Shown here one piece after another: positions 1 through 51,878 of a DNA stretch of 51,878 nucleotides. Origin of the DNA: a virus; the IMG/VR virus record IMGVR_UViG_3300050021_000074, positions 1 to 51,878 of that record; one strand, written 5' to 3'. The position numbers and the translations under genes were made by a program. Positions within the stretch are counted from its first letter, which is position 1. Each line of letters begins with the position of its first letter. Under the pieces are notes generated by a model. That model made no database searches and was not told the origin of the DNA. It saw nothing but the letters and a program-made list of their open reading frames with translations.

Positions 1-104
1 ACACGCTCCTGTGCTTTCGGATCTCCATTGGATATCACCTTGGCGATCTTGATTCCTTCCAGCGAACAATCTGATCCATTTAGACCCATATCAATACCGT
101 ACAT
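1..104 (-). CDS. Hypothetical protein, 5' part only
   Basis: This is the first 34 codons of a gene that runs off the left edge of the window. It starts with MYGIDMGLNG, and a good AAGGAG site lies 5 bases before the ATG. The fragment is too short to assign a family. It lies just downstream of the two ADP-ribosyltransferase-like genes on the same strand and is probably in their operon. Confidence 0.5.
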   Translation of the reverse strand, partial: MYGIDMGLNGSDCSLEGIKIAKVISNGDPKAQER

Positions 105-113
105 TCGTTCTCC

Positions 114-647
114 TTACTTGGTTATGTCTGGGTTGTTGGGATTGAAGTCGCCATTGTTTCCGATTGCTGATTTGATCTGGGTTGCATGAAACACACACCA
201 TTCACCAGCACCATTTGTCGAGCCGTCGTATCCCTGTGCAATCAATTCATCAGTCCATGCTTCGACTTTGTCTCTCTCCATACCATACGATCCACTGTTG
301 TTCATTGTTTTGAGATTGTATGGATTCTGCACGGAAAGATATACTGGATAGACCGTGGGATTGCCTCTGCCATCTCCCCAGTCTTCATTGTAGTCCGCAG
401 CCATATCAGCATAACCCGATGCATCGGTGATATAGGAAATGAAGTAGCAACCTCTCCCCATATAGCCATCATCATTCACTGGAGGGTGATGTGGATTGAA
501 AGCAATTATGTTTGCGTCCGTGCCATGATAAACTACCAGCGGATTGGAGTGTCTATCCACAACCTCAGATTTACCAAACCACTTCCAGAAGTTTGTATTG
601 TCTGTTACATTGATTGCTTCGTGTAGTATGTGTTTGAATGATTTCAT
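114..647 (-). CDS. ADP-ribosyltransferase-like protein (ART-PolyVal type), copy A
   Basis: A protein of 177 residues that resembles the small ADP-ribosyltransferase-like domains found in phage polyvalent proteins. The N-terminus has the FWKWF...VVD...NPLVVYHGT signature (His at about residue 41), followed by an aromatic strand and a YA-containing helix. It ends in the motif TQIKSAxxNNGDFNPNNPDITK. The family transfers ADP-ribose from NAD to target proteins; the target here is unknown. The next gene upstream (654-1175) is a paralogue, and the shared C-terminal motif shows a tandem duplication. I chose the ATG at 647 because an AGGTG ribosome site precedes it; the stop codon of the upstream paralogue lies beside that site. 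Like T4 Alt or Mod it could modify host proteins. The fold and activity are inferred from motifs only. Confidence 0.7.
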   Translation of the reverse strand: MKSFKHILHEAINVTDNTNFWKWFGKSEVVDRHSNPLVVYHGTDANIIAFNPHHPPVNDDGYMGRGCYFISYITDASGYADMAADYNEDWGDGRGNPTVYPVYLSVQNPYNLKTMNNSGSYGMERDKVEAWTDELIAQGYDGSTNGAGEWCVFHATQIKSAIGNNGDFNPNNPDITK

Positions 648-653
648 GGTCAC

Positions 654-1175
654 CTACTTAGTTATGTCTGGGTTGTTGGGATTGAAGTCACCGTTGTTAT
701 CGGTAGCGGATTTGATCTGAGTGGGTTCGAATGCGGCAATGAAAGAACCTTGATGTGATGTAACCATTACACCGTCGAATCCCTTCTCACGTAACGATTC
801 GAAATCGACCCCCATATCCATTCCGTCACCAACATACGAATAGTCAGGAACCTCTTTTATGAAAGGACGTTGGATGCTAAGGTATGCCTCGATGGTTCTG
901 GTATCAGTAGAGTGTCCCGATGCATAGTAATCTGCGGTTGATTTTCTAGTGGTAAAGAAGAACCCATCATGCCCTCGGCTACCACCATGACTTTCTCCGT
1001 AATTCTGACCAATCCTATCCTTATCGAATGTATCGAACATCGCGCCCGACCCATGATACACCACTAGAGGATTGCCTTGATTGTCTACCACCTTACTGTC
1101 ATCGAACCACTTCCAGAAGTTTGGATTGTTCGAGATGTCGAGTGACTCACTGACAAACTGTTTGAATGATTTCAT
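654..1175 (-). CDS. ADP-ribosyltransferase-like protein (ART-PolyVal type), copy B
   Basis: A protein of 173 residues and a paralogue of the gene at 114-647. It shares the FWKWF..SKVVDxxGNPLVVYHG start (His about residue 41), the FFFTTRKSTADYYA block that in this family forms the Tyr-containing NAD-binding strand, and the C-terminal EPTQIKSATDNNGDFNPNN tail. This copy is closer to the family consensus than copy A, which differs in the middle. It lies directly downstream of the baseplate hub gene with a gap of 9 bases, so it is probably transcribed late with the tail genes. That would fit a virion-associated or late-acting modifier. No signal peptide is visible. The substrate is unknown. Confidence 0.72.
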   Translation of the reverse strand: MKSFKQFVSESLDISNNPNFWKWFDDSKVVDNQGNPLVVYHGSGAMFDTFDKDRIGQNYGESHGGSRGHDGFFFTTRKSTADYYASGHSTDTRTIEAYLSIQRPFIKEVPDYSYVGDGMDMGVDFESLREKGFDGVMVTSHQGSFIAAFEPTQIKSATDNNGDFNPNNPDITK

Positions 1176-1184
1176 ATCCTATCC

Positions 1185-2405
1185 TTACCAAGTGATCAGG
1201 TCGTTCTTAGATTCTTTGAACCCATCTGCGATGAGCGTGACTGCTTGGGTATAAGTCCCATTGAAGATCGCATGTCGAATGTTTCGGATGAGATACATTC
1301 CACTGTACAGTTTATTCTTGGTGACTATTGATTTATCTGTTGACTGGTATTCGAGTTCGGCCAAGTGACCAGCTCTTCGGGAAGAGTTTGGATTGGTAAT
1401 GATGTTTATCTTGAATGTATCTGCAGACAATCTCACGTATCTAGTTTTTGCTTTCCCATCAACCAGATCGCTGAACATCTTGTCGTCGGTGACCTGATCA
1501 TCCTTCATTGGATATATGTAACATCCCTTGATAGTTGCATACTTCTCCGTGTTGTACGATGCATTGATCGGGAATTTCGTTGACAGGTGAGTATACGGAA
1601 CTTCATTGATACTTTTGTTGAACGTGTATGGAAGATTCTTGTCATAGTTGTATGCTTGCTGAATCGTCTTCGCCGCTCCCTGATTCAATGCCTGAATGAT
1701 ATCGAAGTAGGATTCGAATGTGAGATCATCAACACGGCTCTCATAGAATTCATTCAGTGGAAGGCTCATGAACTTGTTGGGTTCCTTTCCATACGATCCC
1801 TTGAGAAGATAGTCCATCGTCGTCACATTGACCTTACCGGTCTTCATATCGGTCCAGAACACATATCCCCCGGCACCCTGCTGGTTCACCATGAATGAGA
1901 GGATATGATGGATCGATTTGATCGCGGTCCACAGTGGTGTCGTGAATCTTGGCAGCTTCTGCTTCGATGGTTCGACAAACCCTATGTTGGCTCCACATTC
2001 GGTCAGTAGATCCACTATGATCTCATGTGCATACTTGTCCTTATACGACTTGGAGATCTGCCTTGTGAAGGCATCTATGAGCCAAGGAGAGCAGAAGTAA
2101 TATGTGATCGGCTGTTGCGTTCCGCCAATACTTGCACTGGTCTTCGACGCATAGATCTTATACTTCAGGACCAGATCATCTCTGTTCTGACTAGAGAATG
2201 AAATGGTGATATCATCCCCGCCAAAGATCTGCCCGAGTTCATTGTATCCCTGCCAGTCTGCTATCGTGATCCCGCCAGTGATCCCCGGATTGGTGATCCC
2301 TTCGTAGATGTTCAATTCACCAACTGCTTGTGGTAGAAGGTCATACGTCTTGATGGTAACCTTCTTGAGTTGGAAGTTGTTTATATTGTTTTGCCCGATG
2401 GCCAT
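1185..2405 (-). CDS. Baseplate hub protein, gp27-like
   Basis: A protein of 406 residues at the hub position of the tail module, downstream of gp53 and the tube-cap gene. The sequence is rich in beta strands and has hub-like features: an N-terminal barrel-type segment, a middle domain beginning near SPWLIDAFTRQISKSYKDKYAHEIIVDLL, and a C-terminal segment resembling a tail-tube fold (IRNIRHAIFNGTYTQAVTLIADGF). Proteins of this family (T4 gp27, P2 gpD) form the trimer that joins the tail tube to the spike. The order tape measure, gp48/54, gp53, hub matches other contractile tails. The assignment rests on gene order and general features, not a diagnostic motif. Confidence 0.6.
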   Translation of the reverse strand: MAIGQNNINNFQLKKVTIKTYDLLPQAVGELNIYEGITNPGITGGITIADWQGYNELGQIFGGDDITISFSSQNRDDLVLKYKIYASKTSASIGGTQQPITYYFCSPWLIDAFTRQISKSYKDKYAHEIIVDLLTECGANIGFVEPSKQKLPRFTTPLWTAIKSIHHILSFMVNQQGAGGYVFWTDMKTGKVNVTTMDYLLKGSYGKEPNKFMSLPLNEFYESRVDDLTFESYFDIIQALNQGAAKTIQQAYNYDKNLPYTFNKSINEVPYTHLSTKFPINASYNTEKYATIKGCYIYPMKDDQVTDDKMFSDLVDGKAKTRYVRLSADTFKINIITNPNSSRRAGHLAELEYQSTDKSIVTKNKLYSGMYLIRNIRHAIFNGTYTQAVTLIADGFKESKNDLITW

Positions 2406-2409
2406 TTGG

Positions 2410-2925
2410 TTATCCTAGTTGTTCTATTTCGTTTCTGAATGCGGAGATCACATCGTTGACGTAGATGGGTTTGAGCACAAGGATGTTTCGATGAATCTCA
2501 TTGCGCTCGAAGAGAAGGTTGTAGTATGTTGCTCTACTGTATTTACCTTCCTTCGAATAGTAGATATCCGATAGGGTTTGGAGTTGCGGCTCCGACATTA
2601 TCCAATCATTGATGATGTTCTTCATGTTGTTGAAGATGGCAAGTATCCACCAGTTGTTCTGGGTATTGTAGAAGTTGTTCGACACATTCTCGGGTCGCTC
2701 GCCATCCGCGATGCTGTATGAAGTGAAGAACGAAATATCCGTGAAGTTGTTTACCAAGTCCACTTGATCGAATAGGTTCTTCAGTGTTGTCTGGACTGGC
2801 TGTACATTCGTGAACGAATAAGTGTACGGCTGGTCTGTGTTGATTGAGGTGAAGTACGGTGTCAAGTCGATGACTACATCTGGGAACTGGTCGAAGTATG
2901 AGAATTCTGTAGTAGTAGATGCCAT
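2410..2925 (-). CDS. 53: Baseplate wedge protein, gp53-like
   Basis: A protein of 171 residues in the family of T4 gp53, the wedge protein that completes wedge assembly and helps bind wedges to the hub. The diagnostic stretch is SIADGERPENVSNNFYNTQNNWWILAIFNNMKNIINDW (residues about 70-108), the LysM-like segment in which a D-G-x-R-P-E/D turn is followed by a tryptophan-rich WWILxxxN helix. The C-terminus (RNILVLKPIYVNDVISAFRNEIEQLG) also resembles gp53, which often ends with a conserved Lys-Pro block. It lies between the tube-cap gene (gap 2 bases) and the hub gene (gap 4 bases), showing a tight operon. Confidence 0.75.
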   Translation of the reverse strand: MASTTTEFSYFDQFPDVVIDLTPYFTSINTDQPYTYSFTNVQPVQTTLKNLFDQVDLVNNFTDISFFTSYSIADGERPENVSNNFYNTQNNWWILAIFNNMKNIINDWIMSEPQLQTLSDIYYSKEGKYSRATYYNLLFERNEIHRNILVLKPIYVNDVISAFRNEIEQLG

Positions 2926-2927
2926 TG

Positions 2928-3626
2928 TTATTTCGCCCTATCAAGATATGGTTTCTTGACAGATTGGAATGAGAGTTGCAGACCAATCCCAACCGGATAC
3001 CCATCCGAATATGTTAGACTACTGGCACCACCAATGTATGACGGCACAAGCCCAACCAATGCCATTGCAGTGTATGCTTTTGGTGAATCTGGGAACCCCG
3101 GTCCTTCGATGCCAAGAAATTGAATGTCCCATATGTCGGGAAATCTCAGGTAAGCCCCATCATAAATCGGCAATATGGCGTTCTTGAATGTATCGACTAT
3201 ATTCTTAATCACAATAGATTCACCTTGGTTACGTGGAATCAGTTCGAAATTGAAGTTGAGTGTGATTTCCTTTCCAGAGTCAAATACCAGAAACTTACCG
3301 GGGAGTGCCGTCACTCCATCGTCATACATTGCTGCATTGAACATTCCACCGGTATGTTGTTTGAATAGAGTCTTACCATATTCGGCAGCGCTCGCCCATT
3401 TTGCATTATAATCGATCATCGCAGTAAACACATCCTCGTCGCCCCATGTCGCTCCATATCCTTCTTGGAAGTTTCCGGGAAGATATAATTGAATTTCAGC
3501 GCCACCGGGAACTGTATTAACTCCTTTGGTATTGGTTAGATTTGGTTGCCCCATTTTCCATGACAGAGATTTGAATCTAACTCTTGCTTTGTTGGATGAA
3601 CTATCTTCTGGGAATATTAAAGCCAT
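2928..3626 (-). CDS. Tail-tube cap / baseplate protein (gp48/gp54-like)
   Basis: A protein of 232 residues. The middle contains LNFNFELIPRNQGESIVIKNIVDTFKNAILP, similar to the tube-like domain of T4 gp48 and gp54, where an F-x-L-x-P-R-x stretch precedes a helix. The C-terminal half (IQFLGIEGPGFPDSPKAYTAMALVGL...GLQLSFQSVKK) fits the last strands of the same fold. These proteins cap the baseplate and start tail-tube polymerisation. The gene follows the tape measure, as in other contractile tails. I cannot tell whether it corresponds to gp48 or gp54. A TATAAATA late-promoter match lies about 115 bases upstream, inside the end of the tape-measure gene. Confidence 0.55.
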   Translation of the reverse strand: MALIFPEDSSSNKARVRFKSLSWKMGQPNLTNTKGVNTVPGGAEIQLYLPGNFQEGYGATWGDEDVFTAMIDYNAKWASAAEYGKTLFKQHTGGMFNAAMYDDGVTALPGKFLVFDSGKEITLNFNFELIPRNQGESIVIKNIVDTFKNAILPIYDGAYLRFPDIWDIQFLGIEGPGFPDSPKAYTAMALVGLVPSYIGGASSLTYSDGYPVGIGLQLSFQSVKKPYLDRAK

Positions 3627-3636
3627 TTGTTGCTCC

Positions 3637-6600
3637 TTATGCCGACTGACCGATGAACATGTTGTACATTGCCATCATTGAAGTATCCCCAGTTGTTATG
3701 ATGGTGGGTCCACTGTTACTACCCTTGCTATTGCTAGTGTTATTTATAGTGGTTCCGCTACCCCCGTTCATGTTCTGAAGAATGGATGTCTGGACAGACT
3801 TTTCTAATCTCTCCTTCTCGGTAGTCTTCTGTTTATCTTGGCTGGTCACTATCTGATGATCCATATGTGCCTTGACCAAGTCAGCAGGAGGAAGTACTTT
3901 CGGTGGAGCACTCGGGACTGGAGCCTTCTTAATTGGTGATGTCGCTGTCGGCGGAACTGCGACATCTGACTGTGCATCGATCTGTGCCGGGAGACTTGCT
4001 CCACTGTGTTTCGCAGTCGGTCGCGTACCGGCAATACGTGCATAGTCTGCTCGTCGTATTGCATCAGTTCTATCACTACTAAGACCAAGCGGGTCCGTAT
4101 CAGCGACCGATGAAGTTGCACTATTGACAGCATTATCAAAGGCATTGGGAGGAGTCGGGACCCCGCCATTTCCTGACTGGTTTAGATATTGATATGTCCT
4201 ATTGGTTCTATCATCCGCACCATTCGCACGTCCAGTGTTCTTGTTCGTCCCATTGATTGATTTAGAAACGTTCTCCAGATCACCGGCCTTCGCATATTTT
4301 CCGGCCCCACTCTTCTTCCAGAACATAATCGTAGCAGCTTGGTTGACTGCATCCTGCTCCATCAGTTCGGGATTCTTCACAAGGTCGATGCCCGGAAACT
4401 GTTGTTGAAGGTTCTTGGACATATCGGCATAGTTGCCCTTCCCGGTAAGCTGAACGAAGCCTCTTCCTTTGTAGCGAGCACCATCTCCCGGCATATTGTT
4501 TCCATTTTTTCCAGCGTAGTCTTTGTTTGCTTTGTCATCTGAGATGTTTTCTTTCACCGCACCGAACCCACCAGACTCATGACTCATCTGTCCCATGAAC
4601 GATGCATGTTCTTTTGGATCTGTGATGCCAGCAGCAGTAGCAGCCTGTGCCATCCCTGCCTCTCTCGTCTTCGCCAAAGCAGACCCCGGCTTAATCGATG
4701 ATGGTGATCCTATACCAAAACCCATGAATCGACTGGCCATGCTCGGCGTACCGGTCGCACCATTGCCGGTCGCACCATTGCCACCAATAAAGCCAGTATC
4801 CGTTTGGAGTGTCTGGATGGCATTGGTTCCTTTGGTTTTGTCTATGGTTTTTATCTGACCATCTACGAGCTTGTTCTGTCTATCGAATAGACTGCCTATC
4901 TTGCCACCAATTGTAGTGAACAATGCAGTGACCGCCATGTTTGTTGCAATTAAAGTTGCACCACCCACGACAGGAGCAAGAGGCGCACCAGCAACAGTGC
5001 CAGCAGTAGCAGTAGTAGCAGCAGCAGCCAGTGGCACACCAATCACGTCTCCAAGTGCAGAGCCTATTCCAGCACCAATCCCTGCACCTGCAGATTCACC
5101 ATTCCCCCCGCCATTGAGTTTGGTCACCCCACCGGCTATAGCAGCAGCCGCCAGTGGGTCCAAAGCAGCGGATTTCTTTCCTATGAACTTCAGGGCCGAT
5201 CCAACCATTCCTGTCTTGGTACCTGCAGTAGCAATTTCGGGAAGTACAGAAGCAGCTTCAGGAACCGCAGAATTGGTCAGCCCAGCGAGTGCATTGGTAC
5301 TCTTCGCCGCAGTAGGTGCCGCAGCCGACACAGCATCTATGGCAGGAGCCGCTACCTTCTCGGCAGTATTTCCTAACATCTTTCCAAGTGTCTTCCATCC
5401 CATCAATCCACCAAGACCGAACCCACCCACACCACCGGCCATCGCAGCACCACCAGTGACTACCTTTCGTGCGGTACCATTCTGATCAAGCCCCATTGCA
5501 TCTGATGCGGCCCCTCCTGCAAGGTATCCACCAGCCGTGCCGAGTACAGCCGTGCCGAGTCCAGCTTTTGTCGCACCACCTAGCTTCGCGGCAGTCTTGG
5601 CCATTCCAATGCCCTTACTGATCAATCCGCCCTTGGGAAGGAATTTACTAAGTAAGGTACCCGCCGCAGCACCCTCTAAATATTTTGAAATGGTACCGAA
5701 GAACCCATCGCCATCATCCTTCTTCTTACCGTCAGTCCCGTCAGTCGATGGAATTATAGATGGATTAGTCAGTCCCGCTGGAGTAGCAGTGTTCTTCCCA
5801 TATCCTTTCGATGCATTCGCGGCGTCATCCATCTTGTTCATCTGCTCGCGGTGATACGACTCAGTGTCGGCCAGCAATTTAGTTACCAGTGCAGTCTGTT
5901 CTTTGATAGCAACTACAATCGGATGTACATCAATCGGAGAAGGAGACGGACCTGTACCACCACCGAACTTCGCAGTTGGTGTGTCACCTATCTTCGTAGT
6001 AGGAACCATGCTAGAAGGATCTACATATGACGATCCCTTCCCAGATAGTGGATGGGCAGATATCTGTTCGCCTGTCTTCAGATGAAGAAGTGTCGGATGT
6101 ACATCAATCGGAGAAGGAGACGGACCTGTACCACCACCGAACTTCGCAGTTGGTGTGTCACCTATCTTCGTAGTAGGAACCATGCTAGAAGGATCTACAT
6201 ATGACGATCCCTTCCCAGATAGTGGATGGGCAGATATCTGTTCGCCTGTCTTCAGATGAAGAAGTGTCGGCCCATGGGTCTTACCACCCATCAATGAATG
6301 CGTGTTCTTGGTTACCGCAACCTGCTCAACACCACCGGGGTTATCCCCGACGAGGATGTGAGTGTTCTTCTTGGCTTTGAAGGAACCACCACCAGCAGCT
6401 TTGTTACGGTATCTGGTATTGCGTGCGTGCTTCCGTTGCTTGCTGGCTCCGACAACTTTTTTGATCGCCTTCGAAACATCTTCCGTGTGCTTGCCGATAA
6501 GACGTGGTTGAAGACGATCTGGTTGATTTGGTTTGCTACGCATACCAGTCAGTGCAGCATTGAGCCGCTTCTTAAATTCCCCGATTGAGTCGGTCTGTTT

Positions 6601-7284
6601 ATCATGTAATTCATGGAATTTGGCGATCTTTTTGTGCTGGTGATTGATTAGTGCAGAACCAGCAATGGCGAGTCCACTGGATTTCAGGAATCCACTGGCT
6701 AGAATTGCTGCGCCGCCTAGTGCAAATGAGCCAGCTCTGGTATGTGCTTTTAATGATCCCAGTTTACTCACACCCAGCTTATGTTTCAGGGATGTGCGTA
6801 CATCTTTGTGTAGGGTCTTTATATTCTTATGTGCATGTATCGCATTGCCGAGTATAAGGCCATGTTGATTTACTCTCGACTCCCGTGGCATATTAGTCTT
6901 CTTGAAACCAATATACCCATTAACCATCTTAGACATCTTCGGTATAAGGTTAATGAGACGAGATGGTAGGTATACTTCATCAAACGCATTCAATAGTGTG
7001 TAGATTTTTGAGCCATGTTTTGTGAGTAGATCGACTTCGGTCAACATGGCTTCATTATGTAACACTGTGTCGTATGATGTATCAGACACAATTGTTTGAT
7101 ACATATCATGCACTTCGTTAACGGAGTTATATATCTTATGTATCTTGTCTAGATTTTCTTGTGTACAATTCTTACTCGGTTTCTTATAGAACTTATATAA
7201 TTCCTTGGTGTAGCTGTTCTTCAGCTTTGTTAGGGTATGGGAAACTCGGGCAGATCTATCTACAAGCAGTTTATGTATATCCAT
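3637..7284 (-). CDS. Tail tape-measure protein with GH19 lysozyme domain
   Basis: A protein of 1215 residues, the longest in the window, placed between the gp26-type chaperone and the tube-cap gene as expected for a tape measure. The N-terminal third is helical and basic. Two identical 58-residue tandem repeats follow at about residues 340-455. The middle (about 530-800) is rich in Ala and Gly with hydrophobic stretches, typical of tape measures. Residues about 880-1030 form a GH19 glycosidase domain: the MGQMSHESGGF block carries the presumed catalytic Glu and is followed by GRGFVQLTGKGNY. This domain probably cuts peptidoglycan during DNA entry. An upstream in-frame ATG at 7359 overlaps the preceding endonuclease gene. 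I chose 7284 because AGGAG lies just before it. Confidence 0.85.
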   Translation of the reverse strand: MDIHKLLVDRSARVSHTLTKLKNSYTKELYKFYKKPSKNCTQENLDKIHKIYNSVNEVHDMYQTIVSDTSYDTVLHNEAMLTEVDLLTKHGSKIYTLLNAFDEVYLPSRLINLIPKMSKMVNGYIGFKKTNMPRESRVNQHGLILGNAIHAHKNIKTLHKDVRTSLKHKLGVSKLGSLKAHTRAGSFALGGAAILASGFLKSSGLAIAGSALINHQHKKIAKFHELHDKQTDSIGEFKKRLNAALTGMRSKPNQPDRLQPRLIGKHTEDVSKAIKKVVGASKQRKHARNTRYRNKAAGGGSFKAKKNTHILVGDNPGGVEQVAVTKNTHSLMGGKTHGPTLLHLKTGEQISAHPLSGKGSSYVDPSSMVPTTKIGDTPTAKFGGGTGPSPSPIDVHPTLLHLKTGEQISAHPLSGKGSSYVDPSSMVPTTKIGDTPTAKFGGGTGPSPSPIDVHPIVVAIKEQTALVTKLLADTESYHREQMNKMDDAANASKGYGKNTATPAGLTNPSIIPSTDGTDGKKKDDGDGFFGTISKYLEGAAAGTLLSKFLPKGGLISKGIGMAKTAAKLGGATKAGLGTAVLGTAGGYLAGGAASDAMGLDQNGTARKVVTGGAAMAGGVGGFGLGGLMGWKTLGKMLGNTAEKVAAPAIDAVSAAAPTAAKSTNALAGLTNSAVPEAASVLPEIATAGTKTGMVGSALKFIGKKSAALDPLAAAAIAGGVTKLNGGGNGESAGAGIGAGIGSALGDVIGVPLAAAATTATAGTVAGAPLAPVVGGATLIATNMAVTALFTTIGGKIGSLFDRQNKLVDGQIKTIDKTKGTNAIQTLQTDTGFIGGNGATGNGATGTPSMASRFMGFGIGSPSSIKPGSALAKTREAGMAQAATAAGITDPKEHASFMGQMSHESGGFGAVKENISDDKANKDYAGKNGNNMPGDGARYKGRGFVQLTGKGNYADMSKNLQQQFPGIDLVKNPELMEQDAVNQAATIMFWKKSGAGKYAKAGDLENVSKSINGTNKNTGRANGADDRTNRTYQYLNQSGNGGVPTPPNAFDNAVNSATSSVADTDPLGLSSDRTDAIRRADYARIAGTRPTAKHSGASLPAQIDAQSDVAVPPTATSPIKKAPVPSAPPKVLPPADLVKAHMDHQIVTSQDKQKTTEKERLEKSVQTSILQNMNGGSGTTINNTSNSKGSNSGPTIITTGDTSMMAMYNMFIGQSA
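3741..3748 (-). promoter_or_regulatory. Candidate late promoter (TATAAATA)
   Basis: A full match to the T4-type late box TATAAATA on the minus strand, inside the 3' end of the tape-measure gene and about 115 bases before the tube-cap start. It could give separate late expression of the baseplate genes. A chance match inside a coding region is possible. Confidence 0.4.
5920..6267 (-). repeat. Two tandem 174-bp repeats inside the tape-measure gene
   Basis: Copy one covers 5920-6093 and copy two 6094-6267. They appear identical at the DNA level and encode 58-residue repeats beginning PTLLHLKTGEQISAHPLSGK. The period is a multiple of three, so the frame is kept. A short third fragment (GPTLLHLKTGEQ-like start) overlaps the upstream border. 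Confidence 0.9.
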
Positions 7285-7351
7285 GGTACATCTCCTGATA
7301 ATCAAATGGGGAAGACGACAATCGCCCTCCCCATTATTTATTCCATTCGGT

Positions 7352-8236
7352 TTATCCAAGATCCTGATTGATTTCTTCCAGTGCCTTGGCTGCTTTCTTC
7401 ACCGCCCACTCAGCTCTCTTCCGTTCCCCGATGGCAATGCGTTCCTCTGGAGACTTTAGTCGGCCTTTATTGGCTTCTGAAATCTTCCGCCTATGTTCTT
7501 CTGTCTGCCGGTGGCCAAGGCTGTTCTGCATGCCTTTATGCTTCTCTGACATCATCTTCTTGGTTTCATCGCTGTGCTTCTTCCCACGATTACCATCTCC
7601 GATCTTCCGTCTGGTTTCTGAATTGTCGATGCCCAATTCCCGATCCCGCGCATATCTGGCTTTCTTTCCGTCTGAGATTGCATTCCCCCACTCTGGACCC
7701 CTCGTAACTCTTTCCATTGCCTTGCGCCGTTTCTGTTTTGTTTCTTCGGATGGAACATGTCCTTTGGCGAAATCATTCCCGGTCATTCGCTCTGATAGAT
7801 GCTTTATATGCTCTTCGGTGTGGAATGACTTTCCTTTACGAGTTAGAGACATATGTTCGCGTCGTTCGACCGATAGCTTCCTACCTTTATGTGCTTTTCC
7901 AATTCTATCTCGATGCTCTTGGGTGAGGTGCAATCCTCTCAACCCACCCTTTCCACCGACTCGAAGATTATATGTATCAGTTCGTGCAACGAACTCTTCA
8001 TCAACAATACTCGCTTCATATTGGTATGCATCGAGTTCTTCGGTAAACATTTGTAATACTACTCTACTGAAGCTCTCTCTTCCGTATTTGTAGATTGCAT
8101 ACTTGAGCAATTTACCCGATCCAATGTAACCATCTCCCATGTCATTGGTCGAGCGTTTACCTATATAGATCTTTCCATTGACATCATTTGTCGTCTTGTA
8201 TACAAAGTGGTATCTAAATTCTTGTCTGCTATACAT
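7352..8236 (-). CDS. GIY-YIG homing endonuclease with NUMOD3 repeats
   Basis: A protein of 294 residues. The GIY-YIG nuclease domain is at the N-terminus (FVYKTTNDVNGKIYIGK, about residues 11-27, then a GSGKLLKYAIYKYG helix). From about residue 100 it carries repeated NUMOD3 DNA-binding motifs such as LTQEHRDRIGKAHKG, HTEEHIKHLSERMTG, SDETKKMMSEKHKG and TEEHRRKISEANKG. Such free-standing enzymes cut related phage genomes to spread their own gene. It sits between the chaperone and tape-measure genes, splitting an otherwise conserved pair. The ATG at 8236 is preceded by GGAGG, which is buried in a 17-bp hairpin with a late promoter (see the separate entry). Confidence 0.92.
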   Translation of the reverse strand: MYSRQEFRYHFVYKTTNDVNGKIYIGKRSTNDMGDGYIGSGKLLKYAIYKYGRESFSRVVLQMFTEELDAYQYEASIVDEEFVARTDTYNLRVGGKGGLRGLHLTQEHRDRIGKAHKGRKLSVERREHMSLTRKGKSFHTEEHIKHLSERMTGNDFAKGHVPSEETKQKRRKAMERVTRGPEWGNAISDGKKARYARDRELGIDNSETRRKIGDGNRGKKHSDETKKMMSEKHKGMQNSLGHRQTEEHRRKISEANKGRLKSPEERIAIGERKRAEWAVKKAAKALEEINQDLG

Positions 8237-8237
8237 A

Positions 8238-8284
8238 TTCTACCTCCTATAAATTAGCTTCACTGGTATTTATAAGAAGTAGAA
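8238..8284 (-). promoter_or_regulatory. Hairpin over the ribosome site, with late promoter, for the 8236 endonuclease
   Basis: On the minus strand the arms at 8284-8268 and 8254-8238 pair over 17 positions, including a few G-U pairs. The right arm contains AGGAGGT, the ribosome site of the gene starting at 8236. TATAAATA (8267-8274) lies in the left arm, so a late transcript would lack that arm and stay translatable. Confidence 0.75.
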
Positions 8285-8307
8285 ATTAGTTATTCACGAC
8301 ATCACTA

Positions 8308-9176
8308 CTATGCGACTCCCTTTTCCTCACGATAAGCCTGTATGGATTGGTAGTAATATATTTCCAACTCCATGGGGGACATTACATCCAGTTCCAGAGG
8401 ACTCCAATTCATAAAACGTTTCATGAAGAAGTACATCTTGTAGAAGTCCCGGAGTGTGATGTCGTGGATTAGAAAGCCAAAAAACGGTATAGGTCACCGA
8501 ACTGGACTTCGCTTTCCTTCTTGCACTTTCCACACTTGATGGTCTTTTCGAGATAGATCTCAGCCCCGGCAGCAGATATCTTATCACGCATTGCTCCGAA
8601 ATCGACTGAAGAGAGTTGGTCGATGAACTCAATAAGTTCTGTTTCGGTAAATGCATCGAATACCTCGCCCTTATACACGATTGAGTCGATGGACTTAATG
8701 ACGAAGTGGTAATTGAACTCACTCGACTTGAGGTATGTAGTTGTGAGATGATCGTATACTTGGAAAGGGACTTCCTTGATCGCCACATTCAGATCGCCAT
8801 TGACCTTGATCATTGACGCATCGAACTTCTTAGACTGGAGATTCTTATCCACAGATACATCGTCGCTCAGTGGAAACCCACAGTGCGAGCAGTTGTACGA
8901 GAATTCTAGCTTGCTTCCCTTGGACATCTTACGGATCTGAGCGATCAGGTAGACATAATCAGTATTGGATAGTGTATCGAACAGCGAGACGTTATCTACA
9001 CATCTCTTAATGAACTTCACGATCTCTCGTCTGATGGCGAACTCATCATCGACACCTTCGGTAGCGAACAGGAGATCCTTTTCTTCCTTGACTCGCCATG
9101 GTTTGATTCCTATTTTCTTACCGGACAACAGTTCGGTTGAGCTGAAACTATCTTGATTCATCTGTGGTAATGCCAT
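8308..9176 (-). CDS. gp26-like -1 frameshift product, 289 residues
   Basis: If ribosomes slip back one base on T-TTT-TTG (8478-8484), reading continues in the -1 frame from GGC at 8478 to TAG at 8308. This adds 56 residues, GFLIHDITLRDFYKMYFFMK and onwards to ...YREEKGVA, giving 289 in total. The extension has normal codon use and amphipathic helices. It has no good start codon or ribosome site of its own: the first ATG in that frame is 15 codons in. Tail chaperone pairs made by a -1 slip just before the tape-measure gene are known from lambda (G/GT) and P2 (E/E', the same T-TTT-TTG heptamer). The sequence shows the heptamer and the open -1 frame. That it is used is inference. Confidence 0.7.
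8469..9176 (-). CDS. 26: Tail assembly protein gp26-like (tape-measure chaperone, 0-frame product)
   Basis: A protein of 235 residues that fits the T4 baseplate family containing gp26. It has two CxxC pairs, C96/C99 (YNCSHCG) and C215/C218 (IKCGKCKKE), that could bind one zinc. The gene lies upstream of the tape measure, separated only by a homing endonuclease. This is the position of tail assembly chaperones in other phages. The last codons before the stop read CGT TTT TTG GCT TTC TAA and form a T-TTT-TTG slippery site (8478-8484). A -1 shift there would add 56 residues; see the frameshift entry. The start at 9176 has AAGGAG upstream. Confidence 0.75.
   Translation of the reverse strand: MALPQMNQDSFSSTELLSGKKIGIKPWRVKEEKDLLFATEGVDDEFAIRREIVKFIKRCVDNVSLFDTLSNTDYVYLIAQIRKMSKGSKLEFSYNCSHCGFPLSDDVSVDKNLQSKKFDASMIKVNGDLNVAIKEVPFQVYDHLTTTYLKSSEFNYHFVIKSIDSIVYKGEVFDAFTETELIEFIDQLSSVDFGAMRDKISAAGAEIYLEKTIKCGKCKKESEVQFGDLYRFLAF
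8478..8484 (-). promoter_or_regulatory. -1 slippery heptamer T TTT TTG
   Basis: The heptamer is in the right register: 0-frame codons CGT TTT TTG. It lies 7 bases before the 0-frame stop (TAA, 8471-8469). No strong downstream pseudoknot was obvious by eye. Confidence 0.7.
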
Positions 9177-9203
9177 TGGTTATTCTCCTTGTTGGTTAGT
9201 TAC

Positions 9204-9216
9204 ATCATTATTTAGG
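9204..9216 (-). promoter_or_regulatory. Weak late-promoter-like site CTAAATAATG
   Basis: CTAAATAA on the minus strand, upstream of the gp26-like start at 9176. It departs by two bases from TATAAATA, so it is a weak candidate. Confidence 0.25.
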
Positions 9217-9227
9217 TTCGGAATATG

Positions 9228-9902
9228 TTATGAACTTTTCGATTGTGGTAGTGACAATACCTCATGAGAAGTGTACTTGAACTTCACAGTAGTTAGTGCC
9301 AATGTTTCTCCGTTATCGCTCACATCGAATGGAATGGCAGATACATCAAATGGGACCAGTTCCCGGAACACTTCATATCGTTCTGCCTGACCTTGAAAGT
9401 TCAATGGGTAGACATGAATTGAGGGACACATAACGTCATCGTAGTATGATCGTGCGTATGTGACAGAACTAAGTGCGGACACCATCCACTCGAAGAAGAA
9501 GTGACGCATCTTTAGATCAGAGGACTCCAGAAAGGAAATGGACAAGTCATCATACATCCAGTTCTCGAAATAGTATCGAGGCCGCATATCAACTTCTTTA
9601 GATATGACCCCCAGTCTCAGTGACGGGCAATCAACCTTGAATACATTCCATGCTAAGAAGTTTGATCCCCATCCTCCACCGGATGAGCTGTCCCCGGAGA
9701 TTTCATTGTTGTGACCCAAGCTCGGGAACAGTTTCTGTAGGTTGAGGACGTCGATCATACAGACGAATCGGTTGAGGCGCAGGATGCCATTCGACCTTGG
9801 GGTTCTCCCATTGGTAGTCGAGTCATCCATGATCCCGTTCACGATGAACTCTTCGATGTTCATGTACTCGGAGAAGTCCAAGAAATTCGTATTCTTTGCC
9901 AT
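9228..9902 (-). CDS. Tail tube-like protein (gp19/gp54 fold), paralogue 1
   Basis: A protein of 224 residues. Its core follows the gp19 pattern: an N-terminal LNRFVCMIDVL strand, VFKVDCPSLRLG (the P-x-L segment), a YDDLSISFLESSDLKMRHFFFEWMVSAL block, and a C-terminal VPFDVSAIPFDVSDNGETLALTTVKFKYTSHEV strand pair. In this family the F-x-x-W helix after a TVTFL or SISFL strand is typical. Two further paralogues follow upstream. One of the three should form the main tube; the others may be initiator or terminator rings. Gene spacing is 3 bases from the next gene. Confidence 0.65.
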   Translation of the reverse strand: MAKNTNFLDFSEYMNIEEFIVNGIMDDSTTNGRTPRSNGILRLNRFVCMIDVLNLQKLFPSLGHNNEISGDSSSGGGWGSNFLAWNVFKVDCPSLRLGVISKEVDMRPRYYFENWMYDDLSISFLESSDLKMRHFFFEWMVSALSSVTYARSYYDDVMCPSIHVYPLNFQGQAERYEVFRELVPFDVSAIPFDVSDNGETLALTTVKFKYTSHEVLSLPQSKSS

Positions 9903-9905
9903 TGT

Positions 9906-10607
9906 CTAGTCCGTTCCGTCAGAGAGTATTTGGTAGGTTGAGTAACAGAACGTTGCCGGGAACTCCACGATCTGCCCATCACTGTCCTGTGACAGTTGGA
10001 TCTCTCCGATGGCATGTGGCCAGACTCCGGTGAACTCAGCCGCGAAGATGGTATTGAAGTTGTTGTCGAGCTGTCTGATGATCAGTTTGCAAAGCTGTGT
10101 CGTAGTCACCTTGTGATAGAAGTTGCTGTCGGTGTCATAGACAATGTGTTTGAGCCATGAGTGCAGGAATTTTCTCTGGGTATACTCATCGTCACACATG
10201 AGTGTCATCTGGAGATCGCCGAAGTTCTGACTGATGGGGACAAATACACGTTGACCACATCGCTTGATCTCTTGCTTCCCGATATCGAACGATGGGATGT
10301 TGACTGTCTTCGCGGTCATCTCAGTCATCTTTTTGGCTTCGTCTGACATGAATGAGTAGGTATTCCCAAACACTTTTGGGTACACGAACTCGACCTTGTA
10401 CAGGTTCGGTCTGGCGAAGTCATTGAATGAGTTCAGCAGGTAGTCAACATGGAACTGCCGTTGGTCGGCAATGTCCGCATACTGACTTACAAACTCACCC
10501 ACATTGGAACGTGGTCCCGGCCATACTTCAGTCGAAGTCTTCTCGCTGGTGACTCCCGGCATCGGTCGGGAGCCGCTCGCAGTAGATCTTCCTCCACTCT
10601 TTGTCAT
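9906..10607 (-). CDS. Tail tube-like protein (gp19/gp54 fold), paralogue 2
   Basis: A protein of 233 residues. After a Ser/Gly-rich N-terminus it shows the tube pattern: ARPNLYKVEFVYP, TAKTVNIPSFDIGKQEIKRCGQRVFVPISQNFGDLQMTLMCDDEYTQRKFLHSWLKHI, and a final IGEIQLSQDSDGQIVEFPATFCYSTYQIL. The stretch from the strand IPSF through the DLQMTLMCD strand to the HSWL helix is the family core. AGGGG precedes the ATG. The longer N-terminus compared with paralogue 3 suggests a specialised ring protein rather than the main tube, but this is inference. Confidence 0.65.
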   Translation of the reverse strand: MTKSGGRSTASGSRPMPGVTSEKTSTEVWPGPRSNVGEFVSQYADIADQRQFHVDYLLNSFNDFARPNLYKVEFVYPKVFGNTYSFMSDEAKKMTEMTAKTVNIPSFDIGKQEIKRCGQRVFVPISQNFGDLQMTLMCDDEYTQRKFLHSWLKHIVYDTDSNFYHKVTTTQLCKLIIRQLDNNFNTIFAAEFTGVWPHAIGEIQLSQDSDGQIVEFPATFCYSTYQILSDGTD

Positions 10608-10610
10608 CGT

Positions 10611-11195
10611 TTACCCCTGTGGATCTGCTTGCACTGTTCCAGAATACCCATCTTCCGGTTCCCAATATGAGTATGAGAACGTGACATTGAATGTTTCGAC
10701 AGTGTCGTTCGCTTCCATACTCAATTCGATCTGGTCTACAGTCTTGGGGAACACATGTCTGAATCGATATCCGGCAAGCATAGTTGCATTCCCATCGGAG
10801 TCTAGGTCAGTCCCGAGTTGGCGCACTATGATGTAGACCCCATCGAAGAGGTCTTTCATATATCCCTTGATCCCATTGGATCTGTCATTGATCAATTGTG
10901 TCCATGCCTCGAACAGACTTCGAATATCCCAGTCACTGTCGTTCAGGAAAGTAACAGTGAGATCTTGGATGACCTCACTGCCGGGAAGTTTGTATTCCAT
11001 TCCATAGAACTTGATCGCAATCTCATTGAACGATCTGTCGGGGATGGACGCACTCTGCACATGCATCACCAATTTGGTGCCGTCAATGTAGTCGCTGATG
11101 TTGATAACCGCTGGAGGTTGAATGATTACTTCGAACCTGTTTGGTCGCACCACGTTTCCAAGATTGGTTTTGAATGTGTCGAGGTCAAGAGACAT
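10611..11195 (-). CDS. 19: Tail tube protein, gp19-like, paralogue 3
   Basis: A protein of 194 residues and the closest of the three to T4 gp19 in length and pattern. It begins VVRPNRFEVIIQPP, then VMHVQSASIPDRSFNEIAIKFYGMEYKLPGSEVIQDLTVTFLNDSDWDIRSLFEAWTQLI, where R-P-N-R-F-E-V, A-S-I-P and the TVTFLND...R..FE.W block are hallmarks. The C-terminus has VFPKTVDQIELSMEANDTVETFNVTFSYSYWEP, the last strands of the ring. It probably builds the inner tail tube. AAAGGA precedes the ATG. Confidence 0.75.
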   Translation of the reverse strand: MSLDLDTFKTNLGNVVRPNRFEVIIQPPAVINISDYIDGTKLVMHVQSASIPDRSFNEIAIKFYGMEYKLPGSEVIQDLTVTFLNDSDWDIRSLFEAWTQLINDRSNGIKGYMKDLFDGVYIIVRQLGTDLDSDGNATMLAGYRFRHVFPKTVDQIELSMEANDTVETFNVTFSYSYWEPEDGYSGTVQADPQG

Positions 11196-11196
11196 C

Positions 11197-11385
11197 TTAT
11201 TCCTTTGGGGTGATTGAGGTGATCTGACGTTTGAAAGCCAGACACTTACCGATCATGACGCTTTCGTCGTCGAAGCCGTTGATTGTTCCGGTGAGCATTG
11301 TCCCACTGATGAGGAACATTTTGAGTACTGTTTTTCTTTCCTTGTGCTCTGTGAGGAATGCGGTGCTGCATACGTTGTTTACCAT
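11197..11385 (-). CDS. Hfq/Sm-like RNA-binding protein
   Basis: A protein of 62 residues with an Hfq-like Sm fold. It reads FLTEHKERKTVLKMFLISGTMLTGTINGFDDESVMIG..., matching the Hfq helix (L-x-x-x-x-x-E/K-R-x-x-V), the Sm1 block (F-L-x-x-G-x-x-L-x-G-x-I-x-x-F-D) and an Sm2 block FKRQITSI in place of the usual YKHAISTI. The acidic C-terminal tail of cellular Hfq is absent. A longer reading from 11475 exists, but GGAG 8 bases before the ATG at 11385 supports the short form. Hfq hexamers match small RNAs with messages; a phage copy could compete with or redirect host Hfq. It follows the spanin-like gene and precedes the tube gene. Confidence 0.6.
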   Translation of the reverse strand: MVNNVCSTAFLTEHKERKTVLKMFLISGTMLTGTINGFDDESVMIGKCLAFKRQITSITPKE

Positions 11386-11405
11386 TTCGTTGACTCCATT
11401 TAGAC

Positions 11406-11837
11406 TTAGTATTTTACTGCTATAGCTGCGGCTAATCCGAGGATCACTGCCGTCAAAGCTCCTGCTCCAAACCATGTGAGTCTCGATGGCTTGTTTGATT
11501 CACTCTTCACCATTGCGGCGTTCGCATCGATGAAGTCTTTCTTGTAATTGACCACTGCAGTGTTCAGTAGGGTCTTGTCCTGTTTCAGTCCATCGATCTC
11601 AGTCTGCAGTCCCAGATTCTGTGCATTGAGATTGACTCTCTCTGCATCACAGATCGTGTACTTCGCGGTGAAGTATTCGTCCTGCTTCACCGTGTATTCT
11701 ATCTTGGATATCCCGAGTCCAGCAGACGCATCGTTGGTGAAGCAGATCTTGCTACTTGCACTCGCTGATGGAGGTAGAATAGCCATAAGTATTAAACAGG
11801 CTGTTAATTTCAGCTTTAGAGAGTTTGTTGACATCAT
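11406..11837 (-). CDS. Spanin-like protein with signal peptide and C-terminal membrane segment
   Basis: A protein of 143 residues. The N-terminus is a signal peptide ending near ASASS (residues about 25-29). It also contains LTAC at residues 11-14, which fits a lipobox but lies early. A middle coiled coil (about 60-105) precedes a C-terminal transmembrane helix (WFGAGALTAVILGLAAAIAV). An outer-membrane lipid anchor plus an inner-membrane C-terminal helix is the layout of unimolecular spanins. If the Cys is not lipidated it is a periplasmic protein anchored only in the inner membrane. The start lies inside the upstream gene (86-base overlap) with AAGGAG 9 bases before it. Confidence 0.5.
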   Translation of the reverse strand: MMSTNSLKLKLTACLILMAILPPSASASSKICFTNDASAGLGISKIEYTVKQDEYFTAKYTICDAERVNLNAQNLGLQTEIDGLKQDKTLLNTAVVNYKKDFIDANAAMVKSESNKPSRLTWFGAGALTAVILGLAAAIAVKY

Positions 11838-12240
11838 CTTGTATTGCTCCTTGGCTGGGTACCTTGAGACTGGCTTCAGCCGCTTTGAATTGTTTACGAG
11901 CTTCTTCGAGGTCTGCGATCTTTGCTTCGAGTCTCGGGTAAAGATCTTGTTCGCGTTTCGTGATCACATCCAGCTTAGAGTCAATCGCCTCAACCTGTTT
12001 GGCGACTGCCAATGTGTTTTGTGCCTTCATGACTTCGGCTTTGGTACTCTCCAGTAACTGGTACAGTACGATGGTCCCGATACATAGTCCGATGATCAGG
12101 ATGACGTGCCAGTTGTAGTAGACGAAGTCCCAGATCTTATCTTTGGGTGCCTTGTTTGGCGGATCATCATATACCGGTGCTGCGACTGGCGATACAACCG
12201 GTGCGGGTGTTACTGGTTCAACTGCGATTGGTTCGGTCAT
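11752..12240 (-). CDS. i-spanin-like membrane protein
   Basis: A protein of 162 residues. A Pro-rich cytoplasmic N-terminus (about 1-45) leads to one transmembrane helix (WHVILIIGLCIGTIVLYQLL, about 50-68). A long coiled coil (about 70-125) then faces the periplasm. This N-in/C-out layout is that of inner-membrane spanins, which join the outer-membrane partner to fuse the two membranes at lysis. The overlap with the next gene resembles the nested Rz/Rz1 arrangement. It is placed between endolysin and tube genes and has its own TATAAATA late promoter (12259-12266) and AAGGAG ribosome site. There is no sequence match I can name; the assignment is by topology. Confidence 0.5.
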   Translation of the reverse strand: MTEPIAVEPVTPAPVVSPVAAPVYDDPPNKAPKDKIWDFVYYNWHVILIIGLCIGTIVLYQLLESTKAEVMKAQNTLAVAKQVEAIDSKLDVITKREQDLYPRLEAKIADLEEARKQFKAAEASLKVPSQGAIQDDVNKLSKAEINSLFNTYGYSTSISECK

Positions 12241-12258
12241 TGCTCGTTCTCCTTCTGA

Positions 12259-12266
12259 TATTTATA
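12259..12266 (-). promoter_or_regulatory. Late promoter TATAAATA upstream of the spanin-like gene
   Basis: A perfect late box on the minus strand, 19 bases before the start at 12240 and between two genes. Confidence 0.7.
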
Positions 12267-12268
12267 GC

Positions 12269-12934
12269 CTACGATTTGTCCAGAGTTCGGATGAACCCTT
12301 CGACACAAAATGTTGGTGATCTTGGTCTGACTGTTCGATCCTTGAATCGAACTCCACCATTCATCTCGACCTTCTTATTGGTCCCGGTCTGTTCGCGCTG
12401 ATCATTGGCATTGCTGCTCGGGCCAGTGTTGCCTTCGATGGTTCTGAAGTACGCTTTGGAGTTCTGTGCGATGACAAGTCCTGTATGCCCGTCGAAGTTG
12501 TCAGTCCGCTTGTTGTGGCTGCAGATCATCACGTCGGCCACCTTGAGCTTCACAGCGCCACTCTCAACCTGTTTAGCGGTGAAGACTTGGTACCGGTACT
12601 TATCCTTCTTGGCCATCTTGTAAACGTCGGACACTCGGGCGGATCTGGGAAGCGGCACTCTCTTGGAATAGATCGCATACACTTCGCGGTACATTCCCTG
12701 AACGAATCCCATGCACCATGAGAATCCGGTGCCGGTACTCCGTATCTGTCCTGCGTTGTCCAGTCCCAGATACTTCATCCACCCATCGATCTGCGGAGCA
12801 TCGTTGTGATTGGTCTGCTCACGAACGTAGGAATAGCTTTTCGCCGTCTCGATGATCTGATCCCCATAGGGTGTCCCGAAAGCGAGTGTCGCCCAGCACA
12901 GGGCAAATATGAGCGTTATAGATATTGTCCGCAT
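12269..12934 (-). CDS. Secreted CHAP-like endolysin
   Basis: A protein of 221 residues with an N-terminal signal peptide (MRTISITLIFALCWATLAFG). The catalytic pattern of CHAP amidase/endopeptidases is present: FSWCMGFVQGMY (Cys about residue 72), FDGHTGLVIAQN (His) and YFRTIEGNTG (Glu/Asn). It probably cleaves peptidoglycan peptides or amide bonds. The signal peptide suggests export by the host Sec system, so timing would depend on a pinholin or on periplasmic activation. A longer reading to 13024 overlaps the holin-like gene; the ATG at 12934, placed 4 bases after that gene's stop, fits better. Confidence 0.7.
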   Translation of the reverse strand: MRTISITLIFALCWATLAFGTPYGDQIIETAKSYSYVREQTNHNDAPQIDGWMKYLGLDNAGQIRSTGTGFSWCMGFVQGMYREVYAIYSKRVPLPRSARVSDVYKMAKKDKYRYQVFTAKQVESGAVKLKVADVMICSHNKRTDNFDGHTGLVIAQNSKAYFRTIEGNTGPSSNANDQREQTGTNKKVEMNGGVRFKDRTVRPRSPTFCVEGFIRTLDKS

Positions 12935-12938
12935 GATG

Positions 12939-13256
12939 TTACCCGTGGATGACGATAGCAACTCCGACTCCAAACAGTCCGACCAGAATTGCAAGTGCCT
13001 TGTTCTGCTTCGTGACGATCTCATTCACGACGTTGCACTTCAGGCCATTGAGGAATGTCATCAGGCCAATCATGGAGATCAGCCAGATGGTGACCCCATT
13101 GGCGGAACTGGACATGATGTTCAGTGGGGAGATGTCATAGTACGTCGCGGCACAGACTCCTGCGAGTGCGAAAACCATGTAGATGAGTGCGAAGTGGATC
13201 TCGTTCCAGCCCTTCTTTACGATGGCCTCAGTTGTTTCGATTGTTTCGTTTTCCAT
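12939..13256 (-). CDS. Holin-like membrane protein
   Basis: A protein of 105 residues with three hydrophobic segments (about 22-42, 53-70 and 88-104) and a charged N-terminus. Size and topology fit a holin with three helices. It lies immediately upstream of the endolysin gene (stop and next start 4 bases apart), the usual place for a holin. No family-specific motif is visible. Confidence 0.55.
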   Translation of the reverse strand: MENETIETTEAIVKKGWNEIHFALIYMVFALAGVCAATYYDISPLNIMSSSANGVTIWLISMIGLMTFLNGLKCNVVNEIVTKQNKALAILVGLFGVGVAIVIHG

Positions 13257-13266
13257 TATAATCCCC

Positions 13267-13425
13267 TTATGTATATAGATCTGGTGCTACTGTGAATGTG
13301 AACCCGATTACGTCTGCGCCAACACCATGCTTCGTGACGAATTTGATGTAGGCGTTGACCTCTGCATCGGGCTTACCGAATCGGTACAGTGATGTGTTGA
13401 GTGTCCCGGCGAATTTATATAACAT
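13267..13425 (-). CDS. Small hypothetical protein
   Basis: A protein of 52 residues (MLYKFAGTLNTSLYRFGKPDAEVNAYIKF...). Unknown function. An in-frame ATG exists 13 codons upstream, but GGAGGG lies 8 bases before the ATG at 13425 and a late promoter sits just ahead at 13449-13456. It heads the holin-endolysin operon. Confidence 0.6.
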   Translation of the reverse strand: MLYKFAGTLNTSLYRFGKPDAEVNAYIKFVTKHGVGADVIGFTFTVAPDLYT

Positions 13426-13448
13426 ATTGAATGCCCTCCGTTCCCTTG

Positions 13449-13456
13449 TATTTATA
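13449..13456 (-). promoter_or_regulatory. Late promoter TATAAATA for the holin-endolysin operon
   Basis: A perfect late box, 24 bases before the start at 13425 and directly after a terminator-like hairpin at 13464-13494. Confidence 0.75.
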
Positions 13457-13463
13457 AAACGCA

Positions 13464-13494
13464 AAGAGGCTCTGGAAATAATCCAGAGCCTCTT
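13464..13494 (-). terminator. Terminator-like 13-bp hairpin
   Basis: Perfect arms AAGAGGCTCTGGA / TCCAGAGCCTCTT with a 5-base loop. On the minus strand it is followed by TTTGCGTTTT, so it could end transcripts of the 13525-13779 gene just before the next late promoter. Confidence 0.6.
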
Positions 13495-13524
13495 GGTTAT
13501 GCGATGATGATGTTGTATGTGCGG

Positions 13525-13779
13525 TTACTTTACCGGCGCGATTGCCTGTGGAGTAGGAGTCTGGCCGGGACGTTCAGCGATGTCATACACCTTCCCGCCG
13601 AACACGAACCCTCCCAGCTTGATGCAGGTTGTGACTGTCGCAGCTTGCGAGGAGTTGACATACACGATGCCACCCCAGACGCCTAGCCCGAACACGATCA
13701 TACACCAGAACCCGTAGGTCTGGATCTTCTGCATGATACTCTTGGCGATTGCCTTCGATTGTTCCTTCACTTCACTCAT
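13525..13779 (-). CDS. Small membrane protein of the lysis region
   Basis: A protein of 84 residues with a charged helix (residues 1-20), one hydrophobic segment (YGFWCMIVFGLGVWGGIVYV, about 22-41), a small periplasmic-like part with one Cys, and a Pro-rich tail. It lies 3 bases after the transglycosylase gene and could be an antiholin or accessory lysis protein; no homology is recognised. Confidence 0.55.
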   Translation of the reverse strand: MSEVKEQSKAIAKSIMQKIQTYGFWCMIVFGLGVWGGIVYVNSSQAATVTTCIKLGGFVFGGKVYDIAERPGQTPTPQAIAPVK

Positions 13780-13782
13780 TGG

Positions 13783-14439
13783 TTAGATCCTCGCTTTGAT
13801 TGATTTGTACAGTGCCAATACCGCGAGCGCCTGTTTGTATCCTTCAGACTTCACCAGCCGTCCATGCACTCGGACCATCGTTCGCGGCGAACCTTTATAG
13901 TTCGTCAGTGCGTTGACGAGGTTTCCGTGTGTGTCCTGTAGGTGGTCCTGAAGTTTGTTGCATCCATGCATCGTATCGGCTTCGACGTAACCAGTAGCGG
14001 TCGGAGTCTGCATGACACCTTTGTATCCCATGGAACTTCTTGCCTTCGGTTTGAATTCAGATTCGGTCTTAATGAGACAAGCGATGAAGACCGGATCGAC
14101 ATTCGGAACCTGTGCGCCAAGTACACACGACTGGGTGAATCGTCGTAGTTTCTCGGTCGGGCATTCCAGTAGAGTGAGGGCATCCGTAGTGCGCTTCCAT
14201 GCGATCTGTTCTGACGTGAGTCGAACGGCTGCTGGAGCGGGAGGATGAGACTGTTCAATTTTGACGGGGATTACTTGTTGCTGGTTGTGTACGGTGATCG
14301 CGCCAGCGATGTTGTACAAGATGATTCCAACCAGTGCAACCTTCACACAGGTCGCTGCGAGTTCTTGAGCTATGTGGAACATGAAACCATAATTCGGGGA
14401 TGCTACCTTTGCTGCGTCTAATGCGTATACGTTTTCCAT
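13783..14439 (-). CDS. Membrane-anchored SLT-type lytic transglycosylase
   Basis: A protein of 218 residues. One transmembrane helix (about 24-45) is followed by a Pro-rich linker and an SLT domain: VDPVFIACLIKTESEFKPKARSSMGYKGVMQTPTAT, where the Glu of KTESEF is the presumed catalytic acid and SSMGYKGVMQ matches the S-x-x-G-x-x-G-x-x-Q motif. The NALTNYKGSP part corresponds to the usual YN-G block. It would cut glycan strands. AGAGGAG before the ATG at 14439 decides this start; another ATG at 14460 lacks such a site. Confidence 0.8.
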   Translation of the reverse strand: MENVYALDAAKVASPNYGFMFHIAQELAATCVKVALVGIILYNIAGAITVHNQQQVIPVKIEQSHPPAPAAVRLTSEQIAWKRTTDALTLLECPTEKLRRFTQSCVLGAQVPNVDPVFIACLIKTESEFKPKARSSMGYKGVMQTPTATGYVEADTMHGCNKLQDHLQDTHGNLVNALTNYKGSPRTMVRVHGRLVKSEGYKQALAVLALYKSIKARI

Positions 14440-14698
14440 ATTATCAAACTCCTCTGGCATTCATGTCCTTGCAATTTGCTCTACTCGATCAGGCTTCGGC
14501 CGAGTGGTTATTTAGAGCGCATCTGTGCGACACTTCAGTCGGGTGCTGTTCGGTAAGTTACTGCTCTGTGATCACCTCCTTTATATCCCAAACAACCTTG
14601 CGATTTAAATCCATATTGCCAATGTTTATCAATGTTTGACTGCCGTCTGACAGTAAGGTGTGAAGACATTACCACGCCTCACTGTCAGAGTCAAGTAG
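14440..14698 (-). other. Intergenic leader with strong Shine-Dalgarno match and CTAAATAA box
   Basis: A 260-base gap without a gene. On the minus strand it holds CTAAATAA near 14508-14516 (a weak late-type box) and TAAAGGAGGTGATC at 14583-14570, a full match to the 16S anti-Shine-Dalgarno tail. Only a 5-codon GTG frame follows it. A hairpin lies at 14646-14689. Confidence 0.5.
14646..14689 (-). terminator. Long imperfect hairpin after the 14699 gene
   Basis: TCTGACAGT pairs with ACTGTCAGA, followed after one mismatch by seven more pairs including one G-U, around a 10-base loop. It begins about 10 bases after the stop of the 14699-14884 gene on the minus strand. There is no U-tract, so it may be a processing or 3'-protection hairpin. 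Confidence 0.4.
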
Positions 14699-14884
14699 TT
14701 ATTTCAGGAAATGCTGGCGCATCGACTCTTCCATGAACACCCTGAAGTTCGGGGTTGCCTTCCAGAAGTCTTTCACACGGTTGGTGTAGACCTCCAGTGT
14801 CAGATCTCCACGCTCATGGAGCGGGGTTGCCTCGAAAGATGCTGCACACCATTTACGAATTGCCTTTGTTTGTTTTCCGTTCAT
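14699..14884 (-). CDS. Small hypothetical protein
   Basis: A protein of 61 residues (MNGKQTKAIRKWCAASFE...). Basic N-terminus, no recognised family. The start overlaps the end of the upstream gene by 4 bases (ATGA type), indicating translational coupling. Confidence 0.55.
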   Translation of the reverse strand: MNGKQTKAIRKWCAASFEATPLHERGDLTLEVYTNRVKDFWKATPNFRVFMEESMRQHFLK

Positions 14885-15051
14885 TCTGTTTCTCCTATGA
14901 ATAGTGTTTGTTTGTTTCTAGCTGGTGCCGTCAAACGGATCAGGGCTTCATGATGAGTTCGGTTTCGATTCATCGCCTCTCTCAGTTCAGTGAGGTATGT
15001 CTCATCCCGCCACTGCATCCGTGCCTGTCTCACGATCTCTTTGAAGTTCAT
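14881..15051 (-). CDS. Small hypothetical protein
   Basis: A protein of 56 residues (MNFKEIVRQARMQWRDETYLTELREAMNRNR...), predicted helical and charged. GGGAGAAAC directly before the ATG at 15051 decides the start. It overlaps the gene upstream by 50 bases in another frame. Confidence 0.55.
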   Translation of the reverse strand: MNFKEIVRQARMQWRDETYLTELREAMNRNRTHHEALIRLTAPARNKQTLFIGETE

Positions 15052-15208
15052 GTTTCTCCCTTGCCCGGATGTAGTTCTTCTTGCTGTTGCCGTCCTTGAC
15101 TTCCATGATTGGTGTATCCAGATACCATCCACCTATAACGCCATTCGGTTTGGCGTATCTCGATCTCATCCAGTTGATGTACTTCCGATATTCCCTACAT
15201 GATTTCAC
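15002..15208 (-). CDS. Small hypothetical protein with GTG start
   Basis: A protein of 68 residues (starting VKSCREYRKYINWMRSRYAKPNGV...). GAGGAG lies 5 bases before a GTG at 15208, and the GTGA overlaps the stop of the transglycosylase gene, a typical coupled start. Function unknown. Confidence 0.45.
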   Translation of the reverse strand: MKSCREYRKYINWMRSRYAKPNGVIGGWYLDTPIMEVKDGNSKKNYIRAREKHELQRDRETGTDAVAG

Positions 15209-15879
15209 TTTGTCTCCTCGAAGAACTGGGTGTAGTCGGGTGCCTGTTTGAATACTATCTCCGGGTAGTCGTTCACCATCTGGCATAGGCTCTCGCCATA
15301 CACCTTGGTCTTCTTCTCTGATGGTTTGCATGCTCGGTCGAGTCCACCAGTCCATCTGTCAGTGGGGATGCCCATGGCTTTGGCATATGTTCTTCTGATG
15401 ATCCATCGACCATCCCCGGCATTGTATGACACCAGCATCGTCTTCACTGCTTCGTCGTCATTGATCATGAACGGTCGGGCAGTGTTGTAGTTACTCTTGT
15501 CACTGAGGATCAGGTACATCAACTGGTACTGCACATTGTATGGATCTTTCTTCCAGTTCCAGCCCTTCAGCCCTTTCATTGTGACTGCGTTCCTGAAGTT
15601 GTTGAATCGTTCCTTGTGAGCTGCGGTGTATGTGATCGTGATCTGACCGAATCCTCTTCCAAGCTCCCTGCTGGTCTTCAGAGTGGCGTGAGGATTGAAC
15701 CCGGACTCTCGTCCTATCTGAGCGGGGATGATCTCTTTACGGGGCATTGTCGGCCACAGATCGTCGAGAGTCTTCGCTACCATCGGCATGTACTTCTTCG
15801 CCTTCTCGACTACCTCGTTACCGAAGCAGACTGAAGTGAGTAGGAACATACAGAGTATGATCGCCATGATCTTCTTCAT
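15205..15879 (-). CDS. Secreted SLT-like lytic transglycosylase
   Basis: A protein of 224 residues with a signal peptide (MKKIMAIILCMFLLTSVCFG). The SLT-like core reads IIPAQIGRESGFNPHATLKTSRELGRGFGQITITY, with Glu in GRESGF as the presumed catalytic residue and a G-x-x-Q (GFGQ) motif, and later SYNAGDGR, the classic N-A-G-x-G block. It is the second transglycosylase in the lysis region. One of the two may serve lysis and the other virion maturation or entry; the sequence does not tell which. Confidence 0.78.
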   Translation of the reverse strand: MKKIMAIILCMFLLTSVCFGNEVVEKAKKYMPMVAKTLDDLWPTMPRKEIIPAQIGRESGFNPHATLKTSRELGRGFGQITITYTAAHKERFNNFRNAVTMKGLKGWNWKKDPYNVQYQLMYLILSDKSNYNTARPFMINDDEAVKTMLVSYNAGDGRWIIRRTYAKAMGIPTDRWTGGLDRACKPSEKKTKVYGESLCQMVNDYPEIVFKQAPDYTQFFEETK

Positions 15880-15881
15880 GA

Positions 15882-16202
15882 CTATGGGCGAACAAACAGT
15901 ACGGCGAGGATCAGGATGATTGCCATGAGCATGTTCTTCGTGAAGATGACCAGAGCGGATGCGATTGGTGAGGAGTTCGCATTCATGATCAACTGGTCTT
16001 CGTCGTATGAAGGGAAGAGTCCCTTGCCCTGACGATCATCGAGTGCGAGCGAAGTGATGATCAGGAAGAGCGAGATGATGCTACTCACCTTCATGATGAC
16101 TGCGAGATCTGGAGTGAGGAGGTACTGGGCCGGGATCAATCCGCCGCAACCAAGGACGATCAACAGTCCAAATTTTCTCCAGATTTGCTTTAGGCTTTCC
16201 AT
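15882..16202 (-). CDS. Membrane protein, holin-like
   Basis: A protein of 106 residues with three hydrophobic segments (about 10-30, 36-55 and 83-104). AAGGAG 7 bases before the ATG at 16202 decides the start over a longer frame. It stands 2 bases before the secreted transglycosylase gene and has its own late promoter (16257-16264), so it may be a second holin or antiholin. Confidence 0.5.
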   Translation of the reverse strand: MESLKQIWRKFGLLIVLGCGGLIPAQYLLTPDLAVIMKVSSIISLFLIITSLALDDRQGKGLFPSYDEDQLIMNANSSPIASALVIFTKNMLMAIILILAVLFVRP

Positions 16203-16256
16203 TGTGGTGCTCCTTGTACAAATAAAGTTTCCCATATTCAGGGGTTTGTCTAATCT

Positions 16257-16264
16257 TATTTATA
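16257..16264 (-). promoter_or_regulatory. Late promoter TATAAATA
   Basis: A perfect late box on the minus strand in an intergenic region, about 55 bases before the start at 16202. Confidence 0.7.
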
Positions 16265-16284
16265 CGAGGTGCAGTCAATGTGCT

Positions 16285-16335
16285 ATCATGATGCCATATT
16301 AGCTTGCCATTTCTGGTTTAATATGGCATCATGAT
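16285..16335 (-). terminator. 17-bp perfect inverted repeat between transcription units
   Basis: Arms at 16285-16301 and 16319-16335 are perfectly complementary (core ATGATGCCATATTA) with a 17-base loop. It lies after the stop of the phosphoesterase gene and before the 16257 late promoter. There is no U-tract in either direction, so the role (terminator, RNA-stability hairpin or protein site) is open. Confidence 0.5.
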
Positions 16336-16347
16336 GACGCATTATGG

Positions 16348-16361
16348 ATCTGAATTCAGAT
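16348..16361. repeat. Palindrome ATCTGAATTCAGAT
   Basis: A member of the dispersed palindrome family. It overlaps the last base of the phosphoesterase stop codon. Confidence 0.6.
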
Positions 16362-17221
16362 TACAGCCGAACGAACTCGATGCCGACGACCTTGTTGTCT
16401 TCGATGTGGATCTTGGAGAATCCGATCTCGGAAGGGGACAGCATGAACCTCTCGGCGTAGCTGTTGTAATCGTCACCGGCTTCGCCGTAGAGCCGCATGA
16501 ACGACGGGTTGCTGAAGTAGTAGCGGGAGTCGGGGGCGATGTAGCGAACGTTCTGCGCCTCGTCGATGCGGTAGTACTGCTGGATCTTTCCGTGCTCAGT
16601 GCAGAGGTGCAGCTTCTTGCTGGCAGTCGGATCGACGATCAGGGAGCGGTGAATGTGGCCCATCCCCATGACGATGCAGTCGTCCTGCGCGGTCCTCAAC
16701 AGCTTGCCTTTGAGGGACGCCTTCATGTTCGCTTCAGCCTGAATGTCGTCCTTGGCATTGGAGGTGATGCAGCCAGCGCCGTGATGGAAGAACATCTTGT
16801 GGGCGAGTTCTCTCGTCGTGTTGTCGTAGACTTCCAGCTTGAACGAGATTCCGCCGAAGGGAACCTTGAGCTGTTCGGCGATGTACTTGCCGACCTGAAA
16901 CTCATTGTTCAGCACGACCTCATGGTTACCGTCTCCGATGACCAGAAGTTTGTCGCCCATCGGTTTGAACAGACGAATCACTGCGTCTGCCTGATCCTTC
17001 GAGGTTTTGTAGGCGGATGTGGAATGTTGGAAACGTTTGTCGTGCGGACCTATTGCTTCGATGTTGTCACCGAAGTTCACCATGAAGGTGTTGCGAGCGG
17101 TGCAGACTTCTTCGACCATTTCGGATATGTGATCCTCGTTGACGCAGGGACTGCCGAGGTGAAGGTCGGAACTGGTTACTAGCGTGTAATTCTTCGGTAA
17201 AGCTTTTGAAATTATTTGCAT
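16361..17221 (-). CDS. Calcineurin-like metallophosphoesterase
   Basis: A protein of 286 residues with the metallophosphoesterase signature blocks in order: SDLHLG (D19, H21), NFGDNIE, VIGDGNHEV (the GNHE motif), FFHHGAG and VMGMGHIHR (G-H-x-H). The enzyme uses two metal ions to cleave phosphoester bonds. The substrate could be DNA (as in SbcD/Mre11), cyclic nucleotides or phosphoproteins. No SbcC-like ATPase is seen nearby. It heads a minus-strand segment ending in a strong hairpin. Confidence 0.82.
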   Translation of the reverse strand: MQIISKALPKNYTLVTSSDLHLGSPCVNEDHISEMVEEVCTARNTFMVNFGDNIEAIGPHDKRFQHSTSAYKTSKDQADAVIRLFKPMGDKLLVIGDGNHEVVLNNEFQVGKYIAEQLKVPFGGISFKLEVYDNTTRELAHKMFFHHGAGCITSNAKDDIQAEANMKASLKGKLLRTAQDDCIVMGMGHIHRSLIVDPTASKKLHLCTEHGKIQQYYRIDEAQNVRYIAPDSRYYFSNPSFMRLYGEAGDDYNSYAERFMLSPSEIGFSKIHIEDNKVVGIEFVRL

Positions 17222-17245
17222 TCATTCTCCTTAGTTAGTTGTTGG

Positions 17246-17554
17246 TTAAGACCAGCCAGTGGCCATTCGTTGGGCTCGTATCGCTTGGAAATGTTGACAT
17301 CTGAAGCAAGTGTACTTCGCAGTGTTTACGAGGCGATCATCTTCAGTCATTTCTCTTCCACAATGGATACAATTACCATCCTCTTTTCTCTTCTTCATCT
17401 TTCGTACTTGAGCAGCATTGTACTTCACTAGACATGGAGCACACATGACATGTCCATCAGCCGCTGCGCTAAGTGAACTGGTAGGACATGTGACACATAG
17501 TCCTTGTTGCTTCCGAGCATCATATCGTTGCTTCGATCTCTCTGCATTATACAA
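17246..17554 (-). CDS. Zinc-finger protein with two CxxC pairs twice
   Basis: A protein of about 102 residues, basic, with CVTC...CAPC and CIHC...CFRC, two four-Cys zinc sites. The spacing resembles accessory zinc modules of phage HNH or VSR endonucleases, but no nuclease core is present. The start appears to be TTG at 17554, with GGAGAG 8 bases upstream. It overlaps the end of the upstream gene by 8 bases. Confidence 0.5.
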   Translation of the reverse strand: MYNAERSKQRYDARKQQGLCVTCPTSSLSAAADGHVMCAPCLVKYNAAQVRKMKKRKEDGNCIHCGREMTEDDRLVNTAKYTCFRCQHFQAIRAQRMATGWS

Positions 17555-17861
17555 ACATCGCTCTCCATCTCGTTCGTTGCGATCTCATCAGATCCCGCAG
17601 CTCGACTTCTGCTTCCCGGTCGAACGCAATCAGTGATTGGATTTCGAGATCGGTATCACATATGGCAGCGAACCTCAAACAGTACTCGGCGACGATGCGA
17701 TCTTCCTCGTCGTCCTCCCGAGCCTTGACGACCCTGTCAAAGTAGATCCGCGACCCGGAGATCTTGGAGATCACACCGTAGTCATGGTGATGACAGAACT
17801 CGTTGAGCATCATGGATTCTTTGATTAGGATTCGTCCTACTTCTGGTTTCATATTGATCAT
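17547..17861 (-). CDS. Hypothetical protein
   Basis: A protein of 104 residues, acidic in the middle (KAREDDEEDR). No family recognised. AAGGTG precedes the start, and an early-type promoter (TTGACA at 17925-17920) lies just ahead, so this gene heads an early unit. Confidence 0.6.
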   Translation of the reverse strand: MINMKPEVGRILIKESMMLNEFCHHHDYGVISKISGSRIYFDRVVKAREDDEEDRIVAEYCLRFAAICDTDLEIQSLIAFDREAEVELRDLMRSQRTRWRAMFV

Positions 17862-17896
17862 TGGAACACCTTTTCAATCTGGATTAACATTGCTCT

Positions 17897-17925
17897 AAGT
17901 TACCATAGTATCTAGATAATGTCAA
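17897..17925 (-). promoter_or_regulatory. Early-type sigma70 promoter
   Basis: TTGACA (17925-17920), a 17-base spacer ending TGG, and TAACTT (17902-17897). The -35 is preceded by an AT block (GATTTTAA). It drives the gene at 17861. Confidence 0.75.
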
Positions 17926-17932
17926 TTAAAAT

Positions 17933-18274
17933 CTACAGGTTAGTTTCCAAATCGAAGTCGGGACCGGACTCAGGTTGATCGACATTCGTCAGGCATGAAT
18001 GGGGGACGCCGAAGATCTCACAGCCGTCTCTGAACACAACGTCAACCGACTCGTCGTCCTCATCGAAGATGATTGCTCTCTCGCCAGCTTCGATCTTCTG
18101 CTTGACGGTTTCGCGGTCTTCTTCTTTGATTCCATCCACAATCTCATCGAACGATTCGATCTCGATGGTCACGGATGTTCCAAGTGAGTATTGATCATTG
18201 GTTGCTTCTTCGGAAGGGAGACTGAAGTCCTGATCGGTGTCCTGCATCTCTGCCAGTATGCTTGTGTATTTCAT
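17933..18274 (-). CDS. Acidic hypothetical protein
   Basis: A protein of 113 residues, strongly acidic (runs such as IIFDEDDESVDVVF). GGAGATCCC directly before the ATG at 18274 decides the start. Unknown function; acidic phage early proteins often mimic DNA or bind host enzymes, but nothing specific supports that here. Confidence 0.6.
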   Translation of the reverse strand: MKYTSILAEMQDTDQDFSLPSEEATNDQYSLGTSVTIEIESFDEIVDGIKEEDRETVKQKIEAGERAIIFDEDDESVDVVFRDGCEIFGVPHSCLTNVDQPESGPDFDLETNL

Positions 18275-18326
18275 GGGATCTCCATACGAATCAGGGGCGG
18301 ATCGCTCCACCCCTGATAGGTTTGTG

Positions 18327-18602
18327 TTAGTCGTTGAGGAACTCTTTGATCGCCTTCGACTGGGTGTAGGTGACCACCAGTCGGGCCGGGACGTTGATGG
18401 GGAGTCCGGTCTTGGGGTTGCGACAGGTCCGGGCTTTCCGGGCTTTGACCTTCAGGATGCCGAGGCTGGAGAGACGGAACTTACCATCGGTGTCGAGTGA
18501 TTCTGCGATGCGAGCGATCAGGCGGGTGATGACTCTCCCGGACTTTGCTTTGGACATGCCGAACTCGGCTGCGATTTCATCTTGGATTTCTTTGAGTTTC
18601 AT
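18327..18602 (-). CDS. HU/IHF-family DNA-binding protein
   Basis: A protein of 91 residues, the standard HU length. The C-terminal arm shows KARKARTCRNPKTGLPINVPARLVVTYTQSKAIKEFL, with the R-N-P-x-T-G-x-x-I-x-V-P-A segment that inserts into the DNA minor groove. The N-terminus has the helix pair KLKEIQDEIAAEFGMSKAKSGRVI. It would bend or compact phage DNA. CATAAATA at 18635-18642 may give late expression. Confidence 0.88.
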   Translation of the reverse strand: MKLKEIQDEIAAEFGMSKAKSGRVITRLIARIAESLDTDGKFRLSSLGILKVKARKARTCRNPKTGLPINVPARLVVTYTQSKAIKEFLND

Positions 18603-18634
18603 TGTAGTGCTCCTTTAGTTGATTGGGTTGCTTG

Positions 18635-18642
18635 TATTTATG
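18635..18642 (-). promoter_or_regulatory. Candidate late promoter CATAAATA
   Basis: A one-base variant of the late box, 33 bases before the HU gene start in an intergenic gap. Confidence 0.5.
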
Positions 18643-18650
18643 TTGTGTGT

Positions 18651-19172
18651 TTAGATGTACTTCAGCAGATCCAACACGATTATGGTGGTAAATGTGAGGG
18701 CGAACTGGGTAAGTCTGCTCACCATGGCGAACTCGCTTATGTAGAAGATGAACGAATTCATCTCCTGCTCGTTGAGTTCGAGGGCAGGATATGATCCGAT
18801 GTAATCGTACCACTCCTGTGTGTTGACTGAGTCGGGTCCAAGTTTAGCTTCGAAGTATGCGAACAGCGGATTGTGTTCGCACTTAACGTACTTCATCCAC
18901 CAGAAGGCAGTCGGAAGTTTTTCGAGGATGTAGTGGCCGATGCTGATGCTAAGGATGAGAGTCATGTTCAGTGGGGCGACCCCGGCGAACAGATACAAGA
19001 ACAGGAGCATTGCAGCGGTATAGAGGACAGTGTGTTCCAAGCAAACGAGGTAACCCTTTGCCATGAACCTCCACTTGTAAGCCATGTGTGACGCACTTTG
19101 GAACAGCATCTCGCCGAAGATAACGCCGAGGACAACTGGGATGAAGTATCCCTGACAATCGATTAGATTCAA
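18651..19172 (-). CDS. DUF3307-like integral membrane protein
   Basis: A protein of about 173 residues with three or four hydrophobic helices. The pattern MLFQSASHMAYKWRFMAKGYLVCLEHTVLYTAAMLLF... followed by LSISIGHYILEKLP resembles DUF3307 phage membrane proteins (an M-A-x-x-K stretch, then L-x-x-H and G-H-x-x-x-D/E). A longer reading would run into the divergent endonuclease gene. AAGGAG 5 bases before TTG at 19172 suggests that start. A late promoter at 19213-19220 serves it. Confidence 0.5.
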   Translation of the reverse strand: MNLIDCQGYFIPVVLGVIFGEMLFQSASHMAYKWRFMAKGYLVCLEHTVLYTAAMLLFLYLFAGVAPLNMTLILSISIGHYILEKLPTAFWWMKYVKCEHNPLFAYFEAKLGPDSVNTQEWYDYIGSYPALELNEQEMNSFIFYISEFAMVSRLTQFALTFTTIIVLDLLKYI

Positions 19173-19211
19173 ATTCACTCCTTCTGGTAAGTGGATAGTT
19201 CTTTCTGAGTT

Positions 19212-19225
19212 ATTTATAAATAAGA
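19212..19225. promoter_or_regulatory. Bidirectional late promoter TTATTTATAAATAA
   Basis: One palindrome provides TATAAATA on both strands (19217-19224 plus, 19220-19213 minus), facing the endonuclease gene at 19251 and the membrane-protein gene at 19172. CTCCTT (19178-19183) before it can pair with AAGGAG of the plus-strand gene, so the promoter sits in the loop region of a weak hairpin. Confidence 0.65.
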
Positions 19226-19250
19226 ATATAACCACCCAAGGAGAAGTGAC

Positions 19251-20051
19251 ATGGACCTCGAATGTAAATTCATATTCTATAATTATGTGTTTCTTGATTC
19301 TCGCAAGCCCGGACGATATTCGTATGATGGACTCGATGTTTGTTTCCTTTATGAACCATTCTATGTGGGCAAAGGAACAGGGTATCGAAAATTCGCACAT
19401 CTAACCCCATCTAGCCTGAAATCCCGATCTAGGAAAAACAACAAGATCAAGAAGATATTGTCGGATGGAGGTAACGTTCGAAATTTCATACTACAGATAA
19501 ATTCATGTGTATCCGAATCACATGCATTGAATATGGAGAATCTGTCCATATCCTTAATCGGGCGCATTGATAATGGTGTTGGGCCACTTACAAATCACAC
19601 AGACGGTAACGATGGTGTGGTCGGATATTCTAGCCCATTCAAAGGTCAGTCTGATGTTGAGCGGTATGGTGCCGAAAAAGCAGCGATTAGATCACGTAAT
19701 CAATCAATACTTATGCAAACCAATAATCCCAGAACAGGGGTAAAGCTTACTGAAGAAACAAAGAACAAAATATCCAACTCGCATCTAGGGAAGAAGAAGT
19801 CATCCGAGACTCGAAGGAAAATATCAGATCATTATTCTGGCGGATCTGCAGCAAACTGGTGTATGATTTCCCCCACCGGAGAACGGTTTGAATTTAAAGG
19901 ATCGTTCAAATCGTTCACAGAAAACAAAGGACTTCCATTAACAACGAGCCGTGGATTTATAGATAAAGGAATTATTCCTCCACCACATGAATCACGGGGA
20001 CCGAGAAGAGATGCGCTCACCGGATGGGAGATAATTAAATTATCCCTATAG
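19251..20051 (+). CDS. GIY-YIG homing endonuclease, opposite strand
   Basis: A protein of 266 residues. The variant GIY-YIG core reads VCFLYEPFYVGKGTGYRKFAHL (about residues 29-51), in the subclass with PFYVGKG, followed by SRSRKNNKIKKILSDGG. The C-terminal half has NUMOD-type motifs (LTEETKNKISNSHLGKKKSSETRRKISDHY) and a final ALTGWEI segment. It is the only plus-strand gene in the left 31 kb, which marks it as an insertion. AAGGAG precedes the ATG, and a shared late promoter lies 27 bases upstream. Confidence 0.85.
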   Translation: MDLECKFIFYNYVFLDSRKPGRYSYDGLDVCFLYEPFYVGKGTGYRKFAHLTPSSLKSRSRKNNKIKKILSDGGNVRNFILQINSCVSESHALNMENLSISLIGRIDNGVGPLTNHTDGNDGVVGYSSPFKGQSDVERYGAEKAAIRSRNQSILMQTNNPRTGVKLTEETKNKISNSHLGKKKSSETRRKISDHYSGGSAANWCMISPTGERFEFKGSFKSFTENKGLPLTTSRGFIDKGIIPPPHESRGPRRDALTGWEIIKLSL

Positions 20052-20054
20052 AGA

Positions 20055-20219
20055 TCATTCATCATAGCGCATCAGCTCGTCGTTGTAGTCGAACTTCTTG
20101 ACTCGCTTCTCTTTGCTGTTACCCATCACTGTACTCATGGGCGGGATCGGCTTCGGAAGATGTTCGTACATCTCTTCGGCAGCGGTCTTGTTTTTCTTCT
20201 TCCATTTTTTCTTGGCCAT
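20055..20219 (-). CDS. Small basic hypothetical protein
   Basis: A protein of 54 residues beginning MAKKKWKKKNKT and ending DYNDELMRYDE. The basic start and acidic end suggest nucleic-acid or protein binding, but no family is recognised. GAGGGATGTC precedes the ATG. An early promoter lies 34 bases upstream. Confidence 0.6.
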   Translation of the reverse strand: MAKKKWKKKNKTAAEEMYEHLPKPIPPMSTVMGNSKEKRVKKFDYNDELMRYDE

Positions 20220-20252
20220 GACATCCCTCGTAGATTCGTTGTGTAATCCCAG

Positions 20253-20281
20253 AGACTACCACAACGAATCCCGAATGTCAA
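20253..20281 (-). promoter_or_regulatory. Early-type sigma70 promoter
   Basis: TTGACA (20281-20276), a 17-base spacer ending GTGG, then TAGTCT (20258-20253). An AT-rich block (AAATATAAA) precedes the -35. It drives the small gene at 20219. Confidence 0.72.
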
Positions 20282-20282
20282 T

Positions 20283-20471
20283 TTATATTTGGAACTCGCA
20301 ATCGAAGTCGCCGGGGTCAACCACACACGGCACGACCTTCAGCCCCTGACTCTTACAAGCCGCTCTACAATCAACCACATGCGAGCACAGGTAGCAGCAC
20401 AGGTTGGTGTCGAGGCGACAGATGGATACCCGGATCGACGAGCTGCAGAACATGTCTGTGTCCATGGCCAT
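20283..20471 (-). CDS. Cysteine-rich hypothetical protein
   Basis: A protein of 62 residues with nine Cys (for example NLCCYLCSHVVDCRAAC). It may bind a metal. GAGGAGGAATAGC before the ATG overlaps the end of the upstream gene. Confidence 0.55.
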   Translation of the reverse strand: MAMDTDMFCSSSIRVSICRLDTNLCCYLCSHVVDCRAACKSQGLKVVPCVVDPGDFDCEFQI

Positions 20472-20472
20472 G

Positions 20473-20667
20473 CTATTCCTCCTCCTCGACCTGTACGAAC
20501 GTCAGCCCGAGTTCGTTCGGCACCACCAGCACCGGGATATCGAACACGGATTGAATGCCATCCTTGATTTTCCCTATGTATTCGTAGTATTTGTGTTTCG
20601 GAAGGTTGTTGGGAGGGACCGTCACCACCAACACTGTGTTCTTGTCTATGTTCACTACATCGATCAT
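20473..20667 (-). CDS. Hypothetical protein
   Basis: A protein of 64 residues (MIDVVNIDKNTVLVVTVPPNNLPKHKYYEYIGKIKDGI...). Alternating strands and one helix; no family recognised. AAGGAGATAGA before the ATG at 20667 decides the start. It lies after the reductase gene in the same operon. Confidence 0.6.
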   Translation of the reverse strand: MIDVVNIDKNTVLVVTVPPNNLPKHKYYEYIGKIKDGIQSVFDIPVLVVPNELGLTFVQVEEEE

Positions 20668-20716
20668 TCTATCTCCTTGTTGTGCTCCGGGAGGGTTTCT
20701 CCCGGAGCTGTTGAGT

Positions 20717-23323
20717 TTATCCGCAGAAGGTGAAGGCACACTCAGTGCATCCCTTACATCCTTCGTTGTACATGAGGGGAGCACCACACTCCGGGCATCT
20801 CGCAACAAGTTCTTTGTTCGGTATGAACTTGCATAGGAACTTCTTCAGCCGGAAGATGAAGCTTGAGATCGGGATCTCCTGTACACTGTCCAGTGTTTCG
20901 ACCACCAACTCGATGGGAACATTGTGACGAAGCATAAGGGAGACGGTCCTTGCGAGCTTATTTATGTTGTTCTGTCCGCTGTATTTCGACTTGTTCCGGT
21001 CGATATGTTCATCGGGGATGCCGAGTTCCTTGGCCAGTGATTCGAGAACATCCAGTACGGTGTAGGTCAGGATGTCGGATTCTTTGTTGTTGGTACTGAC
21101 AAAGATTGCGAACGGTTTGGTCTGACCACGATCCTTGAACGCCACGTTCAGGTAGAACTTCTTTCCTTCCGACTTGATGATATGTCCCATCAGAGGGTAG
21201 GTGTCGGGGAGTGTGACGTCGCCGAAGACATGCTCGGAGTTGTGACCTTCCCAGATCGCGTAGAAGTCATCCTGTGCTTTCTCGATGGTTGCCTTGGTGT
21301 TCTTGGATTCAAGAACTGCAGTCATCGTGCCGTCACGGTAGGTAGTGCAGCCACGAACGCCTTCCTTCCACAGTCTCTTGTACAGACGGTCGAAGTCTTC
21401 GAACGGCGCATCGTTGGCGATGTTGATGGTCTTGCTGATGCTGTTGTCGATTGCCTTGGAGAAGATGATGAACGGTTCGATGTGATCTTCGATTGTCAGT
21501 TCCATCGAAGTGGCGAACACACCCTTCTCTTCCAGATAGGCGATCTTCTCAGGAGACATGTTGGCGAGGCACCATGCCCAACCGAAGTCCCTGCAGTCAA
21601 CCGACTTGGTGAGTCCACGGTTCTTGTCGATCATGAACTTCCCATCGACGGAAACCAGAACCTCTTCATCACCACGGAGACTGAACTTGAAGTAGTCAGT
21701 CTCATGCCATTCCTGCTTGTCGAATCTCGGGTAAGGATTGTCGCCAAGTTCAGCGTCAACCTTGTGAGATACAGTGACCCAGCGAACGAAGTCCTTCTGG
21801 TACACAGGCTCGACACCACCAGACACGATGCCCATCAGCACACCAGTGTTGCCGTTCGGTGCCGCAGTCAGCATCTGACTGTTCCTGATACCGTAAGCCT
21901 TGATCAGGTCGATGGTGTCGGGAGTGAGAACGCCCGAGTTCTTGATGAAGCCACCGTCGAAGATCTTGGTTTCGTCATACAGAAGGAAGGTGCCTTTCTT
22001 GCTGGCGATCAGTGCGGATGCAGTGTAGGCTTCATTCGCATAGATGCTCATCAGGGAAGTCGCAAATGCGTTTGCTTCCGGGGAGCCGTAGCGCATGCCC
22101 ATCATCATCATGAGCGAACCGTAACCCATGAGTCCACAGCCGATCTTACGACGGAGACGAGCTGCAGTCTTCAGTCCTTCGAGAGGGTATGCGGAGATGT
22201 CGATCAGGTTGTCCAGTGCGCGGACCAGAAGATGGATGTCAGCGATGAACGTGTTGGTGTCGAAGGACACGCCATCCCAGTACGAGACGAGGTTGATGGT
22301 CCCGAGGTTGCAGATGTCGCCAAGGTGTTCATAGAGCACACCCTGAATTTCAACTACACCAGCGTCGGCCAGCATGGAGATCTCGCCGCACGGATTGGTT
22401 CCGGTGATCTTCTGGTAGTAGATCAGGTTGTTGAAACGGTTCGCGTTGTCGATGAAGTAGATTCCGGGTTCGTTTCTGTTGTACGTGTTGCGTAGCAGAA
22501 GCTCCCAAATTTCCCTTGCAGGGAGAGTTTTGTAGATGACCTTGGGGTAGCCCTTAGCTTCCCATGCTTCGAAGTCTCCAGCCCATTCTTCGTCGTAGAG
22601 CGGGTGATGAATGTCCGGGAACCAGAGGCTCCACATCTCGTCGGCTTCGACTGCTTCCATGAATTTGTCATTGACTGCGACAGACATGTTGAACTTGGTG
22701 AGGAAGTTCGGGATCTTCTTGGCTTCGATGTAGTCAAGGATGTCCGGGTGATAGATGGAGAGCATGCTCATCTGAGCACCCTTACGGGTCTTGCTCTTCA
22801 CGTTGGAGGTTGTGTTGATCTGGAACTTCTCACCGGAGTTGCCCTTGGTGATGATGTCCGCAGACACATCGTACAGGCGCATGAACTCTACTACGCCGGG
22901 AGTCGTGCTGCCGATCCCCTTGATGAGCGTTCCCTTGGGGCGGATGTGATTGAAGTTGAACCCAACTCCACCTTCCGTCTTCAGGATCTCGGCTGCGTTG
23001 TGAAGGTCGGTGAAGATGTTCTTGATGCTGTCGTAGGGCTTCACGGCTCTCTGAGCGGCGTAGCAGTTGAATGCATGAACACTCTTGATGTCTGTGCCTA
23101 CGTTGGCACCTACACGACCACCAAAGCAGATCCTCTTTGAGATGAGTGACGCAGTGAGCGCCATCTTCATCGCCGTCGATTCGTTTGCGAAGATTGTATT
23201 GACCTGACGACCAATGTACTCTTCGACTACTTCCCGCTTGTCCTTGTAGTTGTCTTTCCAGATCTCAAGTGACAGCTCGTTTTGAAAGAAATCTTTCCCT
23301 GCTTGCGAATTATAATAACCCAT
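20717..23323 (-). CDS. nrdJ: Class II (adenosylcobalamin-dependent) ribonucleotide reductase
   Basis: A protein of 868 residues that reduces ribonucleotides to deoxyribonucleotides for phage DNA synthesis. Landmarks: the N-terminal active-site Cys in HAFNCYA (C87), the radical-site loop TNPCGE (309-314, C312 and E314), the APNGNTG substrate loop, and a C-terminal cysteine tail CPECGAPLMYNEGCKGCTECAFTFCG, typical of NrdJ. No NrdB small subunit or NrdG activase is in the window, which fits class II. Activity would need host B12 and thus hints at a B12-using host. It overlaps the start of thyX's neighbour region by 14 bases and so is coupled to thyX. Confidence 0.93.
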   Translation of the reverse strand: MGYYNSQAGKDFFQNELSLEIWKDNYKDKREVVEEYIGRQVNTIFANESTAMKMALTASLISKRICFGGRVGANVGTDIKSVHAFNCYAAQRAVKPYDSIKNIFTDLHNAAEILKTEGGVGFNFNHIRPKGTLIKGIGSTTPGVVEFMRLYDVSADIITKGNSGEKFQINTTSNVKSKTRKGAQMSMLSIYHPDILDYIEAKKIPNFLTKFNMSVAVNDKFMEAVEADEMWSLWFPDIHHPLYDEEWAGDFEAWEAKGYPKVIYKTLPAREIWELLLRNTYNRNEPGIYFIDNANRFNNLIYYQKITGTNPCGEISMLADAGVVEIQGVLYEHLGDICNLGTINLVSYWDGVSFDTNTFIADIHLLVRALDNLIDISAYPLEGLKTAARLRRKIGCGLMGYGSLMMMMGMRYGSPEANAFATSLMSIYANEAYTASALIASKKGTFLLYDETKIFDGGFIKNSGVLTPDTIDLIKAYGIRNSQMLTAAPNGNTGVLMGIVSGGVEPVYQKDFVRWVTVSHKVDAELGDNPYPRFDKQEWHETDYFKFSLRGDEEVLVSVDGKFMIDKNRGLTKSVDCRDFGWAWCLANMSPEKIAYLEEKGVFATSMELTIEDHIEPFIIFSKAIDNSISKTINIANDAPFEDFDRLYKRLWKEGVRGCTTYRDGTMTAVLESKNTKATIEKAQDDFYAIWEGHNSEHVFGDVTLPDTYPLMGHIIKSEGKKFYLNVAFKDRGQTKPFAIFVSTNNKESDILTYTVLDVLESLAKELGIPDEHIDRNKSKYSGQNNINKLARTVSLMLRHNVPIELVVETLDSVQEIPISSFIFRLKKFLCKFIPNKELVARCPECGAPLMYNEGCKGCTECAFTFCG

Positions 23324-23978
23324 CCATACTCCCTTTGACTACTGCATTGTAAATGAATTTCTGCTGCTCAGGTACTTCGTTGTGTGTTCTATGTGCCAGC
23401 TCTTGGATCAGCTTGTGTGCTCTGGTGCTGGTTCTCAGATCGAGAAGGTTGGTTAAGCTCCGTGCATTGATCGTGATGACCAGATCACAGAGGTAACATT
23501 CCGGGAGGATCTGCTTGACTTCGTCGTTCGACATGCCATCCGCGATGCACTGACGAACATTCTCCAGCTCACGAACTGCGATCTTATCCAGTCGTTCGAT
23601 GCCCGAAAGGTAGATGTATTTAGATGCGCGTTCAAAGTCGTATGCGTCGGTCCTGTGGTTCCAGAACTCCGCTGCCGTCTTCAGTTCCTTCAGGGTGTAT
23701 CGACTGGACTTCACAGAGAGACTGGCCATCCGGTGACGTGCCAGCTCCTGAAGGATGAACCGGGGAAGATCCTGTATGTGGAATGTGTAAACGAGGTGTT
23801 CGAGAGTCGAAGTATGACCAGCCACAATGACCTGATCGATCAGTGCCTTGTCCCTTGCTCCCAATATGAATTCAGATTGGAGATAGATACTGTCCGACTT
23901 TGAACCAGAGTCCCAGCAGATCCGTATCGCCTCAACCACATTCGCCAGTGGTGTCGTGCTCCTGAGCGTTACGCGCAT
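23310..23978 (-). CDS. thyX: FAD-dependent thymidylate synthase ThyX
   Basis: A protein of 222 residues that methylates dUMP to dTMP with FAD, NADPH and methylene-folate. The ThyX motif RHRx7S is present at residues 81-91 (RHRMASLSVKS, then SRY). HTSTLEH (about 55-61) and LDLRTSTRAHKLIQELA near the C-terminus match further FAD/dUMP-binding blocks. It precedes nrdJ with a 14-base overlap, a coupled nucleotide-supply pair. Confidence 0.93.
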   Translation of the reverse strand: MRVTLRSTTPLANVVEAIRICWDSGSKSDSIYLQSEFILGARDKALIDQVIVAGHTSTLEHLVYTFHIQDLPRFILQELARHRMASLSVKSSRYTLKELKTAAEFWNHRTDAYDFERASKYIYLSGIERLDKIAVRELENVRQCIADGMSNDEVKQILPECYLCDLVITINARSLTNLLDLRTSTRAHKLIQELAHRTHNEVPEQQKFIYNAVVKGSMDGLL

Positions 23979-24433
23979 TCGGTGAGTTCCTTGAAGCTAA
24001 CACCAACTGTCTCGATGGTGTAACGGGGATCTGCGTTGACTTGGATTGCGGTAGTCTCGACCTGATTCTCGTTGATGGTGGGGTAGGGAAGACCGGTCGC
24101 CACGAATACCTGACAACCATCGGCGTCAGCTACGACGTCACCGTTGTGTTCCCTGAGATAGAATACATCTCCGGGAGCGAGGGATTTGATCCCGCCTTCG
24201 AGGACATCCCATACACCCTCAGTCAGTTTGAAGACTTCTCTGCGGTCGGTCGGGGTTGTTTCGGCATCCACGATGGGATCTTCTTCGACGCCTTCCTGAA
24301 CGCTCTCTGCTACAGGTTCAGTCACGACGAGGGTAGGCTCGGTTTCTTTCTCGGCGAGGATGGAGTTCTTCAGTATCTCCATTGCATTGATTACGTTCTG
24401 ATACAATGCAGTGAGTTCTTGTTTATCGGTCAT
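23969..24433 (-). CDS. Acidic hypothetical protein
   Basis: A protein of 154 residues; acidic N-terminal half, then a compact part with DVLEGGIKSLAPGDVFYLREHNGD... No family recognised. AAGGAG before the ATG at 24433 decides the start. It overlaps thyX by 10 bases, so it belongs to the nucleotide operon. Confidence 0.6.
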   Translation of the reverse strand: MTDKQELTALYQNVINAMEILKNSILAEKETEPTLVVTEPVAESVQEGVEEDPIVDAETTPTDRREVFKLTEGVWDVLEGGIKSLAPGDVFYLREHNGDVVADADGCQVFVATGLPYPTINENQVETTAIQVNADPRYTIETVGVSFKELTECA

Positions 24434-24461
24434 CTTTACTCCTTGTGTTATTGGGATAGAG

Positions 24462-24507
24462 AAAGGGATGTACACCCCGATTCAATGATCACAGTATACA
24501 TCCCTTT
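24462..24507 (-). terminator. 11-bp hairpin between genes
   Basis: AAAGGGATGTA / TACATCCCTTT with a 24-base loop, after the 24538-24696 gene on the minus strand. No U-tract follows. Confidence 0.4.
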
Positions 24508-24537
24508 CCGGGATTCTCCTATTAAATTGTGTCGGAT

Positions 24538-24696
24538 TTATTCAGTTACTTCGGCATCAGTAACTTCAATGATCTCGACTATCTTGAAGTGTTTCCTAGC
24601 AGCCTCTAATGCACAAGCCTCTGCTGCAACTAGAGTCGGAGCTTCGACATTGAACTTGATATACTTGGTTGCCTTGATGGTGACTTGATGTTGCAT
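24538..24696 (-). CDS. Small hypothetical protein
   Basis: A protein of 52 residues (MQHQVTIKATKYIKFNVEAPTLVAAEACALEAARKHFKIVEI...). It resembles short phage proteins with a beta strand-helix-strand unit; function unknown. Its ATG overlaps the upstream stop (TAATG), with AAGGAGC nearby, so it is coupled to the FmdB-like gene. Confidence 0.6.
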   Translation of the reverse strand: MQHQVTIKATKYIKFNVEAPTLVAAEACALEAARKHFKIVEIIEVTDAEVTE

Positions 24697-25010
24697 TACA
24701 GCTCCTTGATGTTCCGGTCGAGTGCATCCATGTTCTTGGCGTCACCCTCGATCCTCTTTTCCATGTCGAGGTTCTGCCGCATCTCGTAATCGGTGATGCC
24801 GTATGCGTCCGGGTTGCTGTCGCTCGGTCCCCATCCCTGACCTTCCAGTTTGAAGTTGAGCTTGGATACCTTCTGGAGCATGATGTAGTTGCAATGAGGA
24901 CACACTGTCTTCTCACTGTATCTGAGTTTGGACTCATCGTGTTCAGCGAAGGACATTTTCACTTCGGTCGTGCGGTAGCACTTGGTGCATTGGTAATCGT
25001 ATACTGGCAT
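24696..25010 (-). CDS. FmdB-type zinc ribbon protein
   Basis: A protein of 104 residues beginning MPVYDYQCTKCYRTTEVKMSFAEHD, the start typical of the FmdB zinc ribbon family, with C8/C11 and C37/C40 (VCPHCN) as metal ligands. The C-terminal part is charged and helical. The role in phages is unknown; it may contact transcription or DNA. The ATG at 25010 follows GAGGATAAATAGA. Confidence 0.7.
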   Translation of the reverse strand: MPVYDYQCTKCYRTTEVKMSFAEHDESKLRYSEKTVCPHCNYIMLQKVSKLNFKLEGQGWGPSDSNPDAYGITDYEMRQNLDMEKRIEGDAKNMDALDRNIKEL

Positions 25011-25011
25011 T

Positions 25012-25245
25012 CTATTTATCCTCCTCGATAAGTACATCATGGAATTTCATGAAGCGCGTCGGCCCATCACTCTCGAAACTTATGACATATCCTTTGTACA
25101 ACTTGAATGTCTTGAGATAGTCAACCAGTGAATCATACTCCTCTGTGGTGAGAAGAAACTTTGCAATCACCTGATGATTGAGTCGAGCATCCACGATCTG
25201 GTCGTAGATCTTTTCGGCTATTGGTTTATCGAATATCACTCTCAT
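25012..25245 (-). CDS. Hypothetical protein
   Basis: A protein of 77 residues (MRVIFDKPIAEKIYDQIVDARLNHQVIAKFLLTTEEYDSL...). No family recognised. It sits in a compact operon, one base from each neighbour. Confidence 0.6.
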   Translation of the reverse strand: MRVIFDKPIAEKIYDQIVDARLNHQVIAKFLLTTEEYDSLVDYLKTFKLYKGYVISFESDGPTRFMKFHDVLIEEDK

Positions 25246-25659
25246 TTAGATCCCATCCTCATGTGGTACCCAGCCCCATCCACCAAGGTGGACATCGCCG
25301 TCATCATTCTCTTCTTCATTCTTTACTTTCTCCTTTTTGTTTAGTGATCCTTCCCAGATGAGCGTACCCATGTACCACCCGAGATTGAAGTAGGGTCCGG
25401 TCGGTACTACGTTGATCATTCCCTCGCAGCCGACAGACACTATGAAACCATCGATGATGATCCCTTCGGCCCATCCATGCATTGTATTTAGTGTGCGCTT
25501 CCCCATGCTTCTCTGGTGTTGCATCCATGCTTCACACTCACAAGCAATCTCAAAGTAGGTGTGCTGGTTGCTCTGACAGTACTCATACTTCTGTAGTACT
25601 GCTGTACACACTTCTTGGAGTACGAGCATTGCTTCTTCGGTGAATCGTTGTTCGTCCAT
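25246..25659 (-). CDS. Hypothetical protein
   Basis: A protein of 137 residues with a helical N-terminus containing Cys (CTAVLQKYEYC..., ACECEAW) and a beta-rich, Gly/Trp-containing C-terminus. No known family seen. It lies 9 bases after the antirepressor gene. Confidence 0.6.
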   Translation of the reverse strand: MDEQRFTEEAMLVLQEVCTAVLQKYEYCQSNQHTYFEIACECEAWMQHQRSMGKRTLNTMHGWAEGIIIDGFIVSVGCEGMINVVPTGPYFNLGWYMGTLIWEGSLNKKEKVKNEEENDDGDVHLGGWGWVPHEDGI

Positions 25660-25668
25660 TGTTACTCC

Positions 25669-26532
25669 TTAATCGATCCAGTCTTCGAGGTTGCCTTTCA
25701 GCATCCGGTACGATCCATCGGCCATGCGTCGGATGTATCCCAGTTCAACCAGTTGTTCTCCGAGCCATATAATACCTTTCGGCTTTACATATGTTTGATT
25801 AGACATCTGACCAAACCTTTCATATGCCTTGACCGCATAGTAACCAGCGTTTTGGTGTGTTTGATATGGTTGATTGTGACCAGACTTAGCGTATTTTCCT
25901 GTCGGTTCGGGTTCCCCACCCATCAGTAACTTGTGTTTTCTGAGCAGCTTGAAGAAATTCTTTACACCGAAACCACCAAAAAACCGGGCAACATCTGCCA
26001 TTGGCATCATATCGTCATCTATGTCACAGATGACGTTGCATATCGCAACCTTGGGTTCCTGATATGCAATTCGTTCTTGTTGTTCTTTGTTCACCAGAGC
26101 CAGTCGCTCATTGGCTTCGGTTGCTGCAACCAACTCCTTCAGCGCAGTGAGATATGTAGTCGGTGGTTTCTGTTGAGTCGAGTATGCTCCAGTTCTCCTG
26201 ATAGCCGGAAGGACTTCCGATGTCACCCACTTCTTGAACACCTTGGCTTCGGGCTTCCGGCTCGTCATGATCAGGGAGTAGATGCCTGATTCGTTGATGG
26301 CAGTGACTGTCTGGCTCCTGCCGATGGTGTCAGTAATACTGACACCATCTTTCTCATCGTCATCCAGACGATCTGTCGCCATGCGACTGTTACCAATCCC
26401 GAGCACGGCGCATACATCTGCCGCAACGAACCACGGCTCCCCATCCCGGATGATCGTTCGGACATCAGAACCTTCGTAATCGAAGATGTTGAGTCCATTG
26501 TCATTTGTGTTTATTACTACTAATTCGTTCAT
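25669..26532 (-). CDS. Bro-N antirepressor-like protein
   Basis: A protein of 287 residues. The N-terminal Bro-N domain (about 8-115) shows VRTIIRDGEPWFVAADVCAVLGIGNSR...DRLDDDEK and INESGIYSLIMTSRKPEAKVFKKWVTSEVLPAIRRTGAY, the standard pattern. The C-terminal half (about 150-287) resembles the ANT/KilA-C domain, with MPMADVARFFGGFGVKNFFKLLRKHKLL. Family members bind DNA and in temperate phages counter repressors. In a lytic T4-like phage the role is unclear; it may regulate transcription or block resident prophage repressors. Confidence 0.85.
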   Translation of the reverse strand: MNELVVINTNDNGLNIFDYEGSDVRTIIRDGEPWFVAADVCAVLGIGNSRMATDRLDDDEKDGVSITDTIGRSQTVTAINESGIYSLIMTSRKPEAKVFKKWVTSEVLPAIRRTGAYSTQQKPPTTYLTALKELVAATEANERLALVNKEQQERIAYQEPKVAICNVICDIDDDMMPMADVARFFGGFGVKNFFKLLRKHKLLMGGEPEPTGKYAKSGHNQPYQTHQNAGYYAVKAYERFGQMSNQTYVKPKGIIWLGEQLVELGYIRRMADGSYRMLKGNLEDWID

Positions 26533-26541
26533 TGATTCTCC

Positions 26542-26772
26542 TTATACCAGTCTCAGTCTGGGTTTGGGTTTCTCTTCCGGTGCATCTGCACAGCAGTTGC
26601 ACTGTGGTATCAGGGTGAAGTTACATTCCTCGCAGAACTTCTTCAGATCCTCGGTTGACATCGACCGGTCGAAGTCCATGGTCACTTGTATCCGACCGTC
26701 CTTGGTATAGTGTTTGATTGTGATTGGTTCGTCTCTATCGTTCAACAGATAGTATTCGAAGTACTCTTCCAT
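26542..26772 (-). CDS. Hypothetical protein
   Basis: A protein of 76 residues, acidic, with FCEECN and QCNCC clusters that could bind a metal. Its start overlaps the stop of the next gene upstream by one base. Confidence 0.6.
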   Translation of the reverse strand: MEEYFEYYLLNDRDEPITIKHYTKDGRIQVTMDFDRSMSTEDLKKFCEECNFTLIPQCNCCADAPEEKPKPRLRLV

Positions 26773-27023
26773 TAACTGAACTCCCCGTAGAACTGCTGTC
26801 TGCTGATACCACGCATCGCCATGTCATCGGTATACTCCCATGCAGAGTTGTCGGTTGCCTTTGCTTCTTTCGCTCGCTCTTCGAGTCTTGCGACCTTGAA
26901 CCGCAGTAGCACCAACTCTTCCAGCCACTCGGCGAGTTGGGTATGCTTCCTGCCCTGCTCGGTGTAGTTCTGGTTGAGTGAGACTTTCTTACAGTGGGCG
27001 ATTGCTTCTTCTATGGTTTGCAT
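26772..27023 (-). CDS. Coiled-coil hypothetical protein
   Basis: A protein of 83 residues, largely helical (LAEWLEELVLLRFKVARLEERAKEAKA). Similar short helical proteins are common in phage early operons. No function assigned. Confidence 0.6.
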   Translation of the reverse strand: MQTIEEAIAHCKKVSLNQNYTEQGRKHTQLAEWLEELVLLRFKVARLEERAKEAKATDNSAWEYTDDMAMRGISRQQFYGEFS

Positions 27024-27172
27024 TCATCCTCCTCTGTCTCGACTCGGTATCCCCGTATGAAGAGTGCATCGAGTAGAATCACAACGTCTTCTTCGCTATA
27101 GAAGTTGTCGTGTTTCGGATCACAAACTCTTTCGTAAATGTCCTTAATTCGTGGATCTGTGATGGTTTCCAT
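27011..27172 (-). CDS. Small acidic hypothetical protein
   Basis: A protein of 53 residues (METITDPRIKDIYERVCDPKHDNFYSEEDVVILLDALF...). GGAGG lies 4 bases before the ATG at 27172; another ATG directly before it could also serve. It overlaps the next gene by 13 bases. Confidence 0.55.
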   Translation of the reverse strand: METITDPRIKDIYERVCDPKHDNFYSEEDVVILLDALFIRGYRVETEEDECKP

Positions 27173-27196
27173 CATTCCTCCGTTCCTATTTATTAG

Positions 27197-28180
27197 TTAC
27201 CATTTCCTACTTTTTAGTACGAACTTCAGTCTGGTGATTGCCGACATCCCACGGAACGTGTTGTCTGTCACAGCCTGTTCCAGCGTTGACTCTTTTACTC
27301 CAGCACAGACTGCAGCATTGAAGTCTTTGAACTGTCGCAGCTCCGGGGGACACACGTAGACTTTGTGACCGGCCTCGGCATACTTGATCGCCTTGACGAC
27401 TCCGGTCTTGTCGAAGTCGAAGACATACACCGGATGCTTGATCATCTTCTGTACTGACTCCGAGAGATCCGCCCCACACATAGCGACGGCGTTGCTCTTG
27501 TGGAACGAGTCAATGATCGCCTCGAAGATGAAGACCGGCTTCTCCAGATCCACATCGAAGATATTGTAGATCTTGAAGCTCTCGTTCTTGGAGAAGTTGT
27601 GGAACCGCTTGGTCCCGTCAACAGTACGTCCCTGAAAGCCGTAGACGTACTCTCCTTGGGCGAACGGGAAGATAAGCATGTTACCCCATGCAGCTTCGGG
27701 GTGCTTGTTGTACATGAGCGTTTTGAAGACTTCGTCCGAGATCTTGCGTTTCTTGGCATACGCAACACAGTCGGGACTGGAGGAGGCAGGGACGAAGTAC
27801 TTGGTGTTGAACTTGAACAGCTTGAGGTTGTTGACCACATCGGTGACCGTGGGTTTGAGTATCTTGGCGATGTCCTGCTGTTTCTTCTGGGTCAGCTTGC
27901 CCCGCTTCAGGTCTTCGATGTACTCTTTACGTTCGGCCTGACGATACTCCTCATAGACAGCGGGGGAAGTCATCTCTATGAAACGACTGACGGTCGTTGA
28001 CAGACCACAGTTGTGACAGTAGACTGTTGAGTATCCCTTGGCTCCATTGTCTATGAGGATGTATGCACGGCGCTTCTTATCGTTACACTCACTACAGCAG
28101 AAGTTGAATCCCTTGGCATGCTTATTGAGCTTACGTAGTGAGAGTTGGTAAATGAATTCTATTTCGTTTATCGGGTTCAA
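27197..28180 (-). CDS. 61: DNA primase, gp61-like
   Basis: A protein of 327 residues that makes RNA primers for lagging-strand synthesis with the replicative helicase. The N-terminal zinc finger is C28-x3-C32...C55-x2-C58 (YCHNCG). The TOPRIM core has IFEAIIDSF (E219) and YVFDFDKTG (D254, D256). FAQGEYVYGFQGRT before it matches the primase core of T4 gp61. The partner helicase (gp41) is not in the window. Confidence 0.85.
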   Translation of the reverse strand: MNPINEIEFIYQLSLRKLNKHAKGFNFCCSECNDKKRRAYILIDNGAKGYSTVYCHNCGLSTTVSRFIEMTSPAVYEEYRQAERKEYIEDLKRGKLTQKKQQDIAKILKPTVTDVVNNLKLFKFNTKYFVPASSSPDCVAYAKKRKISDEVFKTLMYNKHPEAAWGNMLIFPFAQGEYVYGFQGRTVDGTKRFHNFSKNESFKIYNIFDVDLEKPVFIFEAIIDSFHKSNAVAMCGADLSESVQKMIKHPVYVFDFDKTGVVKAIKYAEAGHKVYVCPPELRQFKDFNAAVCAGVKESTLEQAVTDNTFRGMSAITRLKFVLKSRKW

Positions 28181-28235
28181 TGCGTTCCTTCGTTCAGTTT
28201 CGTTGGTTTCGTTTTATGCGGTAGTCTTCTGGTGT

Positions 28236-28706
28236 TTAGTACATCCCACCAATGGAGCCGTGGCTCGTACAGTGGATCAGGTTGTTTGCTTCCCGGTACT
28301 CTGCGGTGACAAAACCGAACCGGACCATGTAGAAGGTGCGGCGGGACTGGTCGTCGATGGCTTCCCGTGTCAGCTTCGAGCCGAGTAGATTCATCTCTTT
28401 CTCACTGTAGTATCCGGGGTCCATGAGCGGACTGACTATCTTGGTGTCGTTCCCGAACACGGTGGTGCTGTTCCCGGCATCCTTGTGCGCCTTGTCCATG
28501 GTGCGGACGAGATCTTTGAGACGTTTCTCGGCGGCTTCTTGGAGGCATCCCAAGCAGTTGCTGCCAGCGGGATAGTTCCGGTCATGCTTGTCGCAGTGTT
28601 CCGGGGTTCCTTTCACATACTGCTTCGGGCCGAACGGTATCTCATATGTGTCCGCGATGTCGGAGTGCTGTCCGGGGTTCTCGGTTTCGGTTATCGTGAT
28701 CTTCAT
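28236..28706 (-). CDS. Hypothetical protein
   Basis: A protein of 156 residues with an HCDKHDRNYPAGSNCLGC segment that could form a zinc site (about 37-54) and a helical middle. No family recognised. A dispersed palindrome lies just upstream (28717-28732). Confidence 0.6.
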   Translation of the reverse strand: MKITITETENPGQHSDIADTYEIPFGPKQYVKGTPEHCDKHDRNYPAGSNCLGCLQEAAEKRLKDLVRTMDKAHKDAGNSTTVFGNDTKIVSPLMDPGYYSEKEMNLLGSKLTREAIDDQSRRTFYMVRFGFVTAEYREANNLIHCTSHGSIGGMY

Positions 28707-28716
28707 GTAAGTCCTT

Positions 28717-28732
28717 AATCTGAATTTAGATT
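28717..28732. repeat. Palindrome AATCTGAATTTAGATT
   Basis: A member of the dispersed palindrome family. It lies exactly between the stop of the 28732-28887 gene and the start region of the 28706 gene. Confidence 0.6.
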
Positions 28733-28887
28733 TACCCGTTCAGTTGCTTCGGGCTGTTCTCTGGGGTGCATTGATTACATCGGACGGTACCACAGGTTTC
28801 CCCATTCTCCAATTTATTTCTTTCGACCAAACCAGATTCTTTCTCGGCCATTGGTTTCCCACAATGTGGGCATGGTGTCAGTAACAT
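28732..28887 (-). CDS. Small zinc-finger protein
   Basis: A protein of 51 residues beginning MLLTPCPHCGKPM, with a second pair CNQC (C-x2-C twice, about 35 residues apart). AGGAGATAAT before the ATG at 28887 decides the start. Function unknown. Confidence 0.6.
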   Translation of the reverse strand: MLLTPCPHCGKPMAEKESGLVERNKLENGETCGTVRCNQCTPENSPKQLNG

Positions 28888-28898
28888 ATTATCTCCTG

Positions 28899-29078
28899 TT
28901 AATAATCGTAAGGGTGGTTGACTTCGAAGCAATCATCATAGGTCGATGAGAACGCCATCGGTTCGCTGCTGTTGGTTATGAGGAGTTCCAAATCTTTCAG
29001 TGTCTTGATTTCGAATGCCTTGTTGAAAGGAACATTGAGATCATCAGCCATGTCTTGGTTGGTCACCTTGAGTCTCAT
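28899..29078 (-). CDS. Small hypothetical protein
   Basis: A protein of 59 residues (MRLKVTNQDMADDLNVPFNKAFEIKTLKDLELL...). The N-terminal half could form a helix-turn-helix, but this is weak. Its start touches the stop of the gp55-like gene. Confidence 0.55.
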   Translation of the reverse strand: MRLKVTNQDMADDLNVPFNKAFEIKTLKDLELLITNSSEPMAFSSTYDDCFEVNHPYDY

Positions 29079-29567
29079 CTAATCTTCTCCCTGTTCAGTA
29101 TCGTCGAACATAATCTGTTTGTAGTCGTAGTGATCGGAGGTGTCGCAGAGCTGTTTGATGTAGCCAAACTTTGTTACTGAGATCCTCTTCTCGGCGTTCA
29201 GCACACCTTTGAAGCTGTTAATGATGTACTGGGTGAAGTATCCGAATGCGTTGTTGGACTTCTCGACGTTGAAGTTGTGTGCATATTTCATACACGTTAG
29301 CAGGGCTTCAGACTTCATCTCGTCGATGTATGTGTACCCGGAGAAGTTCGGCTTCTTCGCGCAGCCCTCGACGAGTTTCATGAAGCACTCTCCGATGTAG
29401 TTCGACATCGGTGGACCTATGAAGGTACCTTTCTCGCCGATGAAGACTGCTTTCTCCTGCTTATATCCTGCCACCCACTCTGCTATTGCAGCGGTGAAGT
29501 CTGCGTTGTTGATGTAGTTCTTCTTGTACTTCTTCTTCGGTTTCGGCTCTGTGATTTCTTCAGTCAT
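29079..29567 (-). CDS. 55: Late transcription sigma factor, gp55-like
   Basis: A protein of 162 residues, near the 185 of T4 gp55. It reads YINNADFTAAIAEWV...PPMSNYIGECFMKLVEGCAKKPNFSGYTYIDEMKSEALLTCMKYAHNFNVEKSNNAFGYFTQYIINSF. The Y-I-G-E-C stretch, the YTYxDEM block and F-N-x-E-K-S-N-N-x-F-x-Y-F-T-Q are the sigma-region-2 hallmarks of gp55, which recognises TATAAATA. This fits the many such boxes in the window. Gp33 and gp45 partners are not seen here. It overlaps uvsW by 8 bases. Confidence 0.9.
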   Translation of the reverse strand: MTEEITEPKPKKKYKKNYINNADFTAAIAEWVAGYKQEKAVFIGEKGTFIGPPMSNYIGECFMKLVEGCAKKPNFSGYTYIDEMKSEALLTCMKYAHNFNVEKSNNAFGYFTQYIINSFKGVLNAEKRISVTKFGYIKQLCDTSDHYDYKQIMFDDTEQGED

Positions 29568-31128
29568 GTTTCTCCTTTGGTATCTTCAATTCGTACTCAC
29601 TTAGTTTGACTTCGAACTGTTCTTTCTTGTAGATCTTGGATCGTTCCAAGTAGTGTAGCAATGAGTAGTTGACGTACCTGATCTTCCTTACCTTATCCAC
29701 GATGGCAAGGTCGTCGATGATGTCGAACAGTTTCAAGAAGACCTTGTCTTTGTACTTCCTCAATCCACGTCCAATAGACTGAATGATCTTGACTCTGGAT
29801 TTATATCCACTGGCGAAGATGATGTTGTGGATACGCTTGATGTTGACTCCGGTACTGAGCGTCCCGTAAGTTGCGATCAGGACACAGTTACCATTGGCTT
29901 CCATGACTCCCCGGATCATCTCCCTCTCTTTCGGAGGAGTGTCGCCGTCGATGTACAGGACCATCTTGCCCTTGAGTGATGCGCTTAATGCTGCACGAAG
30001 TGGGTAGCCGTGCTTCTCCTTCTTGGTGAACAGGATGAGTGTGTTGCCTTCGAGACTCTGTGTCAGCTTCTGGATGAATGTGATCCGTTCAGTAAGTCCA
30101 TTCACGAAGTCTGTCTCGGCTGCGTACTCAGTGTTGTCCTTGAAGTTCTTCTCCTTGATGAAGGATGGATACTTCAGACGGATCGTGTTGATCTTGATCT
30201 GAGATATGAAACCAGCATCCTGAAGCGACTTGTATGTGGAATAGACTTTGATCGGACCCGTTCCACCCACAACAGTGAACCACGACGCCGTATCGGTATC
30301 AGGAAAGCTTCCCGACACACCGACTCGATACTTGGCATTGATCGAGTGGAGCATGACTCCAGAGAGCGATTTCGCCTTCGCACCGTGTGCTTCGTCCAGC
30401 AGGATGGCATCGAACTTGGCGAACTCTTCCAGATCCTGATAGAGCGACTGCCATGTTGAGATTTGGACCGGCTTCTCCATCATGCGCTTCTGACCACCGT
30501 AGATGCGGCAGCAGTGATCTTCTACCTTGTTCCAGCCGTACAGGTAGAAGTCTCCGAAGAGCTGTTCAACCAACTGAACGCTGGGGACAATGCAGATCGT
30601 CTTCTCGTCATGAGCCATAAGCCAACGCACGATCATGTAGAGGATGAGTGACTTGCCGGATGCAGTGCTGGATGCGATGTTGAGATGGTTCTTGCAGAGG
30701 GCATCGTAGGCTGCACGGAGCTGGAAATCTCTAGGCTCCATGGGATTACCTTCGTCGTCGGTGATCTTCAGAGCCGCTACGAATGCAGTGAACTCCTCCA
30801 GATCGACTTTGGTTCCCAGTTCGAAATCATACTTGATTGTGTATCTGCCCTGCTTGGCGAAGTTATTCAGCTTGGCGCACAGACCGATTGGGAGGTTGTT
30901 CTTGTAGTCGAAGAAGCGCAAACGTCCATCCCAGACACCTTGTTTGTATTTGGGGTTGAACCTGTAATTGTCTGCGAACACTGAGAAGAATGTTGTGAGT
31001 TCCCTTTGGATGGAAGTCCTGCAATCTACAAACACTGTTGCTTCATTTACTTTCTTCACTACGATGTCGAAACCACTATTCAAATTGACTATACCTTTTC
31101 CTCGATCTGATTTATCCCATGTACACAT
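29560..31128 (-). CDS. uvsW: UvsW-type DNA/RNA helicase
   Basis: A protein of 522 residues. After an N-terminal DNA-binding part (about 1-110) come helicase motifs: Walker A SSTASGKSL (about 153-161), the DEAH box LLDEAHGA (245-248), SGSFPDTD (motif III-like), TLSTGVNIKRI and QSIGRGLRK (motif VI). T4 UvsW unwinds R-loops and branched DNA and shuts off origin replication late. The start has only a weak ribosome site, but its overlap with gp55 suggests shared expression. Confidence 0.9.
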   Translation of the reverse strand: MCTWDKSDRGKGIVNLNSGFDIVVKKVNEATVFVDCRTSIQRELTTFFSVFADNYRFNPKYKQGVWDGRLRFFDYKNNLPIGLCAKLNNFAKQGRYTIKYDFELGTKVDLEEFTAFVAALKITDDEGNPMEPRDFQLRAAYDALCKNHLNIASSTASGKSLILYMIVRWLMAHDEKTICIVPSVQLVEQLFGDFYLYGWNKVEDHCCRIYGGQKRMMEKPVQISTWQSLYQDLEEFAKFDAILLDEAHGAKAKSLSGVMLHSINAKYRVGVSGSFPDTDTASWFTVVGGTGPIKVYSTYKSLQDAGFISQIKINTIRLKYPSFIKEKNFKDNTEYAAETDFVNGLTERITFIQKLTQSLEGNTLILFTKKEKHGYPLRAALSASLKGKMVLYIDGDTPPKEREMIRGVMEANGNCVLIATYGTLSTGVNIKRIHNIIFASGYKSRVKIIQSIGRGLRKYKDKVFLKLFDIIDDLAIVDKVRKIRYVNYSLLHYLERSKIYKKEQFEVKLSEYELKIPKEKHD

Positions 31129-31145
31129 TCTACCACAGAATGACT

Positions 31146-31178
31146 GAAGCTCCTATTAAATTCGTTCATAGGAGCTTC
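31146..31178 (-). terminator. 11-bp perfect hairpin upstream of uvsW
   Basis: GAAGCTCCTAT / ATAGGAGCTTC with an 11-base loop, between the 31197 gene and uvsW. No U-tract. It resembles the shape of the endonuclease hairpins but no late box lies in the loop. Confidence 0.45.
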
Positions 31179-31196
31179 GATTTATTCTATGTTCTT

Positions 31197-31361
31197 CTAC
31201 TGAGACTGTGTCTTCCTATCTGGTAAGTCAGCAGCCCAGTACCTACAGTGAGGACACTTGTAGTGCCTAGTCCCTTTGGACATCGGCTGGCCACACACCA
31301 GATAGTGTGGACCTCGGATCTTTAGTTCAGTTCCATGCACAGGGCATACAGGCAGCTTCAT
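31197..31361 (-). CDS. Small zinc-finger protein
   Basis: A protein of 54 residues beginning MKLPVCPVHGTELKI, with CPVH and CPHC pairs and a VCGQ turn. GGAAGGGAAGTA before the ATG decides the start. It overlaps the uvsY-like stop by one base. Function unknown. Confidence 0.6.
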   Translation of the reverse strand: MKLPVCPVHGTELKIRGPHYLVCGQPMSKGTRHYKCPHCRYWAADLPDRKTQSQ

Positions 31362-31792
31362 TACTTCCCTTCCTTCCAGTCGAGATAGTGCTGGTACCCT
31401 TTCATCTCCCATTTCTTATCTCCAAGGATCTTGATCGTTCCTTCGATGAACTTGAGGATGGACTCGACGAGCTTACATACAGCGTCATCCTCGACGAACT
31501 GGGAATCAGTGTCGGCAAAGTTCTCTATCTCTGCCTTGGATAGTTTCAGGGAGGAGTCGGTTGCCCACTGTCGAACCACTGCACAGCGTGTCTTCTTCCG
31601 CTGCAGATCGAGTTTGTTGAAGAGAGTGGTGTAGTCCTGCCTCTGAGAGATCCACCAGATGAGTCTACTGGTATTGTCGAACTGGGTTTCGAGATGATCC
31701 TTGTCGAATACTGCATGGGCTTTTGCGGTTTCTTTGAGAACCTTAATCTTCGCTTCGAGGGTTGCTATCCTCTGGGATACTTCTTCTGCCAT
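31361..31792 (-). CDS. uvsY: UvsY-like recombination mediator
   Basis: A protein of 143 residues, close to the 137 of T4 UvsY. It is helical; the C-terminal helix KFIEGTIKILGDKKWEMKGYQHYLDWKEGK corresponds well to the end of UvsY (a K-x-x-x-x-I-K-x-I-x-x-x-x-x-F-E-x-G-K pattern). UvsY loads the UvsX recombinase on single-stranded DNA. Neighbouring uvsW supports the call, since uvsY and uvsW are adjacent in T4 as well. UvsX is not in the window. It stands first in the leftward early operon. Confidence 0.65.
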   Translation of the reverse strand: MAEEVSQRIATLEAKIKVLKETAKAHAVFDKDHLETQFDNTSRLIWWISQRQDYTTLFNKLDLQRKKTRCAVVRQWATDSSLKLSKAEIENFADTDSQFVEDDAVCKLVESILKFIEGTIKILGDKKWEMKGYQHYLDWKEGK

Positions 31793-31804
31793 GTGGACTC
31801 CTTG

Positions 31805-31818
31805 ATCTGAATTTAGAT
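31805..31818. repeat. Palindrome ATCTGAATTTAGAT
   Basis: A member of the dispersed palindrome family, directly before the AAGGAG ribosome site of the uvsY-like gene. A second palindrome, ATATGAC...GTCATAT, follows at about 31818-31837. Confidence 0.55.
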
Positions 31819-31835
31819 ATATGACGCATGTGTCA

Positions 31836-31843
31836 TATTTATG
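31836..31843 (-). promoter_or_regulatory. Candidate late promoter CATAAATA
   Basis: A one-base variant of the late box, about 44 bases before the uvsY-like start. Confidence 0.45.
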
Positions 31844-31913
31844 GATTATGTAATCTATGTCATATCTGAAAGACGAACATCAAAGACTACAGTCGCGCAG
31901 TGGCGACAGGGAC

Positions 31914-31942
31914 GTTTTAGTACAGAATGGTCCTGATGTCAA
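31914..31942 (-). promoter_or_regulatory. Leftward early promoter, repeat A
   Basis: TTGACA (31942-31937), 17-base spacer, TAAAAC (31919-31914). Transcription would begin right before the GTCGC/GCGAC hairpin and head for uvsY, uvsW and gp55. Confidence 0.8.
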
Positions 31943-32060
31943 TTTATATTTCAAGGTGGTGTACGATTTATCTAGGAATGGTTTAGAGGATTCTAATGGA
32001 CCGTCATACTATCCTGAAGAACAACATCAAAGACTTCCTATCGCGCACGGCGACAGGGAC

Positions 32061-32089
32061 ATTTTAGTACAGATTTATCGATCTGTCAA
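32061..32089 (-). promoter_or_regulatory. Leftward early promoter, repeat B
   Basis: TTGACA (32089-32084), 17-base spacer, TAAAAT (32066-32061), near-consensus. The AT block before the -35 is CGAATTTAA. Confidence 0.82.
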
Positions 32090-32112
32090 TTAAATTCGAA
32101 CGTAGATTTAAA

Positions 32113-32141
32113 TTGGTCGATCTGGGGAGTCGTGGTAGTAT
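32113..32141 (+). promoter_or_regulatory. Rightward early promoter
   Basis: TTGGTC (32113-32118), 17-base spacer ending GTGG, TAGTAT (32136-32141), with GATTTAAA before the -35. It drives the plus-strand gene at 32181. Confidence 0.72.
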
Positions 32142-32180
32142 AAGTAAGTGACGCAACCAACCAAACGAAAGGGAGACAAC

Positions 32181-32378
32181 ATGGCTAACGAAAAGATAAG
32201 AGTAACCGTAGTACTAGAGTATGATGTGATGGGGGAGTACACTTCGGATCAGTACGAAGTAATCAGCGAACAGGCCAAAGAAGGGATCGAAGAAGGCGAT
32301 GCATTCATGCTCTACCTCGACGACGGAACCCGCCTGACCCTCGACAAGGCTGTAGTGGAATCCATCGAAGAAATCTAA
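32181..32378 (+). CDS. Small acidic hypothetical protein
   Basis: A protein of 65 residues (MANEKIRVTVVLEYDVMGEYTSDQYEVISEQAKEGI...). First gene of the rightward arm. AAAGGGAGACAAC before the ATG decides the start. No family recognised. Confidence 0.65.
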   Translation: MANEKIRVTVVLEYDVMGEYTSDQYEVISEQAKEGIEEGDAFMLYLDDGTRLTLDKAVVESIEEI

Positions 32379-32392
32379 ATCCAGATCCCCTA

Positions 32393-32421
32393 TTGACATC
32401 CTCCGATGGTTCCTGTATAAC
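32393..32421 (+). promoter_or_regulatory. Rightward early promoter
   Basis: TTGACA (32393-32398), 17-base spacer, TATAAC (32416-32421); drives the gene at 32458. CGGAGG of the ribosome site also occurs inverted in the spacer (CCTCCG). Confidence 0.8.
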
Positions 32422-32457
32422 CGTACACATGGTTACCAACAAACATCGGAGGCTGTC

Positions 32458-32793
32458 ATGAACTCATGGGATCTGGAGTACGCCGCAAAGCAGAAAGAAT
32501 CTTTCTTTGTCGATCAGACCAACGCAGAAACTGGCCCGGTCATCCGGTGGAAATCCAACAACGCCATTCCGTTTGACGACATGCTTGAAGCATTCGTTTC
32601 CTTCGGGTGGATCACCGAGCAGGAGCGCACCAACAGCGCCGAGCAGAAGGATGTCGAAACCGCAGCCTTCATTGAAGACTACCGCAAGAACCAGACTCCT
32701 CCCGATGCAGAACAGCTCTTCGAGATGAGAGCGGCATTCGGTGAGGGCGCAACCATCGTCGATGTATTTTCCGGTCGCAAGATCAAACTATAA
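32458..32793 (+). CDS. Hypothetical protein
   Basis: A protein of 111 residues, acidic, with LEYAAKQKESFF and MLEAFVSFGWITEQER helices. CGGAGGCTGTC precedes the ATG. No family recognised. Confidence 0.65.
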   Translation: MNSWDLEYAAKQKESFFVDQTNAETGPVIRWKSNNAIPFDDMLEAFVSFGWITEQERTNSAEQKDVETAAFIEDYRKNQTPPDAEQLFEMRAAFGEGATIVDVFSGRKIKL

Positions 32794-32802
32794 AGGAGCA
32801 AC

Positions 32803-33240
32803 ATGAACGAAGTAGCACAGGTCGAGGGTCGTCTGCGATTCCCGATCACACATAAAGGACAGGTGGTCAGCTACCTGAATGCAGGTTGGATCGATAGCAA
32901 AGGTCTGACTCCCGAAGATGTCAAGGAACTCCAGCAGTCGCATTCTGATCTCCGGGATGTCTACGACATGATGGAGGCAACCGACGACGTCAAGGAACTC
33001 AGGAAGCTGGCCATCATGGTGACCGACATCGAGTTCAAGCAGCAGCTCCTCTGGAAATTCCCCATGGACCGTACCATGCACAATTGGTACAAGGTTCCGA
33101 AGTGTACCTGCCCGAAGATGGACAACATGGATGCCCGTGGTACCGAGTACTGGATCGTCAGTGGAGACTGCCCCATACACCGTGACGGATTCCCCACCAT
33201 GTGTATCACCCTCGACAAAGACTATTACACAGTCACATAA
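32803..33240 (+). CDS. Hypothetical protein with Cys/His cluster
   Basis: A protein of 145 residues. The C-terminal third has KCTCPKMDN...GDCPIHRDGF, a CxC...CxxH site seen in several phage proteins of unknown role, probably zinc-binding. AAAGGAGCAAC precedes the ATG. Confidence 0.65.
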   Translation: MNEVAQVEGRLRFPITHKGQVVSYLNAGWIDSKGLTPEDVKELQQSHSDLRDVYDMMEATDDVKELRKLAIMVTDIEFKQQLLWKFPMDRTMHNWYKVPKCTCPKMDNMDARGTEYWIVSGDCPIHRDGFPTMCITLDKDYYTVT

Positions 33241-33243
33241 ATA
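33236..33243 (+). promoter_or_regulatory. Candidate late promoter CATAAATA
   Basis: A late box variant overlapping the stop of the 32803 gene and 50 bases before the 33293 gene. Confidence 0.4.
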
Positions 33244-33292
33244 CATTCACGGACGCTTCGAGTGATCCGAATATATTTACGCGAGGTTATTC

Positions 33293-33643
33293 ATGGCACA
33301 AGCAATAGAGATCGTGATCCACGGCATCGATATGGAAGTCGAAGTCGATGTCACTGCAGGGGAGAAGGGGAGCCGGGACAAGTGGGGCGCACAGGAGAAT
33401 CCTGACTCCGACCGGGACATGGACATCCTGAAGGTTACTGTCGGGATCAATCAGGGCGAAACCGAGATTGAGATCACCTCACTCATCTCTGCCGAAGTGA
33501 TCGAAGAGATCCGGGAAAGATGCTGGAACGTCCTCGACGATCAGGGTGAACCCGATGAACCTGACTACGAGCGCGACGACAGCCGGTGGGACGAATCGAA
33601 GAAGCCTTCCGAGTTCGCCAAGTTGATGGGCTTACTGAAGTAA
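33293..33643 (+). CDS. Hypothetical protein
   Basis: A protein of 116 residues, acidic, mostly strands at the N-terminus (IEIVIHGIDMEVEVDVTAG) and helical near the C-terminus. The stop codon lies 4 bases before the tRNA-Leu. No family recognised. Confidence 0.62.
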   Translation: MAQAIEIVIHGIDMEVEVDVTAGEKGSRDKWGAQENPDSDRDMDILKVTVGINQGETEIEITSLISAEVIEEIRERCWNVLDDQGEPDEPDYERDDSRWDESKKPSEFAKLMGLLK

Positions 33644-33647
33644 ACAT

Positions 33648-33739
33648 GCGCGAGTGGCGAAGCTGGCTGAAACGCATGGGGCTTAAAATCCCTCACTGAT
33701 AAGTTCACAACGTGGGTTCGATCCCCACCTCGCGTACCA
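33648..33739 (+). tRNA. tRNA-Leu (anticodon TAA)
   Basis: A 92-base class II tRNA with long variable arm. Acceptor GCGCGAG pairs with CTCGCGT; the anticodon loop is CTTAAAA; the T arm is GTGGG-TTCGATC-CCCAC; discriminator A; CCA is encoded. Confidence 0.95.
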
Positions 33740-33745
33740 CAATTC

Positions 33746-33789
33746 AAATGGCATTCACAAGAGTATATAAATACTTGTGAATGCCATTT
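33746..33789 (+). promoter_or_regulatory. 16-bp hairpin with late promoter in its loop
   Basis: Arms 33746-33761 and 33774-33789 are perfectly complementary. TATAAATA (33766-33773) fills the loop. The HNH gene's GGAGG follows 7 bases after the hairpin. Late transcripts start after the left arm and cannot fold it. Confidence 0.82.
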
Positions 33790-33805
33790 CGTTTTGGAGG
33801 TGCAA

Positions 33806-34282
33806 GTGAGGGGAATCTGGGCAACAATATCTGAAGAGGAAGTAAGTACAATAGTTCTGGGTGCGAGTAGCATCGCTGATGTAGCCAAGAAGTTGGGACT
33901 GAAACCAATTGGTGGTAATTACAAGACCATCAAAAGACACATCGAACGATTGGGATTGTCGATAGACCACTTCACCGGTCAAGGATGGCTCAAAGGCAAG
34001 ACTCATGGATTTGCGAAGAAGATCCCACTGGAAGAGATTCTGGTTGATGGGTCAAACTATGCAAGCGATAAGTTGAAGAAGCGGTTGCTTAAAGCTGGGT
34101 TAATGGTGTATCAATGCCGTGAGTGTGGTCTTTCAGAGTGGAATGGAAAGCCAATATCTCTGGAGCTGGAGCATCGCAATGGGAACAGCCGTGACAATCG
34201 GATCGAGAATGTGGAGCTGCTTTGTCCTAACTGTCATTCCCAAACCACCACATGGCGAGGACGGAATATCAAGGGTGCATAA
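33806..34282 (+). CDS. HNH homing endonuclease
   Basis: A protein of 158 residues. An N-terminal helix-turn-helix-like part (SSIADVAKKLGLKPIGGNYKTIKRHIERLG) precedes an HNH nuclease: VYQCRECG, then LELEHRNGNSRDNRIENVELLCPNCHSQT, with H-x-N...N...H (about residues 115-147) and the CxxC zinc pairs. GTG at 33806, 6 bases after GGAGG, is the likely start. It follows directly on a tRNA gene, a common homing site. Confidence 0.88.
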   Translation: MRGIWATISEEEVSTIVLGASSIADVAKKLGLKPIGGNYKTIKRHIERLGLSIDHFTGQGWLKGKTHGFAKKIPLEEILVDGSNYASDKLKKRLLKAGLMVYQCRECGLSEWNGKPISLELEHRNGNSRDNRIENVELLCPNCHSQTTTWRGRNIKGA

Positions 34283-34308
34283 TTTTCCTTTTCTGATGTA
34301 AATTTAAA

Positions 34309-34337
34309 TTGACACGGTGACCAGTCAGTGGTAAGTT
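34309..34337 (+). promoter_or_regulatory. Rightward early promoter
   Basis: TTGACA (34309-34314), 17-base spacer ending GTGG, TAAGTT (34332-34337), preceded by AAATTTAAA. Confidence 0.8.
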
Positions 34338-34343
34338 CAAGAC

Positions 34344-34479
34344 TCGCAGGGAGGTAGACCCTAACCTAACGGGTGCCCGACGGAAGAGCGGGTGATGCAA
34401 ACGCAGCACGGGTCGTGAGCTGATGGTCCCGAGGGTAGTCCCTATAATCCATCATCCAACTAAATCGACAGGAGAACGA
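34344..34479 (+). ncRNA. Structured leader or small RNA candidate
   Basis: About 135 bases between the promoter and the next ATG. Possible stems seen by eye: GCCCG/CGGGT with a 9-base loop, TGC-AAAC-GCA, CGGG/CCCG, TGATGG/CCATCA, and a closing AGGGA/TCCCT pair. No known RNA family is recognised. It may be a regulatory leader for the gene at 34480 or a separate small RNA. Confidence 0.4.
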
Positions 34480-34674
34480 ATGGTAATCGAAGTAGGGAAG
34501 CGCGACGTCTTGACACTCATCTCAATCTGGGTGGGGATCGACATCGTGTTCGGCATCATAGGTGCCTTGGTATTCTCGATGGGTCACTGGTACAGTGGGT
34601 TCGGTTGCGCGTTCAACGACGCACTGATGATCTGGATCACGATCAATTATCTGAAGCGCAACAACCAAATCTAA
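34480..34674 (+). CDS. Small membrane protein
   Basis: A protein of 64 residues with two hydrophobic helices (LTLISIWVGIDIVFGIIGALVF and FNDALMIWITINYL). ACAGGAGAACGA precedes the ATG at 34480. Function unknown. Confidence 0.6.
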   Translation: MVIEVGKRDVLTLISIWVGIDIVFGIIGALVFSMGHWYSGFGCAFNDALMIWITINYLKRNNQI

Positions 34675-34683
34675 ATTCAGATT
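34668..34683. repeat. Palindrome AATCTAAATTCAGATT
   Basis: A member of the dispersed palindrome family; the stop codon TAA of the small membrane protein lies inside it. Confidence 0.6.
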
Positions 34684-34714
34684 CACACCAACCAACATCA
34701 ACAAGGAGCAACGA

Positions 34715-34912
34715 ATGAAGTTCGAAATGAATCGCAAGACCCTCGGCGCAACCCTCGGTTACGGCGTCATCCCGCAGGAAAAACGTGGCGTCATCAAGGG
34801 CAAGTGCGCCCAGCTCGCAGCCAAGCTCGGTGGGGCGATGACTAATGCTGAGTACGCTGCGGCACATGGCATTACTTCACGTCAGGCAAGTAAGCAGAGA
34901 CGGCGTCGTTAG
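34715..34912 (+). CDS. Small basic hypothetical protein
   Basis: A protein of 65 residues; TNAEYAAAHGITSRQASKQRRRR at the C-terminus could be a helix-turn-helix with a basic tail. AAGGAGCAACGA precedes the ATG. Its 3' end overlaps the convergent endonuclease gene by 36 bases. Confidence 0.6.
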   Translation: MKFEMNRKTLGATLGYGVIPQEKRGVIKGKCAQLAAKLGGAMTNAEYAAAHGITSRQASKQRRRR

Positions 34913-35620
34913 TTTGGTAACTCGATAAAGCAATATCGCATTCGAGATACAGAAGTGATTCTTCAGACAATCAATGCGATATTGCTTTTCGAAATTCCTT
35001 ACCATCGTCTCGGGAGACTTATCGGACGAGAAGCTGAATGGCTTGAAGTGCTGTGCGCCATCAAATTCGATGCAACTGTTGTGATCTGGTAGATAGAAAT
35101 CGAACGGTAGCATGTAGTTGGAATCTGGGTTACGGCATCCATCAAAGTACTTCTGTTCTTCGAATCGGATGTTCTGATCTAAAAGATGCTGCCTGATAGA
35201 TGATTCGCCCTTTGAGGAATTGCAATAGGGACATCCGCTTCCCTGTAGATGTTGACTTGCGCTTTGGAGAAACTCACCATGTTTGTGGCATATGATTGAT
35301 AGTTTCTTTCGATGTCCAGCATAGATAGATTGTGAATAGTCATACACGAAGTTGTGTTTCTGATTTGCTTTATCGATGAAAGATTCACCCGAGAGCATTG
35401 GTTTCTTTGGTAAATTCAAGGCACCACGGTGATTGCATTCGGTACATCCACAACCTCTCAGATGTGTTTCTGGAGTCTGCGAAAATACTCCATGGATCAA
35501 GCAGACTATGTCTATTGGAGTTTTCGAATGTGAGTAATCGACCAGTGAATAATCATATTGGTTGCCATGCTTGGCGATTGCTTTGTGGATGAAACTTTCG
35601 GTAGTGTATTTACTTGGCAT
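34877..35620 (-). CDS. VSR-like (EDxHD) homing endonuclease
   Basis: A protein of 247 residues on the minus strand inside the rightward arm. Two zinc-type repeats at the N-terminus (FIHKAIAKHGNQYDYSLVDYSH...CLIHGVFSQTPETHLRGCGCTEC and FIDKANQKHNFVYDYSQSIY...CHKHGEFLQSASQHLQGSGCPYC) precede a VSR-like nuclease: GESSIRQHL, LPFDFYLPDHNSCIEFDGAQHF. Proteins of this kind act as free-standing homing endonucleases. CATAAATA at 35638-35645 may be its late promoter. The reversed orientation marks an insertion. Confidence 0.82.
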   Translation of the reverse strand: MPSKYTTESFIHKAIAKHGNQYDYSLVDYSHSKTPIDIVCLIHGVFSQTPETHLRGCGCTECNHRGALNLPKKPMLSGESFIDKANQKHNFVYDYSQSIYAGHRKKLSIICHKHGEFLQSASQHLQGSGCPYCNSSKGESSIRQHLLDQNIRFEEQKYFDGCRNPDSNYMLPFDFYLPDHNSCIEFDGAQHFKPFSFSSDKSPETMVRNFEKQYRIDCLKNHFCISNAILLYRVTKLTTPSLLTCLT

Positions 35621-35637
35621 GTCGTTCTCCTTGCGAG

Positions 35638-35645
35638 TATTTATG
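35638..35645 (-). promoter_or_regulatory. Candidate late promoter CATAAATA
   Basis: A late box variant 18 bases before the VSR-like endonuclease start. Unlike the other endonuclease genes, no strong hairpin with the ribosome site was found here. Confidence 0.5.
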
Positions 35646-35701
35646 AAATATCAGAAAAGTGCTTTTGGCGTCTAAGATCCGCAATAAGAGAGGACATTGA
35701 A

Positions 35702-35932
35702 ATGAATACCGAGGAAGCCGAACAGAACATCCGGGACTGCGTAGCTGAAGTCGGAAGTGTGGTCGAGAGGCTGGTACATTGCCCTCCACTGGACGACGAC
35801 TTCGTGGTTGACGTGAAGCATCCGAACGGAAACTCCGTGTGCTTCATCTGCCATTCCGCCGAGTACATCTGCGCCGATCTCAGGAAGTGGAAACTAAGAC
35901 AGGATCAACGGGAGCGTGGAGATGGAATGTAG
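35702..35932 (+). CDS. Hypothetical protein
   Basis: A protein of 76 residues, acidic, with CFICH near the middle. AGAGGACATTGAA precedes the ATG. It overlaps the next gene by 11 bases. Confidence 0.6.
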   Translation: MNTEEAEQNIRDCVAEVGSVVERLVHCPPLDDDFVVDVKHPNGNSVCFICHSAEYICADLRKWKLRQDQRERGDGM

Positions 35933-36122
35933 GGCATGTGGTCACAAGCATAATGTGTGGGACGGCGACAAGTGTGAAAGCACATTCATCGACACAAAAC
36001 CGTTTGACAAAATCAAGTCGGCATTCACTACCGCTCAAGGCGAGTGGGCATGGGAAGGACCAGATGAAGTTCATCTGTACATCTGCCCGGAGTGCGGGAC
36101 TGTTCGTGCGGAGAAACGGTGA
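35922..36122 (+). CDS. Small zinc-finger protein
   Basis: A protein of 66 residues with CRACGHKH at the N-terminus and YICPECGT near the C-terminus (two CxxC pairs). Unknown function; overlaps both neighbours. Confidence 0.6.
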   Translation: MECRACGHKHNVWDGDKCESTFIDTKPFDKIKSAFTTAQGEWAWEGPDEVHLYICPECGTVRAEKR

Positions 36123-36289
36123 CTCCATCCGAAGACATCATCAACGATCTCGAATCGCTTGTCGCTTTGTTCCGGGACTATAACGCAGTCTCGAAGCGTG
36201 GCGCAAAGCCTACCGTTCCGATGGACTGCTTCAAGTTGTTAGTAACGACTAAGCTGCAGCGCATCGAAGACATAACGAAAACACTGTGA
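36119..36289 (+). CDS. Small hypothetical protein with GTG start
   Basis: A protein of 56 residues (VTPSEDIINDLESLVALFRDYNAVSKRG...). GCGGAGAAACG precedes the GTG, which overlaps the previous stop (GTGA). Function unknown. Confidence 0.5.
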   Translation: MTPSEDIINDLESLVALFRDYNAVSKRGAKPTVPMDCFKLLVTTKLQRIEDITKTL

Positions 36290-36295
36290 GGTATC

Positions 36296-36532
36296 ATGAG
36301 TGACATAGCGCAGGAAAAATTCGGGATGTCGGTCGAAGAAATCGACGCCATCGTCGAGCGGCGTGTAGAGGAGGGATGGACATGGCATGATCTCCCGATC
36401 TTCAGAACAGGTCAACCAGAGAAGAAAAGCCTGACTCCACCGTGGGGCGATAAGCGAGCATCATGGTGCGCCGAGTGGATCGAATATAAACCGGGGCATA
36501 TCATTCCGCACTGGACCGCGAGGGAAGACTAG
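36296..36532 (+). CDS. Hypothetical protein sharing a domain with the 38038 protein
   Basis: A protein of 78 residues: VEEIDAIVERRVEEGWTWHDLPIF...PPWGDKRASWCAEWIEYKPGHIIPHW. The same order of blocks occurs at the N-terminus of the 38038-38760 protein, so the two are paralogous. Function unknown. Confidence 0.6.
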   Translation: MSDIAQEKFGMSVEEIDAIVERRVEEGWTWHDLPIFRTGQPEKKSLTPPWGDKRASWCAEWIEYKPGHIIPHWTARED

Positions 36533-36600
36533 AGGACAACCCGAAGCACATCAGAATAATCACGAAGAAACTTAAACGAACTAACCCAAGGAGAGTAGAA

Positions 36601-37359
36601 ATGAATGCAATAACGGAAAGACATCTTGCAAGATATGGTGCTGCCATCAATCAGGTACTCACCAACAATCCAGAAAGCAGTACTTATAGTCGCCGTGAGC
36701 TGGCGAGTTTCGTTGGATCGAAAATTGGGGCATCTGCGAATGTGATTGCCACTATTTGGGGTCTTGGTGAGGGGAAGTACTGGCACAGCATTAACTCGCT
36801 GAAGAAAACCCAGACCGGACACACGGCAGTGACCAACACATTTCCGACCAACTTTCAGAGTGCAGTTCTGAATTCAGGGCCGACTCCCGAATCCGTTAAG
36901 TTGATGCACGTCTTGAACAGATCTGAGCACATGCATCGTGAATTGATGAAATCTGCTACGGAAAGTATCGACAAGATCACATCGGAGTTCCGTGAAATAC
37001 TCGACCAACAGAACCGTGATCATGCGCGTGTGATGTCCGATCTCTCGGTAAAGGAGATTGAGCTGAAGAAAGCCCATGAAATACTGATCGACAGTTATCA
37101 CACCCGGACCAATATTCTCAATCAGCGAATCGACGATGAGCGCAAGAAGAACAGGGACATCCTGAGTGAACTCGCTGCGGCGAAGGTGATGCTGGCCAAC
37201 ACTCCGTCATATGAATTCGTCGAGGTGAAACTGCGCCGGATTTCAGATCGGGTTCAGACGCTCAGTGGAAATTATGCTTCGATGGAAACCGATGCATTCG
37301 ATTCCAACGCGATGGGAATTAAGCCCGGATGCGTGTTGAAAATTGTCCGCGAGAACTAA
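36601..37359 (+). CDS. Coiled-coil hypothetical protein
   Basis: A protein of 252 residues. The N-terminal 70 residues (YSRRELASFVGSKIGASANVIATIWGLG) could bind DNA. A long coiled coil follows at about 110-205, then a short beta part. No family recognised. AAGGAGAGTAGAA precedes the ATG. Confidence 0.65.
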   Translation: MNAITERHLARYGAAINQVLTNNPESSTYSRRELASFVGSKIGASANVIATIWGLGEGKYWHSINSLKKTQTGHTAVTNTFPTNFQSAVLNSGPTPESVKLMHVLNRSEHMHRELMKSATESIDKITSEFREILDQQNRDHARVMSDLSVKEIELKKAHEILIDSYHTRTNILNQRIDDERKKNRDILSELAAAKVMLANTPSYEFVEVKLRRISDRVQTLSGNYASMETDAFDSNAMGIKPGCVLKIVREN

Positions 37360-37632
37360 ATGGAATCAATCAAAGATCAGATCGAAAGACTCGAAAGACT
37401 CGAAGCCGAGATCAAGGAAGAGACAAAGTGGCGACTGGACTATATCAAGGAACTGAAAGCACAGATCAAGTGTGATCACGACTGGAAGTATAAGCCGATG
37501 GAGCCGGGAGATTCTTCTTGTTTCTGGCCGGAAGTTCCTGAGCGGTACATCTGTTCCAAGTGTGAGCATGAAGTTCGCAATGAGGATGATCAGGTCGCAG
37601 CATTCAAAGAGATCGGGAGGATACTGGCATGA
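37360..37632 (+). CDS. Coiled-coil and zinc-type hypothetical protein
   Basis: A protein of 90 residues. An N-terminal helix (IERLERLEAEIKEETKWRL) is followed by CDHDW and YICSKCEHEV, a likely zinc site. It starts directly at the previous stop and overlaps the next gene by 4 bases. The following gene has the same layout. Confidence 0.62.
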   Translation: MESIKDQIERLERLEAEIKEETKWRLDYIKELKAQIKCDHDWKYKPMEPGDSSCFWPEVPERYICSKCEHEVRNEDDQVAAFKEIGRILA

Positions 37633-38000
37633 GCATAACCGATACAGACATCATCAATGGAGTGTTGAAGATGGTACGGGACCGGGATCTATCGGAACTG
37701 AAAGCCAGATACAACACGAAGAGAAGTAATATTGCGGTATTGAAAGCCGAATCCACTCAGCTTCTGGAAGAGCTGAGATCGAAGTGCGATCACTCCGGGA
37801 CGATCTACCTGACTCCGATGAAGGAGAATGTGTTCTTCTGTGCCGACTCACCTCGCCGCATGTGTTCCGTCTGTGGGGTCGAGGAGGACACTTGGAAGAG
37901 TTCATTGCATAGCGTACTCCCGAGTGAATACAATGAAGCCGTGAAGCTTCGCACCGTCACCATCGCAGACCGGGATACATTCTACCAGCAGAGGTTCTAG
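37629..38000 (+). CDS. Coiled-coil and zinc-type hypothetical protein, related to the previous gene
   Basis: A protein of 123 residues. It again has a helix (LSELKARYNTKRSNIAVLKAE) followed by KCDHSGTIY and RMCSVCGVEED, the same helix-CDH-CxxC order as the gene at 37360. A distant paralogue is likely. Confidence 0.6.
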   Translation: MSITDTDIINGVLKMVRDRDLSELKARYNTKRSNIAVLKAESTQLLEELRSKCDHSGTIYLTPMKENVFFCADSPRRMCSVCGVEEDTWKSSLHSVLPSEYNEAVKLRTVTIADRDTFYQQRF

Positions 38001-38037
38001 ACCATGGCAATGCGTAGTGTGTCGAGGGGGTAGGGGC

Positions 38038-38760
38038 ATGAGGCTAGACAATGTCAGAAAATACAGTGTTTCTGAGATAGAAGTACTGGTTGAGCAGCGT
38101 ATCAGCGAAGGCTGGTTTATAGGGAATTGGGGAGATTTCAATCAAGAAGTCTTGCTACCACCACCAGATCACGTCAAAGCTAACTGGGGTGGTAAGTTTT
38201 TTGAGTACAAACCAAATCACTTTGTTCCACCGTGGGCTACCGGGAATTTGGAGTGGAAATACTCACACATGTTCGAGACGATATATGATGAGGAATCTCC
38301 ATCGGAAGATTTTGGGTATGGATCACATTACTCCATTCTTCAAATTCCATCCACTCAAGATGAAGGGAAGATATATAGACCAGAATGTCCCAATGGAGTA
38401 CATCGTGCTGCATTGATATGGGATGAAGATCATGATGCTAGACACATTGTTCCATTCCTTAATTTACTATATGGTTACGGGTGGATGCAATCGGTGTTGT
38501 TTATCGGAGAGCGGAAGGGCTGTCTCAGTGTGATACTATCACACAAAATCAAGCAGAAGGGATCGTACATCAGATTAAGCGACTTCACGGAGAAGATGAT
38601 TCGGACTGCAAATCGCATGCCAGATCTCCATTGTGACGCTGCGTCGGTGTCGGTGCTTGGGGCTGACTGTAACTGGCGAGGCATAATTAACGATCATGAA
38701 AAAACAATTCAACAGTATCTCAAATCAATATATGAGACGTGGAATCTCGGATTTCATTAG
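38038..38760 (+). CDS. Hypothetical two-domain protein
   Basis: A protein of 240 residues. The N-terminal about 75 residues (SEIEVLVEQRISEGWFIGNWGDF...AnW..KFFEYKPNHFVPPW) are paralogous to the 36296 protein. The remainder (HRAALIWDEDHDARHIVPFLNLLYGYGWMQSVLFIGERKG...) is unrecognised, with a C-terminal helix. The start ATG at 38038 is preceded by GAGGGGGTAGGGGC. Confidence 0.6.
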   Translation: MRLDNVRKYSVSEIEVLVEQRISEGWFIGNWGDFNQEVLLPPPDHVKANWGGKFFEYKPNHFVPPWATGNLEWKYSHMFETIYDEESPSEDFGYGSHYSILQIPSTQDEGKIYRPECPNGVHRAALIWDEDHDARHIVPFLNLLYGYGWMQSVLFIGERKGCLSVILSHKIKQKGSYIRLSDFTEKMIRTANRMPDLHCDAASVSVLGADCNWRGIINDHEKTIQQYLKSIYETWNLGFH

Positions 38761-38810
38761 TCTAGTAACTACTTGAATTCTCGTTCACCAAAGTAACTTT
38801 TTCGGAAATA

Positions 38811-38818
38811 TATAAATA
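38811..38818 (+). promoter_or_regulatory. Late promoter TATAAATA
   Basis: A perfect late box in a gap, 31 bases before the small gene at 38849. Confidence 0.7.
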
Positions 38819-38848
38819 GAATATATCACTACACCACAGGACACTGCA

Positions 38849-38974
38849 ATGGCAATTAAACATCTAAATTCGAATACAACCAGACTCTTTACGGAGTCCT
38901 ATCGCCCGATGTCAATCGGCAAGAATCTGGGACAATACCCAGATGAAAGTCAACGAGGTGGGGATACGAAGTAA
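38849..38974 (+). CDS. Very small late protein
   Basis: A protein of 41 residues (MAIKHLNSNTTRLFTESYRP...). It has a weak AGGA ribosome site, its own late promoter upstream and a terminator downstream, which together support a real single-gene late unit in the early arm. Function unknown; Ser/Thr/Asn-rich. Confidence 0.5.
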   Translation: MAIKHLNSNTTRLFTESYRPMSIGKNLGQYPDESQRGGDTK

Positions 38975-39016
38975 TCGAATGAGAAATTGATGGACAGTCA
39001 TTACAATAGACTAACC

Positions 39017-39048
39017 AAAGACTCGGAGATTACTTTCCGGGTCTTTTT
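39017..39048 (+). terminator. Rho-independent terminator
   Basis: AAAGACTCGG / CCGGGTCTTT (one G-U) with a 10-base loop, continuing into TTTTTC. It ends the small late unit. Confidence 0.8.
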
Positions 39049-39069
39049 CGTTTCGGATGTAGATTTAAA

Positions 39070-39098
39070 TTGACAGGCAGATCAAGGTGTAGTAAGGT
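39070..39098 (+). promoter_or_regulatory. Rightward early promoter for tRNA-Leu
   Basis: TTGACA (39070-39075), 17-base spacer, TAAGGT (39093-39098), with GATTTAAA before the -35. The tRNA begins 12 bases after the -10. Confidence 0.78.
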
Positions 39099-39109
39099 AG
39101 CACAAGTTT

Positions 39110-39203
39110 GCTGGAGTGGCGAAGCTGGCTGAAACGCATGAGATTTAGGATCTCACACGGATTAATGATCACATCGTCGGTTCGATTCCGACCTCCAGTA
39201 CCA
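39110..39203 (+). tRNA. tRNA-Leu (anticodon TAG)
   Basis: A 94-base class II tRNA. Acceptor GCTGGAG pairs with CTCCAGT; the loop is TTTAGGA; long variable arm; T arm GTCGG-TTCGATT-CCGAC; CCA is encoded. The 5' half is very similar to the tRNA-Leu at 33648, suggesting duplication. Confidence 0.94.
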
Positions 39204-39233
39204 ACTCGAACTGGCATACTCAGTTTAAAAATG

Positions 39234-39279
39234 CATATTCAATCTCCTATTATAAATACTGATAAGGAGATTGAATATG
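39234..39279 (+). promoter_or_regulatory. 15-bp hairpin covering ribosome site and start codon, late promoter in loop
   Basis: CATATTCAATCTCCT (39234-39248) pairs perfectly with AGGAGATTGAATATG (39265-39279), which holds both the ribosome site and the ATG of the HNH gene. TATAAATA (39251-39258) lies in the loop. Confidence 0.9.
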
Positions 39280-39975
39280 AAATATACAAAAGAAATATTG
39301 GCAGATGCTGTGGCGGTATCTAGTTCATTTGCCGGGGTGTTGCGATACCTTGGATTGATTCAGTCAGGCGGAACCCAGTGCCACGTTAAGAAGAGAATTG
39401 AGTTCTACGACATAGATTTCAGTCACTTCACTGGGAAGTTGTGGAGTAAGGGGAAGGTGCTAGAGCGTCTACGATTGAAAGCATCTGATATACTGGTGTT
39501 GTCTGATAAAGATAGACGAAGTACTGCCAGTCAACTGAAGAGAGCATTGCTGGAAATTGGAAGAATGTATATATGCGAGGGGTGTGGGGTAGAATCGACA
39601 TACAACGATGCACCGATAACATTACAAATAGATCATATCAATGGAGACTGGACCAACAATCTCGAAACAAATCTGAGATTCATGTGTCCCAATTGTCATT
39701 CACAGACGCCTAATTATGGTAGACGGAAGGACTCTAAACCAAAAGTCCCGAAGATTATACGATCAAGACAGCCTAAGATTAAAATCAAAGTCCCAAGACC
39801 ACGGAAGTTTGACGTGGATGCTGATGAGTTGCATAAGTTAGTATGGTCGATGCCCACAACCAAAGTTGCGCTGATGTTTGGAGTCAGTGATAATGCAGTC
39901 GCAAAAAGATGTAAACTGTTGTCTATAGATAAACCACCCAGAGGCTACTGGGCAAAACAGGCCAAGGAGAACTAA
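39277..39975 (+). CDS. HNH homing endonuclease
   Basis: A protein of 232 residues. N-terminal helices (FAGVLRYLGLIQSGG...) resemble the 33806 protein. The HNH core reads YICEGCG...LQIDHINGDWTNNLETNLRFMCPNCHSQTPNYG (about 98-150). A C-terminal DNA-binding part (HKLVWSMPTTKVALMFGVSDNAVAKRCK) is a helix-turn-helix. It follows directly on a tRNA-Leu, as does the 33806 gene. Translation is probably gated by the hairpin at 39234-39279. Confidence 0.88.
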   Translation: MKYTKEILADAVAVSSSFAGVLRYLGLIQSGGTQCHVKKRIEFYDIDFSHFTGKLWSKGKVLERLRLKASDILVLSDKDRRSTASQLKRALLEIGRMYICEGCGVESTYNDAPITLQIDHINGDWTNNLETNLRFMCPNCHSQTPNYGRRKDSKPKVPKIIRSRQPKIKIKVPRPRKFDVDADELHKLVWSMPTTKVALMFGVSDNAVAKRCKLLSIDKPPRGYWAKQAKEN

Positions 39976-39978
39976 CTA

Positions 39979-40215
39979 ATGAATTGCGAATACATAGGTA
40001 GAGGTTGTGGGCAAGAGAGCACATGTACCAAGGATGTCAACGCGAAAGGGTTCTGGTGTGGGCTGTATGGGTACATGGAATTCCTCGACGAGTTTGCACT
40101 GAAGCGTCAGATGGAACGCATGTCCGACAAGGAACTCAACGTGGCATATGTGGTGGTGATCAGGGAACGCAACAAGCGACTGATGGCGGCGTGTGCCAAG
40201 AAGCTGATCAAGTAG
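39979..40215 (+). CDS. Hypothetical protein
   Basis: A protein of 78 residues with an N-terminal Cys group (CGQESTCTKDVNAKGFWC) and a helical C-terminus. AAGGAG precedes the start. No family recognised. Confidence 0.58.
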   Translation: MNCEYIGRGCGQESTCTKDVNAKGFWCGLYGYMEFLDEFALKRQMERMSDKELNVAYVVVIRERNKRLMAACAKKLIK

Positions 40216-40344
40216 ATGGGACTTGGACCTCCGGTGTGTGAAGAGTGCGAAGTGATCATGATGCTTCCGAATTACGAACCACCATGGATCTGTCCGCTCT
40301 GCGGTAAGCCAAGCGACACCGGGGAGTGGCCGAACACACAGTAG
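40216..40344 (+). CDS. Very small zinc-finger protein
   Basis: A protein of 42 residues (MGLGPPVCEECEVIMMLPNYEPPWICPLCGKP...), with CEEC and CPLC pairs. It begins directly at the previous stop, so it is probably coupled. Confidence 0.55.
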   Translation: MGLGPPVCEECEVIMMLPNYEPPWICPLCGKPSDTGEWPNTQ

Positions 40345-40367
40345 AGGTGGTACCGGTCATCTACCAT

Positions 40368-40394
40368 TCCGGGGTAGCTCAGTTGGTAGAGCAG
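40368..40394 (+). pseudogene. 5' fragment of a tRNA gene
   Basis: TCCGGGGTAGCTCAGTTGGT and the next seven bases match the start of a bacterial tRNA: acceptor strand, then a complete D arm (AGCTC...GAGC). No anticodon arm, T arm or 3' acceptor strand follows. It lies 31 bases before the secreted helix-hairpin-helix gene. Confidence 0.7.
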
Positions 40395-40425
40395 GACCAA
40401 TCCAGCAACACAAAGGAATGAACTA

Positions 40426-40695
40426 ATGAAAAGAATTATCGTAGCAATCGCCCTGATGTTCGCACTCGCAACCAGCGCACTCGCAGGACCGCCCCCCGCC
40501 CTGCTCGACATCAACACCTGTTCCCGCGCAGAGCTTCAGGGCGTCAAGGGACTCGCCCCCTACGCCGGTCAGATCATCGCTGGTCGTCCCTACACCGGGA
40601 AGGATCAGATCGTCGCCAAGGCTGGCGTCCCCGCCGCAGCATACGCCGCAGTGAAGAACCAGATCGTCGCCAAGCGGCCCAAGAAAGTGAAATAA
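40426..40695 (+). CDS. Secreted helix-hairpin-helix (ComEA-like) protein
   Basis: A protein of 89 residues. A clear signal peptide (MKRIIVAIALMFALATSALA) is followed by a ComEA-type DNA-binding repeat: LLDINTCSRAELQGVKGLAPYAGQIIAGRPYTGKDQIVAKAGVPAAAYAAVKNQIVAKR. Its GC content is clearly above that of the neighbours, and the repeat is very like chromosomal versions, so recent transfer from a bacterium is likely. It would act in the periplasm, perhaps binding DNA. A broken tRNA lies just upstream. Confidence 0.8.
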   Translation: MKRIIVAIALMFALATSALAGPPPALLDINTCSRAELQGVKGLAPYAGQIIAGRPYTGKDQIVAKAGVPAAAYAAVKNQIVAKRPKKVK

Positions 40696-40860
40696 GGTTT
40701 CGAGTCGTTCAGGTATCCTATCCGGCCCATGTCGCCGTGACGATCCTGAACAAACGCAGGTTGATCTCTACTGCGTGGATTGATCGCCCAAACAATTGAG
40801 ATTGAAGTTCCGAATAATGGAACCGCTCCTTGGTAAACATTCGACTCTTTTTTTCATTTT
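40696..40860 (+). other. Intergenic gap
   Basis: About 165 bases without a convincing gene. GTTCAGG and CCTGAAC (about 40708-40752) could pair over a long loop. I see nothing else of note before the late promoter at 40861. Confidence 0.4.
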
Positions 40861-40897
40861 TATAAATACCTTTGATGGCAATCCAATCGGAGGTATT
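40861..40897 (+). promoter_or_regulatory. Late promoter and ribosome-site hairpin for the 40900 endonuclease
   Basis: TATAAATA at 40861-40868. AATACCTTTGATGG (from 40865) pairs with CC-A-ATCGGAGGTATT (to 40897), with two G-U pairs and one bulge; the right arm holds GGAGG. Confidence 0.72.
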
Positions 40898-40899
40898 GA

Positions 40900-41526
40900 A
40901 TGAAAAATTGTGTGATCTGTAATACTGAGTTCGAAGCGAAGCCAAAGACATCTGGACTGTACTGTTCCATCTCATGTTCGAACGTCGGTCGGTATCGGCA
41001 ACTAGATCTGGACAAGCGCAGCAAATACGAATTGAGTCCGACACTATGTGAGCGATGTAAATCTCCTCTGACATACGAACAACATGGCATTGGTAATAAG
41101 TATTGCGGACATAGCTGTTCGGCGAAGCAGCAACCCAAGAGACGTAAGAGAAACAAACAGACGTGTGTAGAGTGTGGCTCTATATTCTTGGCTGCTAGAA
41201 CTGCATCGTTCTGTTCTACCAAATGTGGTACGGACCATCAGTGGAAAAAGAAAAAAGCTGAGATCGAACGTGGAGAAGTTTCCAAACGTACTACACTGAA
41301 AAAGTATCTGATCGAACGTGATGGACATCGGTGTTCTGATTGTGGTGCGACCGAATGGAAAAATGAACCAGTGCCAGTCGAATTGCACCATATCGACGGC
41401 AATGCCAGCAACAATACGGTATCCAATATGTGTATCATTTGCCCCAACTGTCATGCGATGACGCCAAACGCAAAAGGTCGGAATAAAGGATACGGTAGAG
41501 GAACGCTGGGCATCAAGATGAATTAA
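40900..41526 (+). CDS. HNH homing endonuclease with zinc fingers
   Basis: A protein of 208 residues. Three Cys-rich fingers come first (NCVICNTEF...YCSISC; LCERCKSPL...KYCGHSC; TCVECGSIF...FCSTKC). The HNH nuclease follows: LIERDGHRCSDCGATEWKNEPVPVELHHIDGNASNNTVSNMCIICPNCHAMT. It lies directly upstream of tRNA-Gly (7-base gap), again a tRNA neighbour. Confidence 0.88.
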   Translation: MKNCVICNTEFEAKPKTSGLYCSISCSNVGRYRQLDLDKRSKYELSPTLCERCKSPLTYEQHGIGNKYCGHSCSAKQQPKRRKRNKQTCVECGSIFLAARTASFCSTKCGTDHQWKKKKAEIERGEVSKRTTLKKYLIERDGHRCSDCGATEWKNEPVPVELHHIDGNASNNTVSNMCIICPNCHAMTPNAKGRNKGYGRGTLGIKMN

Positions 41527-41532
41527 AATTAT

Positions 41533-41614
41533 GCGGGTGAATAGGTTAAAGGGCGACCACCAGACTTCCAATCTGTTCCGAAAGGGCGGGGTTCGATTCC
41601 CCTCACCCGCTCCA
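41533..41614 (+). tRNA. tRNA-Gly (anticodon TCC)
   Basis: An 82-base tRNA. Acceptor GCGGGTG pairs with CACCCGC; anticodon stem CCAGA/TCTG(T) with loop CTTCCAA; T arm GGGG-TTCGATT-CCCC; discriminator T; CCA is encoded. The D arm is irregular and the variable region is longer than usual. Confidence 0.85.
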
Positions 41615-41647
41615 GTTAACATCAACTAACCGAACACGGAGAACGAA

Positions 41648-41935
41648 ATGATAATCATCGGTGGTATAGTATTCGTCTGGGCTGTAGTGAACTTCATCCT
41701 TTGCATGGGCGGATGTCTGGGCGACGGTGAAGATATCATCGACGACATCCGATGCAGTTACTATGGTGAGGGCATGTCTATACTTGGCGTGATCGCAATC
41801 ATATGCTTCTGGCCGGTCGTGCTCGCCCTGTACATCAAATGGACATTCGTCCAATCTACCATCGGTATCTGGATCTCAGACGTCCTCGACGGGTTCGGTG
41901 ACTGGTTCACGAAGCCGAGATTTGGTGGGAAGTAA
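41648..41935 (+). CDS. Small membrane protein
   Basis: A protein of 95 residues with two hydrophobic helices (IIIGGIVFVWAVVNFILCMGG; MSILGVIAIICFWPVVLALYI). ACGGAGAACGAA precedes the ATG. No function assigned. Confidence 0.6.
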   Translation: MIIIGGIVFVWAVVNFILCMGGCLGDGEDIIDDIRCSYYGEGMSILGVIAIICFWPVVLALYIKWTFVQSTIGIWISDVLDGFGDWFTKPRFGGK

Positions 41936-42028
41936 TCCGATCTAGTTGGTCCTGTTCATCCAAGTATTCAATCTATAGAGGTTCGTTGGGGGTGTATAAA
42001 AAAACTTATACATCTGGACGAATATGAA

Positions 42029-42057
42029 TTGACATTGCACTCATGAAATGGTAGCAT
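42029..42057 (+). promoter_or_regulatory. Rightward early promoter for tRNA-Gln
   Basis: TTGACA (42029-42034), 17-base spacer ending ATGG, TAGCAT (42052-42057). Confidence 0.78.
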
Positions 42058-42082
42058 GCCTCAAGCTTAATGAGGGAGAAAG

Positions 42083-42117
42083 CCCGTTATATGGCGTAGA
42101 GATGGCCATATAACGGG
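42083..42117 (+). other. 13-bp hairpin in the tRNA-Gln leader
   Basis: CCCGTTATATGGC pairs with GCCATATAACGGG around a 9-base loop, 20 bases before the tRNA. It may be a processing or stability element. Confidence 0.6.
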
Positions 42118-42136
42118 ACGTAGTATTAGAGCACAT

Positions 42137-42209
42137 AGGGGAGTGGCCAAGCGGTTAAGGCACCAGATTTTGATTCTGGCATTCGGAGGTTCGATCCCTC
42201 CTTCCTCTG
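42137..42209 (+). tRNA. tRNA-Gln (anticodon TTG)
   Basis: A 73-base tRNA. Acceptor AGGGGAG pairs with TTCCTCT (with G-U pairs); anticodon stem CCAGA/TCTGG with loop TTTTGAT; T arm GGAGG-TTCGATC-CCTCC; discriminator G. CCA is not encoded in full (GCA follows). Confidence 0.92.
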
Positions 42210-42467
42210 CATGTAGGGTGAGCGCATGCTCCAGTAACGGACGGATGTCAGGGAGTCCCGGATCGGAAAACAGCGTTAAGTCCCGGTGGGTTATCCCACC
42301 GGGGCGGATCTAAAACAGTGTTGTAGATTTGGATTAAGAGATGAAATAAGTATAACAAAAAGAAACTTGCAAATGCTATCATCAGGGCGTAAGGTTCACC
42401 ACATCCACTGCCGATTGGCGGCAGGAGGAAACCGCAACAGGTAGATCGGACAGGAGAGGATCTTTTA
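42210..42467 (+). other. Intergenic region with several hairpins
   Basis: A 258-base gap. It contains CCCGGTGGG-TTAT-CCCACCGGG (about 42283-42304), GCATG...GCATGC at the start and CTGCCG-ATTGG-CGGCAG (about 42407-42423). No gene or clear promoter is seen. The first strong hairpin could end the tRNA transcript, although no U-tract follows. Confidence 0.45.
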
Positions 42468-42920
42468 ATGAATCGTGAAATGACTGGAAGAGAGGCTGTG
42501 GAAATGGTGAAGATGATGAATGCAATGGCGCAGTGCGTCGATACCGCGAACATGTCGTTGATCTGCAACGGTCAGGGAGGGTACCTCTACTCCAACGAGG
42601 TGTCTGCAGTAGTGGGTAAGACGGTGACATCCATCCAGCTCAATGTGCTGACGAGGACCGAGAACTGGTGCGACAGCCCCTACGATGCGGTCAAGAAGGC
42701 GTACCTCGAAGTGTACCTTGAGATGGAGGAGACGAAGGTAATCGAAGTTGCGATGCCGGTTTCCATCCTTGAGGCGCTTCACGCCAAGGCAGACGAGCTG
42801 GGCGTCCCGGTCGATGAGCTGGTGATCGAGGCGATGGAGCTGGACTTCGTCGATGCGCTCATGACACGGGCTGCTGACTGCGCCAACTGCGATGATCTGG
42901 AGTGCTCGCTGCGAGCCTAG
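42468..42920 (+). CDS. Hypothetical protein
   Basis: A protein of 150 residues. The first half is a mixed alpha/beta part, and the C-terminal half has VAMPVSILEALHAKADELGVPVDELVIEAMELDF, reminiscent of a ribbon-helix-helix or similar small DNA-binding helix pair, then CANCDDLEC. AGGAGAGGATC precedes the ATG. It has its own terminator downstream. Confidence 0.6.
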   Translation: MNREMTGREAVEMVKMMNAMAQCVDTANMSLICNGQGGYLYSNEVSAVVGKTVTSIQLNVLTRTENWCDSPYDAVKKAYLEVYLEMEETKVIEVAMPVSILEALHAKADELGVPVDELVIEAMELDFVDALMTRAADCANCDDLECSLRA

Positions 42921-42948
42921 ATTCAGATTCAACACCTAAGATTCACAG

Positions 42949-42981
42949 ATGGGCTTCGAGAATATCGAAGCCCATTTTTTT
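42949..42981 (+). terminator. Rho-independent terminator
   Basis: ATGGGCTTCGA / TCGAAGCCCAT, perfect 11-bp stem, then TTTTTT. Ends the 42468 unit. Confidence 0.92.
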
Positions 42982-42995
42982 ATTTGTCCGGGGTA

Positions 42996-43024
42996 TTGAC
43001 ATCTGAATTCAGATTTGCTATTCT
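42996..43024 (+). promoter_or_regulatory. Rightward promoter with palindrome in the spacer
   Basis: TTGACA (42996-43001), 17-base spacer, TATTCT (43019-43024). The palindrome ATCTGAATTCAGAT (43001-43014) fills most of the spacer, the position of an operator. Confidence 0.78.
43001..43014. repeat. Palindrome ATCTGAATTCAGAT
   Basis: A member of the dispersed palindrome family, placed between the -35 and -10 boxes. Confidence 0.65.
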
Positions 43025-43055
43025 GTTTTCAACGAACGAGACAAAGGGGATCAAC

Positions 43056-44270
43056 ATGGAAGAGATCATCGGCTGGATCTACGAAGGCAAACTCGACAAG
43101 CTGCTGCAGAACATCAAGAAGATGAACCGCAAAGCGATCAAGTTGGAATGCGAGCAGATCGAACTGACCGTCACCAACGAGGAAGTCTACCGTCCGATCA
43201 ACCCCGAGGACATCCACGGACCCAAGGCTCGCTTCGTCAAGGTGATACTTCTCGGCGAGTCCCCGAAGCTGTCCGACTGGCAGTTCGTTTCCTGCTGCGA
43301 TCACGATCCGGTCCTTGGTCAGACCATGAGGTCGGCTCCGGGTAAAGAGACTCCTGTCCAGTACCAGTCGAACGATTCCTACTGCGAACATTGCAACAGC
43401 AAACGTGCTCGCAACACCACCTACATCGTTGAGAACGTGAAGACCGGCGAGTTCAAACGGGTCGGCTCCACTTGCGTCAAAGACTTCTTGGGCCACAAAG
43501 CGGCTGAGATGTTCTTGTTCTACGCTTCCTACATCAGCATGGTGACTGAGTTGGATGAGGAGTACGGGTACGAGGGCGGCAGTGATCGCTCTACCATGTA
43601 CTACAATCTGGAACAGGTACTGGCAATCACCGTGAAGTGCGTCGGTAAATGGGGTTACACTTCGAAGAAGAAGGTCATGGAAACCGGTGAAGGTTGCCCG
43701 ACTTCAGACGACGTGATCGACCAGCTCCATCCGCCGAAGGGCTTCGAAGGTGAGGTCTACAAGATCACCGAAGAAGATCTCGAAGCGACTCGCCCGATGA
43801 TCGAGTGGGTCAAGACCCTCCCGGACACTTCGGACTACAACCTGAACCTGATCCGCATTGCCACGGCTGGCGCAACCAAGATGCAGCTCATGGGATACAC
43901 AGTCTCCATCGTGCCGCAGTACCGCAAAGCCATGGACCTGATCGAGGCACGGGCGAAGGCGAAACCTTCGGAGTGGATCGGAGAGGAGGGTGAGAAGCTG
44001 ACCCTCCAGCTCAGGTGGACCCAGTCACATGGTTCGGACGGAGGGCGGTTCGGTTATTCGTACTTTCACAAGTTTGTAGATGTCAATGGCAACCTGTTCT
44101 CTTGGAGCACCAAAACCGAGATCGATACGACACAGAGTTGCTGGTTCACAGTCAAAGGCACCGTGAAGGGTCATTCCAATTACAATGGATATAAGACCAC
44201 CGACATCCTCCGGTGCAAGCTGGAGGTGAGTCTGGTTCCCTTCTGGACCATCGAGAATAAAGAAAAATAA
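43056..44270 (+). CDS. Zinc-site hypothetical protein, 404 residues
   Basis: The longest unassigned early protein. About residues 95-145 hold CDHDPVLGQ...SYCEHCNSKRARNTTYIVENVKTGEFKRVGSTCVKDFLG, a Cys-rich site common in large phage and plasmid proteins of unknown function. A helical middle and a C-terminal beta part (GYSYFHKFVDVNGNLFSW...FTVKGTVKGHSNYNGYKTTDILRCKL) follow; the latter may be an OB-like fold. AAGGGGATCAAC precedes the ATG at 43056. It has its own promoter. Confidence 0.75.
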   Translation: MEEIIGWIYEGKLDKLLQNIKKMNRKAIKLECEQIELTVTNEEVYRPINPEDIHGPKARFVKVILLGESPKLSDWQFVSCCDHDPVLGQTMRSAPGKETPVQYQSNDSYCEHCNSKRARNTTYIVENVKTGEFKRVGSTCVKDFLGHKAAEMFLFYASYISMVTELDEEYGYEGGSDRSTMYYNLEQVLAITVKCVGKWGYTSKKKVMETGEGCPTSDDVIDQLHPPKGFEGEVYKITEEDLEATRPMIEWVKTLPDTSDYNLNLIRIATAGATKMQLMGYTVSIVPQYRKAMDLIEARAKAKPSEWIGEEGEKLTLQLRWTQSHGSDGGRFGYSYFHKFVDVNGNLFSWSTKTEIDTTQSCWFTVKGTVKGHSNYNGYKTTDILRCKLEVSLVPFWTIENKEK

Positions 44271-44273
44271 GTA

Positions 44274-44302
44274 TTGACTTCGAATCGAAGTGATGGTAAT
44301 CT
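44274..44302 (+). promoter_or_regulatory. Rightward promoter with inverted repeat
   Basis: TTGACT (44274-44279), 17-base spacer, TAATCT (44297-44302). TTCGAATCGAA, a near palindrome, lies at the start of the spacer, and a degenerate dispersed palindrome (AATCTGAATCGAGATT) follows. Confidence 0.65.
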
Positions 44303-44327
44303 GAATCGAGATTTAAGGAGAGAACCA

Positions 44328-44502
44328 ATGACACCAATGCAGATGTTCTTACTATACAACGCGATCCTTACGGCATTCTTCGGGACCATCTGGCGCAGCA
44401 CGGGATCGATGCATTCCTCAAGATCTGTCTCTGGATTGCTTGCATCACCAGCGTCGTGTTCCTTGTCATGTCCATGGGAATCGTACTGGCTCCCGGCGTG
44501 AG
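44328..44502 (+). CDS. Small membrane protein, possibly frameshifted
   Basis: AAGGAGAGAACC stands before the ATG of a 57-residue frame that begins MTPMQMFLLYNAILTAFFG but then becomes Ser-rich and unusual. Another frame over the same bases (from about 44390) reads HLAQHGIDAFLKICLWIACITSVVFLVMSMGIVLAPGV, with normal codon use and a membrane helix, but has no start codon. A one- or two-base change may have split a real membrane protein. Confidence 0.35.
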
Positions 44503-44513
44503 GATCATATATA

Positions 44514-44801
44514 ATGGCGAGGATCACGCTGAAGCAGCCGAACGGGAAGTACGCAATCTTCACCACGATCTGCGATGGGTTCATCATCTCCAATGCAACT
44601 CGGGAAGAGCTGATCGCCGATCTGGTGAAGGAAGCGACTGAGAAGATCACCGAGGACATCAACGAGGTCTGTGATGCTCTGGACGAGGGAAAGCGTTCCT
44701 TCAGGAACCACTCGACCATGACGTGGGACTATGCGGTCGAACGCTGCATCCAGATCCACGGAGAGCTGGGATTCGATCCCAACGAGGTGACGCCATGCTA
44801 G
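44514..44801 (+). CDS. Hypothetical protein
   Basis: A protein of 95 residues (MARITLKQPNGKYAIFTTICDGFIISNATREELIADLVKEATEKITEDINEVCDAL...). A beta hairpin and helix layout common in small phage proteins. GAGG stands 10 bases before the ATG. Overlaps the next gene by 7 bases. Confidence 0.62.
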   Translation: MARITLKQPNGKYAIFTTICDGFIISNATREELIADLVKEATEKITEDINEVCDALDEGKRSFRNHSTMTWDYAVERCIQIHGELGFDPNEVTPC

Positions 44802-44953
44802 TCAAGATGCGGATGTTCGATGCGGCTCGGTTCCATAGTCACGACTTCGAATTCAGATTCAATGCGTGGCTGGGCGAATGTGGGATCGATCCCAAGTCCA
44901 TCTTCCAGATCGATACGATGGAGTGCCGGTACCGAGTCTGGTACAGACAGTAA
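44795..44953 (+). CDS. Small hypothetical protein
   Basis: A protein of 52 residues (MLVKMRMFDAARFHSHDFEFRFNAWLGECGIDPKSIFQ...). GAGGTGACGCC precedes the ATG, which overlaps the previous stop. Function unknown. Confidence 0.55.
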   Translation: MLVKMRMFDAARFHSHDFEFRFNAWLGECGIDPKSIFQIDTMECRYRVWYRQ

Positions 44954-44990
44954 AGGGTCATACGTGACCCGTTAAACAGGATACGGTGTC

Positions 44991-45320
44991 ATGAGAGAAC
45001 CAGCGAGAGATAGAATTGAGAAGCGGGGGCAACTGTTCAAAGAGCAGGGTTGCATCTGCGGATACTGCAAGAAGAAGATCGAGGGCGCTCCCGAGCTGGA
45101 GCACATCATCCCGGTCATCCTTGGCGGGTCGAACGACATCAGCAACCAGATCGTTACCTGCAAGAAGTGTAACTACAACAAGCATGACTACATCATCTTC
45201 TCACTGATCGAGGACCGAGAACTCTATCCTGTATTGGATATCCCGTTCTTCTTCAGGGTGAAAGAGATCCAGAGCAATGGTTACAAGGACAACAAACTGA
45301 AGAGAGCTTTGAATGGATGA
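44991..45320 (+). CDS. HNH endonuclease
   Basis: A protein of 109 residues. The HNH core is ICGYCKKKIEGAPELEHIIPVILGGSNDISNQIVTCKKCNYNKHDY: two CxxC pairs, E-H-I-I-P, G-G-S-N and N-x-x-x-x-C. The standalone core without DNA-binding extras, and the absence of a hairpin or late box upstream, differ from the homing endonucleases. It sits in a tight operon (8-base overlap with the next gene), so it could be a functional early nuclease. Confidence 0.82.
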   Translation: MREPARDRIEKRGQLFKEQGCICGYCKKKIEGAPELEHIIPVILGGSNDISNQIVTCKKCNYNKHDYIIFSLIEDRELYPVLDIPFFFRVKEIQSNGYKDNKLKRALNG

Positions 45321-45513
45321 CGATGAAACCTGTCCGATCTGTGGTGACATAGAAGGATATTACCTGTACAACTGCCCACTCTGCGACGACATATGGTCCG
45401 GTGACGATCCCTTCCTTCAAGAGGGACCACAGTCATGCGGATGTAGCGGCGAGGATATCGACGTCGAATCCGGGTGGGTGGAGTGCTGTATCTGCAATAG
45501 GGAGAGTGAATGA
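45313..45513 (+). CDS. Cys-rich zinc-finger protein
   Basis: A protein of 66 residues with CPICGD, NCPLCDD, CGCSG and CCICN groups, probably binding two zinc ions; otherwise acidic. It is coupled to both neighbours by overlaps. Confidence 0.6.
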   Translation: MDDDETCPICGDIEGYYLYNCPLCDDIWSGDDPFLQEGPQSCGCSGEDIDVESGWVECCICNRESE

Positions 45514-46004
45514 TTGACAATGCTGTCACGATAGAAGAAGACTATGATCCGTCCCGTGAACAACACAGGGCTGCTAAGGAAGAGACTGGGTTCTGGGGAC
45601 GCCGGGGTGCGGGGTGCCTATTCCTGTCAAACCAGACCGAGCGTATCCTGTTCGCACATCGTTCCGATGAAGTTCTGGAGCCGAACACTTGGGGAACTTG
45701 GGGCGGGGCAATCGACATCGGAGAAGATCCGGCCACTGCCGTGCGGCGAGAGGTCGTGGAAGAGACGGAGTACGAAGGATCTGTGCGCCTGATTCCACTG
45801 GTTGTCTTCAAACATGAGAGCGGCTTCAGGTACCACAACTTCTTGGCCATCGTCGAGGACGAATTCGAACCGATACTCAACTTCGAGAATCAGGGATACG
45901 CATGGGTTGACTTCGGAAAGTGGCCGACTCCGCTCCATCCGGGAGCCAAGTATCTGATCCATCATTCACTCGCAACCATCAGGACCGCAATCAGGGAGCT
46001 GTAG
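45510..46004 (+). CDS. Nudix hydrolase
   Basis: A protein of 164 residues. The Nudix box is at about 66-88: GAIDIGEDPATAVRREVVEETEYEG, matching G-x5-E-x7-R-E-U-x-E-E; the Gly that usually follows is replaced, a small departure. These enzymes cleave X-linked nucleoside diphosphates such as (d)NTPs, ADP-ribose, NADH or RNA caps. ADP-ribose hydrolysis would fit a phage that carries ADP-ribosyltransferases, but the substrate is not readable from the sequence. Confidence 0.85.
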   Translation: MIDNAVTIEEDYDPSREQHRAAKEETGFWGRRGAGCLFLSNQTERILFAHRSDEVLEPNTWGTWGGAIDIGEDPATAVRREVVEETEYEGSVRLIPLVVFKHESGFRYHNFLAIVEDEFEPILNFENQGYAWVDFGKWPTPLHPGAKYLIHHSLATIRTAIREL

Positions 46005-46006
46005 TC

Positions 46007-46225
46007 ATGGCCATGGATCAATACGATATCGGCTTCGAGGTGCTGGGCATGCACCTGACAATCAGAGTCAAGGCGAAGTCCATGAAAGGCGCATGGCGGA
46101 AGGTCAACACCATGAGCGTTCTGGAACTCCTACAGGGCAAGAAGGTCAAGGACTGTGGGGGAGTGTACAGCGGAAGTCTGGTCGGGTATGAAAAGCTTCT
46201 GGCGGGGCATGCCCGTATAAACTGA
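46007..46225 (+). CDS. Small hypothetical protein
   Basis: A protein of 72 residues (MAMDQYDIGFEVLGMHLTIRVKAKSMKGAWRKVNTM...). GGGAGCTGTAGTC precedes the ATG. The strand-helix pattern is seen in many small phage proteins; no function. Confidence 0.58.
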   Translation: MAMDQYDIGFEVLGMHLTIRVKAKSMKGAWRKVNTMSVLELLQGKKVKDCGGVYSGSLVGYEKLLAGHARIN

Positions 46226-46431
46226 CCAGCACCTGTAGCAGTGGCAAGCACCAGCATGAGACGGAACGTGATGCGATGCTGGCTGCGGACGTCGCCAAGG
46301 AAAAGTGGGGCGGGATCTTCAAGACATACTTCTGTTGCGAATGTCTCAAGTTCCACATCGGCCATCTCATTACCAAACAACAGCGCGACTTCAGATCCAG
46401 ACTCAACTCCGGTCAGATTCGGGGTCGGTAA
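46222..46431 (+). CDS. Zinc-type small protein, probable CTG start
   Basis: An open frame of about 69 residues: TCSSGKHQHETERDAMLAADVAKEKWGGIFKTYFCCECLKFHIGH... The C-x-S-G-K...YFCCECLKFHIGH pattern (zinc Cys pairs around a helix) is common in small phage proteins, so the part before the first ATG (46255) is probably translated. The only start codon ahead of it is CTG at 46222, overlapping the previous stop (CTGA). The C-terminus ends at a dispersed palindrome. Confidence 0.45.
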   Translation: MTSTCSSGKHQHETERDAMLAADVAKEKWGGIFKTYFCCECLKFHIGHLITKQQRDFRSRLNSGQIRGR

Positions 46432-46445
46432 TCTAAATTCAGATT
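46430..46445. repeat. Palindrome AATCTAAATTCAGATT
   Basis: A member of the dispersed palindrome family, overlapping the stop codon before it and just ahead of the GGAG ribosome site of the 46455 gene. Confidence 0.6.
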
Positions 46446-46454
46446 GGAGTAACG

Positions 46455-46637
46455 ATGACCATTGGATGGTTTGAATATACAGGGAAGCGCAACAAACGCT
46501 GGTACGACATCATGTTGAAGAATGGACTTGTGGTTGAACACTGTTATCCGAATGCAGATACATGGTTCGGTCCCAAGGGACAGTGTCACCATGATTCTGA
46601 TGTCGCACGAATTCGTCCATCCAACAAGGAGATGTGA
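46455..46637 (+). CDS. Small hypothetical protein
   Basis: A protein of 60 residues (MTIGWFEYTGKRNKRWYDIMLKNGLVVEHCYPNADTWFGPKGQ...). TTGGAGTAACG precedes the ATG. The stop overlaps the start of the RNA ligase. Confidence 0.58.
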   Translation: MTIGWFEYTGKRNKRWYDIMLKNGLVVEHCYPNADTWFGPKGQCHHDSDVARIRPSNKEM

Positions 46638-47725
46638 TGCTTGAAGTACAGAAATACCTAATTACTCCGGGGAACTCTTTCGAAACCTTAACTGCAGAGC
46701 TGGGCATCAAAGTCAAGTTCGATGGTCATCTGGCGAAGCTGTGCTACGACCAGATCGATTCGCCCAAGATGCATCCCATCGTCATGGAGTGCCGGGGTCT
46801 GGTACTGAACCGGGACACCTATGCAATCGTCGGCGCATGCTTCACTCGGTTCTTCAACTACGGTGAGGCGCTGGACATCACCGGCAAGTTCGACTGGGCC
46901 GACTTCTTCGCAACCGAGAAGGTGGACGGTTCGTGGATCAGCCTGTTCTACGACCATACCGACAGCCGGTGGAGGGTGACCACCAGAGGGTCGTTCGCCG
47001 ACATGGAGATGTATCCCGATGGTCCGTGCTGGGATGGTCTGGTGTTCGACATGCTGGCTGGCCGGGAAGAGGAGCTGCCCAAGGACTGCACCTACATTTT
47101 CGAGCTTTGCACCATGCACAACAAGGTGGTCCGGGCATACAAGGAGCCGAAGCTGTTCCTGCTGGGCATCATCACCGGGGACGGGAAGGATGTCAGTGAC
47201 AACTTTCTCTACGGAGTTGCCAGTCACATGGGGTTCGACCGACCGAGGAAGTTCCGGTTCGGGTCGGTGGATGACATCGTGAGCTTCCTGCTGATGAACA
47301 GCGCAACCGATGCGACCTTCGAGGGCGTCGTGGTCAGGGACGGCAATGGTCTTCGCATCAAGATCAAGTCAACCACGTACCTTGCGCTGCATCACCTGAA
47401 GGGCGAGGGCAAGAACATGTTCATGCCGAAGTACATCTTGCCCTTCGTTCTGTCGGGCGAGGGCGCTGAACTACTTGCGTACTTCCCTGAAGTCCAGTCA
47501 GCATACGACGCAGTCAACATCGCAGTCGCCGAACACTACGCCGCACTGAGCACCGTGTGGGATGAATGTAAGGGCATCGAGGATCAGAAGGCGTTCGCTC
47601 AGGCAGTCGTTCCCCGGACGAAGTTTGCGTCGATCTTGTTCAACATGCGGAAGCGTGGAACTGACAATGTCGAATCTGAATTCAGATTGGCGAGTGATCT
47701 CATTCTGAAGGTACTCAACTACTAG
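46637..47725 (+). CDS. T4 Rnl1-like RNA ligase
   Basis: A protein of 362 residues, close to the 374 of T4 RNA ligase 1. Nucleotidyltransferase motifs: ECRGLVLN (about 51-58), the lysine-adenylation motif KVDGSW (K95), TRGSF, YIFELC (motif IIIa-like), FEGVVVRDG (motif IV) and RIKIKSTTYL (motif V, K-x-K). It seals broken RNA. T4 Rnl1 with Pnkp repairs tRNA cut by the host PrrC anticodon nuclease; no polynucleotide kinase is seen in the window. A palindrome copy lies in the coding sequence at 47673-47688. Confidence 0.82.
   Translation: MLEVQKYLITPGNSFETLTAELGIKVKFDGHLAKLCYDQIDSPKMHPIVMECRGLVLNRDTYAIVGACFTRFFNYGEALDITGKFDWADFFATEKVDGSWISLFYDHTDSRWRVTTRGSFADMEMYPDGPCWDGLVFDMLAGREEELPKDCTYIFELCTMHNKVVRAYKEPKLFLLGIITGDGKDVSDNFLYGVASHMGFDRPRKFRFGSVDDIVSFLLMNSATDATFEGVVVRDGNGLRIKIKSTTYLALHHLKGEGKNMFMPKYILPFVLSGEGAELLAYFPEVQSAYDAVNIAVAEHYAALSTVWDECKGIEDQKAFAQAVVPRTKFASILFNMRKRGTDNVESEFRLASDLILKVLNY
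47673..47688. repeat. Palindrome AATCTGAATTCAGATT, inside coding sequence
   Basis: A perfect member of the family, encoding ESEFRL in the RNA ligase, so it is not limited to gaps. Confidence 0.6.
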
Positions 47726-47738
47726 GAAAAAGGAAACT

Positions 47739-47906
47739 ATGCAAAAAGCACTGGTCGTAGGGAATGATGTATCGGGACTCAATGAGTTCCTGATGGCGGG
47801 ATGGACCGTGGCGAACACATGCGCCATGCCGTCATCCATTGGTGGACAGAACTACTCCACCGTCTCGCCCACCTGTTTGGTGATCATCGAGAGAGATGAA
47901 GCATGA
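47739..47906 (+). CDS. Small hypothetical protein
   Basis: A protein of 55 residues (MQKALVVGNDVSGLNEFLMAGWTVANTCAMPSSIGG...). Similar to short phage proteins with a strand, a helix and a final strand (CLVIIER). AAAGGAAACT precedes the ATG. The ATG of the next gene overlaps its end (ATGA). Confidence 0.58.
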   Translation: MQKALVVGNDVSGLNEFLMAGWTVANTCAMPSSIGGQNYSTVSPTCLVIIERDEA

Positions 47907-48211
47907 ATAGTAACCTGTTTCAATATTCGGAGAAGCAGGGCGGCTGGGTTCTCTGTGGCTTTGCGGAGTTCGAGGGATGTAAAAGCCCTCGCCGCAACAC
48001 CACCAACCATTCCTTCGAGGAAATGGTAGATCCACCGGCAACGGTGATCTCATCCACCAACTGGGATTCCCCGGAGGGAGATGATGTAGTGAGGGCAACG
48101 GACACTGAGCATTATGAATATCACATGCTGAAGTACACAAGCAGCTTCATTCGCAGGGATGGAGTAATCACAACCGATCATGTCTTCATGGTCGAACACC
48201 GAATTAAGTAA
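47903..48211 (+). CDS. Hypothetical protein
   Basis: A protein of 102 residues (MNSNLFQYSEKQGGWVLCGFAEFEGCKSPRRNTTNHSFEE...). No family recognised. Coupled to the previous gene. Confidence 0.58.
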   Translation: MNSNLFQYSEKQGGWVLCGFAEFEGCKSPRRNTTNHSFEEMVDPPATVISSTNWDSPEGDDVVRATDTEHYEYHMLKYTSSFIRRDGVITTDHVFMVEHRIK

Positions 48212-48221
48212 GGAGAGAACA

Positions 48222-48659
48222 ATGCTGATCGATGTAATGAACAAGGCAAGGATGGATGCCATGAAGTCCAAGGATACCCCTACAAAGGATCTTCTCGGAG
48301 TCTTGATAGGAGACTGTACCCGAGCAACCAAGACGCCTACAGATGAATTTGTGGTCGCCATACTCAAGAAGAGCGTGGAGAACAACAAGCTCATTCTCGG
48401 GGACACCATCACCGTGGCTGGCGTCGTCATCAAGAACACAGCAACACAGGACCAGAAGGATGCGGCACTCGCCGAGATCCAGATCCTTGTGAAGTTCATC
48501 CCGGCTCAGATGACCGGGGAGGCGATCCAGACTGCAATCGGGTATGCCAAGAACCTTGGCGCAACCGACATGAAGGGGATCATGACTTATCTCAAAGAGA
48601 ACCACACTGGCCTGTACGACGGCAAGGTGGCATCCGCACTCGTCAAGGGGGCGCTCTAA
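48222..48659 (+). CDS. GatB/YqeY domain protein
   Basis: A protein of 145 residues, the usual length of YqeY proteins. It reads MLIDVMNKARMDAMKSKDTPTKDLLGVLIGD... and later AEIQILVKFIPAQMTGEAIQTAIGYAKNLGATDMKGIMTYLKENHTGLYDGKVASALVKGAL. The K-D-x-x-x-x-x-L-x-x-L start, the Y/F-x-P-x-Q-M/L block and the G-K-A-x-G/D...V end are typical. The domain is the tRNA-binding tail of GatB in tRNA amidotransferase. A link to the phage tRNA-Gln or to the RNA ligases is possible but unproved. Confidence 0.82.
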   Translation: MLIDVMNKARMDAMKSKDTPTKDLLGVLIGDCTRATKTPTDEFVVAILKKSVENNKLILGDTITVAGVVIKNTATQDQKDAALAEIQILVKFIPAQMTGEAIQTAIGYAKNLGATDMKGIMTYLKENHTGLYDGKVASALVKGAL

Positions 48660-48660
48660 T

Positions 48661-49230
48661 ATGCCGCCAAAAGACATAGAAATTCCCAATAACGAACTGA
48701 TGGCGCTGGTCGAATCGGTGCTTCCCCAGCCCGGAAAGATCGAGTACGGGATAGACGGCGACGACTGCATCCAGTTCAAATGGGGTGGTCACTACAAGGT
48801 GTACCATTCTCTCGTCGTGAGAGAGATCGTTGCTGGGGTGTCGATGGACACCAGCGCCTCGATGCTCATGGAAGCCCTGCTGGGTCTGACCAAGGAGAAA
48901 GGAGATGAGGTCACTACGACAGATCCCGACGAGCGGTACTGGTTCATCGAGAGCCAGCAACTGGGGACAGATCGGATCAAAGCAGAAGCACAGCTCACCA
49001 TGGCGAAGGTCGCACTGGTTGAGGTGGAAACGGCTCGCATCGTCGCTGAAACTGAGCGCATGAAGGAAGAGAAAGAGTGGATCGAGGCGAAAGATAACTC
49101 AACCTCACAGGCGACTGCCAAGGTGAGCTGTGGTCACTGTGATGCTACATTTGAATTCTCCGGGACCGATGAAGATGCGATCCGCATCATGGTCAACAAC
49201 TTCGTTGACGAACACTCGAATTGCCGGTAG
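48661..49230 (+). CDS. Coiled-coil protein with C-terminal zinc finger
   Basis: A protein of 189 residues. Residues about 100-145 form a coiled coil (KAEAQLTMAKVALVEVETARIVAETERMKEEKEW). The C-terminus has SCGHCDATFEFSG...HSNC, a likely zinc site. Starts one base after the previous stop. No function assigned. Confidence 0.62.
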   Translation: MPPKDIEIPNNELMALVESVLPQPGKIEYGIDGDDCIQFKWGGHYKVYHSLVVREIVAGVSMDTSASMLMEALLGLTKEKGDEVTTTDPDERYWFIESQQLGTDRIKAEAQLTMAKVALVEVETARIVAETERMKEEKEWIEAKDNSTSQATAKVSCGHCDATFEFSGTDEDAIRIMVNNFVDEHSNCR

Positions 49231-49241
49231 CATCTGGTATT

Positions 49242-49289
49242 CTCTCCTTTTTTATAAATAGTAGTATGCAGGTTTATAAAAAAGGAGAG
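49242..49289 (+). promoter_or_regulatory. 17-bp perfect hairpin with late promoter for the 49293 endonuclease
   Basis: Arms 49242-49258 and 49273-49289 are perfectly complementary (CTCTCCTTTTTTATAAA). TATAAATA (49253-49260) overlaps the left arm; AGGAGAG in the right arm is the ribosome site. Confidence 0.9.
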
Positions 49290-49292
49290 GAT

Positions 49293-50177
49293 ATGAAAGA
49301 TTATTATGGGGTTGTGTATAAAGCAACGAACGCCAACACAGGTAAGTCGTATATCGGAATCACTGTCCAAGACTTCGAGAAATATAAACGGAGGCATATT
49401 GTAGCTGCACTCAGGACAACCGGTAAATTCAGAGTGTTCTATGCTGCTATACGGAAGTATGGTGAAGAATCATTCGAGTGGGAGATACTAGAATACTGCA
49501 AATCCAAAGCAGAATTGTGTGAGATGGAGATATCTTACATCGACAGGTTCAACACTTATATTGGGAATCCCGATTGTATGGGATATAACATGACGAGAGG
49601 TGGCGAACAATATTCGTATAGACTGGATGATCATCCAAATAGAGATGAGATAAGAACCAAGCTTTCTTCCATACGAAAAGGAAAGACATATGAAGAGATG
49701 TACGGAGTAGACGTTTCGGATAAGTTGAAGCAACGTAGATGCATACAAATGCAACAACGTGCTGTGTCGGATAAGGTGAAGGACATGTGTAAGTTGATCA
49801 ATCAGAAATGCTATTTGTGTGTGAATATACACACAAAGGAAGTAGAACTGATCTATAGCCGTTCGGAAGTAGAGACGAAGTGTGGTGATAGTTACTACAG
49901 AATAACCAATCTGAAGACCGATTGGGCTGTATTGGATATTGTGAAGGTTTCTGATGTAGAATCCCATGACAGAGTGGCATCGTACACAAGAGACGATATC
50001 AAAACATTATTGGATGTTATGTTGATGGAGCATAACTGGTCCCCAGATACACCAACGAGAAATAAGAGATCTACTCCCAATATCACAAAAGGCAAGACAT
50101 ATGAAGATATATACGGATTAGAGGCATCTAAAATAAGGAAGGAGACGTGGAATGGAAGAAAACGAAGTAATATCTAA
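49293..50177 (+). CDS. GIY-YIG homing endonuclease
   Basis: A protein of 294 residues. The GIY-YIG domain is at the N-terminus: YGVVYKATNANTGKSYIGITVQDFEKYKRRHI (about 5-36), FYAAIRKYGEESFEWEILE, and YIDRFNTYIGNPDCMGYNMTRGG. NUMOD-like repeats (GKTYEEMYG, GKTYEDIYGLEASKIRKE) follow. The ATG at 49293 is set 4 bases after AGGAGAGG. Its end overlaps the RNA ligase start by 26 bases, so it has inserted right beside an RNA ligase gene. Confidence 0.9.
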   Translation: MKDYYGVVYKATNANTGKSYIGITVQDFEKYKRRHIVAALRTTGKFRVFYAAIRKYGEESFEWEILEYCKSKAELCEMEISYIDRFNTYIGNPDCMGYNMTRGGEQYSYRLDDHPNRDEIRTKLSSIRKGKTYEEMYGVDVSDKLKQRRCIQMQQRAVSDKVKDMCKLINQKCYLCVNIHTKEVELIYSRSEVETKCGDSYYRITNLKTDWAVLDIVKVSDVESHDRVASYTRDDIKTLLDVMLMEHNWSPDTPTRNKRSTPNITKGKTYEDIYGLEASKIRKETWNGRKRSNI

Positions 50178-51277
50178 TGTGGATGCAGAGGAGATTCTGG
50201 ATCGTCTTGATCTGGCGACCATGAAACGGGTTAAATCATTGGCACCGATAACCGGTAAGGATCGGGTTGAGCTATGCGAGTTAACCGATTGTGGGTTTAC
50301 TTGTGTTGTGGAGAGGGGGTTGCACACAGTCGGAGATCTGGTTGTCTTCATCAAGTACGATACCGTGGTGCCGAAGACTGATCTGTTCTCGTTCATGGAA
50401 TCCTTCAAGTACCGTGTGAAACCGAAGTCGTTCACACTGAAAGATGGTGACGATGTGGTAGGGAAGATCTACTCACAGGGCATCGTGCTGCCGCTGGCTG
50501 TTGTCCGCGACTACATGATTGATAACAGCATTATCGGAATGGGTGTGGTGAAGGCTGCGGTCGAAGGCGACGACCTGACCAAGACAATCGGCGTAACCAA
50601 GTATATTCCGCCTGTCATCACCGGGGCTGGCTCCGGGTTCGGAGAGATGCGTCGGAAGGGCGACTTCCCGTCCCACCTCATCTCGAAGACCGACGAGCTG
50701 AACCTTGCCAACAAGACCCGTCTCATCGACGAGCTGCAGGGCAAGACGGTCTACATCACACTGAAGATCGAAGGAAGTTCCTCGACTGATTTATCATGAA
50801 CCGGCCAACGGGGAACTGATCGTCTGCTCCCGGAACAACATGATCGCCGATGCGGAAACCAACAAGTTCTGGATCGCCGCACGTAAGTACAATCTTGCGG
50901 AGAAGCTGAAAGAGTATCCCACTCTTATCCTTCAGGGCGAACTCTACGGTCAGGGCATTCAGAAGAACAAGCTCGGCATCGAGGGCGTCGATCTGGCAGT
51001 GTTCAACATCGAAGACCGTGAGCACCGTAGGCGTCTGGGTCTGACCGAGATGCTGGGACTGGCGACGATCCTGAACCTGAATCTGGTTCCGATCATCTGC
51101 ATCATCGAAGACTTCAACTGGACCTTCGACGATCTCCAGAAGTACGCCGACTGCCAGAAGTACGCCAACGGGGAAGCTGCCGAGGGCATCGTCATTCGCC
51201 CTGCCGAGCCGTTCATGAGCGCCATCCTTCGGGACTGGTTCTCGGTAAAAGTTATAAACCGTGAATATCATTTATGA
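50152..51277 (+). pseudogene. DRB0094-type RNA ligase, interrupted by a frameshift
   Basis: Two frames together give one ligase. The first (50152-50799) has the N-terminal OB-like part (RVKSLAPITGKDRVELCEL...VVERGLHTVGDLVVFIKYDTVVP), QGIVLPL, LGVTKYIPP, FPSHLISKTDE and the motif I KIEGSSST (K205), then stops at 50799. The +1 frame continues from about 50792: YHEPANGELIVCSRNNM, ARKYNLAEKL, LQGELYGQGIQKN (motif III), AEGIVIRP (motif IV), SVKVIN (motif V). The joint lies at GATTTATCATGA. It may be a sequencing error, a true mutation or a programmed shift. Intact proteins of this family have about 330-350 residues, as the sum here. Confidence 0.8.
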
Positions 51278-51878
51278 TTGATTTGCATTTGTCATTGTGA
51301 TACCTTGTACAGGTACTCACTGACATAGTTCTCCCACAGTGAATACAAGTTGCTGTGCGCGAAAGTGCTTGTGATATTTTCTGCTTTGACTCCACGGAGT
51401 GTGTGCTGCCTATACGCATGGATGTTCTCTTTGTAATATGCTCCACACTCTGTGGTTTTCCTTTGTTGTTTCGACCACCAGTTCCGCCAACGATTAAATG
51501 ATTTAAAGTCCCATTGGCGTATCTCTTTTTCATCAGGGTTGAGTGTTTCTGTTTTCTTTCATCGGTCCACGATGCCGATTGTTTCTTTGACATGGCTGCT
51601 TTATACTCTGGGTCCATCCAGCGTTCCACTGTTTTACTCGACAATTTGGCTCTGGATTGTTCGTCTAGTAGTCCGAATCCCGGTCGTTTGAAGTAACATG
51701 ATTGGTTTAGACATAGTGAATCGTTGAGGTGTTTCTCTATCAAGCTTTGTTCGGCATGGAATGCATCTTCCTTGTCGAGTGTTGTGTATATAATCTCCCC
51801 GGTAGCTCGGTGTGATTGTAGTTTACTCTTCACTACTTTCGAGCTGGAGAAGTATTTTATCAACAGATCGTTGGTTGG
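51252..51878 (-). CDS. Homing endonuclease, C-terminal part (gene runs off the window)
   Basis: At least 203 residues on the minus strand; the frame is open to the right edge, so the start is missing. SHRATGEIIYTTLDKEDAFHAEQSLIEKHL fits the end of a GIY-YIG core; LSSKTVERWMDPEYKAAMSKKQSASWTDER and THSVESKQKISQALS are NUMOD-like DNA-binding repeats; CIHCGRTMSVSTCTRYHNDKC is a zinc finger. It converges on, and overlaps by 26 bases, the broken RNA ligase. The reversed strand marks an insertion. Confidence 0.72.
   Translation of the reverse strand, partial: PTNDLLIKYFSSSKVVKSKLQSHRATGEIIYTTLDKEDAFHAEQSLIEKHLNDSLCLNQSCYFKRPGFGLLDEQSRAKLSSKTVERWMDPEYKAAMSKKQSASWTDERKQKHSTLMKKRYANGTLNHLIVGGTGGRNNKGKPQSVEHITKRTSMRIGSTHSVESKQKISQALSRTATCIHCGRTMSVSTCTRYHNDKCKSIINDIHGL

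Follow-up and report, generated by a model that had tools for sequence, protein, structure and literature searches.

We identified in a genome fragment of an uncultivated virus (G000) a gp26-family gene that in all likelihood encodes a tail chaperone in two forms, a short one (TAC-N) and a long one (TAC-NC) made by −1 ribosomal frameshifting, as in the lambda G/GT pair. The reading frames, the slip site and its conservation were observed directly; that ribosomes slip, how efficiently they do so and that the products act as chaperones is inferred. The window, as we call the whole stretch of DNA analyzed, is a 51,878-base virus record that carries its tail module on the minus strand.

Slip Site and Reading Frames in the Window

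The gene (8469–9176, minus strand) encodes a 235-residue TAC-N-like protein matching PF12322 (T4_baseplate, E = 3.7e-29) and phrog_150 (E = 2.1e-30). It starts at an ATG preceded by AAGGAG (SD pairing of −8.5 kcal/mol) and ends at a TAA stop (8469–8471, minus strand). Read directly on the minus strand, its last codons (GAC CTA TAC CGT TTT TTG GCT TTC TAA) hold the heptamer T_TTT_TTG (8478–8484, minus strand) in the exact X_XXY_YYZ register that tandem −1 slippage needs, with 6 bases separating the heptamer from the stop. The −1 frame is open from 25 nt before the end of the gp26 gene and closes at a stop at 8308–8310, delimiting a gp51-like (TAC-C-like) extension of 56 codons plus the stop (8308–8478, minus strand) that is reached only via a −1 slip. 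Translation of this frame yields 56 residues, GFLIHDITLRDFYKMYFFMKRFMNWSPLELDVMSPMELEIYYYQSIQAYREEKGVA, and a long product of 233 + 56 = 289 residues. The original prediction had placed T-TTT-TTG in exact register near the gp26 stop and had proposed both the 56-residue extension and the 289-residue form, all of which agree with these readings. It had also described the extension as lacking a start codon of its own, and this holds for the conserved part, because the earliest ATG, GTG or TTG in the frame is an ATG that lies 14 codons past the slip and has a weak SD (−4.0 kcal/mol, versus −8.5 kcal/mol at the gp26 start).

The window contains 4 copies of TTTTTTG versus 6.7 expected; the string is thus not enriched, and the argument cannot rest on its count. 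Given the residues Arg-Phe-Leu, T_TTT_TT(A/G) has a probability of about 0.006 under the codon usage of the window, as TTT accounts for only 18% of the Phe codons there. The ORFs of the window contain 12 in-register heptamers, and in only 2 of these does the −1 frame run more than 90 nt beyond the ORF stop. A 56-codon open run is unremarkable by itself, as 22% of random frames reach that length. The reality of the extension rests on homology rather than on the length of the open frame. The extension matched phrog_634 (“baseplate hub assembly catalyst”, the T4 gp51 family) with an E-value of 3.1e-6 and a hidden Markov model (HMM) of the extensions of 188 other phages with an E-value of 7.6e-8, when the best of 2000 shuffled sequences scored 0.045.

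A second in-register heptamer with a long −1 run, GGGAAAG, is present on the plus strand (44514–44801), and the −1 frame passes the stop of its ORF into an overlapping ORF (44723–44953). We considered this heptamer as another recoding site and rejected it as probably due to chance; the overlapping ORF has its own GTG start.

Conservation of the Slip Site Among gp26 Relatives

We collected gp26 relatives at 213 loci in phage records, viral contigs and genome contigs. In 208 of them, gp26 has an in-frame T_TTT_TTN close before its stop, and gp51 follows in the −1 frame. Thus, the conserved TTTTTTG-type site and −1 frame anticipated for gp26-family genes were found, and the contrary pattern, loss of the heptamer with decay of the −1 frame, is not what these loci show. 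Of the clusters formed at 70%, 50% and 40% identity, 99 of 103, 52 of 55 and 25 of 28, respectively, contained the in-register T_TTT_TTN. Isolates carrying the heptamer include phages of Synechococcus, Prochlorococcus, Pelagibacter, Sinorhizobium, Rhizobium, Desulfovibrio, Vibrio and Aeromonas. The gp26 protein of the window is less than 30% identical to its named relatives, and the Desulfovibrio gp26, used as a query, matched no viral contigs. A single alignment of all 13 gp26 proteins, a diverse set, was too divergent for scanning and was replaced by a six-sequence alignment; another one (A4), which combined gp26 and extension rows, was discarded as misaligned.

The last codon of the heptamer is TTC in 157 loci, TTT in 46–47, TTG in 2 and TTA in 2–3. 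The residue before the Phe differs (Ser, Asp, Asn, Ala, Thr or Arg), yet in all of these loci its codon has T as the third base and TTT encodes the first Phe. Elsewhere in the same genes, the pattern xxT TTT TTN was found in 17 of 201 x-Phe-(Phe/Leu) triples. For the amino acids present, the pattern in 99 clusters has a joint probability of about 1e-40 if the clusters are treated as independent, which they are only in part. Codon choice at the slip site, as it appears from these comparisons, is far from chance.

Among the exceptions, two loci of the Ackermannviridae type (L095, 2540–2575; L096, 3005–3040) keep the gp51 frame at −1 and have no run of six T's, reading ATT TTC ATT TAA or CTT TTC AAG TAA in its place. 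Another locus (L215) reads ACG TTT TTT ATA at the site, and in L196 both the gp26 end and the heptamer are lost and gp51 still follows. Lastly, gp26 and gp51 are fused in frame in L059 (2501–3394), on a contig of 236 kb with a single PF12322 copy. This locus is either a natural fusion, in which frameshifting was lost, or the product of a homopolymer error.

Relationship of gp26 to gp51 and Possible Link to Tail Chaperones

The original interpretation was supported but missed two elements of the locus, the assignment of the extension to the gp51 family and a homing endonuclease gene next to it. The first of these relates the window to the two T4 proteins. In T4, gp51 has the whole PF12322 (gp26) domain in residues 1–201 and the phrog_634 tail after it; gp26 has the domain and no tail. 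The T4 genes 26 and 51 are separate and divergent; RB43 encodes the long and short forms in adjacent genes. Because T4 gp51 consists of a gp26 domain plus the tail, the two T4 proteins represent the same pair encoded in separate genes. T4 thus uses two genes for what the window and its relatives very probably make from one by frameshifting. A review of the T4 tail classes gp26 and gp51 among the hub assembly chaperones and describes gp51 as an essential protein of unknown function (PMC3004832).

AlphaFold2 modeled the window gp26 with a pLDDT of 89.7 and the fusion encoded by L059 with a pLDDT of 84.8, the C-terminus of the latter being helical and of lower confidence. When the models were compared with the PDB using Foldseek, the highest probabilities were for 2OB9 (0.54) and 3KLU (0.41) with the window gp26 and for 3FGX and 2OB9 with the fusion, at E-values that were not significant for either model. 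All three structures are tail assembly chaperones (PMC9603447). The weak resemblance of the predicted gp26 fold to known tail assembly chaperones is suggestive only, because the E-values of the chaperone matches were about 1.4–2.5; searching the PDB with a sequence profile gave no relative.

Putative genes for other tail components flank the gp26-family gene. Three consecutive tail-tube-like genes of phrog_45 (9228–9902, 9906–10607 and 10611–11195, minus strand) precede the gp26-family gene and are perhaps a tube protein and its duplicated paralogues. On the other side lies a long Gly/Ala-rich ORF (3637–7290, minus strand) that we annotate from its position and length as a putative tape measure protein; this ORF had no match to a tape-measure family and was assigned by position. 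It carries a GH19-type hydrolase/endolysin domain near residues 868–1035 (PF00182, 2.2e-7; phrog_181, 2.8e-40) and two tandem copies of a stretch that begins TLLHLKTGEQISAHPLSGKG. The claim that the chaperone gene precedes the tape measure thus fits the long ORF by position and length, but a GIY-YIG/NUMOD3 homing endonuclease ORF (7352–8236, minus strand; PF07460, 5.7e-13; phrog_314, 8e-46) intervenes between the two, outside the frameshift signal.

Candidate Stimulators Around the Heptamer

An SD-like GGTGA (8494–8498, minus strand) ends 9 nt upstream of the window heptamer and pairs at −6.0 kcal/mol with an anti-SD that may not be exactly that of the host. We regard this weak SD-like element as a possible stimulator. 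Among the relatives, SD-like motifs (GAGG, GGAGG, AGGA) ending 8–10 nt upstream of the heptamer are enriched, and the mean upstream pairing was −6.16 kcal/mol versus −5.02 kcal/mol for synonymous resamplings, 0 of 300 of which were as strong.

Downstream, the window itself has no significant hairpin (z = −0.32). The cyanophage-type subset (61 distinct sequences) has a covarying hairpin starting 5–6 nt past the heptamer. In this subset, 91.4% of the hairpin cells pair, versus 26–47% after a shift by 1–3 columns, and 32 cells carry double changes compared to 10.9 in shuffled data (0 of 500 shuffles as many). In the strongest pair, one partner is the third, synonymous position of an Ala codon and the other is the second position of a Glu, Ala or Val codon; the pair was T-A in 30, G-C in 14 and A-T in 13 of the 61 sequences. 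When we looked for independent compensatory changes on the best tree, we counted at least 6 changes of pair state, with no tested pair showing the opposite; few of the branches were supported and the result was below significance.

Both the SD-like element and the hairpin would act as stimulators of the slip. We advance tentatively, as a proposal that could well prove wrong, that the chaperone site of T4-like phages is a complete three-part signal of the dnaX kind, composed of an SD-like element at 8–10 nt, T_TTT_TTN and, in marine cyanophages, a hairpin 5–6 nt downstream in which covariation between synonymous Ala third bases and Glu/Ala/Val changes maintains the pairing. Such an architecture may be undescribed so far. 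If the proposal is true, the signal would tune the ratio of short to long forms, which T4 gets from two separate genes.

Alternatives to Ribosomal Slippage

The annotation of gp51 as its own gene in many cyanophage records raises the question of whether the extension could be a separate small gene, started by coupling or reinitiation after the gp26 stop, with the heptamer being merely two conserved Phe codons. A separate gp51 start is feasible in 12 of 204 loci, where the stop and start overlap as TAATG, TGATG or TAGTG, and both routes may therefore coexist in those loci. In the window, however, conserved sequence comes before the earliest start codon, and across nearly all relatives the distance of this codon from the slip ranges from 1 to 33 codons. 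An SD precedes it in just 7% of cases, compared to an internal background of 17% and to 38% for gp26 starts. Nor would a separate start account for the choice of Phe codon and of the preceding third base, which are fixed far beyond what the amino acids need. Further, T4 gp51 holds the whole gp26 domain, and the working form in T4 is thus the fusion. Relatives with a separately started extension had been named as evidence against frameshifting; some loci do have the TAATG or TGATG overlaps, but these keep the heptamer, and T4 and RB43 encode the fused long form separately. On balance, we consider a separate gene very unlikely.

Slippage of the RNA polymerase on the T6 run is marginally less probable still. 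The run is a homopolymer, like known sites of transcriptional slippage, and mRNAs that gain or lose a base there would be read as the fusion. Six T's are, however, short for polymerase slippage, and the X_XXY_YYZ phase is maintained in 208 of the 213 loci. Two further features, the SD-like element before the run and the covarying hairpin, also fit a ribosomal event. An assembly error in the homopolymer, which would make the true gene one continuous long protein as in the contig with both parts fused in frame (L059), can be dismissed for practical purposes, as the identical frame break occurs at the same bases in 208 loci, including isolate genomes that already refute it.

Ribosomal frameshifting is thus the reading that we carry forward. 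Most ribosomes would terminate at the TAA and release the 235-residue gp26-like short form (TAC-N), and a minority would slip by −1 on T_TTT_TTG and continue into the 289-residue long form (TAC-NC) with its gp51-type helical tail. If the products act as gpG and gpGT do in lambda, the tape measure protein would be coated by numerous short chaperones and a small number of long ones, and the tail of the long form may help recruit components of the tail tube or the baseplate hub. Binding of the tape measure by either form is, likewise, proposed from the lambda model.

Comparison With Known Systems

The existence of short and long tail assembly chaperones in T4-like phages is credited, in two later papers (PMC10885494; PMC12846349), to Vladimirov, Gautam and Davidson (Virology 566:9-15, 2022). 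As relayed there, this work described poly-T slip signals in the TAC-N genes of T4-like phages (PMC12846349) and a separate short gene plus a fused long gene in some of them (PMC10885494). The original prediction saw in the window an extension of the G/GT logic to the gp26 family; conservation in 208 of 213 loci supports that logic, but its extension to T4-like phages is not new because, by these accounts, it was published in 2022. The window is very probably a divergent new example of a kind of chaperone frameshifting that was already known. Compared to the T4-like chaperones of that study, the window phage is distant from every named phage (gp26 less than 30% identical) and has a homing endonuclease adjoining the gene. 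Our additions to the earlier description are this divergent example, the test of conservation in a large set of loci, and the SD-like element and hairpin as likely stimulators. The results also point to a systematic annotation error, as the cyanophage-like gp51, recorded as its own gene or missed, is very probably the frameshifted tail of gp26. T4 gp26 and gp51, traditionally described as hub proteins whose role is uncertain, look like a split pair of short and long tail assembly chaperones. Moreover, the more than 200 natural variants of one slip signal are a resource on how the heptamer, the SD-like element and the hairpin set the ratio of the two forms.

The heptamer of the window is also that of P2, where gpE/E' uses T_TTT_TTG and a −1 extension before the tape measure; the heptamer and the extension are alike and the protein families are different. 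The heptamer of lambda is G_GGA_AAG. In lambda, gpG is a short chaperone and a −1 slip near the 3' end of its gene gives the C-terminally extended gpGT, which acts on the tape measure (PMC5009743). The window resembles this pair in its short/long layout, between proteins with no sequence similarity shown. Its proteins are, by contrast, homologous to those of T4 genes 26 and 51, which are two separate divergent genes, and the end of T4 gp26 has no in-register slip site. The signal itself has a parallel in E. coli dnaX, which combines an SD-like element about 10 nt upstream, the heptamer A_AAA_AAG and a downstream stem-loop. Both systems have an SD-like element at this spacing and a heptamer, the sequence of which differs; the stem-loop is found only in the cyanophage subset and the window has no clear one.
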